DNA of 40,424 nucleotides from Acidobacteria bacterium 13_1_20CM_3_53_8 (GTDB lineage Bacteria > Acidobacteriota > Blastocatellia > Pyrinomonadales > Pyrinomonadaceae), in assembly GCA_001920415.1 (NCBI GenBank), contig MNJR01000136.1, positions 1 through 40,424 of the forward strand. The letters are read 5' to 3'. How positions within the stretch are numbered: the first letter of the stretch is position 1; every line of letters starts with the position of its first letter. The notes below the pieces were generated by a model. It made no database searches. It was given only the letters and a program-made list of their open reading frames with translations, and was not told where the DNA came from. Positions 1 through 40,424 of the stretch are shown piece after piece. The translations under genes and the position numbers were made by a program.

Positions 1-231
1 GGCAAGGTCGAAGCGTCTAAGGGCGCGAAGGGGCTTAACGCAGCTACTGGAGAGTATGAAGATCTGGTGGCGGCTGGCATAATTGATCCTACGAAAGTTG
101 TACGCACGGCGCTGCAAAACGCCGCGTCAATCGCAGGTCTTATGCTGACGACTGACGCTGCTGTCACGGACGCGCCTGAGCCTAAACGGGCAGCACAGCC
201 GATGCAGGGTGGCGAAGATTACGACTACTAA
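1..231 (+). CDS. groL: 60 kDa chaperonin GroEL, C-terminal part (5' end outside window)
   Basis: Frame 1 is open from the first base to a TAA at 229-231 and gives the last 76 residues of GroEL. The stretch [17 protein letters not shown] is followed by [18 protein letters not shown] and LMLTTDAAV, the conserved last equatorial helices of the family. The usual Gly-Gly-Met tail is replaced by a short end, [11 protein letters not shown]. GroEL forms the double-ring folding chamber in the cytoplasm. The downstream Clp unfoldase suggests a protein quality-control neighbourhood. Start, promoter and any groES partner lie outside the window. Confidence 0.95.
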
Positions 232-236
232 AAGCT

Positions 237-327
237 TTGAGGGGAAAAGGGGAAGAGGGGAAGAGGGAAAAAGGAGGGAGTAATAATCTTCTTTCTTTTC
301 ACCTTTTACCCTTTCCCCTTTTTCCCA
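237..327. repeat. Intergenic inverted repeat with purine-rich tandem arms (H1)
   Basis: The left arm (about 240-280) is a run of GGGGAAAA / GGGGAAGA units. The right arm (301-326) is its imperfect reverse complement (TTACCC, TTTCCCC, TTTTTCCC). The loop is AT-rich. The hairpin lies just after groL and may end or trim that transcript, though no clean T-tract follows. It belongs to the window-wide class of hairpins with degenerate short-unit arms. The rest of the 335-nt gap before the Clp gene holds the palindromes at 464-514 and no convincing gene. Confidence 0.7.
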
Positions 328-463
328 AAAAAGGTTTTTATGGCAGAGAAATTGCTGGCGTAATGTGTGGTATAGTGAGGATGCACCGAAACGCAACGGT
401 GCGCCACCGCCTCGCATCTAATTCAAGGGTCAGTTTGATTGCTGATTTGGAGCGATTGAAATT

Positions 464-497
464 TGTTTGACGAAAGTTAAGACATGATCGTCAAACA
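464..497. promoter_or_regulatory. Operator-like inverted repeat upstream of the Clp gene
   Basis: TGTTTGACGA (464-473) and its exact reverse complement TCGTCAAACA (488-497) are separated by 14 nt. A second small palindrome, GTCAC-TCTC-GTGAC, follows at 501-514. Both lie 50-100 nt upstream of the Clp ATPase start at 567. The position suits a repressor or activator site controlling a stress gene. It does not match the CIRCE element, and I cannot name the regulator. A small RNA hairpin is an alternative. Confidence 0.4.
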
Positions 498-566
498 TTT
501 GTCACTCTCGTGACGTTTAAGCTTTTGGATGAATCGCTCTCTTAACATTTTTGACTAGAGAAAAAG

Positions 567-2846
567 ATGATAGACCTTGGAGCATACAAAGATAAGTTCG
601 GCGACAGCGGCCAGCGCATACTTGAGAACGCGCTGAATGAGTCGCGCCGCCGCGATCAGAATTACGTTTCTATTGAGCACATTATTCATGCGCTCTCAAC
701 AGAAGAATCAGACCTGTTTAATTCAGCCATGCGCGATCTTCATCTTGACCCTCGCTCAGTCAAAATGAATATCGAAAAGCGTCTCGAAATGAGTCGGCAG
801 CATGTCGGCAAAGGATTCAAAATAGCCCCCGACACCACGGATCTCTTCAAGCATGCGATGGAACGCGCGCGAGCGCAGGGGCGTCGCACGATTGAAGCAA
901 CAGATATTTTTCTGGCTCTCTCGCAAGATGAAAGAGGATTGTTCGTCGAGATGTTAAGGACGCTCGGCGCGAACCCGGAGGCTGTTGTGGAGAACGTAAG
1001 AGCGCGCGTATTCATACGCGAACAGGAAGAAGAGCAGTACAAGAAGAAGTTTGAGTTGCCTCCCTACCTCAAACATTTCGGAGTCTCTTTGAATCGCCTT
1101 GCGCGACAGGACAAGCTGCCGCCTACGATTGGGCGCGAGCAGGAGATTCAGCAGATGATAGAGATTCTCTGTCATCGTGAGCGGGCCAACTCGCCCATGC
1201 TTGTAGGCGAACCGGGCGTGGGCAAAACGGCTGTGGTCGAAGGGCTTGCCCGTTTGATTGAGCTTGAGCCTGACAAAGTTCCCGCGCGCCTTCGTGGCTC
1301 GCACGTAGTGCAGTTGCAGATGGGCGGACTCGTCGCGGGCACAATGCTGCGCGGCATGTTCGAGGAGCGCATCAAGGGCATCATTGACGAGGTGAAAGAG
1401 CGCGACAACCTGATCCTCTTCATTGACGAAGCGCACACGATTATAGGCGCTGGCGCTGCGCTCGGCACATCAAGTGATGCAGCGAACATGTTCAAGTCTG
1501 CGCTCGCGCGCGGCGAGATGCGCATCATAGGCGCGACCACTCTGACGGAATATAAAGAGTACATAGCCGAGGACGAAGCGCTCGCACGACGCTTCCGTCT
1601 TGTGAAGGTTGCTGAGCCTTCTTTGAACGAAACAAGAGAAATCTTGCTGGGCTTGCGCCCGCGTCTTGAGAAGAACTATTCGGTGACTATCTCGGACGAC
1701 GCAATCAACACTGCGCTTGAGATGGCTCCAAAGTACATACGCAACCTGCACCTGCCGGACAAGGCAATCGGCTGGTTGGATACGGCTGCCGTTAAGGTTG
1801 AGATTAACGAGCCGCACACGCTCGTAGTCAAACCTGAGCACATCATCGAGGTCATCTCGCAGGAATCTCGCATCCCGCGCGACATGATCTTCCGCGACAC
1901 GAACGACCGCTTCGCTCATATGGAAACAGAGTTGTCGAAGCGCGTCATAGGTCAGACGGAAGCCATCAAGGCCGTAGCGCAACGCCTGCGTTTGAACAAG
2001 GGGCCGCTCAAGGAGAACCACTACAAACCGGACGGCGTTCTTCTATTCCTTGGCCCAACGGGCGTTGGCAAAACTGAACTGGCGAAGGCCGTTGCCGAAT
2101 TCATGTTCGGCGATGAAGAGAAGATGGTTCGCATTGATATGTCGGAATATCAGGACGGAACCATAGGTATCGAAAAACTTATAGGCATGCCGCGCGGAAT
2201 CGTAGGAAGCGAGCGCGGCGGTATACTGACTGAGCAACTGCGCGAGAACCCATACACGGTTCTTCTGCTCGATGAAGTTGAGAAGGCCAGCCCTACGTTG
2301 ATGAATCTGTTCCTACAAGGCTACGACGAAGGATGGTTGACCGATGGGCGCGGCAAGAAAGTTTATCTTTCCGACGCCATTGTGATTATGACTTCAAATC
2401 TTGGCTCTGAGAGTTTCAAGAAGTACGAGAAGCCTCTGGGCTTTGGCACGAAGACGCTGGGCGATGTAAACCAGATTAAGAACGAGGTGATGAAGGCTGC
2501 TGAGAACAGGTTCTCGGCAGAGTTCCGCAATCGCATTGACGAGATAATCGTCTTCTCGCCGTTGACTATGGATGAGGTTCGTTTAATAGCCGAGATTTAT
2601 CTCGGAAAACTGCGGCGTCAGATGGAGAAGCAGGGCAAGCTCGTAGAGATAACCAGTCGCGCTGTTGACCTGCTGACCGAGAAAGGTTTCAGCCCCACTT
2701 ACGGCGCTCGCTTCTTGAAGCGACACATTGACGAGCGCGTGAAGCTTCCTATAACTACAATGTGGAAGACGGCCACGCGATTCGCAGTGGACGTGGAAGA
2801 GGGCGAAGTCACGGTTAAGCCCGTTGACCACATTAGCGTGAATTAA
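567..2846 (+). CDS. ClpA/ClpC-type AAA+ unfoldase (ATP-dependent Clp protease ATP-binding subunit)
   Basis: The protein has 759 residues, close to ClpA length. Two Clp-N repeats occupy about residues 1-145. The first AAA+ module has Walker A GEPGVGKT (about residue 214) and Walker B LILFIDEAHT. The second has GPTGVGKT (about 496) and VLLLDEVEKA, then the RNRIDEI sensor region and a D2-small domain. Only a short linker separates the modules, with no ClpB middle coiled coil and no obvious UVR motif. A Leu-Gly-Phe in KPLGFGT sits where ClpA/ClpC/ClpX carry the ClpP-docking loop, so ClpP is a likely partner (inference). ATG at 567 has only a weak purine-rich ribosome site. The gene follows groL and may be stress-controlled through the palindromes upstream. 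Confidence 0.93.
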   Translation: MIDLGAYKDKFGDSGQRILENALNESRRRDQNYVSIEHIIHALSTEESDLFNSAMRDLHLDPRSVKMNIEKRLEMSRQHVGKGFKIAPDTTDLFKHAMERARAQGRRTIEATDIFLALSQDERGLFVEMLRTLGANPEAVVENVRARVFIREQEEEQYKKKFELPPYLKHFGVSLNRLARQDKLPPTIGREQEIQQMIEILCHRERANSPMLVGEPGVGKTAVVEGLARLIELEPDKVPARLRGSHVVQLQMGGLVAGTMLRGMFEERIKGIIDEVKERDNLILFIDEAHTIIGAGAALGTSSDAANMFKSALARGEMRIIGATTLTEYKEYIAEDEALARRFRLVKVAEPSLNETREILLGLRPRLEKNYSVTISDDAINTALEMAPKYIRNLHLPDKAIGWLDTAAVKVEINEPHTLVVKPEHIIEVISQESRIPRDMIFRDTNDRFAHMETELSKRVIGQTEAIKAVAQRLRLNKGPLKENHYKPDGVLLFLGPTGVGKTELAKAVAEFMFGDEEKMVRIDMSEYQDGTIGIEKLIGMPRGIVGSERGGILTEQLRENPYTVLLLDEVEKASPTLMNLFLQGYDEGWLTDGRGKKVYLSDAIVIMTSNLGSESFKKYEKPLGFGTKTLGDVNQIKNEVMKAAENRFSAEFRNRIDEIIVFSPLTMDEVRLIAEIYLGKLRRQMEKQGKLVEITSRAVDLLTEKGFSPTYGARFLKRHIDERVKLPITTMWKTATRFAVDVEEGEVTVKPVDHISVN

Positions 2847-2882
2847 AGACGCACGCTTGCGGGCGAGCGCGTTTGAACGCGA

Positions 2883-2915
2883 GGGGTTTCAGTGAGAAAG
2901 TTTCATTGAAGCCCC
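2883..2915 (+). terminator. Possible terminator after the Clp gene
   Basis: GGGGTTTCA (2883-2891) pairs with TGAAGCCCC (2907-2915) apart from one G:U-type position, around a 15-nt loop. It lies 37 nt after the Clp stop codon. The T-tract is poor (TTAACTTTGT), so a Rho-independent role is only plausible. Confidence 0.35.
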
Positions 2916-2967
2916 TTAACTTTGTCTCAAAGTTTCCGTTAAGATAAGCGAAGAATGTGCATAAATG

Positions 2968-3165
2968 AGCCGCGCTAGCGGCGGCTTGATTTTAGCCCAG
3001 CGTTTCAACGCCGGGAAAGCGTCGAGCAGAAGAGAGCGTCGCGCTAGCGACGGGTGAACAAGCTATTTAGTTCATACGTCGCTAGCGCGACATGATAACT
3101 GACGCTGGCATTCTCACCCGGCTTTTCAAAGCTGGGCTAAATTCACTTAGGCCGCTAACGCGGCT
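2968..3165. repeat. Nested long imperfect palindrome (cruciform-like element)
   Basis: The outer arms are AGCCGCGCTAGCGGC (2968-2982), followed by TTTAGCCCAGC and GCCGGG blocks, and their counterparts at about 3115-3165 ending GCCGCTAACGCGGCT. The inner arms are GTCGCGCTAGCGAC (3038-3051) and GTCGCTAGCGCGAC (3078-3091), flanked by TGAAC/GTTCA. The left half therefore reappears inverted in the right half, and individual blocks are themselves palindromes. It fills most of the 329-nt gap between the Clp gene and the secreted protein and ends 10 nt before that gene's start. It does not look like an insertion sequence because there is no coding capacity. Confidence 0.75.
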
Positions 3166-3175
3166 TATTCTCGCT

Positions 3176-3985
3176 ATGAAGATAATTTTTAAGAAGATTC
3201 CCTTCACTCTCGCTGTTTCGATCTCAATCTGCTTCCTTATGTTTTCCGCGCTGGCGCAAACGGCTGCGCCAAAGCCAGCGAACACGGATGCGAAGGCCGA
3301 GCAGATAGTCGCGCGTGCGCTCTCAACGCTGGGCGGCGCAAGCTACATGAATGTGAAGACTGTGGTCGGGCGCGGCTATTTCACTCCGTTCAAGAATGGC
3401 GTGTCGGGCGATCCCATAGCTTTCACAGACTACATAGCTTACCCGGACAGGGAGCGCACGGAGTTTCGCAGCCGCGTTGGGCGCGTCATTCAAACCAACA
3501 CAGGCGCGACGGGCTGGCTATTCGACGGCGCGGCCAAGACGTTGAAGAGCGTGACGCCGGACATGGTCGAAGACTTTCGCATCTCAATACGAACGAGCGT
3601 TGAAAATCTACTGCGAGGCTACTGGCGCTCAGAGGGCGCGCAGCTTTCTTACGTGGGAAGGCGCGAGGCAGGCGTTGGGCGCAGGAACGAGACCGTTAAG
3701 CTAACTTACCCGGACGGCTTCACCGTAGAATTCGAGATAGGCGCGCGTGATAACCTACCTGCAAAGGCCATCTACACGAAGAAGAACAATGAGGGCGAAG
3801 AGACCATAGAAGAGGATCGTCTGGCGCAGTACATCAAGATAGGCGACATCACAGTTCCCTTCGTCATTGACCATTTCAGCGCGAATCAGCAGACGAGCCG
3901 CGTCAACTACGAGGCGGTCGAATTCAACCGCCCCCTCCCCGATTCCCTGTTCGCGCGACCTGCGAACGTGAAAGCAGTAAGATAG
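3176..3985 (+). CDS. Secreted hypothetical protein, outer-membrane lipoprotein-sorting-like
   Basis: The protein has 269 residues from ATG 3176. The first 27 residues form a Sec signal peptide (MKIIFKK, then a hydrophobic core ending FSALAQ). The open frame continues upstream to 3092, but that part translates the palindrome, so the internal ATG before the signal peptide is preferred. The mature part has alternating beta-like segments (GWLFDGAAKTLKSVTPDMV, LTYPDGFTVEFEIG) with the feel of LolA/LolB-like folds common in acidobacterial secreted proteins. No catalytic motif is visible. The location is probably periplasmic. It is a single gene with no obvious operon partner, and its function is unknown. 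Confidence 0.75.
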   Translation: MKIIFKKIPFTLAVSISICFLMFSALAQTAAPKPANTDAKAEQIVARALSTLGGASYMNVKTVVGRGYFTPFKNGVSGDPIAFTDYIAYPDRERTEFRSRVGRVIQTNTGATGWLFDGAAKTLKSVTPDMVEDFRISIRTSVENLLRGYWRSEGAQLSYVGRREAGVGRRNETVKLTYPDGFTVEFEIGARDNLPAKAIYTKKNNEGEETIEEDRLAQYIKIGDITVPFVIDHFSANQQTSRVNYEAVEFNRPLPDSLFARPANVKAVR

Positions 3986-4072
3986 ATATTCAAGCTGTTC
4001 TTGATTGTGAGGCGGCGGCGAACTATTAATACCAAGTTGCAATCAAAAGAGAGGAAGAGATTGTCCACGCGC

Positions 4073-4129
4073 ATCACACGAAAGGACACGAAGACGAGCT
4101 TCAATCAGTTTCGTGTGGCTTCGTGTGAT
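4073..4129. repeat. Inverted repeat with CACGAA-type arms (H9)
   Basis: The left arm (4073-4092) reads ATCACACGAAAGGACACGAA. The right arm (4110-4129) is its reverse complement except at the central unit. The loop is 17 nt. Each arm is two copies of a CACACGAAA-like unit. A close relative lies at 15896-15966. With the palindrome at 4177-4249 it fills the 384-nt gap between two convergent genes and could act as a two-way terminator. Confidence 0.8.
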
Positions 4130-4176
4130 TTATAGCGGTTCTCACTTGAATGCGAATGCTGCGGCAAAGCGGTCAG

Positions 4177-4249
4177 GTCAGTACCGCCTGCGGTAGCGGG
4201 CGGGTGATGCTGCGACGATGACCCGCCCGCTACCGCAGGCGGTACTGAC
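4177..4249. repeat. Perfect 29-bp inverted repeat, GC-rich
   Basis: The left arm (4177-4205) starts GTCAGTACCGCCTGCGG and ends GCGGGCGGGT. The right arm (4221-4249) is an exact reverse complement of all 29 bases. The loop (4206-4220) is 15 nt. It lies between convergent genes, so bidirectional termination or transcript-end protection is possible. The arm sequence differs from the short-unit hairpins elsewhere in the window, so I treat it as a separate repeat type. Confidence 0.9.
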
Positions 4250-4369
4250 TTTAGTCGCACTCAACTGAGAATTGCTATAGTGGATAATTCACTTGCTCGC
4301 ACTTCGTCTTACATCGAACTCACGTTAAACTATGAATCGTGACGGCTTGATGTCGCGTCTTATACACGA

Positions 4370-5449
4370 TTATTTTCTTCTTACAGCCGCTGCGTCGCGG
4401 TCTGTGACTGGAGCTGGGATTTCTACGGCGGGCGCAATCTCGCGGCCTGTAAGTTCCGCGAACAACTCTTCGTAACGGTCAACCACGCCTTCCCAATCAT
4501 AGAGTTCTTTCACGCGTGCCTGCGCTCGCTGACGATAGGAGTGAACCAGAGAGCCGTCGCGCAGCACGCGCTGAAGTTGTTCGGACAACTCTGTCTCGTC
4601 CCTGTAAGGAATGCCAGCCTCGCCGACTGCTTCCAGATTCTCAGGCGTGGCGAGCGTCAGAACACAGTTGCCGTAACCCATAGCTTCCAATAGCGCAGGA
4701 TGCGTGCCGCCGACTTCCGTTGCATGAATGTAGCAGTAGGCGTTCTGTTGAAGCGCTCTATAATCCTGGCCGAAGACGAAGCCGGAAAAGATTATGCGAC
4801 GATCACGGCGCGCGCGTGCGCGAAGGTCGCTGATGTACTCGTGCGCGTAGGGCGCATCGCCAACGATGAGAAGCTTGTAAGCAGTACGCACCTTTTTGAA
4901 AGCTTCTATGACCAGGTGAGCGTTATTTTCAGGTTCAAGGCGCGAGACGTAGAGTACGTAGCGCTGCGGCTCTACGCGCCACTTGCGTATTATCGCAGGA
5001 TTGGGGCGGCGCTCGACCTCTGCGCCGTATGCGATCATGGTCGAAGGCGCGTCGTATTTCGCACGGTAATAGTCCTGTATCACGCGCGCATCGCTAACTA
5101 TGCGATTGGGCAGCATGGTGGCGAGCCTTTCGGTAAGAACGTAGTATTTCCTGCCGAGCCAGTTCCACTTCTTACGCTTATGTTCGAGGCCGTCAACGTT
5201 TAGCGCTACGGGCGTGCCCACTATCCTGAGCATGGGCGCGAACGGCGCGTTCGCAGCGTTGCATACGAGCGCAACGTCATAAAATTCTTTCATAGAATGA
5301 AGCGCAGAGAGGAACGTATGCACCACCGTGTCGAAATACTTGTGGTGAATCGTGGGCAGGACTTTCAGGCGCACGCCGTGAAATTCGAGTTGACGAGGAG
5401 AGACGTAGTGCGAGCGGCAATAGACCGTGACCTCGTGGCCGCGCGCCAC
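4370..5449 (-). CDS. Glycosyltransferase family 4 (DUF1972-type), N-terminally broken
   Basis: The open frame has 359 residues and begins at the conserved LVARGHEVTVYCRSH strand. The C-terminal Rossmann half is intact, with YVSRLEPENNAHLVIEAF and the donor-site E-x7-E region EVGGTHPALLEAM. Family members begin with a MRIAILGTRG strand and a Tyr-Gly-Gly-Phe-Glu loop before this point. Here the first strand is present but in another frame (5453-5486), and the loop is gone. A TGA lies immediately upstream in this frame, and the only start is a GTG without a ribosome site. Activity is therefore doubtful. The intact protein would transfer a sugar in surface polysaccharide synthesis. It is the last gene of the ffh-rnhB block. 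Confidence 0.8.
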   Translation of the reverse strand: MARGHEVTVYCRSHYVSPRQLEFHGVRLKVLPTIHHKYFDTVVHTFLSALHSMKEFYDVALVCNAANAPFAPMLRIVGTPVALNVDGLEHKRKKWNWLGRKYYVLTERLATMLPNRIVSDARVIQDYYRAKYDAPSTMIAYGAEVERRPNPAIIRKWRVEPQRYVLYVSRLEPENNAHLVIEAFKKVRTAYKLLIVGDAPYAHEYISDLRARARRDRRIIFSGFVFGQDYRALQQNAYCYIHATEVGGTHPALLEAMGYGNCVLTLATPENLEAVGEAGIPYRDETELSEQLQRVLRDGSLVHSYRQRAQARVKELYDWEGVVDRYEELFAELTGREIAPAVEIPAPVTDRDAAAVRRK

Positions 5450-5452
5450 CAG

Positions 5453-5486
5453 TCACCCCGCGTGTTCCCAGTATCGCTATTCGCAT
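5453..5486 (-). pseudogene. Detached N-terminus of the glycosyltransferase at 4370-5449
   Basis: From ATG 5486 the sequence reads MRIAILGTRGV, the canonical first strand of DUF1972-type glycosyltransferases. It then runs out of frame into the GTGGCGCGC codons that encode LVARG in the main frame. Compared with family members remembered, about 17 residues are replaced by one nucleotide, a net loss near 50 nt. Either a real deletion or an assembly collapse would give this. Confidence 0.65.
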
Positions 5487-5500
5487 GAGAAGACCAATCA

Positions 5501-5620
5501 GATTTTGGATTTTAGATTTTGGATTTTAGATTGGAATAGCTGTCATCATGAATTTTGGATTTAAGAGTTCGACATCGCTTAAAGACTTAATCCAAAATCC
5601 AAAATCTAAAATCCAAAATC
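5501..5620. repeat. Inverted repeat with TTTTGGA/TTTTAGA heptamer arms (H2)
   Basis: The left arm (5501-5534) is tandem GATTTTG / GATTTTA heptamers. The right arm (5589-5620) is the reverse complement with a single mismatch over 32 nt. The loop is about 54 nt and contains a degenerate extra heptamer pair. It lies in the gap between the two glycosyltransferase genes. Confidence 0.9.
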
Positions 5621-5646
5621 GTTAACATCTTCTTCTCTCAAAATTA

Positions 5647-6852
5647 TCACGTGCTATACGTTACCGCTTTCGCTCGATCGATAGATGCGCGTCCCACATG
5701 CTCGTAAATCTCAAGCGTACGGCGCGCCGTCTCGCGCCAGTCGAAGAGGCGCGCTCGCTCAAGCCCCTTACTCTTAAGTTCGTCGCGCAATTTCTCGTCC
5801 CTTATCACGCGCCCGATTGCGTCCGCGATTGCCTGTTCATCGAAAGGGTCAACGAGCAGCCCCGCATCGCCCACGACTTCCGGCAAGCTCGTTCGATTGC
5901 CCGCAATCACAGGCACACCGCACTGCATAGCTTCAAGGGGGGGCAGCCCGAACCCTTCGAAGTAAGAAGGGTAAACGAAGCCTAGCGCGCCCGTGTAAAG
6001 ACCCGGCAGATCGCTCTCTGACACATAGCCCGTGAAGACTACTCTGCGGCGAACCGTGGAGGTTTCGACCGCGCGCAAGGTTTCACCATAGAGCCATGCG
6101 TGTTTTCCAACAAGGACAAGCTGCGGAAGCTTATCGTGCGGTCTCGCGTGTTGCAAGTTTTCATACGCATGCACTAGACGCACAAGATTCTTACGCGGCT
6201 GAATGGAACCGACGGCGAGCAAGTAGCCTTCTTCGAGTTGGTAGCGGTCACGCACGCGCGCAACCTCTTCGGGGCACGTGGGCTTGAAATGCGCGGGCGC
6301 GGCGTGCGGTATAGTAGTGATTCGCTCCGGCTCGACCCTGTACGTTTCCATGATGTCGCGGCGCGAGTAGTCGGAGCACGTGATGATGTGCGCTGCTGTT
6401 TGCGCAGTCCGTCGCACGGTCAGGCGTAATTGCACGCGGCTGCGTCGCTTGAAAGTTTCCGGTAGATGTTCGAACGCAAGGTCTGGGATTAGAGCTACGA
6501 CCGGGCAGGGTGCAAAAGGCGGTGCAGTGAATTGCACGTGCAGAAGATCAACGGGGCGGCGTCGCAACTCAGCCGCGAGTGTTAGCGGTATGCGCACGAG
6601 CGGCGTGTGCGGCAGCGTCATCTGAACCGCGAAGTTGGGCCAACGCCCCGAAAAGCGCTCGACCGCTTCGCGTCTGGTCACGTAAAGAACCTGTGCCGAC
6701 AGAGTGCGCGTCAATGGCGATTCGCACAAAAAAGCTCCCGTAACGCTATTTTCAGAACAACGGACTGAGGGAAAATTATGGCGCTGGCCGGAGAGTTTAC
6801 CAAAGGAAAGGTAAAAGTAAAAAGGTAAAAGTAAAAAGTCAGGGGAAGCCAA
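5647..6852 (-). CDS. Glycosyltransferase family 4 (GT-B), N-terminally broken
   Basis: From about 6700 downstream the frame encodes a normal GT4 protein: VLYVTRREAVERF, the acceptor-side region HVQFTAPP, HIITCSDYSRRDI, the donor-domain start LLAVGSIQPRKNLVRLV and the E-x7-E motif YEGFGLPPLEAM. The first ~50 residues of the open frame are not family-like. They translate the hairpin at 6802-6920 and an out-of-frame copy of the true N-terminus, which is visible at 6689-6727 with its own ribosome site. The N-terminal Gly-rich loop of the fold is missing. The gene probably served surface glycan synthesis with its neighbour. I expect it to be inactive unless the frame is a sequencing artefact. Confidence 0.75.
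   Translation of the reverse strand: MASPDFLLLPFYFYLSFGKLSGQRHNFPSVRCSENSVTGAFLCESPLTRTLSAQVLYVTRREAVERFSGRWPNFAVQMTLPHTPLVRIPLTLAAELRRRPVDLLHVQFTAPPFAPCPVVALIPDLAFEHLPETFKRRSRVQLRLTVRRTAQTAAHIITCSDYSRRDIMETYRVEPERITTIPHAAPAHFKPTCPEEVARVRDRYQLEEGYLLAVGSIQPRKNLVRLVHAYENLQHARPHDKLPQLVLVGKHAWLYGETLRAVETSTVRRRVVFTGYVSESDLPGLYTGALGFVYPSYFEGFGLPPLEAMQCGVPVIAGNRTSLPEVVGDAGLLVDPFDEQAIADAIGRVIRDEKLRDELKSKGLERARLFDWRETARRTLEIYEHVGRASIDRAKAVTYST
6689..6727 (-). pseudogene. Detached N-terminus of the glycosyltransferase at 5647
   Basis: GTG at 6727 follows GGGAG by about 7 nt and opens (V/M)RIAIDAHSVGTG, the standard first strand and loop of many GT4 enzymes. After GTG the frame leaves the gene: the next bases encode VLYVTRRE in a different frame. 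Family members have roughly 25-30 residues (GGNE loop and first helix) between these blocks. The ribosome site indicates that this was the original start. Confidence 0.65.
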
Positions 6853-6920
6853 ATTCTTATTAAAAGCGGTTTGCGGCCTTCCTTTTGCCTTTTACCTTTT
6901 TACTTTTACCTTTTGCCTTC
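6802..6920. repeat. Inverted repeat with GGTAAAAGTAAAA arms (H3)
   Basis: The left arm (6802-6838) repeats GGTAAAAGTAAAAA. The right arm (6881-6920) is its reverse complement with minor changes. The loop contains AAAAGCGGTTTGCGG. The right arm includes the rnhB stop codon (6906-6908), and the left arm is translated as the spurious N-terminus of the next glycosyltransferase frame. A second copy of this family lies at 33573-33696. Confidence 0.9.
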
Positions 6921-7712
6921 TCTGCCAGCGAGTACGCCGCGAAAGCTTTTTCGATGAAGCGGGCACGGCCCGTGCTCATTCAATGCTTCCCAATGAGCGC
7001 GCGTGCCGTAGCCCACGTGACGCGCGAAACCATATTGCGGATAGACTTCATGGAACGCGCGCATCAGAGAGTCGCGGTAAGTTTTCGCTATAATGGAAGC
7101 GGCGGCGATTGAAGCGGAAACTGAATCGCCTCCGATAATAGCCTTCTGCGGGAGAGCGGATTCTTTAAGCTGGATTGCGTCAATGAGCAGGAAGTCTGCG
7201 CTTGGGGTTAGCTGGCCGAGCGCCTCCATCATCGCCAGTCGCGTCGCGCCCAGAATGTTCAGTCTGTCAATCTCGTCCGCCTCAACCTGTCCCACTGCGT
7301 AACAGATCGCAGTTTGCAAAATCTCATCAGCAATTCTTTCGCGCTGCAATGCTGTGAGGCGCTTGGAATCGTCCAGACAGTAGGGCAGAGGTTTTTCGGA
7401 ATCGAGTATGACTGCCGCAGCGACGACAGGCCCTGCGAGCGCGCCTCGCCCAACTTCATCAACTCCTGCAATGAACTGGAATCCTTGCGCGCGCGCCTCG
7501 TCTTCAAAGGCCATGCAAACGGCAGATTGCCTGCGACGCCTGCGAAGGGATGAAGAAGAGACACGGAGACGCGGGGACGCGGGGACGCGGGGAGCGGAAG
7601 ATATTGGGGCGTGGTGAGAAATAGTTTCGGAAGACTCGTTTATTTCTTCTCGCCGCGTCTCCGCGTCCCCGCGTCTCCGTGTCTCTTCCAACCGTGCCCC
7701 TGCGTCGTCCAT
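6906..7712 (-). CDS. rnhB: Ribonuclease HII
   Basis: RNase HII cuts the RNA strand of RNA/DNA hybrids and removes misincorporated ribonucleotides. The catalytic core is clear: GVDEVGRGALAGPVV (first Asp-Glu pair), LDDSKRL, LLIDAIQL and the SASIAAASIIAKTYRD segment. The frame opens at ATG 7712, which overlaps the rplS stop as TAATG and suggests translational coupling. The first ~66 residues, however, are a Glu/Arg/Ser-rich stretch that translates the hairpin at 7555-7688. The conserved protein starts near MAFEDEARAQGF (ATG 7514, about 202 residues), which has no good ribosome site. A hairpin insertion kept in frame would explain this. The last codons run into hairpin H3. Confidence 0.9.
   Translation of the reverse strand: MDDAGARLEETRRRGDAETRREEINESSETISHHAPISSAPRVPASPRLRVSSSSLRRRRRQSAVCMAFEDEARAQGFQFIAGVDEVGRGALAGPVVAAAVILDSEKPLPYCLDDSKRLTALQRERIADEILQTAICYAVGQVEADEIDRLNILGATRLAMMEALGQLTPSADFLLIDAIQLKESALPQKAIIGGDSVSASIAAASIIAKTYRDSLMRAFHEVYPQYGFARHVGYGTRAHWEALNEHGPCPLHRKSFRGVLAGREGKR
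7555..7688. repeat. Inverted repeat with GGAGACGCGGGGACGC arms inside the rnhB frame (H4)
   Basis: The left arm (7555-7592) begins GAAGAGACACGGAGACGCGG and continues with GGGACGC units. The right arm (7653-7688) is the reverse complement with one mismatch in 36 nt. The ~60-nt loop is AT-richer. It occupies the 5' part of the rnhB reading frame without a stop codon. This is the only GC-rich member of the short-unit hairpin class in the window. Confidence 0.9.
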
Positions 7713-8110
7713 TACTCTTTAGTCGCTGCTGCTGCTTTCTGCGTAGGCTCGCTCGCGGAGTTTCGCGTGTCGCGCTCGCGTATGCGCGCGGCCTTACCGC
7801 GCAGGTTGCGCAGGTAGTAGAGTTTGGCGCGGCGCACGCGCCCACGCTTAACCAGATCAATGTGGTCAATTATCGTAGCGTGCAGCGGAAAGATTCTCTC
7901 CACGCCGACGCCGAAGCTTGTCTTTCTAACGGTCACGGTCTCGCGCACGCCGCCATGCTTGCGCGCCACGACCACACCCTCGAACGCCTGCAAGCGCTCT
8001 TTAGTCTCAGACTCTTTGATACGCACGTGCACACGAATCGTATCGCCCGGCTGAAAAGCAGGAATCTTTTCGCGCAACTGCGCCTTCTCAACTGCATCTA
8101 AGCGGTTCAT
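7712..8110 (-). CDS. rplS: 50S ribosomal protein L19
   Basis: The protein has 132 residues. [16 protein letters not shown], the [17 protein letters not shown] core, [18 protein letters not shown] and [21 protein letters not shown] cover the whole L19 family. An Ala/Lys/Glu tail is added. L19 lies at the 30S-50S interface. ATG 8110 is preceded by GGAG about 10 nt upstream. It lies between trmD (166-nt gap holding H5) and rnhB (1-nt overlap), the usual order of this operon. Confidence 0.97.
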
Positions 8111-8156
8111 TTGTCTTTACTCCGTAAAGAAGTGGTAAGTGATGAATGATAAGAAC

Positions 8157-8243
8157 AATTTTTAATCTTTAATTATAAGTTTTTAGTATTAAGAAAGAAG
8201 TCATTTGCTTCTACTAAAAACTAGGGATTAAAAATTAAAGATT
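8157..8243. repeat. AT-rich inverted repeat between trmD and rplS (H5)
   Basis: The left arm (8157-8188) and right arm (8212-8243) share the ends GTTTTTAGTA / TACTAAAAAC and TAATCTTTAATT-type units in opposite orientation, with a slipped internal unit. Outer flanks TGATGAATGATAAG (left) and CTTATCACTC (right) add GTGATAAG-like units resembling the hairpin at 34611. The loop includes GAAGTCATTTGCTTC. Confidence 0.65.
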
Positions 8244-8276
8244 TTTTCTCGTCGCTCTTCTTCACCATCTTATCAC

Positions 8277-9026
8277 TCAAATATCGTTATCAAACTTTTC
8301 AAGCAGAGCTTTGTCGCGTTCGTCAAGCTCTGCGTTTTCTAAAAGATCAGGACGATTTCGTTTCGTCTTCTTGAGCGCCTGTTCGCGCCGCCAGCGTTCT
8401 ATCTCGGCGTGATGTCCGCTTAAGAGAACTTCCGGCGCTTGCATCCCGCGAAACTCCGGCGGGCGCGTGTAATGCGGGAAGTCCAGCAGGCCGCCCGTGA
8501 AAGATTCGTTCGCGGCGGAAGTCTCACTCCCCAACGCGCCGGGCACGAGCCGCACAATTGCGTCAACAAGTACGACTGCTGCCGGTTCGCCCCCAGACAG
8601 AACGTAATCTCCAATAGAAATTTCGTCCGTCACCAGAGCATCTGCTACGCGCTCGTCTACGCCTTCGTAGCGACCGCAGATTAAGATCAAGCGCTCGCTC
8701 TGTGCCAACTCCTCTGCCAGTTCTTGAGTAAACGCGCGACCCTGCGGCGAGAGCAACACAACGCGAGTTCCCTGCTTGTAACTTTCGCGCCCGCTCGCTC
8801 CCGTCAAACTCTCGACTGCATCAAAGATCGGTTCCGGCTTCAAGACCATCCCGTCGCCGCCGCCGAACGGCCTGTCATCCACCTGCCTGTGCTTATCCCT
8901 GGTGAAAGCGCGCAGGTCGTGCAACTTCACCTCTATCAACCGGGCGGCCTCGGCGCGCCTGATTATCCCGTGCTCGAAAGCGCCTCGGAAAAAGTCCGGG
9001 AAGATGGTTATGATGTCAAATCTCAT
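8277..9026 (-). CDS. trmD: tRNA (guanine37-N1)-methyltransferase
   Basis: The 249-residue protein methylates G37 next to the anticodon using S-adenosylmethionine and so prevents +1 frameshifting. TrmD marks are all visible: [31 protein letters not shown], the knot region [29 protein letters not shown] and [13 protein letters not shown] 9026 touches the left arm of hairpin H6, so the ribosome site would be in repeat DNA. The gene lies between rimM and rplS, the standard order. The C-terminus ends in the flank of H5. Confidence 0.97.
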
Positions 9027-9146
9027 TTTGGATTTTAGATTTTGGATTTTGGATTGGGTTTTGCGACTAACAACTTCGGGACTTGAAACCTTAAGGGGAT
9101 TTTCCCAAGCTCTTAATCCAAAATCGGCAATCCAAAATCTAAAATT
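9025..9146. repeat. Inverted repeat with TTTTGGA/TTTTAGA arms (H6)
   Basis: The left arm (9025-9055) and right arm (9115-9146) are GATTTTG/GATTTTA heptamer arrays in opposite orientation. One unit in the right arm is changed to GATTGCC. The loop of about 59 nt holds GTTTTGCGACTAACAACTTC. The rimM stop codon (9139-9141) and the trmD start codon (9024-9026) both touch the arms, so this repeat forms the whole junction. Confidence 0.9.
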
Positions 9147-9693
9147 CCAACATTCCTTCGGGCGCGTCCACGCGAATCCGTTTCTCTTTCACATCAATCT
9201 CCACGCAAATCTCTTCGGCCAGTGGTATCAGGTAATCGCGCCCATCTTCGTTTTTCACGACGAGCATCTCTACGCCGCCCGTCTTCAACACTTCAGTGAC
9301 CGTCCCCAACCGTTCGCCTTCGATTGTCTCGACCTCGCAGCCTTGAAGCTCCCAATCGTAGAACTCGTCCTCACCGAGCGGCACGCGCTCGCGTTCGGGC
9401 ACGGCCAGTTCGCGTCCTATTAACGATGTGGCCTCTTCAATCGAATCAAACCCGGCGAATTTCAGCACGACGCGCCCTTTCTGGAACCAGTGCTCTTCAA
9501 GCTTAAGAGTTTCGCGGCGTCCATCGGGCGCGATTGCTATCAAGCGTTCAAGGCCATCGAAGCGCTCTGGGAAGTCTGTCAGAAGTTCCCCAATAACTTC
9601 GCCGCGAAGACCGCGCGTCCTTACAATAAAGGCGACTGCGACCAACTCTTCATCAGCAGCAGCATCGAGCTTGCGCCTTTCGCCTTCATTCAT
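9139..9693 (-). CDS. rimM: Ribosome maturation factor RimM
   Basis: The protein has 184 residues. The N-terminal barrel [25 protein letters not shown] and the C-terminal PRC barrel [19 protein letters not shown] with [14 protein letters not shown] fit RimM, which binds S19 and aids 30S head maturation. ATG 9693 overlaps the khpA stop by 4 nt (ATGA), indicating translational coupling. The final codons and stop lie in hairpin H6. Confidence 0.95.
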
Positions 9694-9920
9694 TCCACGA
9701 TTTCCAGAACGTAGCGACGGTTGCGCTTCGTGCCAACGGCGTGAAGCAGCGAGCGCATGGCTCGAACGGTGCGACCCTGACGGCCTATGACCTTGCCCAT
9801 GTCGTCTGGCGCTACGCGAATCTCTATCAAGGTGGTTCCGCCCTTCTCCACTTCGCGCACGTCCACAGCCTCGGCGTCATCCACGATTGCCTTGACGATC
9901 ATCTCGACGGTCTCTCTCAT
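9690..9920 (-). CDS. khpA: KH-domain RNA-binding protein KhpA
   Basis: The 76-residue protein is a single KH domain: IEIRVAPDDMGKVIGRQGRTVRAMRSLL contains the G-x-x-G loop (GRQG) and its flanking helices. KhpA binds RNA in the cytoplasm and in several bacteria works with a Jag/KhpB partner (family knowledge). It lies between rpsP and rimM, its usual place, overlaps rimM by 4 nt, and follows hairpin H7 by 3 nt. Confidence 0.93.
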   Translation of the reverse strand: MRETVEMIVKAIVDDAEAVDVREVEKGGTTLIEIRVAPDDMGKVIGRQGRTVRAMRSLLHAVGTKRNRRYVLEIVE

Positions 9921-9923
9921 AAA

Positions 9924-10049
9924 AGTCTAGAGTCTGGAGCCAGATTGATTTTCGATTTTAGATTTGCGATTTTAGATTTAAAAGCTTTTGCGCTTCTTCC
10001 AATCGAAAATCGCAAATCTAAAATCGAAAATCCAGTCTGACTCTAGACT
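9924..10049. repeat. Composite inverted repeat with TCTAGA ends and CGATTTT heptamers (H7)
   Basis: The outer arms AGTCTAGAGTC (from 9924) and GACTCTAGACT (to 10049) flank inner arrays of GATTTTC, GATTTTA and GATTTGC units, paired over about 45 nt. The loop contains AAAAGCTTTTGCGCTTC. The rpsP stop codon (10043-10045) lies inside the outer arm. The composite build suggests one hairpin nested in another. Confidence 0.9.
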
Positions 10050-10297
10050 GTTTCAGCTTGCGCCTTGGCGTTCTGCTTGATGATGCGGCGAACGGTCTCC
10101 GTAGGCTGCGCGCCGCGCTCTATCCAGTATTGCACGCGGTCTGCTTTCAAGTTTATCTCCGCAGGGTTGCGCGTGGGGTTATACGTCCCCAGATTTTCTA
10201 TGTACGCGCCGTCGCGCTTTGAAAGCTTCTCCTTCACTACAATTCTGTACGAAGGCTGCTTCTTCGCGCCCATGCGCATAAGTCTGATTGCTAACAA
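10043..10297 (-). CDS. rpsP: 30S ribosomal protein S16
   Basis: The protein has 84 residues from TTG 10297. IRLMRMGAKKQPSYRIVV, the YIENLGTYNP turn and DRVQYWIERGAQPTETV are diagnostic of S16. The frame stays open upstream to 10369, but that part translates hairpin H8. The TTG start preceded by GGAGG 8 nt upstream gives the expected N-terminus (MLAIRLMRMG). The stop lies in hairpin H7. It is second in the minus-strand block after ffh. Confidence 0.95.
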   Translation of the reverse strand: MLAIRLMRMGAKKQPSYRIVVKEKLSKRDGAYIENLGTYNPTRNPAEINLKADRVQYWIERGAQPTETVRRIIKQNAKAQAETV

Positions 10298-10305
10298 GTC
10301 GTAAT

Positions 10306-10310
10306 CCTCC
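10306..10310 (-). promoter_or_regulatory. Ribosome binding site setting the rpsP TTG start
   Basis: GGAGG on the minus strand lies 8 nt before TTG 10297. It is the strongest ribosome site of the block and argues against the longer upstream frame. Confidence 0.75.
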
Positions 10311-10318
10311 AAGTGATA

Positions 10319-10389
10319 AAAGGGTGAATGGTGAATGGTAAATAGAAAAAGCTTTAATCCATTTACCATTTACCATTCACCATTCACCT
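10319..10389. repeat. Inverted repeat with GGTGAAT/GGTAAAT arms (H8)
   Basis: The left arm (10319-10343) is AAGGGTGAATGGTGAATGG plus GTAAAT. The right arm (10361-10389) is its reverse complement with one extra GGTAAAT heptamer. The loop is AGAAAAAGCTTTAATCC. The ffh stop codon (10384-10386) lies in the right arm. Confidence 0.9.
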
Positions 10390-11901
10390 TTTTTTCTTCT
10401 TCCGTTTCTTCTTCAATTTCTTGCGCGATGGCGCGGCGGGCAGTTGTGGCAGCGAGCCACCGTCAAAGTCACCGTCATCATTCATCATGCCGCTCATGTC
10501 TGGCATGCCCATCATCCCGGCCATGCGCCGCATCATGCGACCCTTCATTCCGCCGCCGCCTCCGCCGCTCGCTCCGCCGAAAAGCCCTGAGCCGGAAAGC
10601 TGCCTCATCATCTGGCGCATCTCTGTGTACTGCTTGATGAGCGCGTTCACTTCCGCAACCTGAGTGCCTGAGCCGCGAGCGATTCTGCGACGACGATTCG
10701 CGTTCAGTATGATGTGATTGTCGCGCTCTTCCGCCGTCATAGAATCAATGATAGATTCCGTTCGCTTCAATTCCTTCTCCATCTGCGCCGTCTGCTCTTC
10801 CGATAGCTCAGGCATGCCTATGCCGCCTAGAAGTTGATCGGGCAGCAGCTTCATGATTTTTGAGAAAGAGCCTAGCCGTTTTACCTGACGAAGTTGAGCG
10901 CGAAAATCGTCGAGCGTAAATTGGTTCTTCTGAAGTTTTTTAAGTTGCGCTTCGGCTTCCGTCTGGTCAACTTTCGATTGAACCTCTTCAATGAGCGAGA
11001 GCACATCGCCCATACCAAGGATTCGCTGCGCAATCCGATCTGGATAGAACGGTTCGAGCGCATCATACTTTTCGCCCACGCCTACGAATTTTACGGGCTG
11101 GCCTGTGACCTGTTTTATGGAAAGAGCAGCGCCACCGCGCGCGTCGCCGTCCATCTTCGTCAGCATGACGCCCGTGATTCCAACGCGACGATGAAACTCT
11201 TCGCCAGAGCGCACTGCGTCCTGACCAGTCATTGCATCCGCCACGAACAGAATCTCAATCGGTTTGGTCTCGCCCTTGATTGCCACAAGCTCTTCCATCA
11301 ACTCATCGTCAATGTGAAGTCGCCCGGCTGTATCAATCAGAAGAGTGTCGAAGCCAGTCTGTTGCGCGTGCTTGTAAGCTTCGCGCGCGAGCGTGCGCGC
11401 GTCGTTCGTCTCTGGCATCTCGAAGATTGATTGACCCGTAGCGCGTGCTATCACCTTCAACTGCTCGCGCGCGGCAGGGCGATAAACGTCCGTAGAGACC
11501 AAGAGCGGTTTTCGCTCCTGATTCTTCGCCAGCCACATTGCGATTTTTCCTGTCGAAGTGGTCTTGCCAGAGCCTTGAAGACCTACGATCATCACTACAT
11601 TTGGAATCTGCTTCGTGAAGACAAGGCGTGAAGATGTGCCGCCGAGCAGTTCCACCAACTCATCGTAAACAATCTTGACGACCTGCTCCGAAGGTTTCAG
11701 TTCGGTCCAGACCTGCTGCCCTTCCGCTTTCTCTTTGACCGCCGCGATGAAGTCTTTGGCGACTTTGTAATTCACGTCCGCTTCAAGAAGCGCCATGCGG
11801 ATTTCGCGCAGCGCGGCCTCGACATGCTCGCGTGTGAGCACACCTTCGCCCCTCAAATTCTTGAGCGTGCGCTTCAGCTTGTCGGACAAAGATTCAAACA
11901 T
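10384..11901 (-). CDS. ffh: Signal recognition particle protein Ffh
   Basis: Ffh binds 4.5S RNA and signal sequences and delivers nascent chains to FtsY. The protein has 505 residues from ATG 11901 (MFESLSDKLKRTLKNLRG). A GTG 24 nt further upstream is possible but not family-like. NG domain: GLQGSGKTTSTGK (G1), STDVYRPAAREQL, LLIDTAGRLH (G3) and TKMDGDARGG (G4). The Met-rich M domain follows with an unusually Gly/Met-rich linker and a Lys/Arg tail (KKLKKKRKKKKR) likely to aid RNA or membrane contact. It is the first gene of the minus-strand ribosomal block. The end of the gene lies in hairpin H8. Confidence 0.97.
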   Translation of the reverse strand: MFESLSDKLKRTLKNLRGEGVLTREHVEAALREIRMALLEADVNYKVAKDFIAAVKEKAEGQQVWTELKPSEQVVKIVYDELVELLGGTSSRLVFTKQIPNVVMIVGLQGSGKTTSTGKIAMWLAKNQERKPLLVSTDVYRPAAREQLKVIARATGQSIFEMPETNDARTLAREAYKHAQQTGFDTLLIDTAGRLHIDDELMEELVAIKGETKPIEILFVADAMTGQDAVRSGEEFHRRVGITGVMLTKMDGDARGGAALSIKQVTGQPVKFVGVGEKYDALEPFYPDRIAQRILGMGDVLSLIEEVQSKVDQTEAEAQLKKLQKNQFTLDDFRAQLRQVKRLGSFSKIMKLLPDQLLGGIGMPELSEEQTAQMEKELKRTESIIDSMTAEERDNHIILNANRRRRIARGSGTQVAEVNALIKQYTEMRQMMRQLSGSGLFGGASGGGGGGMKGRMMRRMAGMMGMPDMSGMMNDDGDFDGGSLPQLPAAPSRKKLKKKRKKKKR

Positions 11902-12113
11902 AAGGCTTATAGGACGAAAATCCACACTAAAGCGGAAACGAAGATGATAACGGCGGCTGCAAAGTGTGTCAAGGCAAGGGAGTTATACGTGAAAAGCCTG
12001 TGCCGTCTCGCGTCTTCATTTACTCTCTTTCCGGCTTTGGCGAGAGGTTCAGGCGTCGGTGGCTATGCCTAGATTTTGCAGTGCGCTCTAAGTTCTTTAG
12101 ATAGGAGATTACT

Positions 12114-12233
12114 ATGGGAAGAAGTTTCTTGACTCTCAAAATAAGCGAGAGTAGAGTTCCCGTGTCTAGCAAGCTTGTTAAGCAAGAGCCTCAACTCCTT
12201 AACGAGTCCTGCTCCTGTTTAATTACTAATTGA
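12114..12233 (+). CDS. Possible 39-residue small protein
   Basis: ATG 12114 follows AGGAG with a 6-nt spacer, one of the best ribosome sites in the window. The frame gives MGRSFLTLKISESRVPVSS and continues to a Cys-Ser-Cys near the end (NESCSCLITN). No family is recognised. The 491-nt gap between divergent ffh and the secreted protein otherwise holds only a putative promoter. It could be a leader peptide or chance. Confidence 0.3.
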   Translation: MGRSFLTLKISESRVPVSSKLVKQEPQLLNESCSCLITN

Positions 12234-12259
12234 CATTCAAGCCGATAGCGATGGCTAAT
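12230..12259 (+). promoter_or_regulatory. Putative sigma70-type promoter for the gene at 12393
   Basis: TTGACA (12230-12235) is followed after 18 nt by GCTAAT (12254-12259). A second -10-like TATGAT lies at 12268-12273. This gives a leader of about 125 nt before ATG 12393. Only the -35 box is a perfect match. Confidence 0.3.
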
Positions 12260-12392
12260 GCAGTACCTATGATGTCAAGTTGCATGTAATTTATCGCAAC
12301 GCTGAGTCATGTTATCCTTTCTTTACTAGGATCAATGGAACGACAGTTTCGCTTTGCCTTATTCCTCTAGCGGTTAATCAGGAGACCCCACC

Positions 12393-14501
12393 ATGAAAAG
12401 AGTTTTACTCTCAGTTTACCTCATATCATTGCTGGTTTGGTCAGTAAACTTTCGCACAACCAATGGCACTGAGCTACTCGCCCAACAGCAAACTCCCTCA
12501 CAACAATTAGAAACATCCCCTTCACCCAGAGAGCGATATGCTCGACTATCAGAGAATTTCAAATCGGGGCGCGAACTACTACGACGCAAAGGAGTGCCGT
12601 TTGATCCAGATTTACTTTTAAGTTCTAGATGGCAAGATTTACTTGGTCCCAAGCTTGCCCAGATGCCTGAGATGCAGATAACGCGACGGCTAAACAAACA
12701 GGTGAAAGGTGTACAGCTTGGCAATATCCTGTACTTGCCTGAAAAAGTGGAGCTTACTGGAGATACAGTATTCCTTGCTAATCAGATAATCTTTGAAGGA
12801 CATAATGGACTCATAAAAGGTAATTACAACGTCTACTTCTTTCCTGTGGTTATGGAAGGCGCTTTAGGTACGACTTTAGAAGTTGCCATGAACAATCAAC
12901 GAGAGTCGTTCTCTAGAGTCAGCTTCAACGGGTCAACACCGACAAAGCCATTTGTTCCGCATCTGCTACAAGAAGATTGGAGTATTACCATTGATACCAG
13001 CGGTCAAGGCCAACAGGAGTGGCTTAAGAAGCAACAGCAGACCACCCGCGTTGGATTTGTAAGAACCTCTTTGCAAACTACTACTGACCAGAGCGGTGAA
13101 CCGGGCGCAACCGGGCCGACCGGGAGCACGGGAGAGACGGGAAGCAGTGGAGCACCAAGCCCATCTATTCCGGGCGATAACGGAGCGTGTGGTAATCCAG
13201 ATGGTTTAACCGGATTTCCCGGTAGTCAAGGCGGCACGGGCGGAGCAGGAGGTGTAGGCGAAAGAGGCATCAAAGGTGGCGACGCAAGACCCATTACGGC
13301 CACTATCAATTCCAGAACTGGCACTTACACTTTTCTAGCCAACGGTGGTGATGGAGGACAAGGCGGAGAAGGTGGGCGGGGCGGCGCGGGTGGTCTCGGC
13401 GCAGATGGAGGAAGAGGCGGTAACGGAGCCGATTGCACATGTGACCAAGGCGGTGCGGGTAATGGCGGCAATGGCGGAATGGCCGGACAAGGAGGTAAAG
13501 GCGGAAAAGGGGGGAACGGCGGCCCCGGTGGGCCAGGTGGAAGCGGCGCAGATATTAACGTCAAAGTCCCAGATAACTTCATCGGAACAATTATTCATTC
13601 CGTGTGGGGAGGAAGAGGCGGCCCTGGCGGAAACCAAGGTCATGGCGGCTTTCCCGGAACATCTGGATTGGGCGGTCAGCCGGGCAGTAAAGCTACTAAC
13701 TTCAACTGTCCTTCATCAAACCCACATGATGGTGCACGGGGAGTTGATCGCGCGCCCCTCGGATTTGGCGATATTGCAGATGCCAGAGGAGAGGACAACG
13801 ATACACGTGCGGCTGATGGTCACTTCGATCTACATTACAGAGGTTGCAGTATTGAAACTGGCGGCGGACCCTACGGTGCCGGTGTTTGCGAAGACCCGCC
13901 GGAGGGTGGGTGTCCTGCCAGTTCCTTCTGGAGTAGGTCATGGTGTGAATGTATTTGCTCGGGCACTAGTCCTATCTTAATAGATATACAAGGCAATGGC
14001 TTTCAACTAACAGATGCACAGAATGGCGTGAACTTCGACATTAACGCTGATGCTACGGCTGAACATCTGGCATGGACTGCTGCTAATTCAGATGATGCAT
14101 GGCTAGTCTTAGACCGCAACGGCAACGGCACGATTGATGATGGAACAGAGTTGTTCGGTAACTTCACTCCACAACCATCATCACCTAATCCAAACGGATT
14201 CCTTGCTCTAGCCGAATACGATAAGACATCAAACGGAGGCAATGAGGATGGAATGATTGATAGCCGTGACGCTACCTACTCGCAGCTTCGCCTCTGGCAA
14301 GACACGAATCACAATGGCATCTCTGAGCCTAATGAGTTGCACGCTTTATCTGAGCTTGGTGTAGAGAGCATTTCACTTGATTACAGAGCAGCGAGAAGGC
14401 GCGATCAGTACGGTAATGAGTTCAGGTACAGGGCAAAAGTTTATGGAGTGAATCATAGGGATTTGGGACGTTGGGCTTACGACGTGTTCCTCATACATTA
14501 A
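12393..14501 (+). CDS. Secreted collagen-like, glycine-rich protein with EF-hand-like C-terminal domain
   Basis: The protein has 702 residues. ATG 12393 follows AGGAG by 8 nt. Residues 1-32 form a signal peptide. Residues ~33-230 are non-repetitive and contain a beta-rich segment ([20 protein letters not shown]). Residues ~235-260 carry collagen-like Gly-x-y triplets ([16 protein letters not shown]). Residues ~275-440 are dominated by Gly-Gly-x repeats. A Cys-rich patch (CECICSG) precedes a C-terminal region with [16 protein letters not shown] and two Asp/Asn-rich loops ([17 protein letters not shown] and [12 protein letters not shown]). The latter resembles calcium-binding modules seen in RTX and other large surface proteins. 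It is probably a cell-surface or matrix protein. Ligand and partners are unknown. Confidence 0.85.
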
Positions 14502-14536
14502 AAATCAGGGATAAAGGCTTTGTTCTTACTTTTGCC

Positions 14537-15778
14537 TTACCTTTTTCCTTGCGCAATCTTCATAGCTTCCGGCAATGCGCGCAGGCGAAGCATTGACGCG
14601 ACGCCGAAGATTGGGCCAATGGCGAGTATGGCGAACGCATAGCGCCAGCCGACCACATTGACCGCGCGAGGTATCAACTCAATCGAGACCATCGTTAGCA
14701 AAAATCCCAAACAGGTTTGCAGTGTCAGCGCTGTGCCCATATATTGCGGATCGCCCAACTCCGTCACGCAGGTCGAGAACTGCGCCGAATCCGCAACGAC
14801 GCTCGCGCCCCATATAGTAGCGACCGTGAGCAGAAGCAACGGATTCAATTCAAAGAGCAGACCTATGATGACCGAGCAGCTTCCGCTCACAATCATAGCC
14901 CACGATGTGACGAGCGTGCGCCCGACTCTATCTGCTAAAAGCCCGCCAACAACACAACCTGCTGCTCCTGCGCCTATAACAAGAAATGACGCGGCTTCGG
15001 CCAACGTGGGCGCGCTTCCACGCGCGCTCAAGCTCGCGCGAATCATGACAGGCATCCACGTCCACATAGCGTAAAGCTCCCACATGTGGCCGAAGTAACC
15101 GAAGTTCGCAAGGCGTACACCACGATTCTCGAAGATTCGCGTCACCTGTCGCCAATCGAAGCGCGCAGACGGCAGAGCAAAGGGGCCGTCCCGTATGAAC
15201 AGTAGAACGATTAGACCGCCTGCTGCTGCAAGCACTGAGACCACTGCAACGTTCACACGCCACGCGCTGCTACCGATTGCGTTGACCAGATAGGGCGAAG
15301 CTTTGCCGAGCGTGAGCGCGCCCACCAGAACGCCCAGCGCAAACCCTCGCCCACGACGAAACCACGTCGCCATGATCTTCATGCCCGGCGGATAAACTCC
15401 TGCGAGAAACATTCCCGTCAAAAATCTCAGAATGATTCCCGTTGTGGCGTCATGAGCAAGAAGCGCGAACGCGCCGTTCACAATTGCTCCGCAGATGGCC
15501 GAGACCGTGAAGAGGTGGCGCGAGTTTATGATGTCCGGGAGGTTGAAGAGCGCGCTCAGGAGCGTGCCCGCGACGAACCCTAGCTGCACTGCTAGCGTCA
15601 ACCAATCGGCAGCCGACTCGCTCAGATGCCATTCCAATTTGAGCGCGGGCACGATTGCTGACGCGCTGAACCACAGCGACATCCCCAGCAATTCCGCTAG
15701 CGCCAGCAATAGAAGCACACGCCAGCGCGAACTGCCCGTCTCTCTATCTTCTTTAGCTTCCACTTGCGGACTCATCAT
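14537..15778 (-). CDS. Major facilitator superfamily transporter
   Basis: The protein has 413 residues and about 12 hydrophobic segments, beginning VLLLLALAELLGMSLWFSASAIV. The MFS features are GTLLSALFNLPDIINSRHLF after helix 2 and a G-x-L-x-D-R-x-G-R variant (GGLLADRVGRTLV) in the second half. A basic loop FRRGRGFALG follows helix 4. It exchanges small solutes across the inner membrane. The substrate cannot be read from sequence. ATG 15778 is followed by a second ATG, and neither has a clear ribosome site. It is convergent with the gene at 12393. Confidence 0.88.
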   Translation of the reverse strand: MMSPQVEAKEDRETGSSRWRVLLLLALAELLGMSLWFSASAIVPALKLEWHLSESAADWLTLAVQLGFVAGTLLSALFNLPDIINSRHLFTVSAICGAIVNGAFALLAHDATTGIILRFLTGMFLAGVYPPGMKIMATWFRRGRGFALGVLVGALTLGKASPYLVNAIGSSAWRVNVAVVSVLAAAGGLIVLLFIRDGPFALPSARFDWRQVTRIFENRGVRLANFGYFGHMWELYAMWTWMPVMIRASLSARGSAPTLAEAASFLVIGAGAAGCVVGGLLADRVGRTLVTSWAMIVSGSCSVIIGLLFELNPLLLLTVATIWGASVVADSAQFSTCVTELGDPQYMGTALTLQTCLGFLLTMVSIELIPRAVNVVGWRYAFAILAIGPIFGVASMLRLRALPEAMKIAQGKR

Positions 15779-15895
15779 TTCAGATCATCACGGCCAAGTT
15801 TTAGCACAACAGCATAACTTTCATCATCAATCTTTCATCATCAAGGCGCACGCCGCCCCGCCCAGGGACTATTCATTCTCGACAAAAAGAGAACG

Positions 15896-15966
15896 ATCCA
15901 CGAATCCACACGAAACGACACGAAATGAGCATCTCTCTTCGTGTTGTTTAGTGTGGGTTCGTGGAT
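15896..15966. repeat. Inverted repeat with CACGAA-type arms (H11)
   Basis: The left arm (15896-15924) starts ATCCACGAATCCACACGAAA. The right arm (15938-15966) is its reverse complement with three mismatches. The loop is 13 nt. It is the same family as 4073-4129. It lies between the divergent MFS and TPR-sigma54 genes. Nothing else could be supported in the 426-nt gap (15779-16204). Confidence 0.85.
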
Positions 15967-16204
15967 AATCTCCTTCGCTCATGTTGAGAATCTTGCATTG
16001 GAATCTGAGTATGAATAGCCCCTGCGCCCCGCCGCCCTTGCTCTTCTGGACGCTCTTCGCTGTGCTATGTTACATTCGCCATAGATCAAAGAGAGCGGCG
16101 CGCCTTGTGGGAAGCGAGCCGCACTCTAGAAGAAACACCCTCAAGTCTGCAACCATGTAAAGTAACTGAAATGAGTTGCCGATTCATCCTTTATTAACTC
16201 TGCA

Positions 16205-19200
16205 ATGACTAAACGTTTGCACACGGGCGATGAATCTCATCAAAGGTCTAGCTCTGATGTCGTAGACCTTGCGGACGCTCGTCAACGACTGCGCAAAAAC
16301 CAGCGCGGGCGCGTATCCGTAGAAGAGATTGCGCTTGAACTTGAAGAGATTCAACTGCTGCTGGATCAGGGACTCACTTCGGAAGTCAAAAGCCGCCTGA
16401 CTTCCCTGATGTCTGCCGCAAGGCACGAGCCTTCTGTGCTGGCGCGCGCGCGCTGCCTTCTCTCCGCAGCGATGGAGATGGAGGGGCGATACCGCGAATC
16501 TCTAGAAGCCGTCTCGATGTACGAGACTACGGAATCGCGCGCCAAACTTGATGCGGAGACGCGCGCCACCATGCGCGTGCAGATAGGACTGGCGCACAAC
16601 TACACTGGCGATCATCCGAAAGCCATTGCGCTTCTGAACGCCGCGCTGCGCGACGCGACCGAGAATGAATCCGATGCTCAATTGGGCGCGGCCTACGCTG
16701 CGCTCGCGCGCGTCTATCGCCACATCAGCGAGTACCCGATTGCGCGCGACCATTCGCAGAAGGCTCTGGAGCATTACAGGAGCACTGGCGATTGGCGCGG
16801 GCTGGCCGAAAGTTATTTCGGCATAGCTATGGCGGACATACTTGAGGGCAAGTATGAGCAAGCTATAGAAAATTTCGAGCAAGCGTCGAAGCTGGTAGGC
16901 GACCGTCCTGCGCCATACATGCTCGGCAAGATTTACGCGAACATGGCTGGCGCGTGCTGGTTTTTGAAGCGACCGCAGGAAGGCATACGCCATATTGAAA
17001 AGGCCATAAGCTACTACGAGCGCACAGAGCATAAGAGGAATGCTGTTCTGGGCTACAACAATCTGGGCATCAACCTTCTGGTCATAGGCGACTGGGAGCG
17101 CGCGCAGAAGGCTCTGGATTACGCGCTTGAGCTAGCTTCTGAAATTGATGAGAACAGCGCGCAGCTTCCTATGGTGCTGGACTCTCTGGGCGAGCTTCAC
17201 ATGTGGCGCGGCAACATAGAAGAGGCCCAACGCTTTCTTGAAAGAGCCGTAGAGCTTGCGCTGAAACACGGCAACAAGTGGTACGCGGGTCAGCCCATGC
17301 TCAAGCTGGGGCGCTCTCATCTGCTGCTTAATGATGCGACGCGCGCGCTTCGTTTGGGCCAACAGGCGCTTGCCCTCGCAGAGCAGATTGGAGACCGTCA
17401 GGCCATATACGAATCGCGCCTGCTGCTTGCGGAATCCCATCTTGCGCTGGGTGATTTGAAAGAGTGCGAAACAGAACTTCAGAAAGTTTCGAGCGAGACT
17501 ACGGATTCGGAAACAGACCTTGCGATAGCCGGCGAGGCGCAGCGCCTTTACGGCGCGCTCGCAATGGTGCAACAGGATGCAGAGCGCGCGGCTCATCATT
17601 TCAGCCGCAGCGTCTCTATCTTCGACATGCTAGGCGACCGCTATCGCGGCGCGCGTGCGCATTACGAACTGGGACGAACCTGCTCGCTCGCGCAGCCCGA
17701 ACGTGCCGCCGAGCACCTCTCGCTAGCCGCGCACACTTTCCGCGAACTCGGCGCGCACCTTGATCTATCGCTCGCAGAAGAAGCGCTCGCTTCATTAGAC
17801 CGCAACGCTCCAGAACGCCAGCGAGAGAGTTCCGCTCTCACACAGCTTCTCACGCTTCGTCTGGCCGAAGCCGTAGCCTCGCGCGAGCTTCTGCTGCGAG
17901 AACTCGTCGCAGTCATTCATCAGGAGACGGGCGCAAGCCGCGTAGTGATTTTCGAGCCGGGCGGGGCTGGCAAGTTGAAGACAGTCTTCGCGCACGGCTC
18001 GACCAGCACGGAGAGCGAGCGAATCGCGGAACAACTCTTCGGATGGGAAGATGCTGGAGAGAGAAAAATTTTAGAGAAGAAGCTGGACGCATCAATCATC
18101 ACGCTGCGCTCGTCAAACTCTACGCCCGCGATTCTCTTCACTTCGCCACGCGAGCGTGCGCAGTTTCCCGGCGGCGTGTCGCTCGAACCACTGCTGCGCG
18201 TAGTCGAACTAGGCATGGACGTTTGCGCGCTGCGCGCACGCGCGCAATCGGGTCACGGCACAGAGGTGCAGGACACTCTGACAGGCTCAAGCCTGATGCC
18301 CGGCTTCATTCACTCAAGCCCTGCGATGACGCGCCTTGTAGAAGAGGTTCACAAGATTCGCTCTTCGGACGTGACCGTGCTTGTCACTGGCGAATCGGGC
18401 ACAGGTAAAGAGTTGGTCGCGCGTGCTATTCACGCTATCTCTTCGCGCCGCGATAAAGTGTTCGTACCTTTTAACTGCACAGCCGTTCCGAAAGAACTGT
18501 CGGAAGGCTATCTCTTCGGCTACAAGCGCGGCGCGTTCACTGGCGCGGTTTCGGATTCTCCCGGCATGATTCGCTCTGCTGCTGGCGGCACACTCTTTCT
18601 TGATGAAATCGGCGACTTGCCTTTGGATGTTCAGCCCAAGCTTCTGAGATTTTTGCAAGAGGGCGAGATTCAACCTCTGGGCGAGCAGCGCCCCTTGAAA
18701 GTTGACGTGCGAATCATCGCCGCGACCAACACAGACCTGGAAGAGATGGTCGCGCATGGGAAGTTCAGGGAAGACCTTTACTATCGCCTGAACGTGATTC
18801 GCCTTCGCGTGCCTCCGTTGCGCGAGCGCCGCTCAGAGATTCCTACAATCGTCAACTATTACATCAACCACTACTCCGCCAAATTCGGTCGGCGCGACAT
18901 CACCGTCACGCCGCCGACGATTGACCTGCTGATGGTCTGCGACTGGCCCGGCAACGTGCGACAGTTGTGTAACGAGATTCAGCGCGTAGTGGCTCGCGCA
19001 GAAGACGGCACAATCCTGACGCCCGACCAACTCTCGCCCGAACTCAAGCGAACGGCCTCGCCCATCTCGCCGCAACCCTCCATCACGCCGCTCAACGTCA
19101 TCTCAGGCTCTTCCGGCCAGAATGTCACGCTCGCCGAAGCAACGGAAGAATTAGAGCGCCGCATGATCTCCGAAGCCATGCGCAAGCACAAAGGCAACAT

Positions 19201-19285
19201 CTCGCGCGCCGCACGCGAACTCGGCCTCACACGTCGCGGCCTCTACCTGAAACTCGACCGCCTCAACATAGCCGCCAGCGCGTAA
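16205..19285 (+). CDS. Sigma54-dependent transcriptional activator with TPR sensor region
   Basis: The protein has 1026 residues. About residues 60-530 are tetratricopeptide repeats (for example AIALLNAALRDATENESDAQ, LGINLLVIGDWERAQKALDY). About 540-690 is a GAF-like region (ETGASRVVIFEPGG). The AAA+ sigma54-interaction domain has Walker A GESGTGKE (~728), the sigma54-contacting GAFTGA loop (~776), Walker B GTLFLDEIGDL and RLRVPPLRERR. A Fis-type helix-turn-helix ends the protein (NISRAARELGLTRRGLYLKL). It should activate RpoN promoters in response to a protein or ligand sensed by the TPR/GAF part. There is no receiver domain and no histidine kinase next to it. No -24/-12 promoter was found nearby. 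Confidence 0.92.
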   Translation: MTKRLHTGDESHQRSSSDVVDLADARQRLRKNQRGRVSVEEIALELEEIQLLLDQGLTSEVKSRLTSLMSAARHEPSVLARARCLLSAAMEMEGRYRESLEAVSMYETTESRAKLDAETRATMRVQIGLAHNYTGDHPKAIALLNAALRDATENESDAQLGAAYAALARVYRHISEYPIARDHSQKALEHYRSTGDWRGLAESYFGIAMADILEGKYEQAIENFEQASKLVGDRPAPYMLGKIYANMAGACWFLKRPQEGIRHIEKAISYYERTEHKRNAVLGYNNLGINLLVIGDWERAQKALDYALELASEIDENSAQLPMVLDSLGELHMWRGNIEEAQRFLERAVELALKHGNKWYAGQPMLKLGRSHLLLNDATRALRLGQQALALAEQIGDRQAIYESRLLLAESHLALGDLKECETELQKVSSETTDSETDLAIAGEAQRLYGALAMVQQDAERAAHHFSRSVSIFDMLGDRYRGARAHYELGRTCSLAQPERAAEHLSLAAHTFRELGAHLDLSLAEEALASLDRNAPERQRESSALTQLLTLRLAEAVASRELLLRELVAVIHQETGASRVVIFEPGGAGKLKTVFAHGSTSTESERIAEQLFGWEDAGERKILEKKLDASIITLRSSNSTPAILFTSPRERAQFPGGVSLEPLLRVVELGMDVCALRARAQSGHGTEVQDTLTGSSLMPGFIHSSPAMTRLVEEVHKIRSSDVTVLVTGESGTGKELVARAIHAISSRRDKVFVPFNCTAVPKELSEGYLFGYKRGAFTGAVSDSPGMIRSAAGGTLFLDEIGDLPLDVQPKLLRFLQEGEIQPLGEQRPLKVDVRIIAATNTDLEEMVAHGKFREDLYYRLNVIRLRVPPLRERRSEIPTIVNYYINHYSAKFGRRDITVTPPTIDLLMVCDWPGNVRQLCNEIQRVVARAEDGTILTPDQLSPELKRTASPISPQPSITPLNVISGSSGQNVTLAEATEELERRMISEAMRKHKGNISRAARELGLTRRGLYLKLDRLNIAASA

Positions 19286-19313
19286 GAGTATAATGGAATC
19301 CATTGACCTTTAG

Positions 19314-19952
19314 ATGGATCAGAGAATGAATGTATTAATAGAATTCTTAATGAAGGGCGAAATGGAAAGTCCTAAAATTTATATGAGCAAGTTTGCAATC
19401 TTTATATTGACGTGTTGCTGTGTATTGAACGGGGTTACCGCTTACTCTACACAAAACTCCCATCAATCTCCGCCAAGCTACTATGAAGATTACGGTGCTT
19501 GTCCCTTCGAGTGTTGTACTTACCGGCGTTGGATAGTCAAGTCAGACACTATTTTCTATAAGCAACGCTCGACGAGTTCGCCTGTCGTGTTTAGCGCTAA
19601 GAAAGGTGATCCTGTTACTGGCTTAACAGGAGTAGTCATAACTTTGAAGCCTGGTGAAGTGCGTATTAAGAAGGCGACTACGTTAGGGGAAGGCGGGCGT
19701 AAAGTTTCAGTCAAAGTAGGGGACGTTCTGTATTTGCTACGTTACGAAGGTGAAGGGATTTATAAATTCTGGTTTCATGGCCGGATTTATGCGGATTATA
19801 TGCCTTCATCACCAAATGATACTGGAGATGAACACATGCAGATGTTAAGTGAGCCGCAGACTATATGGTGGGTCAAAGTCAAGAATCGGCGCGGGCAGAT
19901 TGGCTGGAGCAAGCAAGCGGATCACTTCGACAATATGGATGCGTGCGGATGA
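19314..19952 (+). CDS. Secreted SH3-like hypothetical protein
   Basis: The frame gives up to 212 residues. The signal peptide begins at MSKFAIFILTCCCVLNGVTA (ATG 19383), so starts at 19314, 19350, 19362 or 19383 are all possible; AAGGG just before 19362 is the only ribosome-like site. The mature part has a Cys-rich motif ACPFECCTYRRW, then SH3-like strands (KGDPVTGLTGVVITLKPG, VGDVLYLLRYEGEGIYKFWF) and a tail WWVKVKNRRGQIGWSKQADHF. It is probably periplasmic or surface-exposed and may bind peptides or cell wall. It is 28 nt after the TPR-sigma54 gene but lower in GC. Confidence 0.7.
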   Translation: MDQRMNVLIEFLMKGEMESPKIYMSKFAIFILTCCCVLNGVTAYSTQNSHQSPPSYYEDYGACPFECCTYRRWIVKSDTIFYKQRSTSSPVVFSAKKGDPVTGLTGVVITLKPGEVRIKKATTLGEGGRKVSVKVGDVLYLLRYEGEGIYKFWFHGRIYADYMPSSPNDTGDEHMQMLSEPQTIWWVKVKNRRGQIGWSKQADHFDNMDACG

Positions 19953-19985
19953 AATTATGTTTAGAATGATTGCAGAGGTACAGTT

Positions 19986-20537
19986 ATGAGTACGAAAGCC
20001 AATGCGACAATAGAAGATTTGTATCATGTGCCTGACAATCAGAAGGCGGAGATTGTCAATGGAGAGGTCATCTTAATGTCGCCCACAGGTGATGCACCCA
20101 ATTTTGCTGGCGGTGAGATATTCGTCAGCTTGCGTGAATTTGCGCGCAGGACGAAGCTTGGCCGTGCTGTAACGGATAATGCTGGTTTCAAAGTCAATCT
20201 GCCGCATCGTGAATCATTCAGCCCTGATGCTGCTTTTTATATCGGGAAATCTAGTGGAATGAAATTCTTTGAGGGTGCGCCAGCGTTTGCGGCAGAGGTG
20301 CGCAGCGAGAATGATTATGGACCAAAGGCTGAGAGAGAGATCACGCAGAAGATAGCCGACTACTTTGCGGCAGGGACTCAGGTTGTGTGGGATGTTGATT
20401 TATTAGGAACGGATATTATCAAAGTATATAGAGCGCATGACTCGCAGAATCCTACGATCTACCGTCGCGGTGAATTGGCTGAGGCTGAACCAGCCGTGCC
20501 GGGCTGGACAATGCCCGTTGACAATCTTTTTGAGTAA
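19986..20537 (+). CDS. Uma2-family (DUF820) PD-(D/E)xK nuclease-like protein
   Basis: The protein has 183 residues. It shows the Uma2 pattern: EIVNGEVILMSPTGD at the N-terminus, SPDAAF (catalytic Asp), AFAAEVRSENDYGPKAEREI (the E-x-R/K core) and IADYFAAGTQVVWDVD. It is related to restriction-type nucleases, but the cellular substrate of this family is unknown. AGAGGT precedes ATG 19986 by about 7 nt. Uma2 genes often occur in large numbers in Acidobacteria, cyanobacteria and planctomycetes. It ends just before the palindrome at 20572. Confidence 0.88.
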   Translation: MSTKANATIEDLYHVPDNQKAEIVNGEVILMSPTGDAPNFAGGEIFVSLREFARRTKLGRAVTDNAGFKVNLPHRESFSPDAAFYIGKSSGMKFFEGAPAFAAEVRSENDYGPKAEREITQKIADYFAAGTQVVWDVDLLGTDIIKVYRAHDSQNPTIYRRGELAEAEPAVPGWTMPVDNLFE

Positions 20538-20571
20538 TAAGCGCCGCGCGTAACAGCAATTTAAGCAAAGA

Positions 20572-20605
20572 AGAGGCTGAGATGCTTGCAAGCATCTCAG
20601 CCTCT
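20572..20605. terminator. Perfect 34-nt palindrome, likely bidirectional terminator
   Basis: AGAGGCTGAGATGCTTG (20572-20588) is followed directly by its exact reverse complement (20589-20605), with no spacer. It lies between the convergent Uma2 and Usp genes, 34 nt after one stop and 11 nt from the other. T/A-rich flanks are short on both sides. Termination of both transcripts is the simplest reading. Confidence 0.7.
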
Positions 20606-20616
20606 ATCTCTTAAAT

Positions 20617-21582
20617 TCACGTTTGCGGCACGGGTTGAGGAACGACCGCCGGAATCGGCGTGACGACTCGTCCGGCGGGAACGCAAAGCACTGGACAGGG
20701 AGCGTTGCGTACTACGCGCTCTATGTCTGGGCCGAGCACTGGCGTGCCGCCGAATAGCGAGGCGTGGACGTTCGTGCCTATGACTATCAGGTCAACGTCG
20801 CGCTCGTCGGCAAGTCTCACTATCTCCTCGTAAGGCCGTCCCTCTCTGATATGCGTGATAGCGCGCATCCCAGCCTCGCTTGCGAAGACATGCATGCGCT
20901 CATGCACGTACTCTCGCAGGCGTTGGAGCGATGGCGCGATGGTTTCGGGAAAGACTTCGGCCACCTGATCCATGTAATCGCCTATGACGTAGAGCGCGTG
21001 AAGCTCTGCGCCAGTGCGCTCGGCCAGTTCGCCCGCGACCTTAGCGGCCATGTTTGCGCTCGGACGGAAATTCGTTGCTAGCAGGATGCGGTTCAATCGA
21101 ATCTCAGTGTGACTGTCCCTATGCTCTACGAAGTCGCGCTGCGGCGGTCGAATGATGAGCACAGGGCAAGGTGCTTCTGCAAGAATCTCTTCGGCGGTCG
21201 AACCCCACAGCGCGCGGGACAAGCCTTTGCGTCCGTGTGTGACGACCGTCACGAGGTCTATGTCATATTCGCGCACGGCTCGCGCTATCTCAGGCGCAGG
21301 CTCGCCCTCGATTATCACAGGCTCGACCTCAAGCCCTGCCAGTAGCGGATCGCTCATCAAATCATGTACGCCCGCGCGTAACTGTCCCAGCCACCTGTTG
21401 TCAGGCTCGTCAAACGTGCGCTCCGGCAGCGTCAAAAGATTCGGCGGCACGCTCCCCGATTGAACGCTGAAAAGAATTATTCGACCGCCACCCTCGCGCG
21501 CAAACGCCGCCGCATATTTCAGCGCCGCCCGCGCGTGCTGCGTAAAATCTGTCGGAAAGAGAATGTTTCTGAACGGATACAT
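20617..21582 (-). CDS. Universal stress protein, tandem UspA domains
   Basis: The protein has 321 residues in two Usp folds. Domain 1 begins FRNILFPTDFTQHARAALKY and carries the ATP-binding pattern HGRKGLSRALWGSTAEEI with a PCPVLIIRP strand. Domain 2 begins RILLATNFRPSANMAAKV and has VIGTNVHASLFGGTPVLG, a less perfect nucleotide loop, then PCPVLCVP. Such proteins bind ATP and help survival in stress or low energy, without a single known reaction. A second double-Usp gene is at 33790. It is followed downstream by the shared palindrome and preceded by hairpin H12. Confidence 0.92.
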   Translation of the reverse strand: MYPFRNILFPTDFTQHARAALKYAAAFAREGGGRIILFSVQSGSVPPNLLTLPERTFDEPDNRWLGQLRAGVHDLMSDPLLAGLEVEPVIIEGEPAPEIARAVREYDIDLVTVVTHGRKGLSRALWGSTAEEILAEAPCPVLIIRPPQRDFVEHRDSHTEIRLNRILLATNFRPSANMAAKVAGELAERTGAELHALYVIGDYMDQVAEVFPETIAPSLQRLREYVHERMHVFASEAGMRAITHIREGRPYEEIVRLADERDVDLIVIGTNVHASLFGGTPVLGPDIERVVRNAPCPVLCVPAGRVVTPIPAVVPQPVPQT

Positions 21583-21600
21583 GAAACCCTCGTGATAAGG

Positions 21601-21685
21601 ACAGTTTTCAGTTTTTAGTTTTCAGTTTTCAGTAAAAGCCGGTTCGCTTCTTACTGAAAACTGAAAACTAAAAACTGAAAACTGT
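21601..21685. repeat. Perfect 35-bp inverted repeat of AGTTTTC/AGTTTTT heptamers (H12)
   Basis: The left arm (21601-21635) is ACAGTTTTCAG followed by TTTTTAG, TTTTCAG and TTTTCAG units and TAA. The right arm (21651-21685) is an exact reverse complement. The loop is AAGCCGGTTCGCTTC, preceded by TAA. The stop codon of the next gene is 3 nt away. It is the first of four same-family hairpins within 1.6 kb. Confidence 0.95.
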
Positions 21686-21687
21686 TC

Positions 21688-21963
21688 TTACATTTTTCCC
21701 CAAAGCATCAAGACACCAATGATTATAAATGCAATCGCCGCAACGTTGTGTATGAGCTTTTCGGGCAGATATTGCCCCAAGAGCGTGCCGACTGCAACGC
21801 CGATCAATGAGACTAGCGCGAGCGCCAGCGCTGCGCCTACGAATACGGACAGGGGCGAGCGCGTTTCAGCCGCAAGTGTGATTGCTGCCAACTGCGTCTT
21901 GTCCCCCATCTCCGCAATAAACAATGCGCCGAAAGTCGTCCAGAACGCGCTCCACTTGAACAT
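21688..21963 (-). CDS. GDT1/TMEM165 (UPF0016) family cation transporter, single repeat
   Basis: The protein has 91 residues and three hydrophobic segments. The family signature E-x-G-D-K-T is present (FIAEMGDKTQLAAI, ~residues 16-29). Full-length relatives carry two such repeats and export Mn2+ or exchange Ca2+/Mn2+ for protons. A single-repeat protein would have to work as a dimer (inference). ATG 21963. Hairpins H12 and H13 flank the gene, and the Usp and unknown genes on either side share its strand. Confidence 0.85.
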   Translation of the reverse strand: MFKWSAFWTTFGALFIAEMGDKTQLAAITLAAETRSPLSVFVGAALALALVSLIGVAVGTLLGQYLPEKLIHNVAAIAFIIIGVLMLWGKM

Positions 21964-21974
21964 ATTTACCTCAG

Positions 21975-22068
21975 TGAAAAGAGCAGTTTTCAGTTTTTAG
22001 TTTTCAGTAAAAAGCATTTCTCTTCTTTCTGAAAACTAAAAACTGAAAACTGAAAACTGCTCTTTTCA
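21975..22068. repeat. Inverted repeat of AGTTTTC heptamers with unequal arms (H13)
   Basis: The left arm (21975-22007) is TGAAAAGAGCAG plus heptamers, 33 nt. The right arm (22029-22068) is the reverse complement with exactly one extra TTTTCAG heptamer, 40 nt. The loop is TAAAAAGCATTTCTCTTCTTT. The right arm contains the stop codon (22066-22068) of the next gene. Arm length differing by one unit points to slippage in a tandem array. Confidence 0.95.
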
Positions 22069-22905
22069 TACAACTCTCGTTCCAGCTATGCGGTCAAGTT
22101 GCTGTAGAAGTTGAAAGCGTGCGAGCGCGGCTTCACGGCGGCGCGCTAGCACGGCCAACTCAAGCGCCACGCGCTCGCGCACGTTGCGTTCGCGCCCGCC
22201 TGTGGCTACGCGATTGACCGTGCGGCGCAGGACTTCGACTATGCCGCCGAGTATAGCGCTCTTGTTGTGCCTGCCCACGATCTCGACTGCGCCGTGCGAA
22301 TAATCGAAGCCGGTCACCGAACGGTCAAGAAACGGGTAATCGTCCGAGAGTTCAAAACTAATTTCCCTGAAAATGGCGGGAAAATCTGCGCCCGCGCTCA
22401 GACACGCGCGCTCGACCGCTGCTATCAAATCCCCGCTCGCGCGCAGCAGGTCTTGCCACTCCTCTTCTTCCCTGAAATCTTCTTCAGCTTGCGCGTCCCC
22501 GTATGACTCAGCACCGAAGTCTGGGCGATGAAAAGTTTCGGCGCGCGTGCGCTCTACAAGTGCAGATTCAAACTTTTCTTCCGTCTCGGTGTAAACGCTT
22601 ATGGAGCCGCCGGGATCGGTGGCGCGAACAAGAAGACGCTGAAGCGCGCCCTCGCCCTCTGCCACGCGCCCCATCGAGCGGTCTCTTTCCTGCACCTGCG
22701 GCTTCAGTCCGGGGCGAAGCCACACATCAGCATCATACTCGTCCAACTCGACGCGCACGCGACCCGCGAAATTCTGGCGCTGCAAGTATCGCAGCAACTC
22801 CGCCAGATTCACATAGCTCGTATCAAGATTCTCGTAAAGAGGACTGGATGTATCGCTCGATTCGCGCATAACGGTTGAAAAAATTCGTGCGGCGGAGCAT
22901 AACAT
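22066..22905 (-). CDS. Conserved-looking hypothetical protein of unknown function
   Basis: The frame gives up to 279 residues. The likely start is ATG 22869 (MRESSDTSSPLYENLDTSYV, 267 residues) because the 12 residues before it translate the flank of hairpin H14. There is no signal peptide or membrane segment. The N-terminal part (SYVNLAELLRYLQRQNFAGR) recalls DUF4388-type modules, a weak resemblance only. The middle is acidic (QAEEDFREEEEWQDLL). The C-terminus is a helical, Arg/Ala/Leu-rich region likely to form a coiled coil (ALELAVLARRREAALARFQL). Its stop lies in H13. Probably cytoplasmic. Confidence 0.7.
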   Translation of the reverse strand: MLCSAARIFSTVMRESSDTSSPLYENLDTSYVNLAELLRYLQRQNFAGRVRVELDEYDADVWLRPGLKPQVQERDRSMGRVAEGEGALQRLLVRATDPGGSISVYTETEEKFESALVERTRAETFHRPDFGAESYGDAQAEEDFREEEEWQDLLRASGDLIAAVERACLSAGADFPAIFREISFELSDDYPFLDRSVTGFDYSHGAVEIVGRHNKSAILGGIVEVLRRTVNRVATGGRERNVRERVALELAVLARRREAALARFQLLQQLDRIAGTRVV

Positions 22906-23004
22906 AAAAACAGTTTTAAGTTTTTAGTTTTCAGTTTTCAGTAAAAGCATCGCACACCTTTCTGAAAACTAAAAACTTAAAACTGTTTTTATGTTATGCT
23001 CCGC
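22892..23004. repeat. Perfect 43-bp inverted repeat (H14)
   Basis: The left arm (22892-22934) runs GCGGAGCATAACATAAAAAC, then AGTTTTA/AGTTTTT/AGTTTTC heptamers. The right arm (22962-23004) is an exact reverse complement over all 43 nt, including the 19-20 non-heptamer bases. The loop contains GTAAAAGCATCGCACACC. It is the longest perfect inverted repeat in the window and overlaps the 5' end of the open frame at 22066-22905. Confidence 0.95.
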
Positions 23005-23064
23005 GCGATAAATTTACAGCTTTTGCACGCTCGGACTTCAAGCAAGACATGAATTTAGTGATAA

Positions 23065-23167
23065 GTGATAAGAGCAGTTTTCAGTTTTTAGTTTTAAGTT
23101 TTAAGTTAAAAGCATTTCGCTCCTTTCTTAAAACTGAAAACTAAAAACTGAAAACTGCTCTTATCAC
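23065..23167. repeat. Inverted repeat of AGTTTTC/AGTTTTA heptamers with GTGATAAG ends (H15)
   Basis: The left arm (23065-23106) starts GTGATAAGAGCAGTTTTCAG. The right arm (23127-23167) is its reverse complement with one mismatch. The loop is TTAAAAGCATTTCGCTCC. It lies just upstream of the APC permease, 34 nt before its start, so it will be in the 5' leader if the promoter is upstream. Confidence 0.93.
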
Positions 23168-23200
23168 CTTCCTTAGAATACTTCTCAGGAGAATAAAACT

Positions 23201-24976
23201 TTGCTTCGAGGCATCTTTCGCACGAAAAATCTGGACGACATTCTGGCGGTGGCGGGCGGCCCGCAGTTCGCCCTGAAACGCACGCTTGGCGCATTCAACA
23301 TCACGCTGCTAGGCATAGGCGCGATCATAGGCGCTGGCATCTTCGCAACCGTAGGCACGGCTGCGGCGGGCGATGCTAGCCGTCCGGGCGCGGGGCCTTC
23401 GCTGATGCTCTCGTTCGTTATCACGGCAATCGTCTGCGGCTTCACGGCGCTCTGCTACGCGGAGTTCGCTTCGATGGTTCCGATTTCCGGTTCGGCCTAC
23501 ACATACTCTTACGCCACTCTGGGCGAACTCGTCGCATGGATTATCGGATGGGATTTGATTATTGAGTACGCCGTAGGCAACGTCGCTGTCGCTATCAGTT
23601 GGGCTAACTACTTTCGCACGCTTATGGACGGCGTTGGCATACACATTCCTGCATGGTTGGGGACTGATTACCGCACTGCGGCCAAGCTAGCGGAGACCAA
23701 TCCTGCCGCGTATGCAGAGCAGTTCGGAAGCGCGCCGCACATCTTCGGCCACGCGATTATCTTCAATCTGCTTGCCTTCGGCATCGTCGCGTTAATCACT
23801 ATAGTTCTGGTGTGGGGCATCAAGGAGAGCGCGGAATTCAACGCCGGTATGGTGATGGTGAAGATAATCGTGCTGCTCTTCTTCATAGGCATGGCGCTCT
23901 ATTACGTTTCGCCATCGAAGATGATGGTCAACTATCATCCGTTTCAACCGACGGGCTGGCACGGCACGCTTGCCGCAGCCGCTGTGGTCTTCTTCGCCTA
24001 CATAGGTTTCGACGCCGTCTCGACCGTAGCGGAAGAGTGCAAGAATCCTGCGCGCGATCTGCCCATTGGCATCATAGCATCGCTAGGCATCTGCACAATC
24101 TTTTACGTTGTGGTCGCAGCCGTTTTCACAGGAATAATTCCTTACAACGAACTCGTCCAGAAATTATCGAACGAGCAGGCAGAGCCTCTGACTATGGCAC
24201 TCTCGCACGTTGCGCCGCAGGGCGTGACGTGGCCCAGCACGATTGTCGCTTTCGGCTCTGTGGTGGCGCACACGGCTGTGCTGCTGGTGTTTCAGTTGGG
24301 GCAGCCGCGCATCTTCTTCTCAATGGCTAGGGACGGATTGCTGCCTTCTGTTTTTGCGAGCGTGCATCCCAGATTCAAGACGCCGCACGTGACTACGATT
24401 ATAACGGGCGTGCTGGTCGGCGGCTTCGCCGCTTTTATGAGCATTGACGAGATGGTTGACCTGACGAACATAGGAACGCTCTTCGCATTCATCCTCGTCT
24501 GCATAGGCATAATCATACTGCGCTACAAAGACCCTACCAGACACAGGCCGTTTCGCGTGCCCCTTGGCCCATGGATTTTCCCAATGCTCGGCGCTGTCTC
24601 CTGCTTCTTCCTGATGTACTACCTGCCGCCCGCTTCGTGGTGGCGATTCGTAGGCTGGCTAGTGCTTGGTCTTTCCATCTACACCTCTTTCGGCTACACG
24701 CACAGCGCAATCGGAATGAAGATAGGGCGGCCATCGCGCGCTCCGTTTCCATTGAAACTAGCCTCGCTCGGATTCCTGTCAACTGCAATTGGTCTCTTCA
24801 CAATCCCGCACGACGCAGGGCCACGCACACTCTTGCGAGAAGCGATGACGGCTGGCGAGGATCACAACCGGGCGTTGATTGGCCTTGCGCTCATTGCTGT
24901 GGGACTGTTGCTTGGCATCGCGGGGTCTGTCATGGGAACTTCACAAAACATGAGCGGGGCAGACGATGCGTCTTGA
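23201..24976 (+). CDS. APC-superfamily amino-acid permease (cationic amino acid transporter-like)
   Basis: The protein has 591 residues and about 12-14 membrane segments. TTG 23201 is preceded by AGGAG about 9 nt upstream. The APC substrate loop GIGAIIGAGIFATVGTAA in helix 1 and FFAYIGFDAVSTVAEE in helix 6 are typical of CAT-type transporters (COG0531). The RYKDPTRHRPFRVPLGP segment before the last helices also fits. It imports amino acids, coupled to H+ or by exchange. It is 19 nt upstream of a saccharopine-dehydrogenase-like enzyme, so a common operon for amino-acid (perhaps lysine) use is likely. Hairpin H15 lies in its leader. Confidence 0.92.
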   Translation: MLRGIFRTKNLDDILAVAGGPQFALKRTLGAFNITLLGIGAIIGAGIFATVGTAAAGDASRPGAGPSLMLSFVITAIVCGFTALCYAEFASMVPISGSAYTYSYATLGELVAWIIGWDLIIEYAVGNVAVAISWANYFRTLMDGVGIHIPAWLGTDYRTAAKLAETNPAAYAEQFGSAPHIFGHAIIFNLLAFGIVALITIVLVWGIKESAEFNAGMVMVKIIVLLFFIGMALYYVSPSKMMVNYHPFQPTGWHGTLAAAAVVFFAYIGFDAVSTVAEECKNPARDLPIGIIASLGICTIFYVVVAAVFTGIIPYNELVQKLSNEQAEPLTMALSHVAPQGVTWPSTIVAFGSVVAHTAVLLVFQLGQPRIFFSMARDGLLPSVFASVHPRFKTPHVTTIITGVLVGGFAAFMSIDEMVDLTNIGTLFAFILVCIGIIILRYKDPTRHRPFRVPLGPWIFPMLGAVSCFFLMYYLPPASWWRFVGWLVLGLSIYTSFGYTHSAIGMKIGRPSRAPFPLKLASLGFLSTAIGLFTIPHDAGPRTLLREAMTAGEDHNRALIGLALIAVGLLLGIAGSVMGTSQNMSGADDAS

Positions 24977-24995
24977 GAGTGGAGAGTAAGTTTAA

Positions 24996-26144
24996 ATGAA
25001 GATTCTGGTGCTCGGCGCGGGGCGCATGGGGCTAGGCGCGGCTTACGATCTGGCGCACAGCCGTCAAGTTGAAGCCGTGACGGTCGCGGACATTGATCTG
25101 GAACGGGCGCGAGCGGTCGCTGCGACAATCGGAAGCGATAAGATTAGCGCTGCCGAGATTGATGTTGATAATGAGCTTGCCGTTTCAGCTTTGATGCGCG
25201 GCCATGATTCTGCGATAAGCTGCGTCACATACTTTCACAACTTGAAGCTTGCACGCGCCGCCATAGAAGCGCGCGTAAACTTCTGCGATCTGGGCGGCAA
25301 CAACTCTGTCGTTGATGCGGAATTAGCTCTGGACGAAGAGGCGCGTGCCGCTCGAATCAACATCATACCGGACTGTGGACTCGCGCCCGGCATGGTCTCA
25401 GTGCTCGTCGCGCAGGGAGCGCAAGCGTTCGATGAGCTTGAAGAGGTGCACATCCGCGTTGGCGGCCTTCCTCAAAATCCGCGCCCGCCGCTCAATTATC
25501 AGATAGTCTTCTCGGTCGAAGGCTTAATCAACGAGTACGTCGAGCGAGCGCGCGTCATACGCGATGGCCGAATCGTAGAGGTTGATTCTATGACGGAGAT
25601 TGAGACTTTCGACTTTCCTTCATTCGGCAACGTGGAAGCCTTTCAGACTTCGGGCGGCACTTCGACGCTGCCGGAGACTTTCTTAGGGAGCGTGCGCGAG
25701 CTTGATTACAAAACAATTCGCTACCCCGGCCACTGCGCGCAATTCAAGCTGCTGATTGATTTGGGTCTTGCAAGCAGTGAAATGATCGAAGTTGATGGCG
25801 CGCGCGTAAGCCCACGTCGAGTGCTCGGCGATATGTTGCTTCGTCATCTGCCTGCGGATGAACCCGACCTCGTTCTCATCCTCGTAGAGTTTCGCGGAAT
25901 CTCTAAAAATAGAAGTCAGACGCTGCGTTATCACATCATTGACCGCTTCGACCCGGAAACGGGCTTGAGCGCGATGATGCGCACGACAGCATTTCCCGCT
26001 TCAATCATCGCGCAGATGATGGCGCGCGGCGACATAGAACAGAAAGGCGCAATCCCGCAGGAGCGTTGCGTCCCGCCGGATTCATTCGTCGAAGAGCTTG
26101 CCGCGCGCAATATAAATCTGATGAAAAGTATCAACGAAGACTGA
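24996..26144 (+). CDS. Saccharopine dehydrogenase-like NAD(P)-dependent oxidoreductase
   Basis: The protein has 382 residues. The Rossmann start MKILVLGAGRMGLGAAYDLA carries GAGRMG. Further family blocks are AISCVTYFHNLKLARAAIEA, FCDLGGNNSVVDAELALDEE, NIIPDCGLAPGMVSVLV and TIRYPGHCAQFKLLIDLGL. The C-terminal substrate domain matches saccharopine/lysine dehydrogenase relatives. The precise substrate is not settled; lysine or saccharopine is a guess supported by the upstream amino-acid permease. GGAGAG lies about 8-10 nt before ATG 24996. Cytoplasmic. Confidence 0.88.
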   Translation: MKILVLGAGRMGLGAAYDLAHSRQVEAVTVADIDLERARAVAATIGSDKISAAEIDVDNELAVSALMRGHDSAISCVTYFHNLKLARAAIEARVNFCDLGGNNSVVDAELALDEEARAARINIIPDCGLAPGMVSVLVAQGAQAFDELEEVHIRVGGLPQNPRPPLNYQIVFSVEGLINEYVERARVIRDGRIVEVDSMTEIETFDFPSFGNVEAFQTSGGTSTLPETFLGSVRELDYKTIRYPGHCAQFKLLIDLGLASSEMIEVDGARVSPRRVLGDMLLRHLPADEPDLVLILVEFRGISKNRSQTLRYHIIDRFDPETGLSAMMRTTAFPASIIAQMMARGDIEQKGAIPQERCVPPDSFVEELAARNINLMKSINED

Positions 26145-26183
26145 TTGAAGGATTAAGCAGAAAAAGCTCAACGCTTGTATCTA

Positions 26184-26621
26184 TCAGATAAAGAGTTCGG
26201 GTGAGACATGAAAAAATTCGGCTAGAGCTTTCGCCTGCGCCTTGCTAATGCCGCGTTTGCCATTGACGACTTCCGAAGCAACGCCCTTCGAGCCGAAGAG
26301 ATGCCAGAGATCGCGCTGTTTAAGTCCCCGTGCCGCCATCAGTTCTCTAAGAACCTCATGCGGGGTCGCTTCTCCTATGTGATAAAATTTCTGCTCGAAC
26401 TCCTGAATAAGATGTACTAAGAGCTTAAGTAAAGTTTCCTCTTCTGGCGTGAGATTATCGCCCTTCTCGATCAGTTTTCTGGCTTCGAGAAGCATACGAT
26501 TATTCTCTTCTTCTGTTTCGATTCGAACGGGCAGCACTCTGGCAAGCAGCCTGCCGTATCTTTGCGGGCTTAGCTTAACGGTCGCAGCCCTTCTTCCACT
26601 TTGCTTTATCGTATTCCGCAT
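26184..26621 (-). CDS. higA: HigA-type antitoxin, HTH (Xre) protein
   Basis: The protein has 145 residues. A C-terminal Xre helix-turn-helix (VLRELMAARGLKQRDLWHLF, VVNGKRGISKAQAKALAEFF) follows a helical N-terminal half with NLTPEEETLLKLLVHLIQEF. This is the COG5499 layout found with HigB toxins. The start (ATG 26621) lies 47 nt inside the toxin gene, so the two are co-translated. It should bind the toxin and repress the operon through an upstream operator, perhaps the palindrome at 26957. Confidence 0.85.
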   Translation of the reverse strand: MRNTIKQSGRRAATVKLSPQRYGRLLARVLPVRIETEEENNRMLLEARKLIEKGDNLTPEEETLLKLLVHLIQEFEQKFYHIGEATPHEVLRELMAARGLKQRDLWHLFGSKGVASEVVNGKRGISKAQAKALAEFFHVSPELFI

Positions 26622-26874
26622 GGGTCAAAACTTTCTCAATAGATACAGTTTGTGTTCGATAATTAATCTTAGTAATTAATCTGTAATGATTGCCTTTGAT
26701 ATTAAATACTGTGCAAGTGCCAACTGCGTCCGCATGCGAATAAATTTGTCTAATTTCAATTATATTTTTCCACCTAGCCTTGCTTGTTGCTTTAATCCAA
26801 ACATTCAAAGAAGACCGGACATCAGGATGCTGTTCAATAAAGAGATTGATTACTACCAAACCAATAATATTCAT
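26575..26874 (-). CDS. higB: HigB-type mRNA interferase toxin
   Basis: The protein has 99 residues from ATG 26874. The frame also has ATG 26901, but AGGAG lies between them and supports the internal start (MNIIGLVVINLFIEQHPDV). The RelE-like core of the COG4680 family is visible: LNVWIKATSKARWKNIIEIR, FNIKGNHYRLITKINYRTQT and VLTHAEYDKAKWK. HigB cuts mRNA at the ribosome (family knowledge). The order is toxin first, antitoxin second, with overlap, typical for HigBA. GC is clearly lower than in neighbours, which suggests transfer. Confidence 0.88.
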   Translation of the reverse strand: MNIIGLVVINLFIEQHPDVRSSLNVWIKATSKARWKNIIEIRQIYSHADAVGTCTVFNIKGNHYRLITKINYRTQTVSIEKVLTHAEYDKAKWKKGCDR

Positions 26875-26956
26875 TAGATATTTTTCTCCTGTGATAAACA
26901 ATTACTTTCATTTCTTTAATCACCTCTTTGAATTTAAGCTAACTTTTATAGATAAA

Positions 26957-26975
26957 GGTTCTCATAAAGAGAACC
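26957..26975. promoter_or_regulatory. Possible HigA operator between higBA and cstA
   Basis: GGTTCTC (26957-26963), a 5-nt spacer and the exact reverse complement GAGAACC (26969-26975). It lies 83 nt upstream of higB and 72 nt upstream of cstA in the divergent gap. Its size suits an Xre-dimer site. A small terminator is unlikely because no gene ends here. Confidence 0.4.
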
Positions 26976-27046
26976 AAATTGTCAAACCTACTTATTGCGT
27001 TTTTACAGGCGCATAGATAGTCTTACAGCACGGAGGATGAAATCTG

Positions 27047-28918
27047 ATGAACGCTCTGCCAATCATAGTCGGCGCGCTGTGCGTGATGGCGATTGCGTAC
27101 CGCTACTATTCCGCTTTCATCGCGGCGAAGGTCTTGGCGTTGGACGACACGCGCCCTGTGCCCTCTAAGACCATGTACGACGGGCACAACTATTATCCTA
27201 CGAACAAGTGGGTGCTGTTCGGCCACCACTTCGCGGCAATCTCCGGCGCTGGCCCACTGATTGGGCCTGTGCTCGCTGCTCAGTTCGGATTCTTGCCGGG
27301 CTTGCTGTGGCTTGTGATAGGCGTCTGCTTGGGCGGCGCAGTTCACGATTTCATGATTCTCTCTGCGAGCATTCGTCGCAAAGGAAAATCGCTTGCCGAG
27401 ATTGCGCGCACGGAGATTAGCGGACTATCGGGCATCGTCGCGGGCATAGCGATTCTCTTCATAGTAGTCATAGCGCTAGCAGGTCTGGGACTCGTTGTCG
27501 TTAACGCCCTGGCCGAATCCCCGTGGGGTACGTTCACCGTTGGCTTCACAATCCCGCTCGCGCTCTTCATGGGATTTTACATGTACCGCTTTCGCAAAGG
27601 TCGCATTGCGGAGGCGAGCGTAATCGGTGTCGTAGGACTTCTACTCGCTGTCTTTCTAGGTGGTCGCATAGCTGATTCGTCTTGGGCTGCATCGTTCACA
27701 TTTTCAAAACACACCGTCACCTTGATGATGGCCGCTTACGGTTTCATCGCTTCGGTGCTTCCCGTCTGGATGCTCTTGTGCCCGCGCGATTACCTTTCGT
27801 CATACTTGAAAATCGGCACGGTCGCTTTTCTTATTCTAGGAGTAATTCTCGTTCATCCGAATTTGCAGATGCCAGCCACCACGCCTTTCGTAGCCGGTGG
27901 CGGGCCAGTTATTCCCGGCAAAGTCTATCCGTTCGTCTTCATCACGATTGCGTGCGGCGCAATCAGCGGCTTTCACGCGCTAATCAGTTCGGGCACTACG
28001 CCGAAGATGATTGCTAAAGAGACTGACGCTCGCGTGATAGGCTACGGCGGAATGTTGATGGAGGGAGTCGTAGGCGTTGTTGCGCTCATTGCCGCGACCT
28101 CACTTTTTCCGGGCGACTATTTCGCAATCAATACGCAGCAGGCGACAGACGCGCAACGGGCAGCATACGTTCGCATGGTTGACGAGCACACGGCGCAAGG
28201 GTTCGATCTTCAGCCCAAAGAGATTGACCGTCTGGAAGCGGAATCCGGCGAGAGAAATCTGAAAGGTCGCACGGGCGGCGCTGTTACTCTCGCTCTCGGC
28301 ATAGCGAAAATTTTCGATGCCATCCCAGGTTTTCGCGGGCTTATGAAATACTGGTATCACTTCGCCATAATGTTCGAAGCACTCTTCATCCTGACAACGA
28401 TTGACACGGGCACACGCGTCGCACGCTTCCTCGTAGGAGAATTCGGCGGAAGATTTTATCGAAAATTCGAGGAGCCTAACTGGCAACCCGGTGCAATCGT
28501 CACCACTGTGCTCGTCGTCGCTGGCTGGGCTGCGTTCATCTGGTCAGGCTCAATCTCAACCATCTGGCCCATGTTCGGCATAGCCAACCAACTCCTCGCC
28601 GCAGTCGCCCTGTGCGTAGCAACAACAGTCATCATAAACTCAGGCCGCGCACGCTACAGTTGGGTAACACTTGTGCCGCTCTCCTTCGTAGGCTCTACCA
28701 CGCTAGTCGCCGGATGGGAATCAATCACAGACATCTTCTGGCCCATGACGCAAATCCCTCAAACCGCCACGCAAGGCTACATCAACTCCACACTAACGGC
28801 CATCATAATGGTCGCAGCTGTCGTAGTCATGGCTGACTCAATCCGACGCTGGGTAGGCGGCGGCAAGCGACCTGAAACAATATCGGAATCGAGTCTGGCT
28901 GAGGCCGGAACGATCTAA
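27047..28918 (+). CDS. cstA: Carbon starvation protein A (CstA-family peptide/pyruvate transporter)
   Basis: The protein has 623 residues and about 16 membrane segments. CstA hallmarks are [94 protein letters not shown] and [23 protein letters not shown] 27047 has GGAGG about 11 nt upstream. CstA proteins import pyruvate or peptides when carbon is short (family knowledge). The substrate here is not decided by sequence. Confidence 0.96.
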
Positions 28919-29015
28919 TGGGAAGAATTAAGGAGGCTCTGGATTGACCCTGTAAGTATGCGAGATATACACTTAGGATAGGCTTATTCACTCCCGGTGG
29001 TATCGGGGAGGGCAT

Positions 29016-29246
29016 ATGATAGAAGACGCGATTGATGAGAAAGAATTAGCCTTCTTAAATGAGTTGGCGAAGTACGAGGATAAGTGGGTTGCTATTGCAA
29101 ATAATGGCGGCGAAGAGACTATTGTAGGCAGCGGTGACGATGCGGTTGAAGCTATGCGCGAGGCTGAAGAGAAAGGATTTCCAGATGCCGCCCTATTAAA
29201 ACTCCGTCGCTTTGACAGGGCTTATGTCCCGACACTGCTAACTTAA
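29016..29246 (+). CDS. DUF5678-type small protein
   Basis: The protein has 76 residues. GGGAGGG lies about 4-9 nt before ATG 29016. FLNELAKYEDKWVAIANNGG, then VGSGDDAVEAMREAEEKGFPDAALLK, match the DUF5678 pattern (a strand with 'KWVAI' and a 'GDDA..A...A...G' helix). Function unknown. In many genomes such genes sit beside a retropepsin-like gene, as here. The two are convergent and overlap by 9 nt at their 3' ends. Confidence 0.8.
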   Translation: MIEDAIDEKELAFLNELAKYEDKWVAIANNGGEETIVGSGDDAVEAMREAEEKGFPDAALLKLRRFDRAYVPTLLT

Positions 29247-29666
29247 ACGGTCTTCCACCCAGAAGCAGCCGCGATAACGTTCAAAGGTAATCTTGTAGTT
29301 CTCAAAGAATCCAACCTGACCGAGCAAGCCATCCACGCCATCCGACTCAGTAAAGCCCACCTGAATCTCAATCTTATCCGGGAAATCCTGAACTTGTAAT
29401 TGAACCGTGTGAAAGTAAGCCTCAATCGGCTGTCCGCTTGCTATTCCGTCAATGCTCACGGGCTTTTCGCTTTTCATGTCTATTCCAAGACGATCAGCAA
29501 TAGAAGAGTGAAACAAGAAAACGTCCGCGCCAGAATCTACCAAACTGATTACCACCTGATGCTTCGCGCCATTAAAGAGAGTTACTTGGAGTAGCGGGCG
29601 CTTCACCCAAGACTTCGACGGCTTTGTATAGTCTGGAATCTTACGATAATCAAATCTCTTCCTCAT
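29238..29666 (-). CDS. Retropepsin-like aspartyl protease domain protein
   Basis: The protein has 142 residues. The catalytic D-S/T-G triad appears in VVISLVDSGADVFLFHSSIA. The hydrophobic-hydrophobic-Gly block GLLGQVGFFENYKITFERYR closes the fold. One such domain gives a half-site, so the active form would be a dimer. There is no signal peptide, so it is probably cytoplasmic. Substrate unknown. ATG 29666. It overlaps the end of the DUF5678 gene. Confidence 0.8.
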   Translation of the reverse strand: MRKRFDYRKIPDYTKPSKSWVKRPLLQVTLFNGAKHQVVISLVDSGADVFLFHSSIADRLGIDMKSEKPVSIDGIASGQPIEAYFHTVQLQVQDFPDKIEIQVGFTESDGVDGLLGQVGFFENYKITFERYRGCFWVEDRLS

Positions 29667-29742
29667 ACTTGTAACGCTGACTCCTTACGACTTCTACTCT
29701 TGATTTTTGGGCATGTAACTATTTCAGCTAATTCAAAGAACC

Positions 29743-30450
29743 TTACTTCTTACCTTTGTAAAATTTCTCTACTGCTTTCTTTGCCGCCTCTTCTGCTATC
29801 TTTCTATTTCTCTGAGAACTAGCCTTTGCCCTCTGCGGCTTTCCAGATTTTGGAGTTGCATATGGTGGATTTGTAAGAACAAAATCTACGTTTCCTTGTC
29901 CCACAAACGGGTCTATAACAGTCGAACGCCTGACCGTAGCTGAAGGACTGTCTGTAGCGGATGCAAGATTTTCGACGATGCTCCGTGTATAGTTATTTGG
30001 TCTTAGTCTTGGCAAAGGTTTATCTGGATTCCACTGATATGCCCCAAGTGCTTTTCCATTATCGTCAAGCAACGCAATAAGCTCTTTATTTTTGCCGAGC
30101 CTTTTCATAATGGTATGAAGAGAGGCTACAACGTTGGAATAGCCACTCAAGTCGTAACCCAAGTTAAGAAGCGCATCTCTTACCTGAACGGGCGTCATGG
30201 GCATACCGAAAGCGCTCACAATCATTCGTGTGGCATCGGTGAGACCCGTTTCTACTCCGACGCCAGTAAGAACGTCCATCATACTTTGAGGCTTCTCACC
30301 CGAATCTTCATTACCAGCCAAAGCCGACAAGCCAACGATTCCTTGCTTCAGTTGTGTAATACGCTTATCCAGCTTGGCACGCTCATCTTCCAACGTAGCA
30401 AGTTCTTTTCGCGCCGCTTCAAGCGCTTTTTTGTAATAGTCCGTGGTCAT
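29743..30450 (-). CDS. Hypothetical protein: coiled coil, winged-helix-like domain, methylase-like motif pair
   Basis: The protein has 235 residues. Residues ~5-45 form a charged coiled coil (AARKELATLEDERAKLDKRI). Residues ~68-130 (GLTDATRMIVSAFGMPMTPV, VRDALLNLGYDLSGYSNVVA, SLHTIMKRLGKNKELI) look like a HARE/winged-helix fold that senses DNA or protein. Residues ~180-197 contain DPFVGQG followed by DFVLTNPPY, resembling methyltransferase motifs I and IV but only 8 residues apart. The last 40 residues are Lys/Arg/Ala-rich. There is no full methylase domain, so catalysis is not expected. Lower GC suggests recent arrival. Confidence 0.7.
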   Translation of the reverse strand: MTTDYYKKALEAARKELATLEDERAKLDKRITQLKQGIVGLSALAGNEDSGEKPQSMMDVLTGVGVETGLTDATRMIVSAFGMPMTPVQVRDALLNLGYDLSGYSNVVASLHTIMKRLGKNKELIALLDDNGKALGAYQWNPDKPLPRLRPNNYTRSIVENLASATDSPSATVRRSTVIDPFVGQGNVDFVLTNPPYATPKSGKPQRAKASSQRNRKIAEEAAKKAVEKFYKGKK

Positions 30451-30904
30451 TGAACGGGAGTATATGACGTATGAAAGCCAGAGTCAACAAAAACTTGCAC
30501 ACGAAAGTTAAGTCTGACTTAACCGGGCGGGGATGCGGTAATCTTTAATGCCGAGAAAAAGATTGAAGCGGCGAAAATGAAGATTGCTGGCTTCAAATTG
30601 TCCATTCAATCCTTCAAGCGATTGCGAGACAAAGGTACGCCGTCTCTGGGTGAGAAGCAGAGTGAAGCGCAAGCATGATTAGCTTTCCACACAACATCGC
30701 ATACGACCATTATTCCCGCGCGGTAGACAGTCATACTCAAAATCGGCAATAATAATCTCCTTTTAGCGCGACTTAGCTTTCGTGCAGTATGAACAAGGGA
30801 TGCGCTCACATGCGTCTTCCAAGTAGCTGACTGTCCGCAAAGCCGGGCTTCGGGCATTCCCCCGCGCAATCTTCTTTAATGATACGGAAAGGAATCGGTC
30901 TATC
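30451..30904. other. 454-nt divergent gap with a gene remnant and a small palindrome
   Basis: TTAAGTC-T-GACTTAA (30508-30522) is a near-perfect operator-like palindrome 58 nt upstream of the minus-strand gene. From about 30523 to 30678 a plus-strand frame without a start codon reads DAVIFNAEKKIEAAKMKIAG and ends with TGA. It looks like the 3' relic of a lost gene, family unknown. The remainder up to hppA shows nothing I can support. Confidence 0.35.
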
Positions 30905-33571
30905 TTGCTTACTCAAGTATTGCTGCTCCTCGTCATCACTTTATTCATGCTCGGTTTCGCCGCGCTCTCTAAAAAGAATCTGTTAACTCGCAGGCGCGCG
31001 AGTCTTGGCGCGCTCGCGCTTCTAGCTAGCATGGCGGTGACTACGCTATCGCCCGTCGCGCTTGCGCAGAATCGTCCCGTTCCGCCTGAAGCGCGCGGCG
31101 CAGGCCCATCGCGTCAGGCTGTTTCGCATGAGGCGGGCGGTGAAGCCAATCTGGTGTTGCCAGACCTTTCGCGCGTTAAATTTTTAGGTGTCAGCGGCCA
31201 CTCGCTTCTGCTTGTCGGTCTAATCTTCTGTGCGCTCGGTCTGGGCTTCGGCCTCATGATGTACATGAACTTGAAGAAGCTGCCCGTGCATCGCAGCATG
31301 CGAGAGATTTCGGAATTGATTTACGAGACGTGCAAGACCTACTTGATAACGCAGGGCAGATTCATTCTGATTCTCTGGGCATTCATAGCGGCAATCATAG
31401 TGCTCTACTTCGGCGTGCTCGCGCCCGTGCCCGGCAAACCGCTCGCAATCACGCTGCCCATCATCCTGCTCTTTAGTTTGATTGGAATAGGCGGAAGCTA
31501 CGGCGTCGCTTGGTTCGGCATACGTGTGAACACGTTCGCAAATTCACGCACGGCGTTCGCAAGTCTGGAAGGAAAGCCCTATCCGATTTATACAATCCCG
31601 ATTCGCGCGGGCATGAGCATAGGAATGCTGCTCATCTCCGTTGAGCTTCTAATCATGCTCTGCATCCTGCTCTTCATCCCCGGAGATTACGCTGGCCCGT
31701 GTTTCATAGGCTTCGCCATAGGCGAATCTCTGGGCGCGGCGGCGCTTCGTATTGCGGGCGGCATTTTCACGAAGATAGCTGACATAGGCTCAGACCTTAT
31801 GAAGATCGTCTTCAAGATTAAAGAGGACGACGCGCGCAACCCCGGAGTGATTGCAGACTGTACGGGCGATAACGCTGGCGATTCCGTTGGCCCATCGGCG
31901 GACGGGTTTGAAACTTACGGCGTGACTGGCGTTGCGCTCATCACCTTTATCTTGCTAGGCGTGCGCAATCCGACCGTGCAGGTTCAACTACTCGTCTGGA
32001 TTTTCGTCATGCGCATCATGATGATCGTGGCGAGCGCAGCTTCGTATTTCATCAATGAAGCTATAGCGAAATCGCGCTACGAAAAAGCTGACGTGATGAA
32101 TTTCGAGAAACCTCTAACGTCGCTTGTATGGATTACGTCGCTCATCTCTGTAGTGCTCACTTACGTTGTGTCGTACCTGATAATCCCTGACTTGAGCGGC
32201 GACACAACGCTCTGGTGGAAGCTCGCTACGATTATCTCGTGCGGCACGCTGGCGGGCGCGATTATTCCTGAATTAGTCAAAGTCTTTACTTCGACCGAAT
32301 CAGGTCATGTCAAAGAGGTCGTTATCTCTTCGCAAGAAGGCGGCCCGTCGCTCAACATACTTTCAGGCTTGGTCGCAGGAAACTTTTCGGGCTACTGGCT
32401 TGGCATAAGCATTGTCATACTAATGGGCATAGCTTTTGGCATCAGCCAGATCGGCGCGCCCGCAGCCCCCGGCCTACTAGACCAGAGCCTTGGCGCGTTG
32501 ATGGTCGCGCCCGCAGTCTTCTCGTTCGGCCTGGTAGCGTTCGGCTTCCTTGGCATGGGGCCTGTGACGATTGCCGTTGATTCCTACGGCCCCGTCACTG
32601 ACAACGCGCAATCCGTTTACGAGCTTTCATTAATCGAGCAGGTGCCGAACATCGAAGAGGAAGTGCAAAGAGAGTTTGGCAGGAAAGTGAACTTCGAACG
32701 CGCGAAACATCTTCTTGAAGAGAACGATGGAGCGGGCAACACTTTCAAGGCTACTGCGAAGCCTGTTCTAATCGGCACGGCTGTCGTTGGCGCTACGACC
32801 ATGATCTTCTCCATCATTATGGCGCTCACGCACGGCCTGACGGTGAACACGCAGAACCTGTCGCTGCTGCACGCGCCGTTCGTGCTCGGATTGATTACCG
32901 GCGGAGCGATTATCTACTGGTTCACAGGCGCTTCGATTCAGGCCGTGACCACAGGGGCTTACCGCGCGGTCGAGTTCATCAAGGCCAACATCAAGCTCGA
33001 AGGCGTAGAGAAGGCTTCGGTGACGGACAGCAAGAAGGTCGTGGAAATCTGCACGCAATACGCGCAGAAAGGTATGTTCAATATCTTCCTAACGGTCTTC
33101 TTCTCCGCTCTGGCTTTCGCCTTCATAGAGCCGTTTTTCTTCATAGGCTATCTAATCTCAATCGCAATCTTCGGACTCTATCAAGCCATCTTCATGGCGA
33201 ACGCTGGCGGCGCGTGGGACAACGCGAAGAAGATCGTCGAGGTGGAGTTGAAACAAAAAGGTTCGGCGCTGCATGACGCCACTGTCGTGGGCGACACCGT
33301 TGGCGACCCATACAAAGATACTTCGTCTGTGGCACTGAACCCCGTCATCAAGTTCACCACGCTATTCGGCCTTCTCGCAGTAGAGTTGGCCGAGAGTCTC
33401 AGGGCGAGTCGCAACGGTGACCCATCGCTCAACGAACTTCTGGCCGCAGCGTTCTTCATCGCTTCGCTCTTCTTCGTCTGGCGCTCTTTCTACGGTATGA
33501 GAATCGGCGCCGAGCGATTCAAGGCCATAGGCGAGATGGGCGCGGACAGAGAAGAGATTGCGGCAGACTAA
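30905..33571 (+). CDS. hppA: Membrane-bound ion-pumping pyrophosphatase
   Basis: The protein has 888 residues (usual length 660-770) and about 16 membrane segments. It hydrolyses pyrophosphate and pumps H+ (or Na+) across the membrane. The catalytic loops are present: GGIFTKIADIGSDLMK, DDARNPGVIADCTGDNAGDS, DNAQSVYELSLIEQV, NAGGAWDNAKKIVE and VVGDTVGDPYKDTSSVALNP. The classical DVGADLVGK is changed to DIGSDLMK. GNTFKAT (~612-618) puts Lys where K+-independent enzymes have it (aligned by eye). The extra N-terminus (~95 residues) has a leading helix, a second hydrophobic stretch ending SPVALAQN and a Pro/Ala-rich linker. The TTG 30905 start is tentative; ATG 30947 is an alternative. The stop is 2 nt before hairpin H16. 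Confidence 0.93.
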   Translation: MLTQVLLLLVITLFMLGFAALSKKNLLTRRRASLGALALLASMAVTTLSPVALAQNRPVPPEARGAGPSRQAVSHEAGGEANLVLPDLSRVKFLGVSGHSLLLVGLIFCALGLGFGLMMYMNLKKLPVHRSMREISELIYETCKTYLITQGRFILILWAFIAAIIVLYFGVLAPVPGKPLAITLPIILLFSLIGIGGSYGVAWFGIRVNTFANSRTAFASLEGKPYPIYTIPIRAGMSIGMLLISVELLIMLCILLFIPGDYAGPCFIGFAIGESLGAAALRIAGGIFTKIADIGSDLMKIVFKIKEDDARNPGVIADCTGDNAGDSVGPSADGFETYGVTGVALITFILLGVRNPTVQVQLLVWIFVMRIMMIVASAASYFINEAIAKSRYEKADVMNFEKPLTSLVWITSLISVVLTYVVSYLIIPDLSGDTTLWWKLATIISCGTLAGAIIPELVKVFTSTESGHVKEVVISSQEGGPSLNILSGLVAGNFSGYWLGISIVILMGIAFGISQIGAPAAPGLLDQSLGALMVAPAVFSFGLVAFGFLGMGPVTIAVDSYGPVTDNAQSVYELSLIEQVPNIEEEVQREFGRKVNFERAKHLLEENDGAGNTFKATAKPVLIGTAVVGATTMIFSIIMALTHGLTVNTQNLSLLHAPFVLGLITGGAIIYWFTGASIQAVTTGAYRAVEFIKANIKLEGVEKASVTDSKKVVEICTQYAQKGMFNIFLTVFFSALAFAFIEPFFFIGYLISIAIFGLYQAIFMANAGGAWDNAKKIVEVELKQKGSALHDATVVGDTVGDPYKDTSSVALNPVIKFTTLFGLLAVELAESLRASRNGDPSLNELLAAAFFIASLFFVWRSFYGMRIGAERFKAIGEMGADREEIAAD

Positions 33572-33572
33572 T

Positions 33573-33696
33573 AAAGTCAAAAGTAAAAAGGTAAAAGGCA
33601 AAAGTCAGGCGGAAACCGCTTTTTAAGTTTTAGAGAAGTAATAGCACTCTCTTCATCCTTCTTCACTTTTGCCTTTTTACTTTTACCTTTTGCCTT
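33573..33696. repeat. Inverted repeat with GTAAAAAGGTAAAA arms (H16)
   Basis: The left arm (33573-33605) starts AAAGTCAAAAGTAAAAAGG. The right arm (33665-33696) is its reverse complement with small changes. The loop is about 59 nt and contains AAACCGCTTTTTAAG. Same family as H3 at 6802-6920, 26.7 kb away. It starts 2 nt after the hppA stop, so it is a candidate transcript end. Confidence 0.9.
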
Positions 33697-33789
33697 GAAT
33701 GGTGACAGGTGGCGTGAAAAAGTTTATTCTGAGCTGGTCATCTGTCATTTTTCTATATCAACGCTTTTCCGGGGGGTGCTCGCAGTCTC

Positions 33790-34605
33790 ATGCAGGACAT
33801 CCGCTCAATACTATTCCCGACCGACTTTTCGGCGGTCGCCAATAGTGCGCTCCCCTTGGCCGCTACGCTCGCCGCGAAATTCGGCGCGACCATTCACGCC
33901 GTACACATAGCAAGCGGCGGCGACCCGCACGTAACTGAGACTACACGATACGAGTTTCCGAAACTCGGCTCGGATTGGCCCAACGTCACTATGAAAGTGG
34001 CTATAGTTCCGAGGCGCTCGGACGAAGACCCTGCCGAGGTCATCATGCGAGACGCAGATGAGCGCGCGTGCGATCTTATAGTGATGGCATCGCACGGTCG
34101 CTCGGACGTTGCTCAATTTTTTCTTGGGCGCAGCGTGGCCGAGCAGGTGGCGCGCGATTCAAGAATCCCTACGATCATAGCTCGGCTCTACGGCGCGCGG
34201 CGCACCACGCGCCCCATTGACAGGTTCGCGCGCATAATCTTCGCAACGGATTTGACTGAAGGCTCGCGCAACATTCTGGATGTTGCCGCCAGCATCGCGC
34301 GCAAAACCGGCGCGAGCCTCGAAGCAGTTTGCGTCTTCGCAGAGGGCGATGAGCAACCAGCCGATGGCGGGCGCAAGACGCTGGAAGAGTTCTTCGCAAA
34401 AGCAGGCGCTTCCGAATATTTCGGAGACTTCGAAACCTTGCGCGGCGGCGTGGCCGACGCATTAGTAGAGTACGCATCAGCGCGAGATGCAGACCTTATA
34501 GCAATCACGACCGCGCTTTGCTGCGGCGGCGACACGACGATGACGGACACGGCTGAGTACATCATACGCAACGCTCCGTGCCCTGTGTTGAGCATGAGAA
34601 CATGA
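33790..34605 (+). CDS. Universal stress protein, tandem UspA domains
   Basis: The protein has 271 residues. Domain 1: IRSILFPTDFSAVANSALPL with the ATP-loop HGRSDVAQFFLGRSVAEQVA. Domain 2: RIIFATDLTEGSRNILDVAA and a shortened end PCPVLSMRT. The second nucleotide loop is degenerate (ITTALCCGGDTTMTDTAEYI). ATG 33790 follows a G-run 13 nt upstream. It is a distinct paralogue of the gene at 20617, sharing the plan but not close sequence. It lies between hppA and bioY, separated from both by hairpins. Confidence 0.9.
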   Translation: MQDIRSILFPTDFSAVANSALPLAATLAAKFGATIHAVHIASGGDPHVTETTRYEFPKLGSDWPNVTMKVAIVPRRSDEDPAEVIMRDADERACDLIVMASHGRSDVAQFFLGRSVAEQVARDSRIPTIIARLYGARRTTRPIDRFARIIFATDLTEGSRNILDVAASIARKTGASLEAVCVFAEGDEQPADGGRKTLEEFFAKAGASEYFGDFETLRGGVADALVEYASARDADLIAITTALCCGGDTTMTDTAEYIIRNAPCPVLSMRT

Positions 34606-34610
34606 AAAGC

Positions 34611-34689
34611 GGTGATAAGTGATGAGTGATAAGTGATAAGAAAAAACTGGTTCTTATCTCATCACTCATCACTTATCACTCATCACTTA
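34611..34689. repeat. Inverted repeat with GTGATAA/GTGATGA arms (H17)
   Basis: The left arm (34611-34642) repeats GTGATAAGTGATGA. The right arm (34651-34689) is the reverse complement with one extra unit. The loop is short (AAAACTGG). It fills the gap between the Usp and bioY genes, and the bioY start codon follows 4 nt later, so the repeat replaces the usual ribosome site region. Confidence 0.93.
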
Positions 34690-34693
34690 TTTT

Positions 34694-35278
34694 ATGAACC
34701 AAAACGCTAAAGTTGAAACATTCGCGGGCGCTTTGCTAGCGCCGATGGATTGGGCGCGTGGGGTTGCGCTCGTGGTCGCTTTCAGTTTGTTGACGGCGCT
34801 CGCCGCACAGGTGGCCGTGCCGTTGCCGTTCACGCCCGTGCCCGTGACTATGCAAACGTTTGCGGTGTTGCTGACGGGCGCGCTGCTGGGTTCTAGGTTG
34901 GGCGCGCTCGCCATGTTGCTCTACTTGATTGAAGGCGCGAGCGGGTTGCCCTTCTTCGCTTCTGGGACGGGCGGCGTTCACTACTTGCTGTTCAGTCCAT
35001 CGTCTGGCTACCTGCTTTCGTTTCCGGCTGCTGCATTTCTAGTAGGCGCATTGGCCGAGCGCGGTTGGGACAGGCGATTTCTTACGGCTGCTGCCGCGAT
35101 GCTCATAGGCTCTATAATAATTCTGCTAGGCGGCTGGGCTTGGCTCTCGCGTTTCTTCGGTCTCGCGCAAGCTTTTATGCTCGGCGTTGCGCCTTTTCTC
35201 GTCGGCGACATCATCAAGATAGTGCTCGCCGCCGCCGTGCTTCCTTCGGGATGGGCTATCTTGCGTCGCAAAGGCTAG
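34694..35278 (+). CDS. bioY: Biotin transporter substrate-binding subunit BioY
   Basis: The protein has 194 residues and six hydrophobic segments. Typical BioY blocks are AAQVAVPLPFTPVPVTMQTF, LLTGALLGSRLGALAMLLYL, EGASGLPFFASGTGGVHYLL and PSSGYLLSFPAAAFLVGALAE, with FLVGDIIKIVLAA in the last helix. BioY takes up biotin alone or with an ECF ATPase and transmembrane subunit, neither of which is nearby. No BirA-type operator was recognised. A clear terminator follows at 35317. Confidence 0.95.
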   Translation: MNQNAKVETFAGALLAPMDWARGVALVVAFSLLTALAAQVAVPLPFTPVPVTMQTFAVLLTGALLGSRLGALAMLLYLIEGASGLPFFASGTGGVHYLLFSPSSGYLLSFPAAAFLVGALAERGWDRRFLTAAAAMLIGSIIILLGGWAWLSRFFGLAQAFMLGVAPFLVGDIIKIVLAAAVLPSGWAILRRKG

Positions 35279-35316
35279 CGCGTAAATTAGAGAAAGATTT
35301 TTTCGCTCATAGGAAG

Positions 35317-35346
35317 GCTTCTGATCTTTTGATCAGAGGCTTTTTC
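35317..35346 (+). terminator. Rho-independent terminator after bioY
   Basis: GCTTCTGATC (35317-35326), a TTTT loop and GATCAGAGGC (35331-35340, one G:U pair), then TTTTT. This is the best-formed simple terminator in the window, 38 nt after the bioY stop. Confidence 0.8.
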
Positions 35347-35409
35347 CGTTTCTATCTGAAAATGAAGATGAAATAATGTGCAAAGGCACGGACGGCTAAT
35401 ACTGAATAG

Positions 35410-35721
35410 ATGCCGACAAGTTCTAACATAAGAGAGATTCTGATTTGGGCAGCGATTATTATCGCCAGCCTCGTATGGCTTGCCTTCTATCTATTAATAA
35501 TTGATCGCTTGCTGCGACGTTTGGTCGGCGCTCTCTTTAACGTGCACATCGAGTGGAGAAGGTCTTCCGGTAACAGAGCCGAGTGGAGGGTGATTGAGGA
35601 AGAGCGGGAGGGTTGTCTGCTCAGCATGGTGGTCGGAATTCTCTGTTATGGTTCTATGCTGCTGTTTGTAGTTGCGCCTTGGATGTTCGGTGTCTGGCTG
35701 GGCTACCGGCTGACACATTGA
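35410..35721 (+). CDS. Small membrane protein, unknown function
   Basis: The protein has 103 residues. Two hydrophobic helices (LIWAAIIIASLVWLAFYLLI near the N-terminus and MVVGILCYGSMLLFVVAPWM near the C-terminus) flank a charged loop (RRSSGNRAEWRVIEEER). The ribosome site is weak. It is 37 nt before yjbQ and may be transcribed with it. No family recognised. Confidence 0.6.
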   Translation: MPTSSNIREILIWAAIIIASLVWLAFYLLIIDRLLRRLVGALFNVHIEWRRSSGNRAEWRVIEEEREGCLLSMVVGILCYGSMLLFVVAPWMFGVWLGYRLTH

Positions 35722-35758
35722 GCGAAAGCTTCGCTGCTTTAGTTAATCCGTAGAGAGT

Positions 35759-36166
35759 ATGTACATAATCAAAGTGCGCTCGCGCGAGCGCGAAGAGATG
35801 GTGGAGTTCACGGACGAAGTGCGCCGCAGACTTAAAGAGTCGGGCGCGCGCAATGGATTGTGCGTCCTGTATGTGCGGCATACGACCGCAGGGCTGACTG
35901 TGAACGAGAACGCAGACCCGGATGTTCAGCGCGACATGTTGCTGGCCTTGAGAAAACTTGTGCCGCAGCATGGAATGGGTTTTCGTCACGGCGAGGAGAA
36001 CTCTGACGCTCACATCAAGGCGAGTCTGTTAGGCTCAAGCGTCACAGTGCCTTTTCAGAATGGAGAACTACTTTTGGGGCGCTGGCAGGGAATCTTTCTT
36101 TGCGAGTTCGATGGTGGGCGCGAACGCGAGGTAGTGATGATGCTGCAAGAAAGTTCGATGAAGTGA
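35759..36166 (+). CDS. yjbQ: YjbQ family (UPF0047) protein
   Basis: The protein has 135 residues. Family blocks are VLYVRHTTAGLTVNENADPD, RHGEENSDAHIKASLLGSSV, LLLGRWQGIFLCEFDGGRER. Some members show thiamin-phosphate synthase activity as a side reaction, and the true role is uncertain. The conserved His and Glu residues suggest metal or phosphate binding. ATG 35759 has AGAGAG just upstream. It is convergent with the VWA gene, with a 17-nt gap. Confidence 0.92.
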   Translation: MYIIKVRSREREEMVEFTDEVRRRLKESGARNGLCVLYVRHTTAGLTVNENADPDVQRDMLLALRKLVPQHGMGFRHGEENSDAHIKASLLGSSVTVPFQNGELLLGRWQGIFLCEFDGGREREVVMMLQESSMK

Positions 36167-36183
36167 AAGCTGTTTGAAACCCG

Positions 36184-37299
36184 TCAGCTTCGCGCCTGCG
36201 TTCTGGCGTAATAACCCTGACGATATAGAAGCTTCAGCTTCTGCTTCTTCAGCGTGGGGTTGATAATCTCAATGCTAATCTTACGAAACGAGCCGTCGCG
36301 CGCCTTGTTCTTTGGCGAGTAGGCTATGAGGTATTGCGAACGAAGTTCCTGTTGAATCTGTGCGAAGGCCGCCAGCAGCGCAGCCCTGTCTGGAATATCT
36401 CTGTCGGGGAGAAAGGCGCGACCGCCCGTGCCGTCCGAGACTTTGCGTAGCGCACCCTCGTTGTAAGGATAGTTTGCGCGATCCTCTACAGCGATTGAGT
36501 AGATCGCCACGTTGAATTTATTTGCTAGATCAACGGCCTCCTGCTTCTTCGTAGTGCTGCTGGTATCATCGCCGTCCGTGAGCAGTATAATAGCGCGGCG
36601 CGTGCGCTCAGGCGTTTGCGAAAGAAGGTCTGTGATCGTGGCAGAGATGGCGTCCCAGATTCCCGTATGACATTTTAGATCATCACCCATCGCAGGCTCT
36701 TCACAGTTGCCCGGCGGCAACTCAATCTTCACGCGATCAATAGCCTTCTTCAAAACCGCCATGTTGTTCGTCAACTCCTGCACGACTTCCGCTTCGCCCG
36801 TGAATTTGATGATGGCCGCCCTGTCTCTGTCCGGGCGTATGACGGATTCTACGAAAGCTGTGGCCGCAGACTTCTCGTCCGGTAAAGAAACTTCCTGCGA
36901 CTTGCTAGTGTCAATCAAGATTGCCAGAGAGAGAGGCAGGTCTGTCTCTCGCTCGAAGATAGAGATATTTTGGGGAACTCCGTCCTCAAGAATTTGCAAG
37001 TCTTCCTGGCGTAAGCTGGTGACGAAACGATGCTCTCTATCGAGAGCCGTCATCAACACGTTCGTCAGATTAGTATCAACGCGCACCACATCCGTATCAT
37101 CTTGCGCGCCCGTTTGATTGACGTTTGGCGAAGGCTGCGTTGCAGGGGTTTGAGTGGTTGGAGTTTGTGAAGCGCGGCGCTGACGTGTCGCATCCGGTTG
37201 CGTCGGCTGCTGCTGCGCGCGCGCAATAGGCAGCAAGCCTGTCATGAGAAGAAGCGATAGGAATAGATTCGTGAGCCGTCGCGTTGAAGTGACGAACAT
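36184..37299 (-). CDS. Secreted protein with VWFA-related Acidobacterial domain
   Basis: The protein has 371 residues with a signal peptide (LTNLFLSLLLMTGLLPIARA), then a Gln/Thr/Pro-rich linker. The domain opens with VVRVDTNLTNVLMTALDRE and LQILEDGVPQNISIFERET. The MIDAS motif DTSKS (LAILIDTSKSQEVSLPD) and AIILLTDGDDTSSTTKKQEA follow. The end, LRSQYLIAYSPKNKARDGSF, is typical of TIGR03436, a family largely restricted to Acidobacteria. It probably binds protein partners on the cell surface through a divalent metal. It is the last gene of a three-gene minus-strand operon, 23 nt after the protease gene. Confidence 0.93.
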   Translation of the reverse strand: MFVTSTRRLTNLFLSLLLMTGLLPIARAQQQPTQPDATRQRRASQTPTTQTPATQPSPNVNQTGAQDDTDVVRVDTNLTNVLMTALDREHRFVTSLRQEDLQILEDGVPQNISIFERETDLPLSLAILIDTSKSQEVSLPDEKSAATAFVESVIRPDRDRAAIIKFTGEAEVVQELTNNMAVLKKAIDRVKIELPPGNCEEPAMGDDLKCHTGIWDAISATITDLLSQTPERTRRAIILLTDGDDTSSTTKKQEAVDLANKFNVAIYSIAVEDRANYPYNEGALRKVSDGTGGRAFLPDRDIPDRAALLAAFAQIQQELRSQYLIAYSPKNKARDGSFRKISIEIINPTLKKQKLKLLYRQGYYARTQARS

Positions 37300-37322
37300 C
37301 TTGGTAGCGCCCCCTTGTTCCT

Positions 37323-38348
37323 TTAATCTCCTGCACGCTCGTCCGGCGCGAATTCGATTAACCGGCTAACGGGGTCGAAAGTCAAGCGGAACGGGCGCAG
37401 CGCTTCTCGCCCTAAAATAATCGGCGCGCTCGTATCAACGCCAGAGAGAAGGTCCGTAGGAATGCGGCGCAATTCCAGCGAGCCTATGCGAACGGTGACG
37501 GGCGCGATTCGGCGCGAAGCTATCTGCCCACCTGCAAGGTCGCTAGCGCTCTGCCCGCTTCTTCCTCGCGGCGAAATGACGCCCAACGCTCGCGCCGCGC
37601 TCACGCTCAAACCCAGTCCGAAGCCAGAGCCTGTATCTAGAAGAGCGCGTCTTCCGTTATCAAGCAGAACGAACGGGCGCGGTCGCGCTGAATCAAATAG
37701 CCAAGGGACGATTGCGCCGCCGCGCGGAGTTTGCGCTGCATTCAACGGTTGAGTTTGCGGATCGAAAGCGCTTATCTCGCCGCGCGGCATGTCTACTACA
37801 TAGCCAAGCGGCCAGAAGGCAGAAGTCGGATCAAGCACACCATCTACATCCATAGGCAGGTGGCTGGTAACTAGAACTGCGCCGCCCGATGGCAACAGGT
37901 TGTTCTCATCGCCTATAGCAAGGCTTCTAATCTGTCCTTCTTGCGTTGCGACGGGCGCAGCGCCGCTCAGCCCGCCCAGTGTGCCCCCGCGCCCGACATG
38001 TATCTGAACGCGCGCGGCCTTCGCAACTCTCTCGGAAAGAATCGTAGAGCCTGCGCCCGTATCAATGGCGAAATCAAATGGGCCAACGTTGTTCACCCAT
38101 GCTTTGACTATCAGCCCTCTACCGCTCGCGTAGCGGAAACGAGCCGGTGTAGGCAGTCTGCGAAAAGATGAAGAGCGCCGCCCTGCGGAGCCGTTGCCGA
38201 ATATGCGTGTTACGTCTGCGGGGTTTTGAGTTTCGCGGGCATGCAGATGGGCAGCCACCTTTGAAGAGACTGCCCATGCGGTTATTGTAAGAACTATCAA
38301 AAAAGCAGAGACTGAGCGCCGCGCCAATTTTTTAAGCTTGTCGCACAC
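37323..38348 (-). CDS. Exported aspartyl protease-like protein with two DTG motifs
   Basis: The protein has 341 residues from GTG 38348, preceded by AGGAGG 8 nt upstream. An N-terminal hydrophobic stretch (SAFLIVLTITAWAVSSKVAA) serves as signal or anchor. Two retropepsin-like catalytic motifs are present: FDFAIDTGAGSTILSERVAK and ALLDTGSGFGLGLSVSAARA, each followed by a Gly-rich flap. Having two motifs in one chain lets it act as a monomer, like pepsins but with a retroviral-type fold. It probably works in the periplasm. Substrate unknown. It lies between the glycine-zipper and VWA genes in one operon. Confidence 0.88.
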   Translation of the reverse strand: MCDKLKKLARRSVSAFLIVLTITAWAVSSKVAAHLHARETQNPADVTRIFGNGSAGRRSSSFRRLPTPARFRYASGRGLIVKAWVNNVGPFDFAIDTGAGSTILSERVAKAARVQIHVGRGGTLGGLSGAAPVATQEGQIRSLAIGDENNLLPSGGAVLVTSHLPMDVDGVLDPTSAFWPLGYVVDMPRGEISAFDPQTQPLNAAQTPRGGAIVPWLFDSARPRPFVLLDNGRRALLDTGSGFGLGLSVSAARALGVISPRGRSGQSASDLAGGQIASRRIAPVTVRIGSLELRRIPTDLLSGVDTSAPIILGREALRPFRLTFDPVSRLIEFAPDERAGD

Positions 38349-38370
38349 GCTCGAAGCCTCCTGCTCATCT

Positions 38371-38967
38371 TTAGTAGCGACGGCTGCGATGGCGCAGCTT
38401 GTAGGTGTAGAGCGCAGAGCCGCCCGCGCCAGCGAGCGCGCCTATTGCAGCGCCACGCCTGCCGCCTATGAGTCCGCCAAGGATCGCGCCACCGCCCGTA
38501 CCCATAGCGACCGTCAGCTTATTGCGATGCTTCTGCCAGAAGGTACGCCCGCGCGGCTGGCTGTAATCATAGTAAGCGCGGTTTGATGCCACACCGCGAG
38601 AGCGAGCGTAGCGTGTGCGTGTAACGACACGCGTCGGCGCAACTGTTCGCTCGACAACTGTGCGGCCTGTTGCAGTACCAGTCTGACCTATGGCTGAATT
38701 GAAACCGTCGTTAAAGCCATCGCGATAAGCCAACTGCTCATCCGGCGTCATGTTCGCTAGCGTTGACTGATCCGTGCTATTCGCGGGAGTCGCAGCCAGG
38801 TTGTTGGCCGGAGCCGTCGTAGTGGGCTGCGTTGTAGTAGCAGCCTGCGTGGTCGCCGCAGTGTTAGCAGGCTCCGTGTTGCTCCTGTGCATGACCAGAG
38901 CGCCTACGGAACCGCCTAAGAGCGCGGCCACTAAAGCAATCGGTAAAATTTTGTTCGTGGCAATCAT
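38371..38967 (-). CDS. Glycine-zipper exported protein, unknown function
   Basis: The protein has 198 residues. The N-terminal anchor is ILPIALVAALLGGSVGALVM. A Thr/Ala/Gln-rich low-complexity linker follows, then MTPDEQLAYRDGFNDGFNSA and an Arg/Tyr-rich segment. A C-terminal glycine zipper (GGGAILGGLIGGRRGAAIGA, LAGAGGSALYTYK) resembles the YMGG/Rick-17kDa antigen family and should insert in or span a membrane. GGAGAAG precedes ATG 38967. It is the first gene of the operon leading to the protease and VWA protein. Confidence 0.75.
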   Translation of the reverse strand: MIATNKILPIALVAALLGGSVGALVMHRSNTEPANTAATTQAATTTQPTTTAPANNLAATPANSTDQSTLANMTPDEQLAYRDGFNDGFNSAIGQTGTATGRTVVERTVAPTRVVTRTRYARSRGVASNRAYYDYSQPRGRTFWQKHRNKLTVAMGTGGGAILGGLIGGRRGAAIGALAGAGGSALYTYKLRHRSRRY

Positions 38968-39225
38968 TTTCTTGGGCTTCTCCTTCGTTAGCAGATTCCT
39001 GCCAGAATTATGGCATTAAGTTTCATGGCAATCTTTGTACCAGATTTAGCGCTGATACGAAAGAGCAAATAAGGATAGCGCAATGCTCCTGTTTTTGATG
39101 AAATTTCTGCGCGAACTCGCGCCTCGCAATAAAATTATAATCGCGCGGCAACAATTCGATTCGCGCCGCCGAACTGTTTCGATACCCTATATGGGATTAA
39201 CTATGACACCATATCATCAACGAAT

Positions 39226-39318
39226 GATTTTGGATTTTAGATTTGCGATTTTCGATTGAAGGCAAGAATATTCTAACAGCATGCCTCTCATTATCAATTG
39301 AATCGAAAATCCAAAATC
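39226..39318. repeat. Inverted repeat with GATTTTG/GATTTTC arms, unequal (H18)
   Basis: The left arm (39226-39257) carries four to five GATTTTx heptamers. The right arm (39301-39318) keeps the last ones only (AATCGAAAATCCAAAATC). It is in the family of H2, H6 and H7. It lies in the 372-nt divergent gap (38968-39339) upstream of the DUF72 gene; no promoter in that gap could be supported. Confidence 0.85.
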
Positions 39319-39339
39319 GTCTGCGAAGTTTGAGGAGAG

Positions 39340-40194
39340 ATGAAGATGGTGAAAGCTGATTTGCTACCTTGCGTTCGTGTGGGCTGTCAGGGTTGGAATT
39401 ACGACGACTGGATTACGGGCGCAGGCGTAGCACCCGTCTTCTATCCGAAGGGTACGCGCGCTGCCGACATGCTTACGGTTTACGCGCGCGTCTTCGACAC
39501 GGTCGAAGTTGACTCGACCTTTTACGCAGTCCCTTCTACACAGACGCTTGATGGTTGGAACAAGCGCACGCCGCGCTCGTTCACTTTCTCCCTGAAGTTG
39601 CCGCAGGTGATTACGCATGAGTGGGCGCTTCGTGCGGGAAGCCTTGAAGAACTTTCGCTCTATTGTGACCGCGCGCAGCTTCTTGGCGAAAAGCTCGCCG
39701 TCACACTGATTCAGTTGCCGCCTCATTTCATACTGACGCCTGAGAACGCTACGGCGCTGCGCGATTTTCTAGAAAGATTGCCGCGCGAGATGCGATTTGC
39801 AGTTGAATTTCGCAATTCAGATTGGCTTCACAAGAAAGTGATTGACCTTCTGTCGAAACATAACGTCGCAGTTGCACTCGTCGAAGGGCAATGGATAAAG
39901 CGCGAGGAGATGTGGCGGCTCGCGGAAGAACCCGCAGCCGATTTCGCATACATAAGATGGATGGGAGAGCGAAATCTTACGCGCTTTCGTGAAGTGCAGC
40001 GAGCGCAAGACGAGAACCTGCGCGAATGGGCGAAAGTGATTGTGAATTTATGCAATCGCGTCTCGCACGTTTACGCATACTTCAGCAACTTCTACGAGGG
40101 GCACGCTCCCGCGAGCGCGAATAAGTTGAAGAACTTGCTGGGACAAGATGTGACTGATGCAGCTTCGCTCGAAGATCAGCCTTCGCTTTTTTGA
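39340..40194 (+). CDS. DUF72 family protein (YecE-like)
   Basis: The protein has 284 residues. ATG 39340 or, better spaced after GAGGAG, ATG 39346. DUF72 TIM-barrel blocks are VRVGCQGWNYDDWITG, YARVFDTVEVDSTFYAVPS, FTFSLKLPQVITHEW, LIQLPPHFILTPENATALRD, AVEFRNSDWL and YAYFSNFYEGHAPASANKL. The family is widespread but its reaction is not established. Cytoplasmic; no operon partner. Confidence 0.93.
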   Translation: MKMVKADLLPCVRVGCQGWNYDDWITGAGVAPVFYPKGTRAADMLTVYARVFDTVEVDSTFYAVPSTQTLDGWNKRTPRSFTFSLKLPQVITHEWALRAGSLEELSLYCDRAQLLGEKLAVTLIQLPPHFILTPENATALRDFLERLPREMRFAVEFRNSDWLHKKVIDLLSKHNVAVALVEGQWIKREEMWRLAEEPAADFAYIRWMGERNLTRFREVQRAQDENLREWAKVIVNLCNRVSHVYAYFSNFYEGHAPASANKLKNLLGQDVTDAASLEDQPSLF

Positions 40195-40311
40195 GAGTGC
40201 AGACCGAGCGATTGCTTTCGGTAAAAGGCTAGCGAATTCATTGACTTCGCTTACCGCTTAGCATAGAAGTCTTCTGCTCTTTTATATATCTTACGGGAAG
40301 AGAACGAAACG

Positions 40312-40424
40312 ATGAAAAGCACACTGGTCATCATCCTCTTCGCCTTTGCGCTATCGCTTTGCAATCTGACGAGCAGGCTGTCCAACCAGAGCAACAATAA
40401 TGGAACGGCCACTAACACTCCCGC
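40312..40424 (+). CDS. Start of an exported Asn/Ser/Thr-rich protein (3' end outside window)
   Basis: ATG 40312 opens MKSTLVIILFAFALSLCNLT, a signal peptide with a Cys in a weak lipobox position, followed by a Ser/Asn/Thr-rich stretch to the window edge. GGAAGAGAACG lies upstream at a long spacing. Only 37 full codons are visible, so no family can be assigned. A lipoprotein is possible. Confidence 0.55.
   Translation, partial: MKSTLVIILFAFALSLCNLTSRLSNQSNNNGTATNTP

What the first reader, a model, noticed from the sequence alone, without database searches (positions are those of the whole stretch)
4370..11901. Every non-overlapping junction of the ffh-to-glycosyltransferase block carries one hairpin
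H8 (ffh/rpsP), H7 (rpsP/khpA), H6 (rimM/trmD), H5 (trmD/rplS), H4 (rplS/rnhB core), H3 (rnhB/GT) and H2 (GT/GT) cover seven of seven junctions. Only the overlapping khpA-rimM pair has none. For ffh, rpsP, rimM and rnhB the stop codon itself lies in a hairpin arm, and the trmD start codon touches one. Such regular placement in a highly expressed operon suggests mRNA processing or differential expression, or insertion at gene ends as the only tolerated sites.
Basis: seen in the sequence. Interest (0 to 1): 0.65.

Follow-up and report, generated by a model that had tools for sequence, protein, structure and literature searches.

The report
Heptad-armed hairpins filling operon spacers
The hairpins between these ribosomal and housekeeping genes are real, but they belong to a genome-wide set of short repeated hairpins, mostly built from 7-letter units, that lodge between genes, rather than to a special switch of this operon.

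Summary
Confirmed: all seven non-overlapping junctions from ffh to the second glycosyltransferase carry an inverted repeat (arms 31-45 nt); khpA-rimM, which overlap, have none. The pattern is not specific to the operon. A 392-kb sample of the same genome holds 96 such hairpins (control 1), 93 mostly non-coding. Same-direction spacers of 60-250 nt are occupied in 50 of 87 cases, shorter ones in 0 of 58. In 60 of 96 the arms are imperfect arrays of 7-nt units. Families are dispersed; one has at least about 140 copies. Relatives keep the gene order but not the hairpins: one genus can hold filled and empty versions of a junction, or unrelated heptads. These are most likely dispersed repeats inserted at gene ends, nearest to cyanobacterial heptameric STRR repeats; the GATTTTG family also occurs on Nostoc plasmids. 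Unexplained and worth following: period 7 kept while sequence varies, C-poor 5' arms (33 of 40 heptad families G>C), and heptads resembling the preceding gene's last bases. Operon-specific processing is unsupported; effects on RNA are untested.

The parts
10315..10396 (.). H8, ffh/rpsP hairpin, heptads GGTGAAT/GGTAAAT; holds the ffh stop codon
9931..10049 (.). H7, rpsP/khpA hairpin: inner GATTTTN heptads (arms 9947-10032), outer AGTCTAG/AGTCTGG-type stem; four further copies of this compound element were aligned
9025..9145 (.). H6, rimM/trmD hairpin, GATTTTN heptads; holds the rimM stop, touches the trmD start
8154..8246 (.). H5, trmD/rplS hairpin, AT-rich, 80% complementary; period not scored
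7555..7688 (.). H4, rplS/rnhB hairpin, GGGGACGC/GAGACGCG units (period 8)
6807..6913 (.). H3, rnhB/glycosyltransferase hairpin, GGTAAAA/GTAAAAA heptads; holds the rnhB stop
5501..5620 (.). H2, glycosyltransferase/glycosyltransferase hairpin, GATTTTG/GATTTTA heptads
10384..11901 (-). ffh (SRP54); start uncertain (frame open to 11925)
   Evidence: Pfam; frame
10043..10297 (-). rpsP (S16); TTG start inferred
   Evidence: Pfam
9690..9920 (-). khpA
   Evidence: Pfam
9139..9693 (-). rimM
   Evidence: Pfam
8277..9026 (-). trmD
   Evidence: Pfam
7712..8110 (-). rplS (L19)
   Evidence: Pfam
6906..7514 (-). rnhB (RNase HII); start inferred from the domain position
   Evidence: Pfam; gene call
5647..6852 (-). 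glycosyltransferase (group 1); start uncertain, this frame runs into H3
   Evidence: Pfam; frame
4370..5449 (-). glycosyltransferase (group 1)
   Evidence: Pfam

Best explanation
The seven hairpins are copies of dispersed, non-coding hairpin repeats whose arms are mostly imperfect tandem arrays of 7-nt units. They have spread through spacers of this Pyrinomonadaceae-like genome and survive at gene ends because insertion there costs little. Many operon spacers are long because they were filled: across relatives a median of 18 nt remains once the hairpin is taken off; in this block, by my subtraction, 0 to about 77 nt remains. Shown: genome-wide dispersal, period 7, near-confinement to spacers, filled and empty versions of a junction within a genus, conserved loops in dispersed copies of one family. 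Inferred: that copies move as whole hairpins, that they settle preferentially where the gene end resembles their heptad, and that slippage plus templating of one arm by the other keeps period and pairing. Any effect on the mRNA (a long duplex open to a double-strand-specific RNase, masking of the trmD start) would be a by-product and was not tested.
For: 96 hairpins in 392 kb against 1 in the resampled control, 93 mostly non-coding. Mean lag-7 self-match of arms 0.62 against 0.34 shuffled; 129 non-coding period-7 arrays, 117 in hairpins (a looser hairpin definition), other periods 5, 6, 8, 9, 10, 11 giving 0, 1, 8, 0, 7, 3 arrays. Same-direction spacers of 60-250 nt: 50 of 87 occupied; under 60 nt 0 of 58; the hairpin starts a median 8.5 nt after the upstream stop in 64 single-hairpin spacers. 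Same operon in 44 loci: 61 of 219 junctions occupied; occupied spacers have a median of 91 nt, 18 nt (quartiles 10-25) without the hairpin; unoccupied 45 nt; under 40 nt 0 of 76 occupied. Within a genus: G034 against G010, ffh/rpsP 18 and 91 nt, rpsP/khpA 9 and 90, rimM/trmD 3 and 100; G003 against G030, rpsP/khpA 4 and 79, trmD/rplS 27 and 88, with different heptads at ffh/rpsP and rimM/trmD. Dispersal: the CAGTTTT-armed element with its loop gives 150 matches in the genome, about 140 sites by my hand count; only 150 candidates were scored, so this is a lower bound; 73 exact copies of GATTTTGGATTTTAGATTTTGG, 0 of the reversed control. Control: 1 of 69 TrmD loci of more distant genomes (L063-L131) has a period-7 hairpin.
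Against: Long spacers without a detected hairpin are common in relatives: 30 of 45 at 60-80 nt and 23 of 56 at 80-120 nt, so length is not only hairpin; decayed hairpins were not looked for. In this block some spacers stay long after subtraction (H5, H4, H2). No mobilising enzyme was found: PF00078 has no match in the genome, and G010 (91% complete), with 7 period-7 hairpins in 26 kb, has no match to PF00078 or PF01797. I looked for target-site duplications only by eye and saw none I could define. The block's seven in a row exceeds shuffled runs (0 of 2000 reach seven), but only this block was curated by hand; the longest automatic run is 5, which 31% of shuffles reach.
Confidence: 0.7

Rival explanations
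1. Operon regulation: each hairpin is kept by selection to cut the transcript (double-strand-specific RNase) or to set translation of each gene, giving different outputs from one operon.
For: Strong folds on the transcribed strand at 7 of 7 junctions. Three stops lie in arms, a fourth in an extended stem, and one start touches an arm. At one junction, hairpins of unrelated sequence stand in two species of a genus (G003 and G030, rimM/trmD), as selection on structure alone would give. A cyanobacterial paper suggests transcript stability or translational coupling for such repeats (PMC2670836, passages).
Against: 158 of 219 homologous junctions have no detected hairpin; in L140, L146, L151, L162 and L163 none was detected at any of the operon junctions read. 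Similar hairpins fill spacers of the genome at large, also convergent (9 of 27) and divergent ones (11 of 31). No RNA data were available.
Confidence: 0.16
2. Local origin: slippage makes a heptad array from the gene's own 3' end, and fold-back copying turns it into a hairpin, with no transposition of copies.
For: In 52 operon hairpins of relatives the last 9 nt of the gene match the arm beyond the stop better than in any of 500 permutations, also when permuted within the same gene (last 12 nt: 1 of 500 within gene). GATT-like arms follow rimM in 9 of 16 cases, other genes in 4 of 59 (Fisher p 4e-5; motif chosen after looking), and rimM ends in TTTT plus stop in 9 of 26 cases without a hairpin. 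G010 ffh: the gene's AAGTAA is paired with TTACTT in the 3' arm.
Against: Dispersed families, one with a conserved loop. In the window's own genome the match is weak (12 of 300 permutations reach it). The GATTTTG family also occurs in cyanobacteria. In one search, 24 of 52 arms include some of the coding end, so hairpins that rewrote the gene end may add to the match.
Confidence: 0.1
3. REPIN/RAYT: all hairpins are REP-type elements moved by a Y1 transposase.
For: One Y1 gene (L175, G000:C23) has the CCGCCTGCGG hairpin on both sides; that hairpin makes up 7 of 96 sampled hairpins, one at window 4177-4249.
Against: None of the other three Y1 genes has a heptad hairpin directly beside it within the 1.5 kb seen on each side; L173 has a non-periodic inverted repeat beside the gene and a heptad-type hairpin about 1 kb off, behind another gene. 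G010 has heptad hairpins and no PF01797 match; G016 has 16 PF01797 matches and no period-7 hairpin in 32 kb. The CCGCCTGCGG arms are not 7-periodic.
Confidence: 0.03

Closest known systems
Short tandemly repeated repetitive (STRR) / heptameric repeats of filamentous cyanobacteria
   Same: 7-nt units, several families, intergenic, able to form hairpins, found between operon genes (PMC2670836, passages). The GATTTTG family occurs on Nostoc, Tolypothrix and Calothrix plasmids, with both arms at L208 19067-19167 (Nostoc).
   Different: Host is another phylum. Here 117 of 129 arrays sit in inverted pairs; the cyanobacterial comparison is small and mixed: 1 of 9 arrays in 50 kb of a Nostoc plasmid, 5 of 6 in 40 kb of a Tolypothrix plasmid. 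The 5'-arm polarity and the likeness to gene ends were not mentioned in the passages I saw.
GGGNATC heptameric repeats of Xanthomonas and Nostoc (PMC4692102)
   Same: Heptad arrays over-represented between genes; length and sequence vary at the same sites in related strains (abstract and passages).
   Different: Studied as G-quadruplex formers; no inverted pairing mentioned in the passages seen.
REP/REPIN elements with RAYT transposases
   Same: Dispersed intergenic hairpins; a REPIN-like family with a flanked Y1 gene is present in this genome.
   Different: Arms not periodic and linked to a Y1 gene; no such linkage was seen for the heptad families.
Small dispersed repeats (SDR) of Nostoc punctiforme (recalled, paper not seen)
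   Same: Short dispersed elements, often nested in heptameric repeats (recalled).
   Different: 21-27 nt units defined by sequence (recalled).

Membership tests
STRR (cyanobacterial heptameric repeats) | Tandem units of 7 nt | tested here: met
   Lag 7 dominates arms in the genome and in relatives
STRR (cyanobacterial heptameric repeats) | Many copies, several families, between genes | tested here: met
STRR (cyanobacterial heptameric repeats) | Same unit sequences as in cyanobacteria | tested here: inconclusive
   GATTTTG family matched on Nostocales plasmids (39 records in all, among them 3 Borreliella and 2 Acinetobacter); the CAGTTTT and CTTTGCGC elements gave no plasmid match, with BLAST's low-complexity filter on
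STRR (cyanobacterial heptameric repeats) | Arrangement of arrays (direct, with hairpins possible) | tested here: inconclusive
   117 of 129 arrays in hairpins here; 1 of 9 and 5 of 6 on two cyanobacterial plasmid stretches
REPIN/RAYT | Hairpin copies flank a Y1 transposase gene | tested here: not met
   Seen only for the CCGCCTGCGG family; not for heptad families at the four Y1 genes of the genome
Rfam RNA family | Match at gathering score | tested here: not met
   0 matches in the window
Intrinsic terminators | G+C-rich stem followed by a T run | tested here: inconclusive
   Terminator-like sites in 4300-12400: 11, shuffles 10.4 (sd 3.8); the scan covers only loops of 3-8 nt, so it is a weak test of these hairpins
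Operon-specific regulatory hairpins | Conserved at the same junctions in relatives | tested here: not met
   61 of 219 junctions occupied, families differ

The most novel reading that the evidence does not exclude
A class of selfish hairpins in which the 7-nt period and a C-depleted 5' arm are fixed but the sequence is free: the element copies itself without a dedicated transposase, joins at the stop-codon end of a gene by short homology between its heptad and the gene's last bases, often supplies the new stop codon, and keeps its arms matched by using one as template for the other. This would explain why the same junction carries different heptads in different species and why GATT-like heptads favour rimM, whose conserved GLLEF-type end often reads GAATTTTAG.
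Probability: 0.2. Interest if true: 0.75.

Novelty: new variant of a known kind. Interest (0 to 1): 0.5.

Why it matters
Heptameric repeats are known in cyanobacteria, but a 2009 paper still calls their function unknown (PMC2670836, passages). The ffh-rplS operon, kept in order across many genera with filled and empty junctions, is a natural experiment: it gives near-empty sites and links the inserted heptad to the gene end. Why seven, and why the 5' arm avoids C, become testable. It also warns against reading every hairpin between operon genes as a regulator, and shows how such repeats can make stop codons and mislead the calling of gene starts.

Tried and rejected
Rfam: nothing. Intrinsic terminators: no excess, weak test. 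Reverse transcriptase or Y1 transposase as mobiliser, presence against hairpin density read by eye: no agreement. Stop-codon trap (7 being no multiple of 3, a stop in the heptad would recur in every frame): stops in 5' arms no more frequent than with permuted heptad columns (239 of 300 permutations reach the value in the own genome, 61 of 300 in relatives); rejected beyond base composition. Heptad seeded by the gene end in the own genome: weak (12 of 300). Arm covariation: a copy's own partner arm fits a little better than arms of other copies (0.943/0.925, 0.934/0.921, 0.976/0.927; at or above the 95th percentile of others in 4 of 15, 6 of 18, 10 of 18); suggestive only. Gene calls come from a simple codon-usage caller of mine (76% coding, 280 genes), so starts and small genes are uncertain. 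In one search the GATT-like motif was chosen after inspection and non-periodic hairpins were counted too. Plasmid searches for two other elements found nothing. Papers: among those listed (titles and starts of abstracts) none was about heptad hairpins in Acidobacteriota; the trmD-operon search gave nothing used.
Full report
WHAT IS THERE. The window is G000:C83:1-40424 of a 6.1-Mb genome in 155 contigs; its closest named relatives by TrmD are Pyrinomonadaceae and other Acidobacteriota MAGs. The block on the minus strand is ffh-rpsP-khpA-rimM-trmD-rplS-rnhB-GT-GT (Pfam). Every non-overlapping junction carries one inverted repeat with arms of 31-45 nt; all seven fold on both strands with z from -2.5 to -8.8.

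NOT AN OPERON FEATURE. In the window plus 20 stretches of the same genome (392 kb) a strict detector (arms of 20 nt or more, 82% complementary) finds 96 hairpins; a first-order resampled control gives 1; 93 are mostly non-coding and 2 lie over 70% in called genes. Same-direction spacers of 60-250 nt carry one in 50 of 87 cases, those under 60 nt in 0 of 58; convergent spacers 9 of 27, divergent 11 of 31. In 64 single-hairpin same-direction spacers the hairpin begins a median 8.5 nt past the upstream stop. The block therefore shows a genome-wide habit. Seven in a row is more than shuffled spacers give (0 of 2000 shuffles reach seven), but this block alone was curated by hand, since my automatic calls missed H5 and mis-set the rpsP start; the longest automatic run is 5, reached by 31% of shuffles.

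HEPTADS. Arms repeat with period 7: for arms of 22 nt or more the mean self-match at lag 7 is 0.62 and at lag 14 0.62, against 0.34 shuffled; other lags from 2 to 13 give at most 0.41; best lag is 7 or 14 in 59 of 91, no clear period in 25. By the cut-off used later (lag-7 match 0.6 or more) 60 of 96 are periodic. 129 non-coding period-7 arrays were found, 117 inside hairpins by a looser definition; arrays of periods 5, 6, 8, 9, 10, 11 number 0, 1, 8, 0, 7, 3. The block shows several families: GATTTTN (H2, H6, inner H7), GGTGAAT (H8), GGTAAAA (H3), a period-8 GGGGACGC (H4), and AT-rich H5. In the sample the three largest families have 18, 18 and 15 members. In the CAGTTTT family most loops read like AAAAGC..TTCGCTTCTT, in either orientation. 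A strict form of this motif occurs in 12 of 96 loops (8 CAGTTTT, 4 GATTTTN elements), in 8 other non-coding places and, in far more sequence, 32 coding places. A covariance model of the CAGTTTT element gives 150 matches in the genome, all that were scored, about 140 distinct sites by hand count; with stricter filters 33 of 60 genomes, the own among them, have matches. The exact string GATTTTGGATTTTAGATTTTGG occurs 73 times in the genome and in 14 of 60 genomes (own included); its reversed control 0 times. As a negative control, 1 of 69 TrmD loci from more distant genomes (L063-L131) holds a period-7 hairpin.

RELATIVES. The same operon was read in 44 loci. Of 219 junctions up to 400 nt, 61 carry a detected hairpin (ffh/rpsP 14 of 36, rpsP/khpA 9 of 35, khpA/rimM 1 of 38, rimM/trmD 16 of 41, trmD/rplS 12 of 44, rplS/rnhB 9 of 25; the window's own H5 counts as missed, so these are lower bounds). 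Occupied spacers have a median of 91 nt, 18 nt without the hairpin; unoccupied ones 45 nt (quartiles 10-75). Occupied share by length: under 40 nt 0 of 76, 40-60 nt 1 of 22, 60-80 nt 15 of 45, 80-120 nt 33 of 56, over 120 nt 12 of 20. So long spacers without a detected hairpin are common too. In the block itself my subtraction leaves 0 nt (H6), about 10-20 nt (H7, H8) and about 60-80 nt (H4, H5, H2); for H3 the downstream start is uncertain. Within genera there are filled/empty pairs (G010/G034, G030/G003; G005/G031 at khpA/rimM, where the starts are not aligned) and junctions with unrelated heptads. In 792 kb from 36 relatives 140 hairpins (3 in the control) have lag-7 self-match 0.57 against 0.29 shuffled, best lag 7 in 74. 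Some heptad families are shared with the window's genome, many are not: the period is more constant than the sequence.

TWO ODD REGULARITIES. First, polarity: in period-7 hairpins the 5' arm, on whichever strand it is read, is G-rich and C-poor (own genome 60 of 60 G>C; relatives 62 G>C, 9 C>G, 4 tied). Of 40 heptad families in 165 arms from 36 genomes or viral contigs, 33 are G>C, 5 C>G, 2 balanced; base shares of 5' arms A 0.31, C 0.09, G 0.28, T 0.32; one pair of families are each other's reverse complement. Non-periodic hairpins lean the same way but less (24 against 11; 36 against 16). I have no explanation; a stop-codon-trap idea failed its control. Second, the heptad resembles the end of the preceding gene: in 52 hairpins of relatives the longest match between the last 9 nt of the gene and the arm beyond the stop averages 3.96, permuted 3.21, permuted within a gene 3.50, 0 of 500 reaching it in either case. 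GATT-like arms follow rimM in 9 of 16 cases and other genes in 4 of 59 (p 4e-5, motif chosen after inspection, genomes not independent). rimM ends in TTTT plus stop in 9 of 16 junctions with and 9 of 26 without a hairpin, other genes in 3 of 228, so this end does not depend on the insertion. Against: two GATT-like arms follow rimM ends without TTTT plus stop (GAGCTGTGA, GACTTGTGA), some matches may come from hairpins that rewrote the gene end, and in the own genome the effect is weak (12 of 300 permutations reach it).

MECHANISM. Best reading: copies of hairpin repeats are inserted in spacers and tolerated at gene ends; short homology between heptad and gene end biases where they join; slippage and arm-to-arm templating keep period and pairing (inferred). 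No enzyme is implicated: the genome has no PF00078 match and four PF01797 genes, one of them flanked by the non-periodic REPIN-like hairpin; G010 (91% complete) has neither family but 7 period-7 hairpins in 26 kb. Regulation is possible as a side effect, for instance at trmD, whose start touches H6, but was not testable here. That E. coli expresses the genes of its trmD operon unequally is recalled, not looked up.

KNOWN KIND. The nearest known kind is the STRR or heptameric repeat of cyanobacteria, described as usually 7-bp units that can form hairpins, between genes, function unknown (PMC2670836, passages; its reference list names Jackman and Mulligan 1995 on 'highly variable but structured intergenic regions', title only seen). 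Nostoc hyp-operon spacers hold repeated strings, some of them hairpin-forming (PMC2408588, passages). Heptamer abundance has been ascribed to polymerase slippage (PMC4692102, passages). A BLAST of H2 against plasmids returned 39 records, led by Nostoc (7) and Tolypothrix (6), with a few non-cyanobacterial ones (Borreliella 3, Acinetobacter 2); no record covered 80% of the query. On two plasmid stretches 1 of 9 (Nostoc) and 5 of 6 (Tolypothrix) arrays lie in hairpins, so that pairing sets these repeats apart only weakly. I file this as a new variant of a known kind for the host phylum, the near-universal inverted pairing, the polarity and the link to gene ends; 'new member' would also be defensible.

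Noticed in passing
L175 (G000:C23), Y1 gene at 1396-1905 of the locus; window 4177-4249: A Y1 transposase gene is flanked on both sides by the CCGCCTGCGGTAGCGGGCGGGT hairpin, a REPIN/RAYT-like set; one copy lies just beyond the block.
   Followed up: partly
window 7515-7712: H4 lies in an open frame that would extend RNase HII by some 66 residues up to rplS; gene callers may annotate the hairpin as protein.
   Followed up: partly
L034:7221, L037:10300, L048:1889, L048:2859: Loops of these GGTAAAA-family hairpins hold a shared inner stretch like GGACACGCC..GGCGTGAATTAAAGATTAAAAATT (read by eye), so elements seem nested.
   Followed up: no
L035, L041, L044, L051: Four sampled stretches (about 68 kb) have no strict hairpin, unlike the others; foreign islands or contaminant contigs are possible.
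   Followed up: no
L196, L197, L205, L206, L207: Contigs classed as viral carry several heptad-type hairpins of varied sequence, so other hosts or their proviruses may share the habit.
   Followed up: no
window 4073-4129, 15896-15966: Hairpins with CACGAA-type arms of best period 10; similar arms at L034:5727, L037:691, L039:4442.
   Followed up: no
window 21596-23167: Four CAGTTTT-family hairpins lie within 1.6 kb, in three successive spacers.
   Followed up: partly
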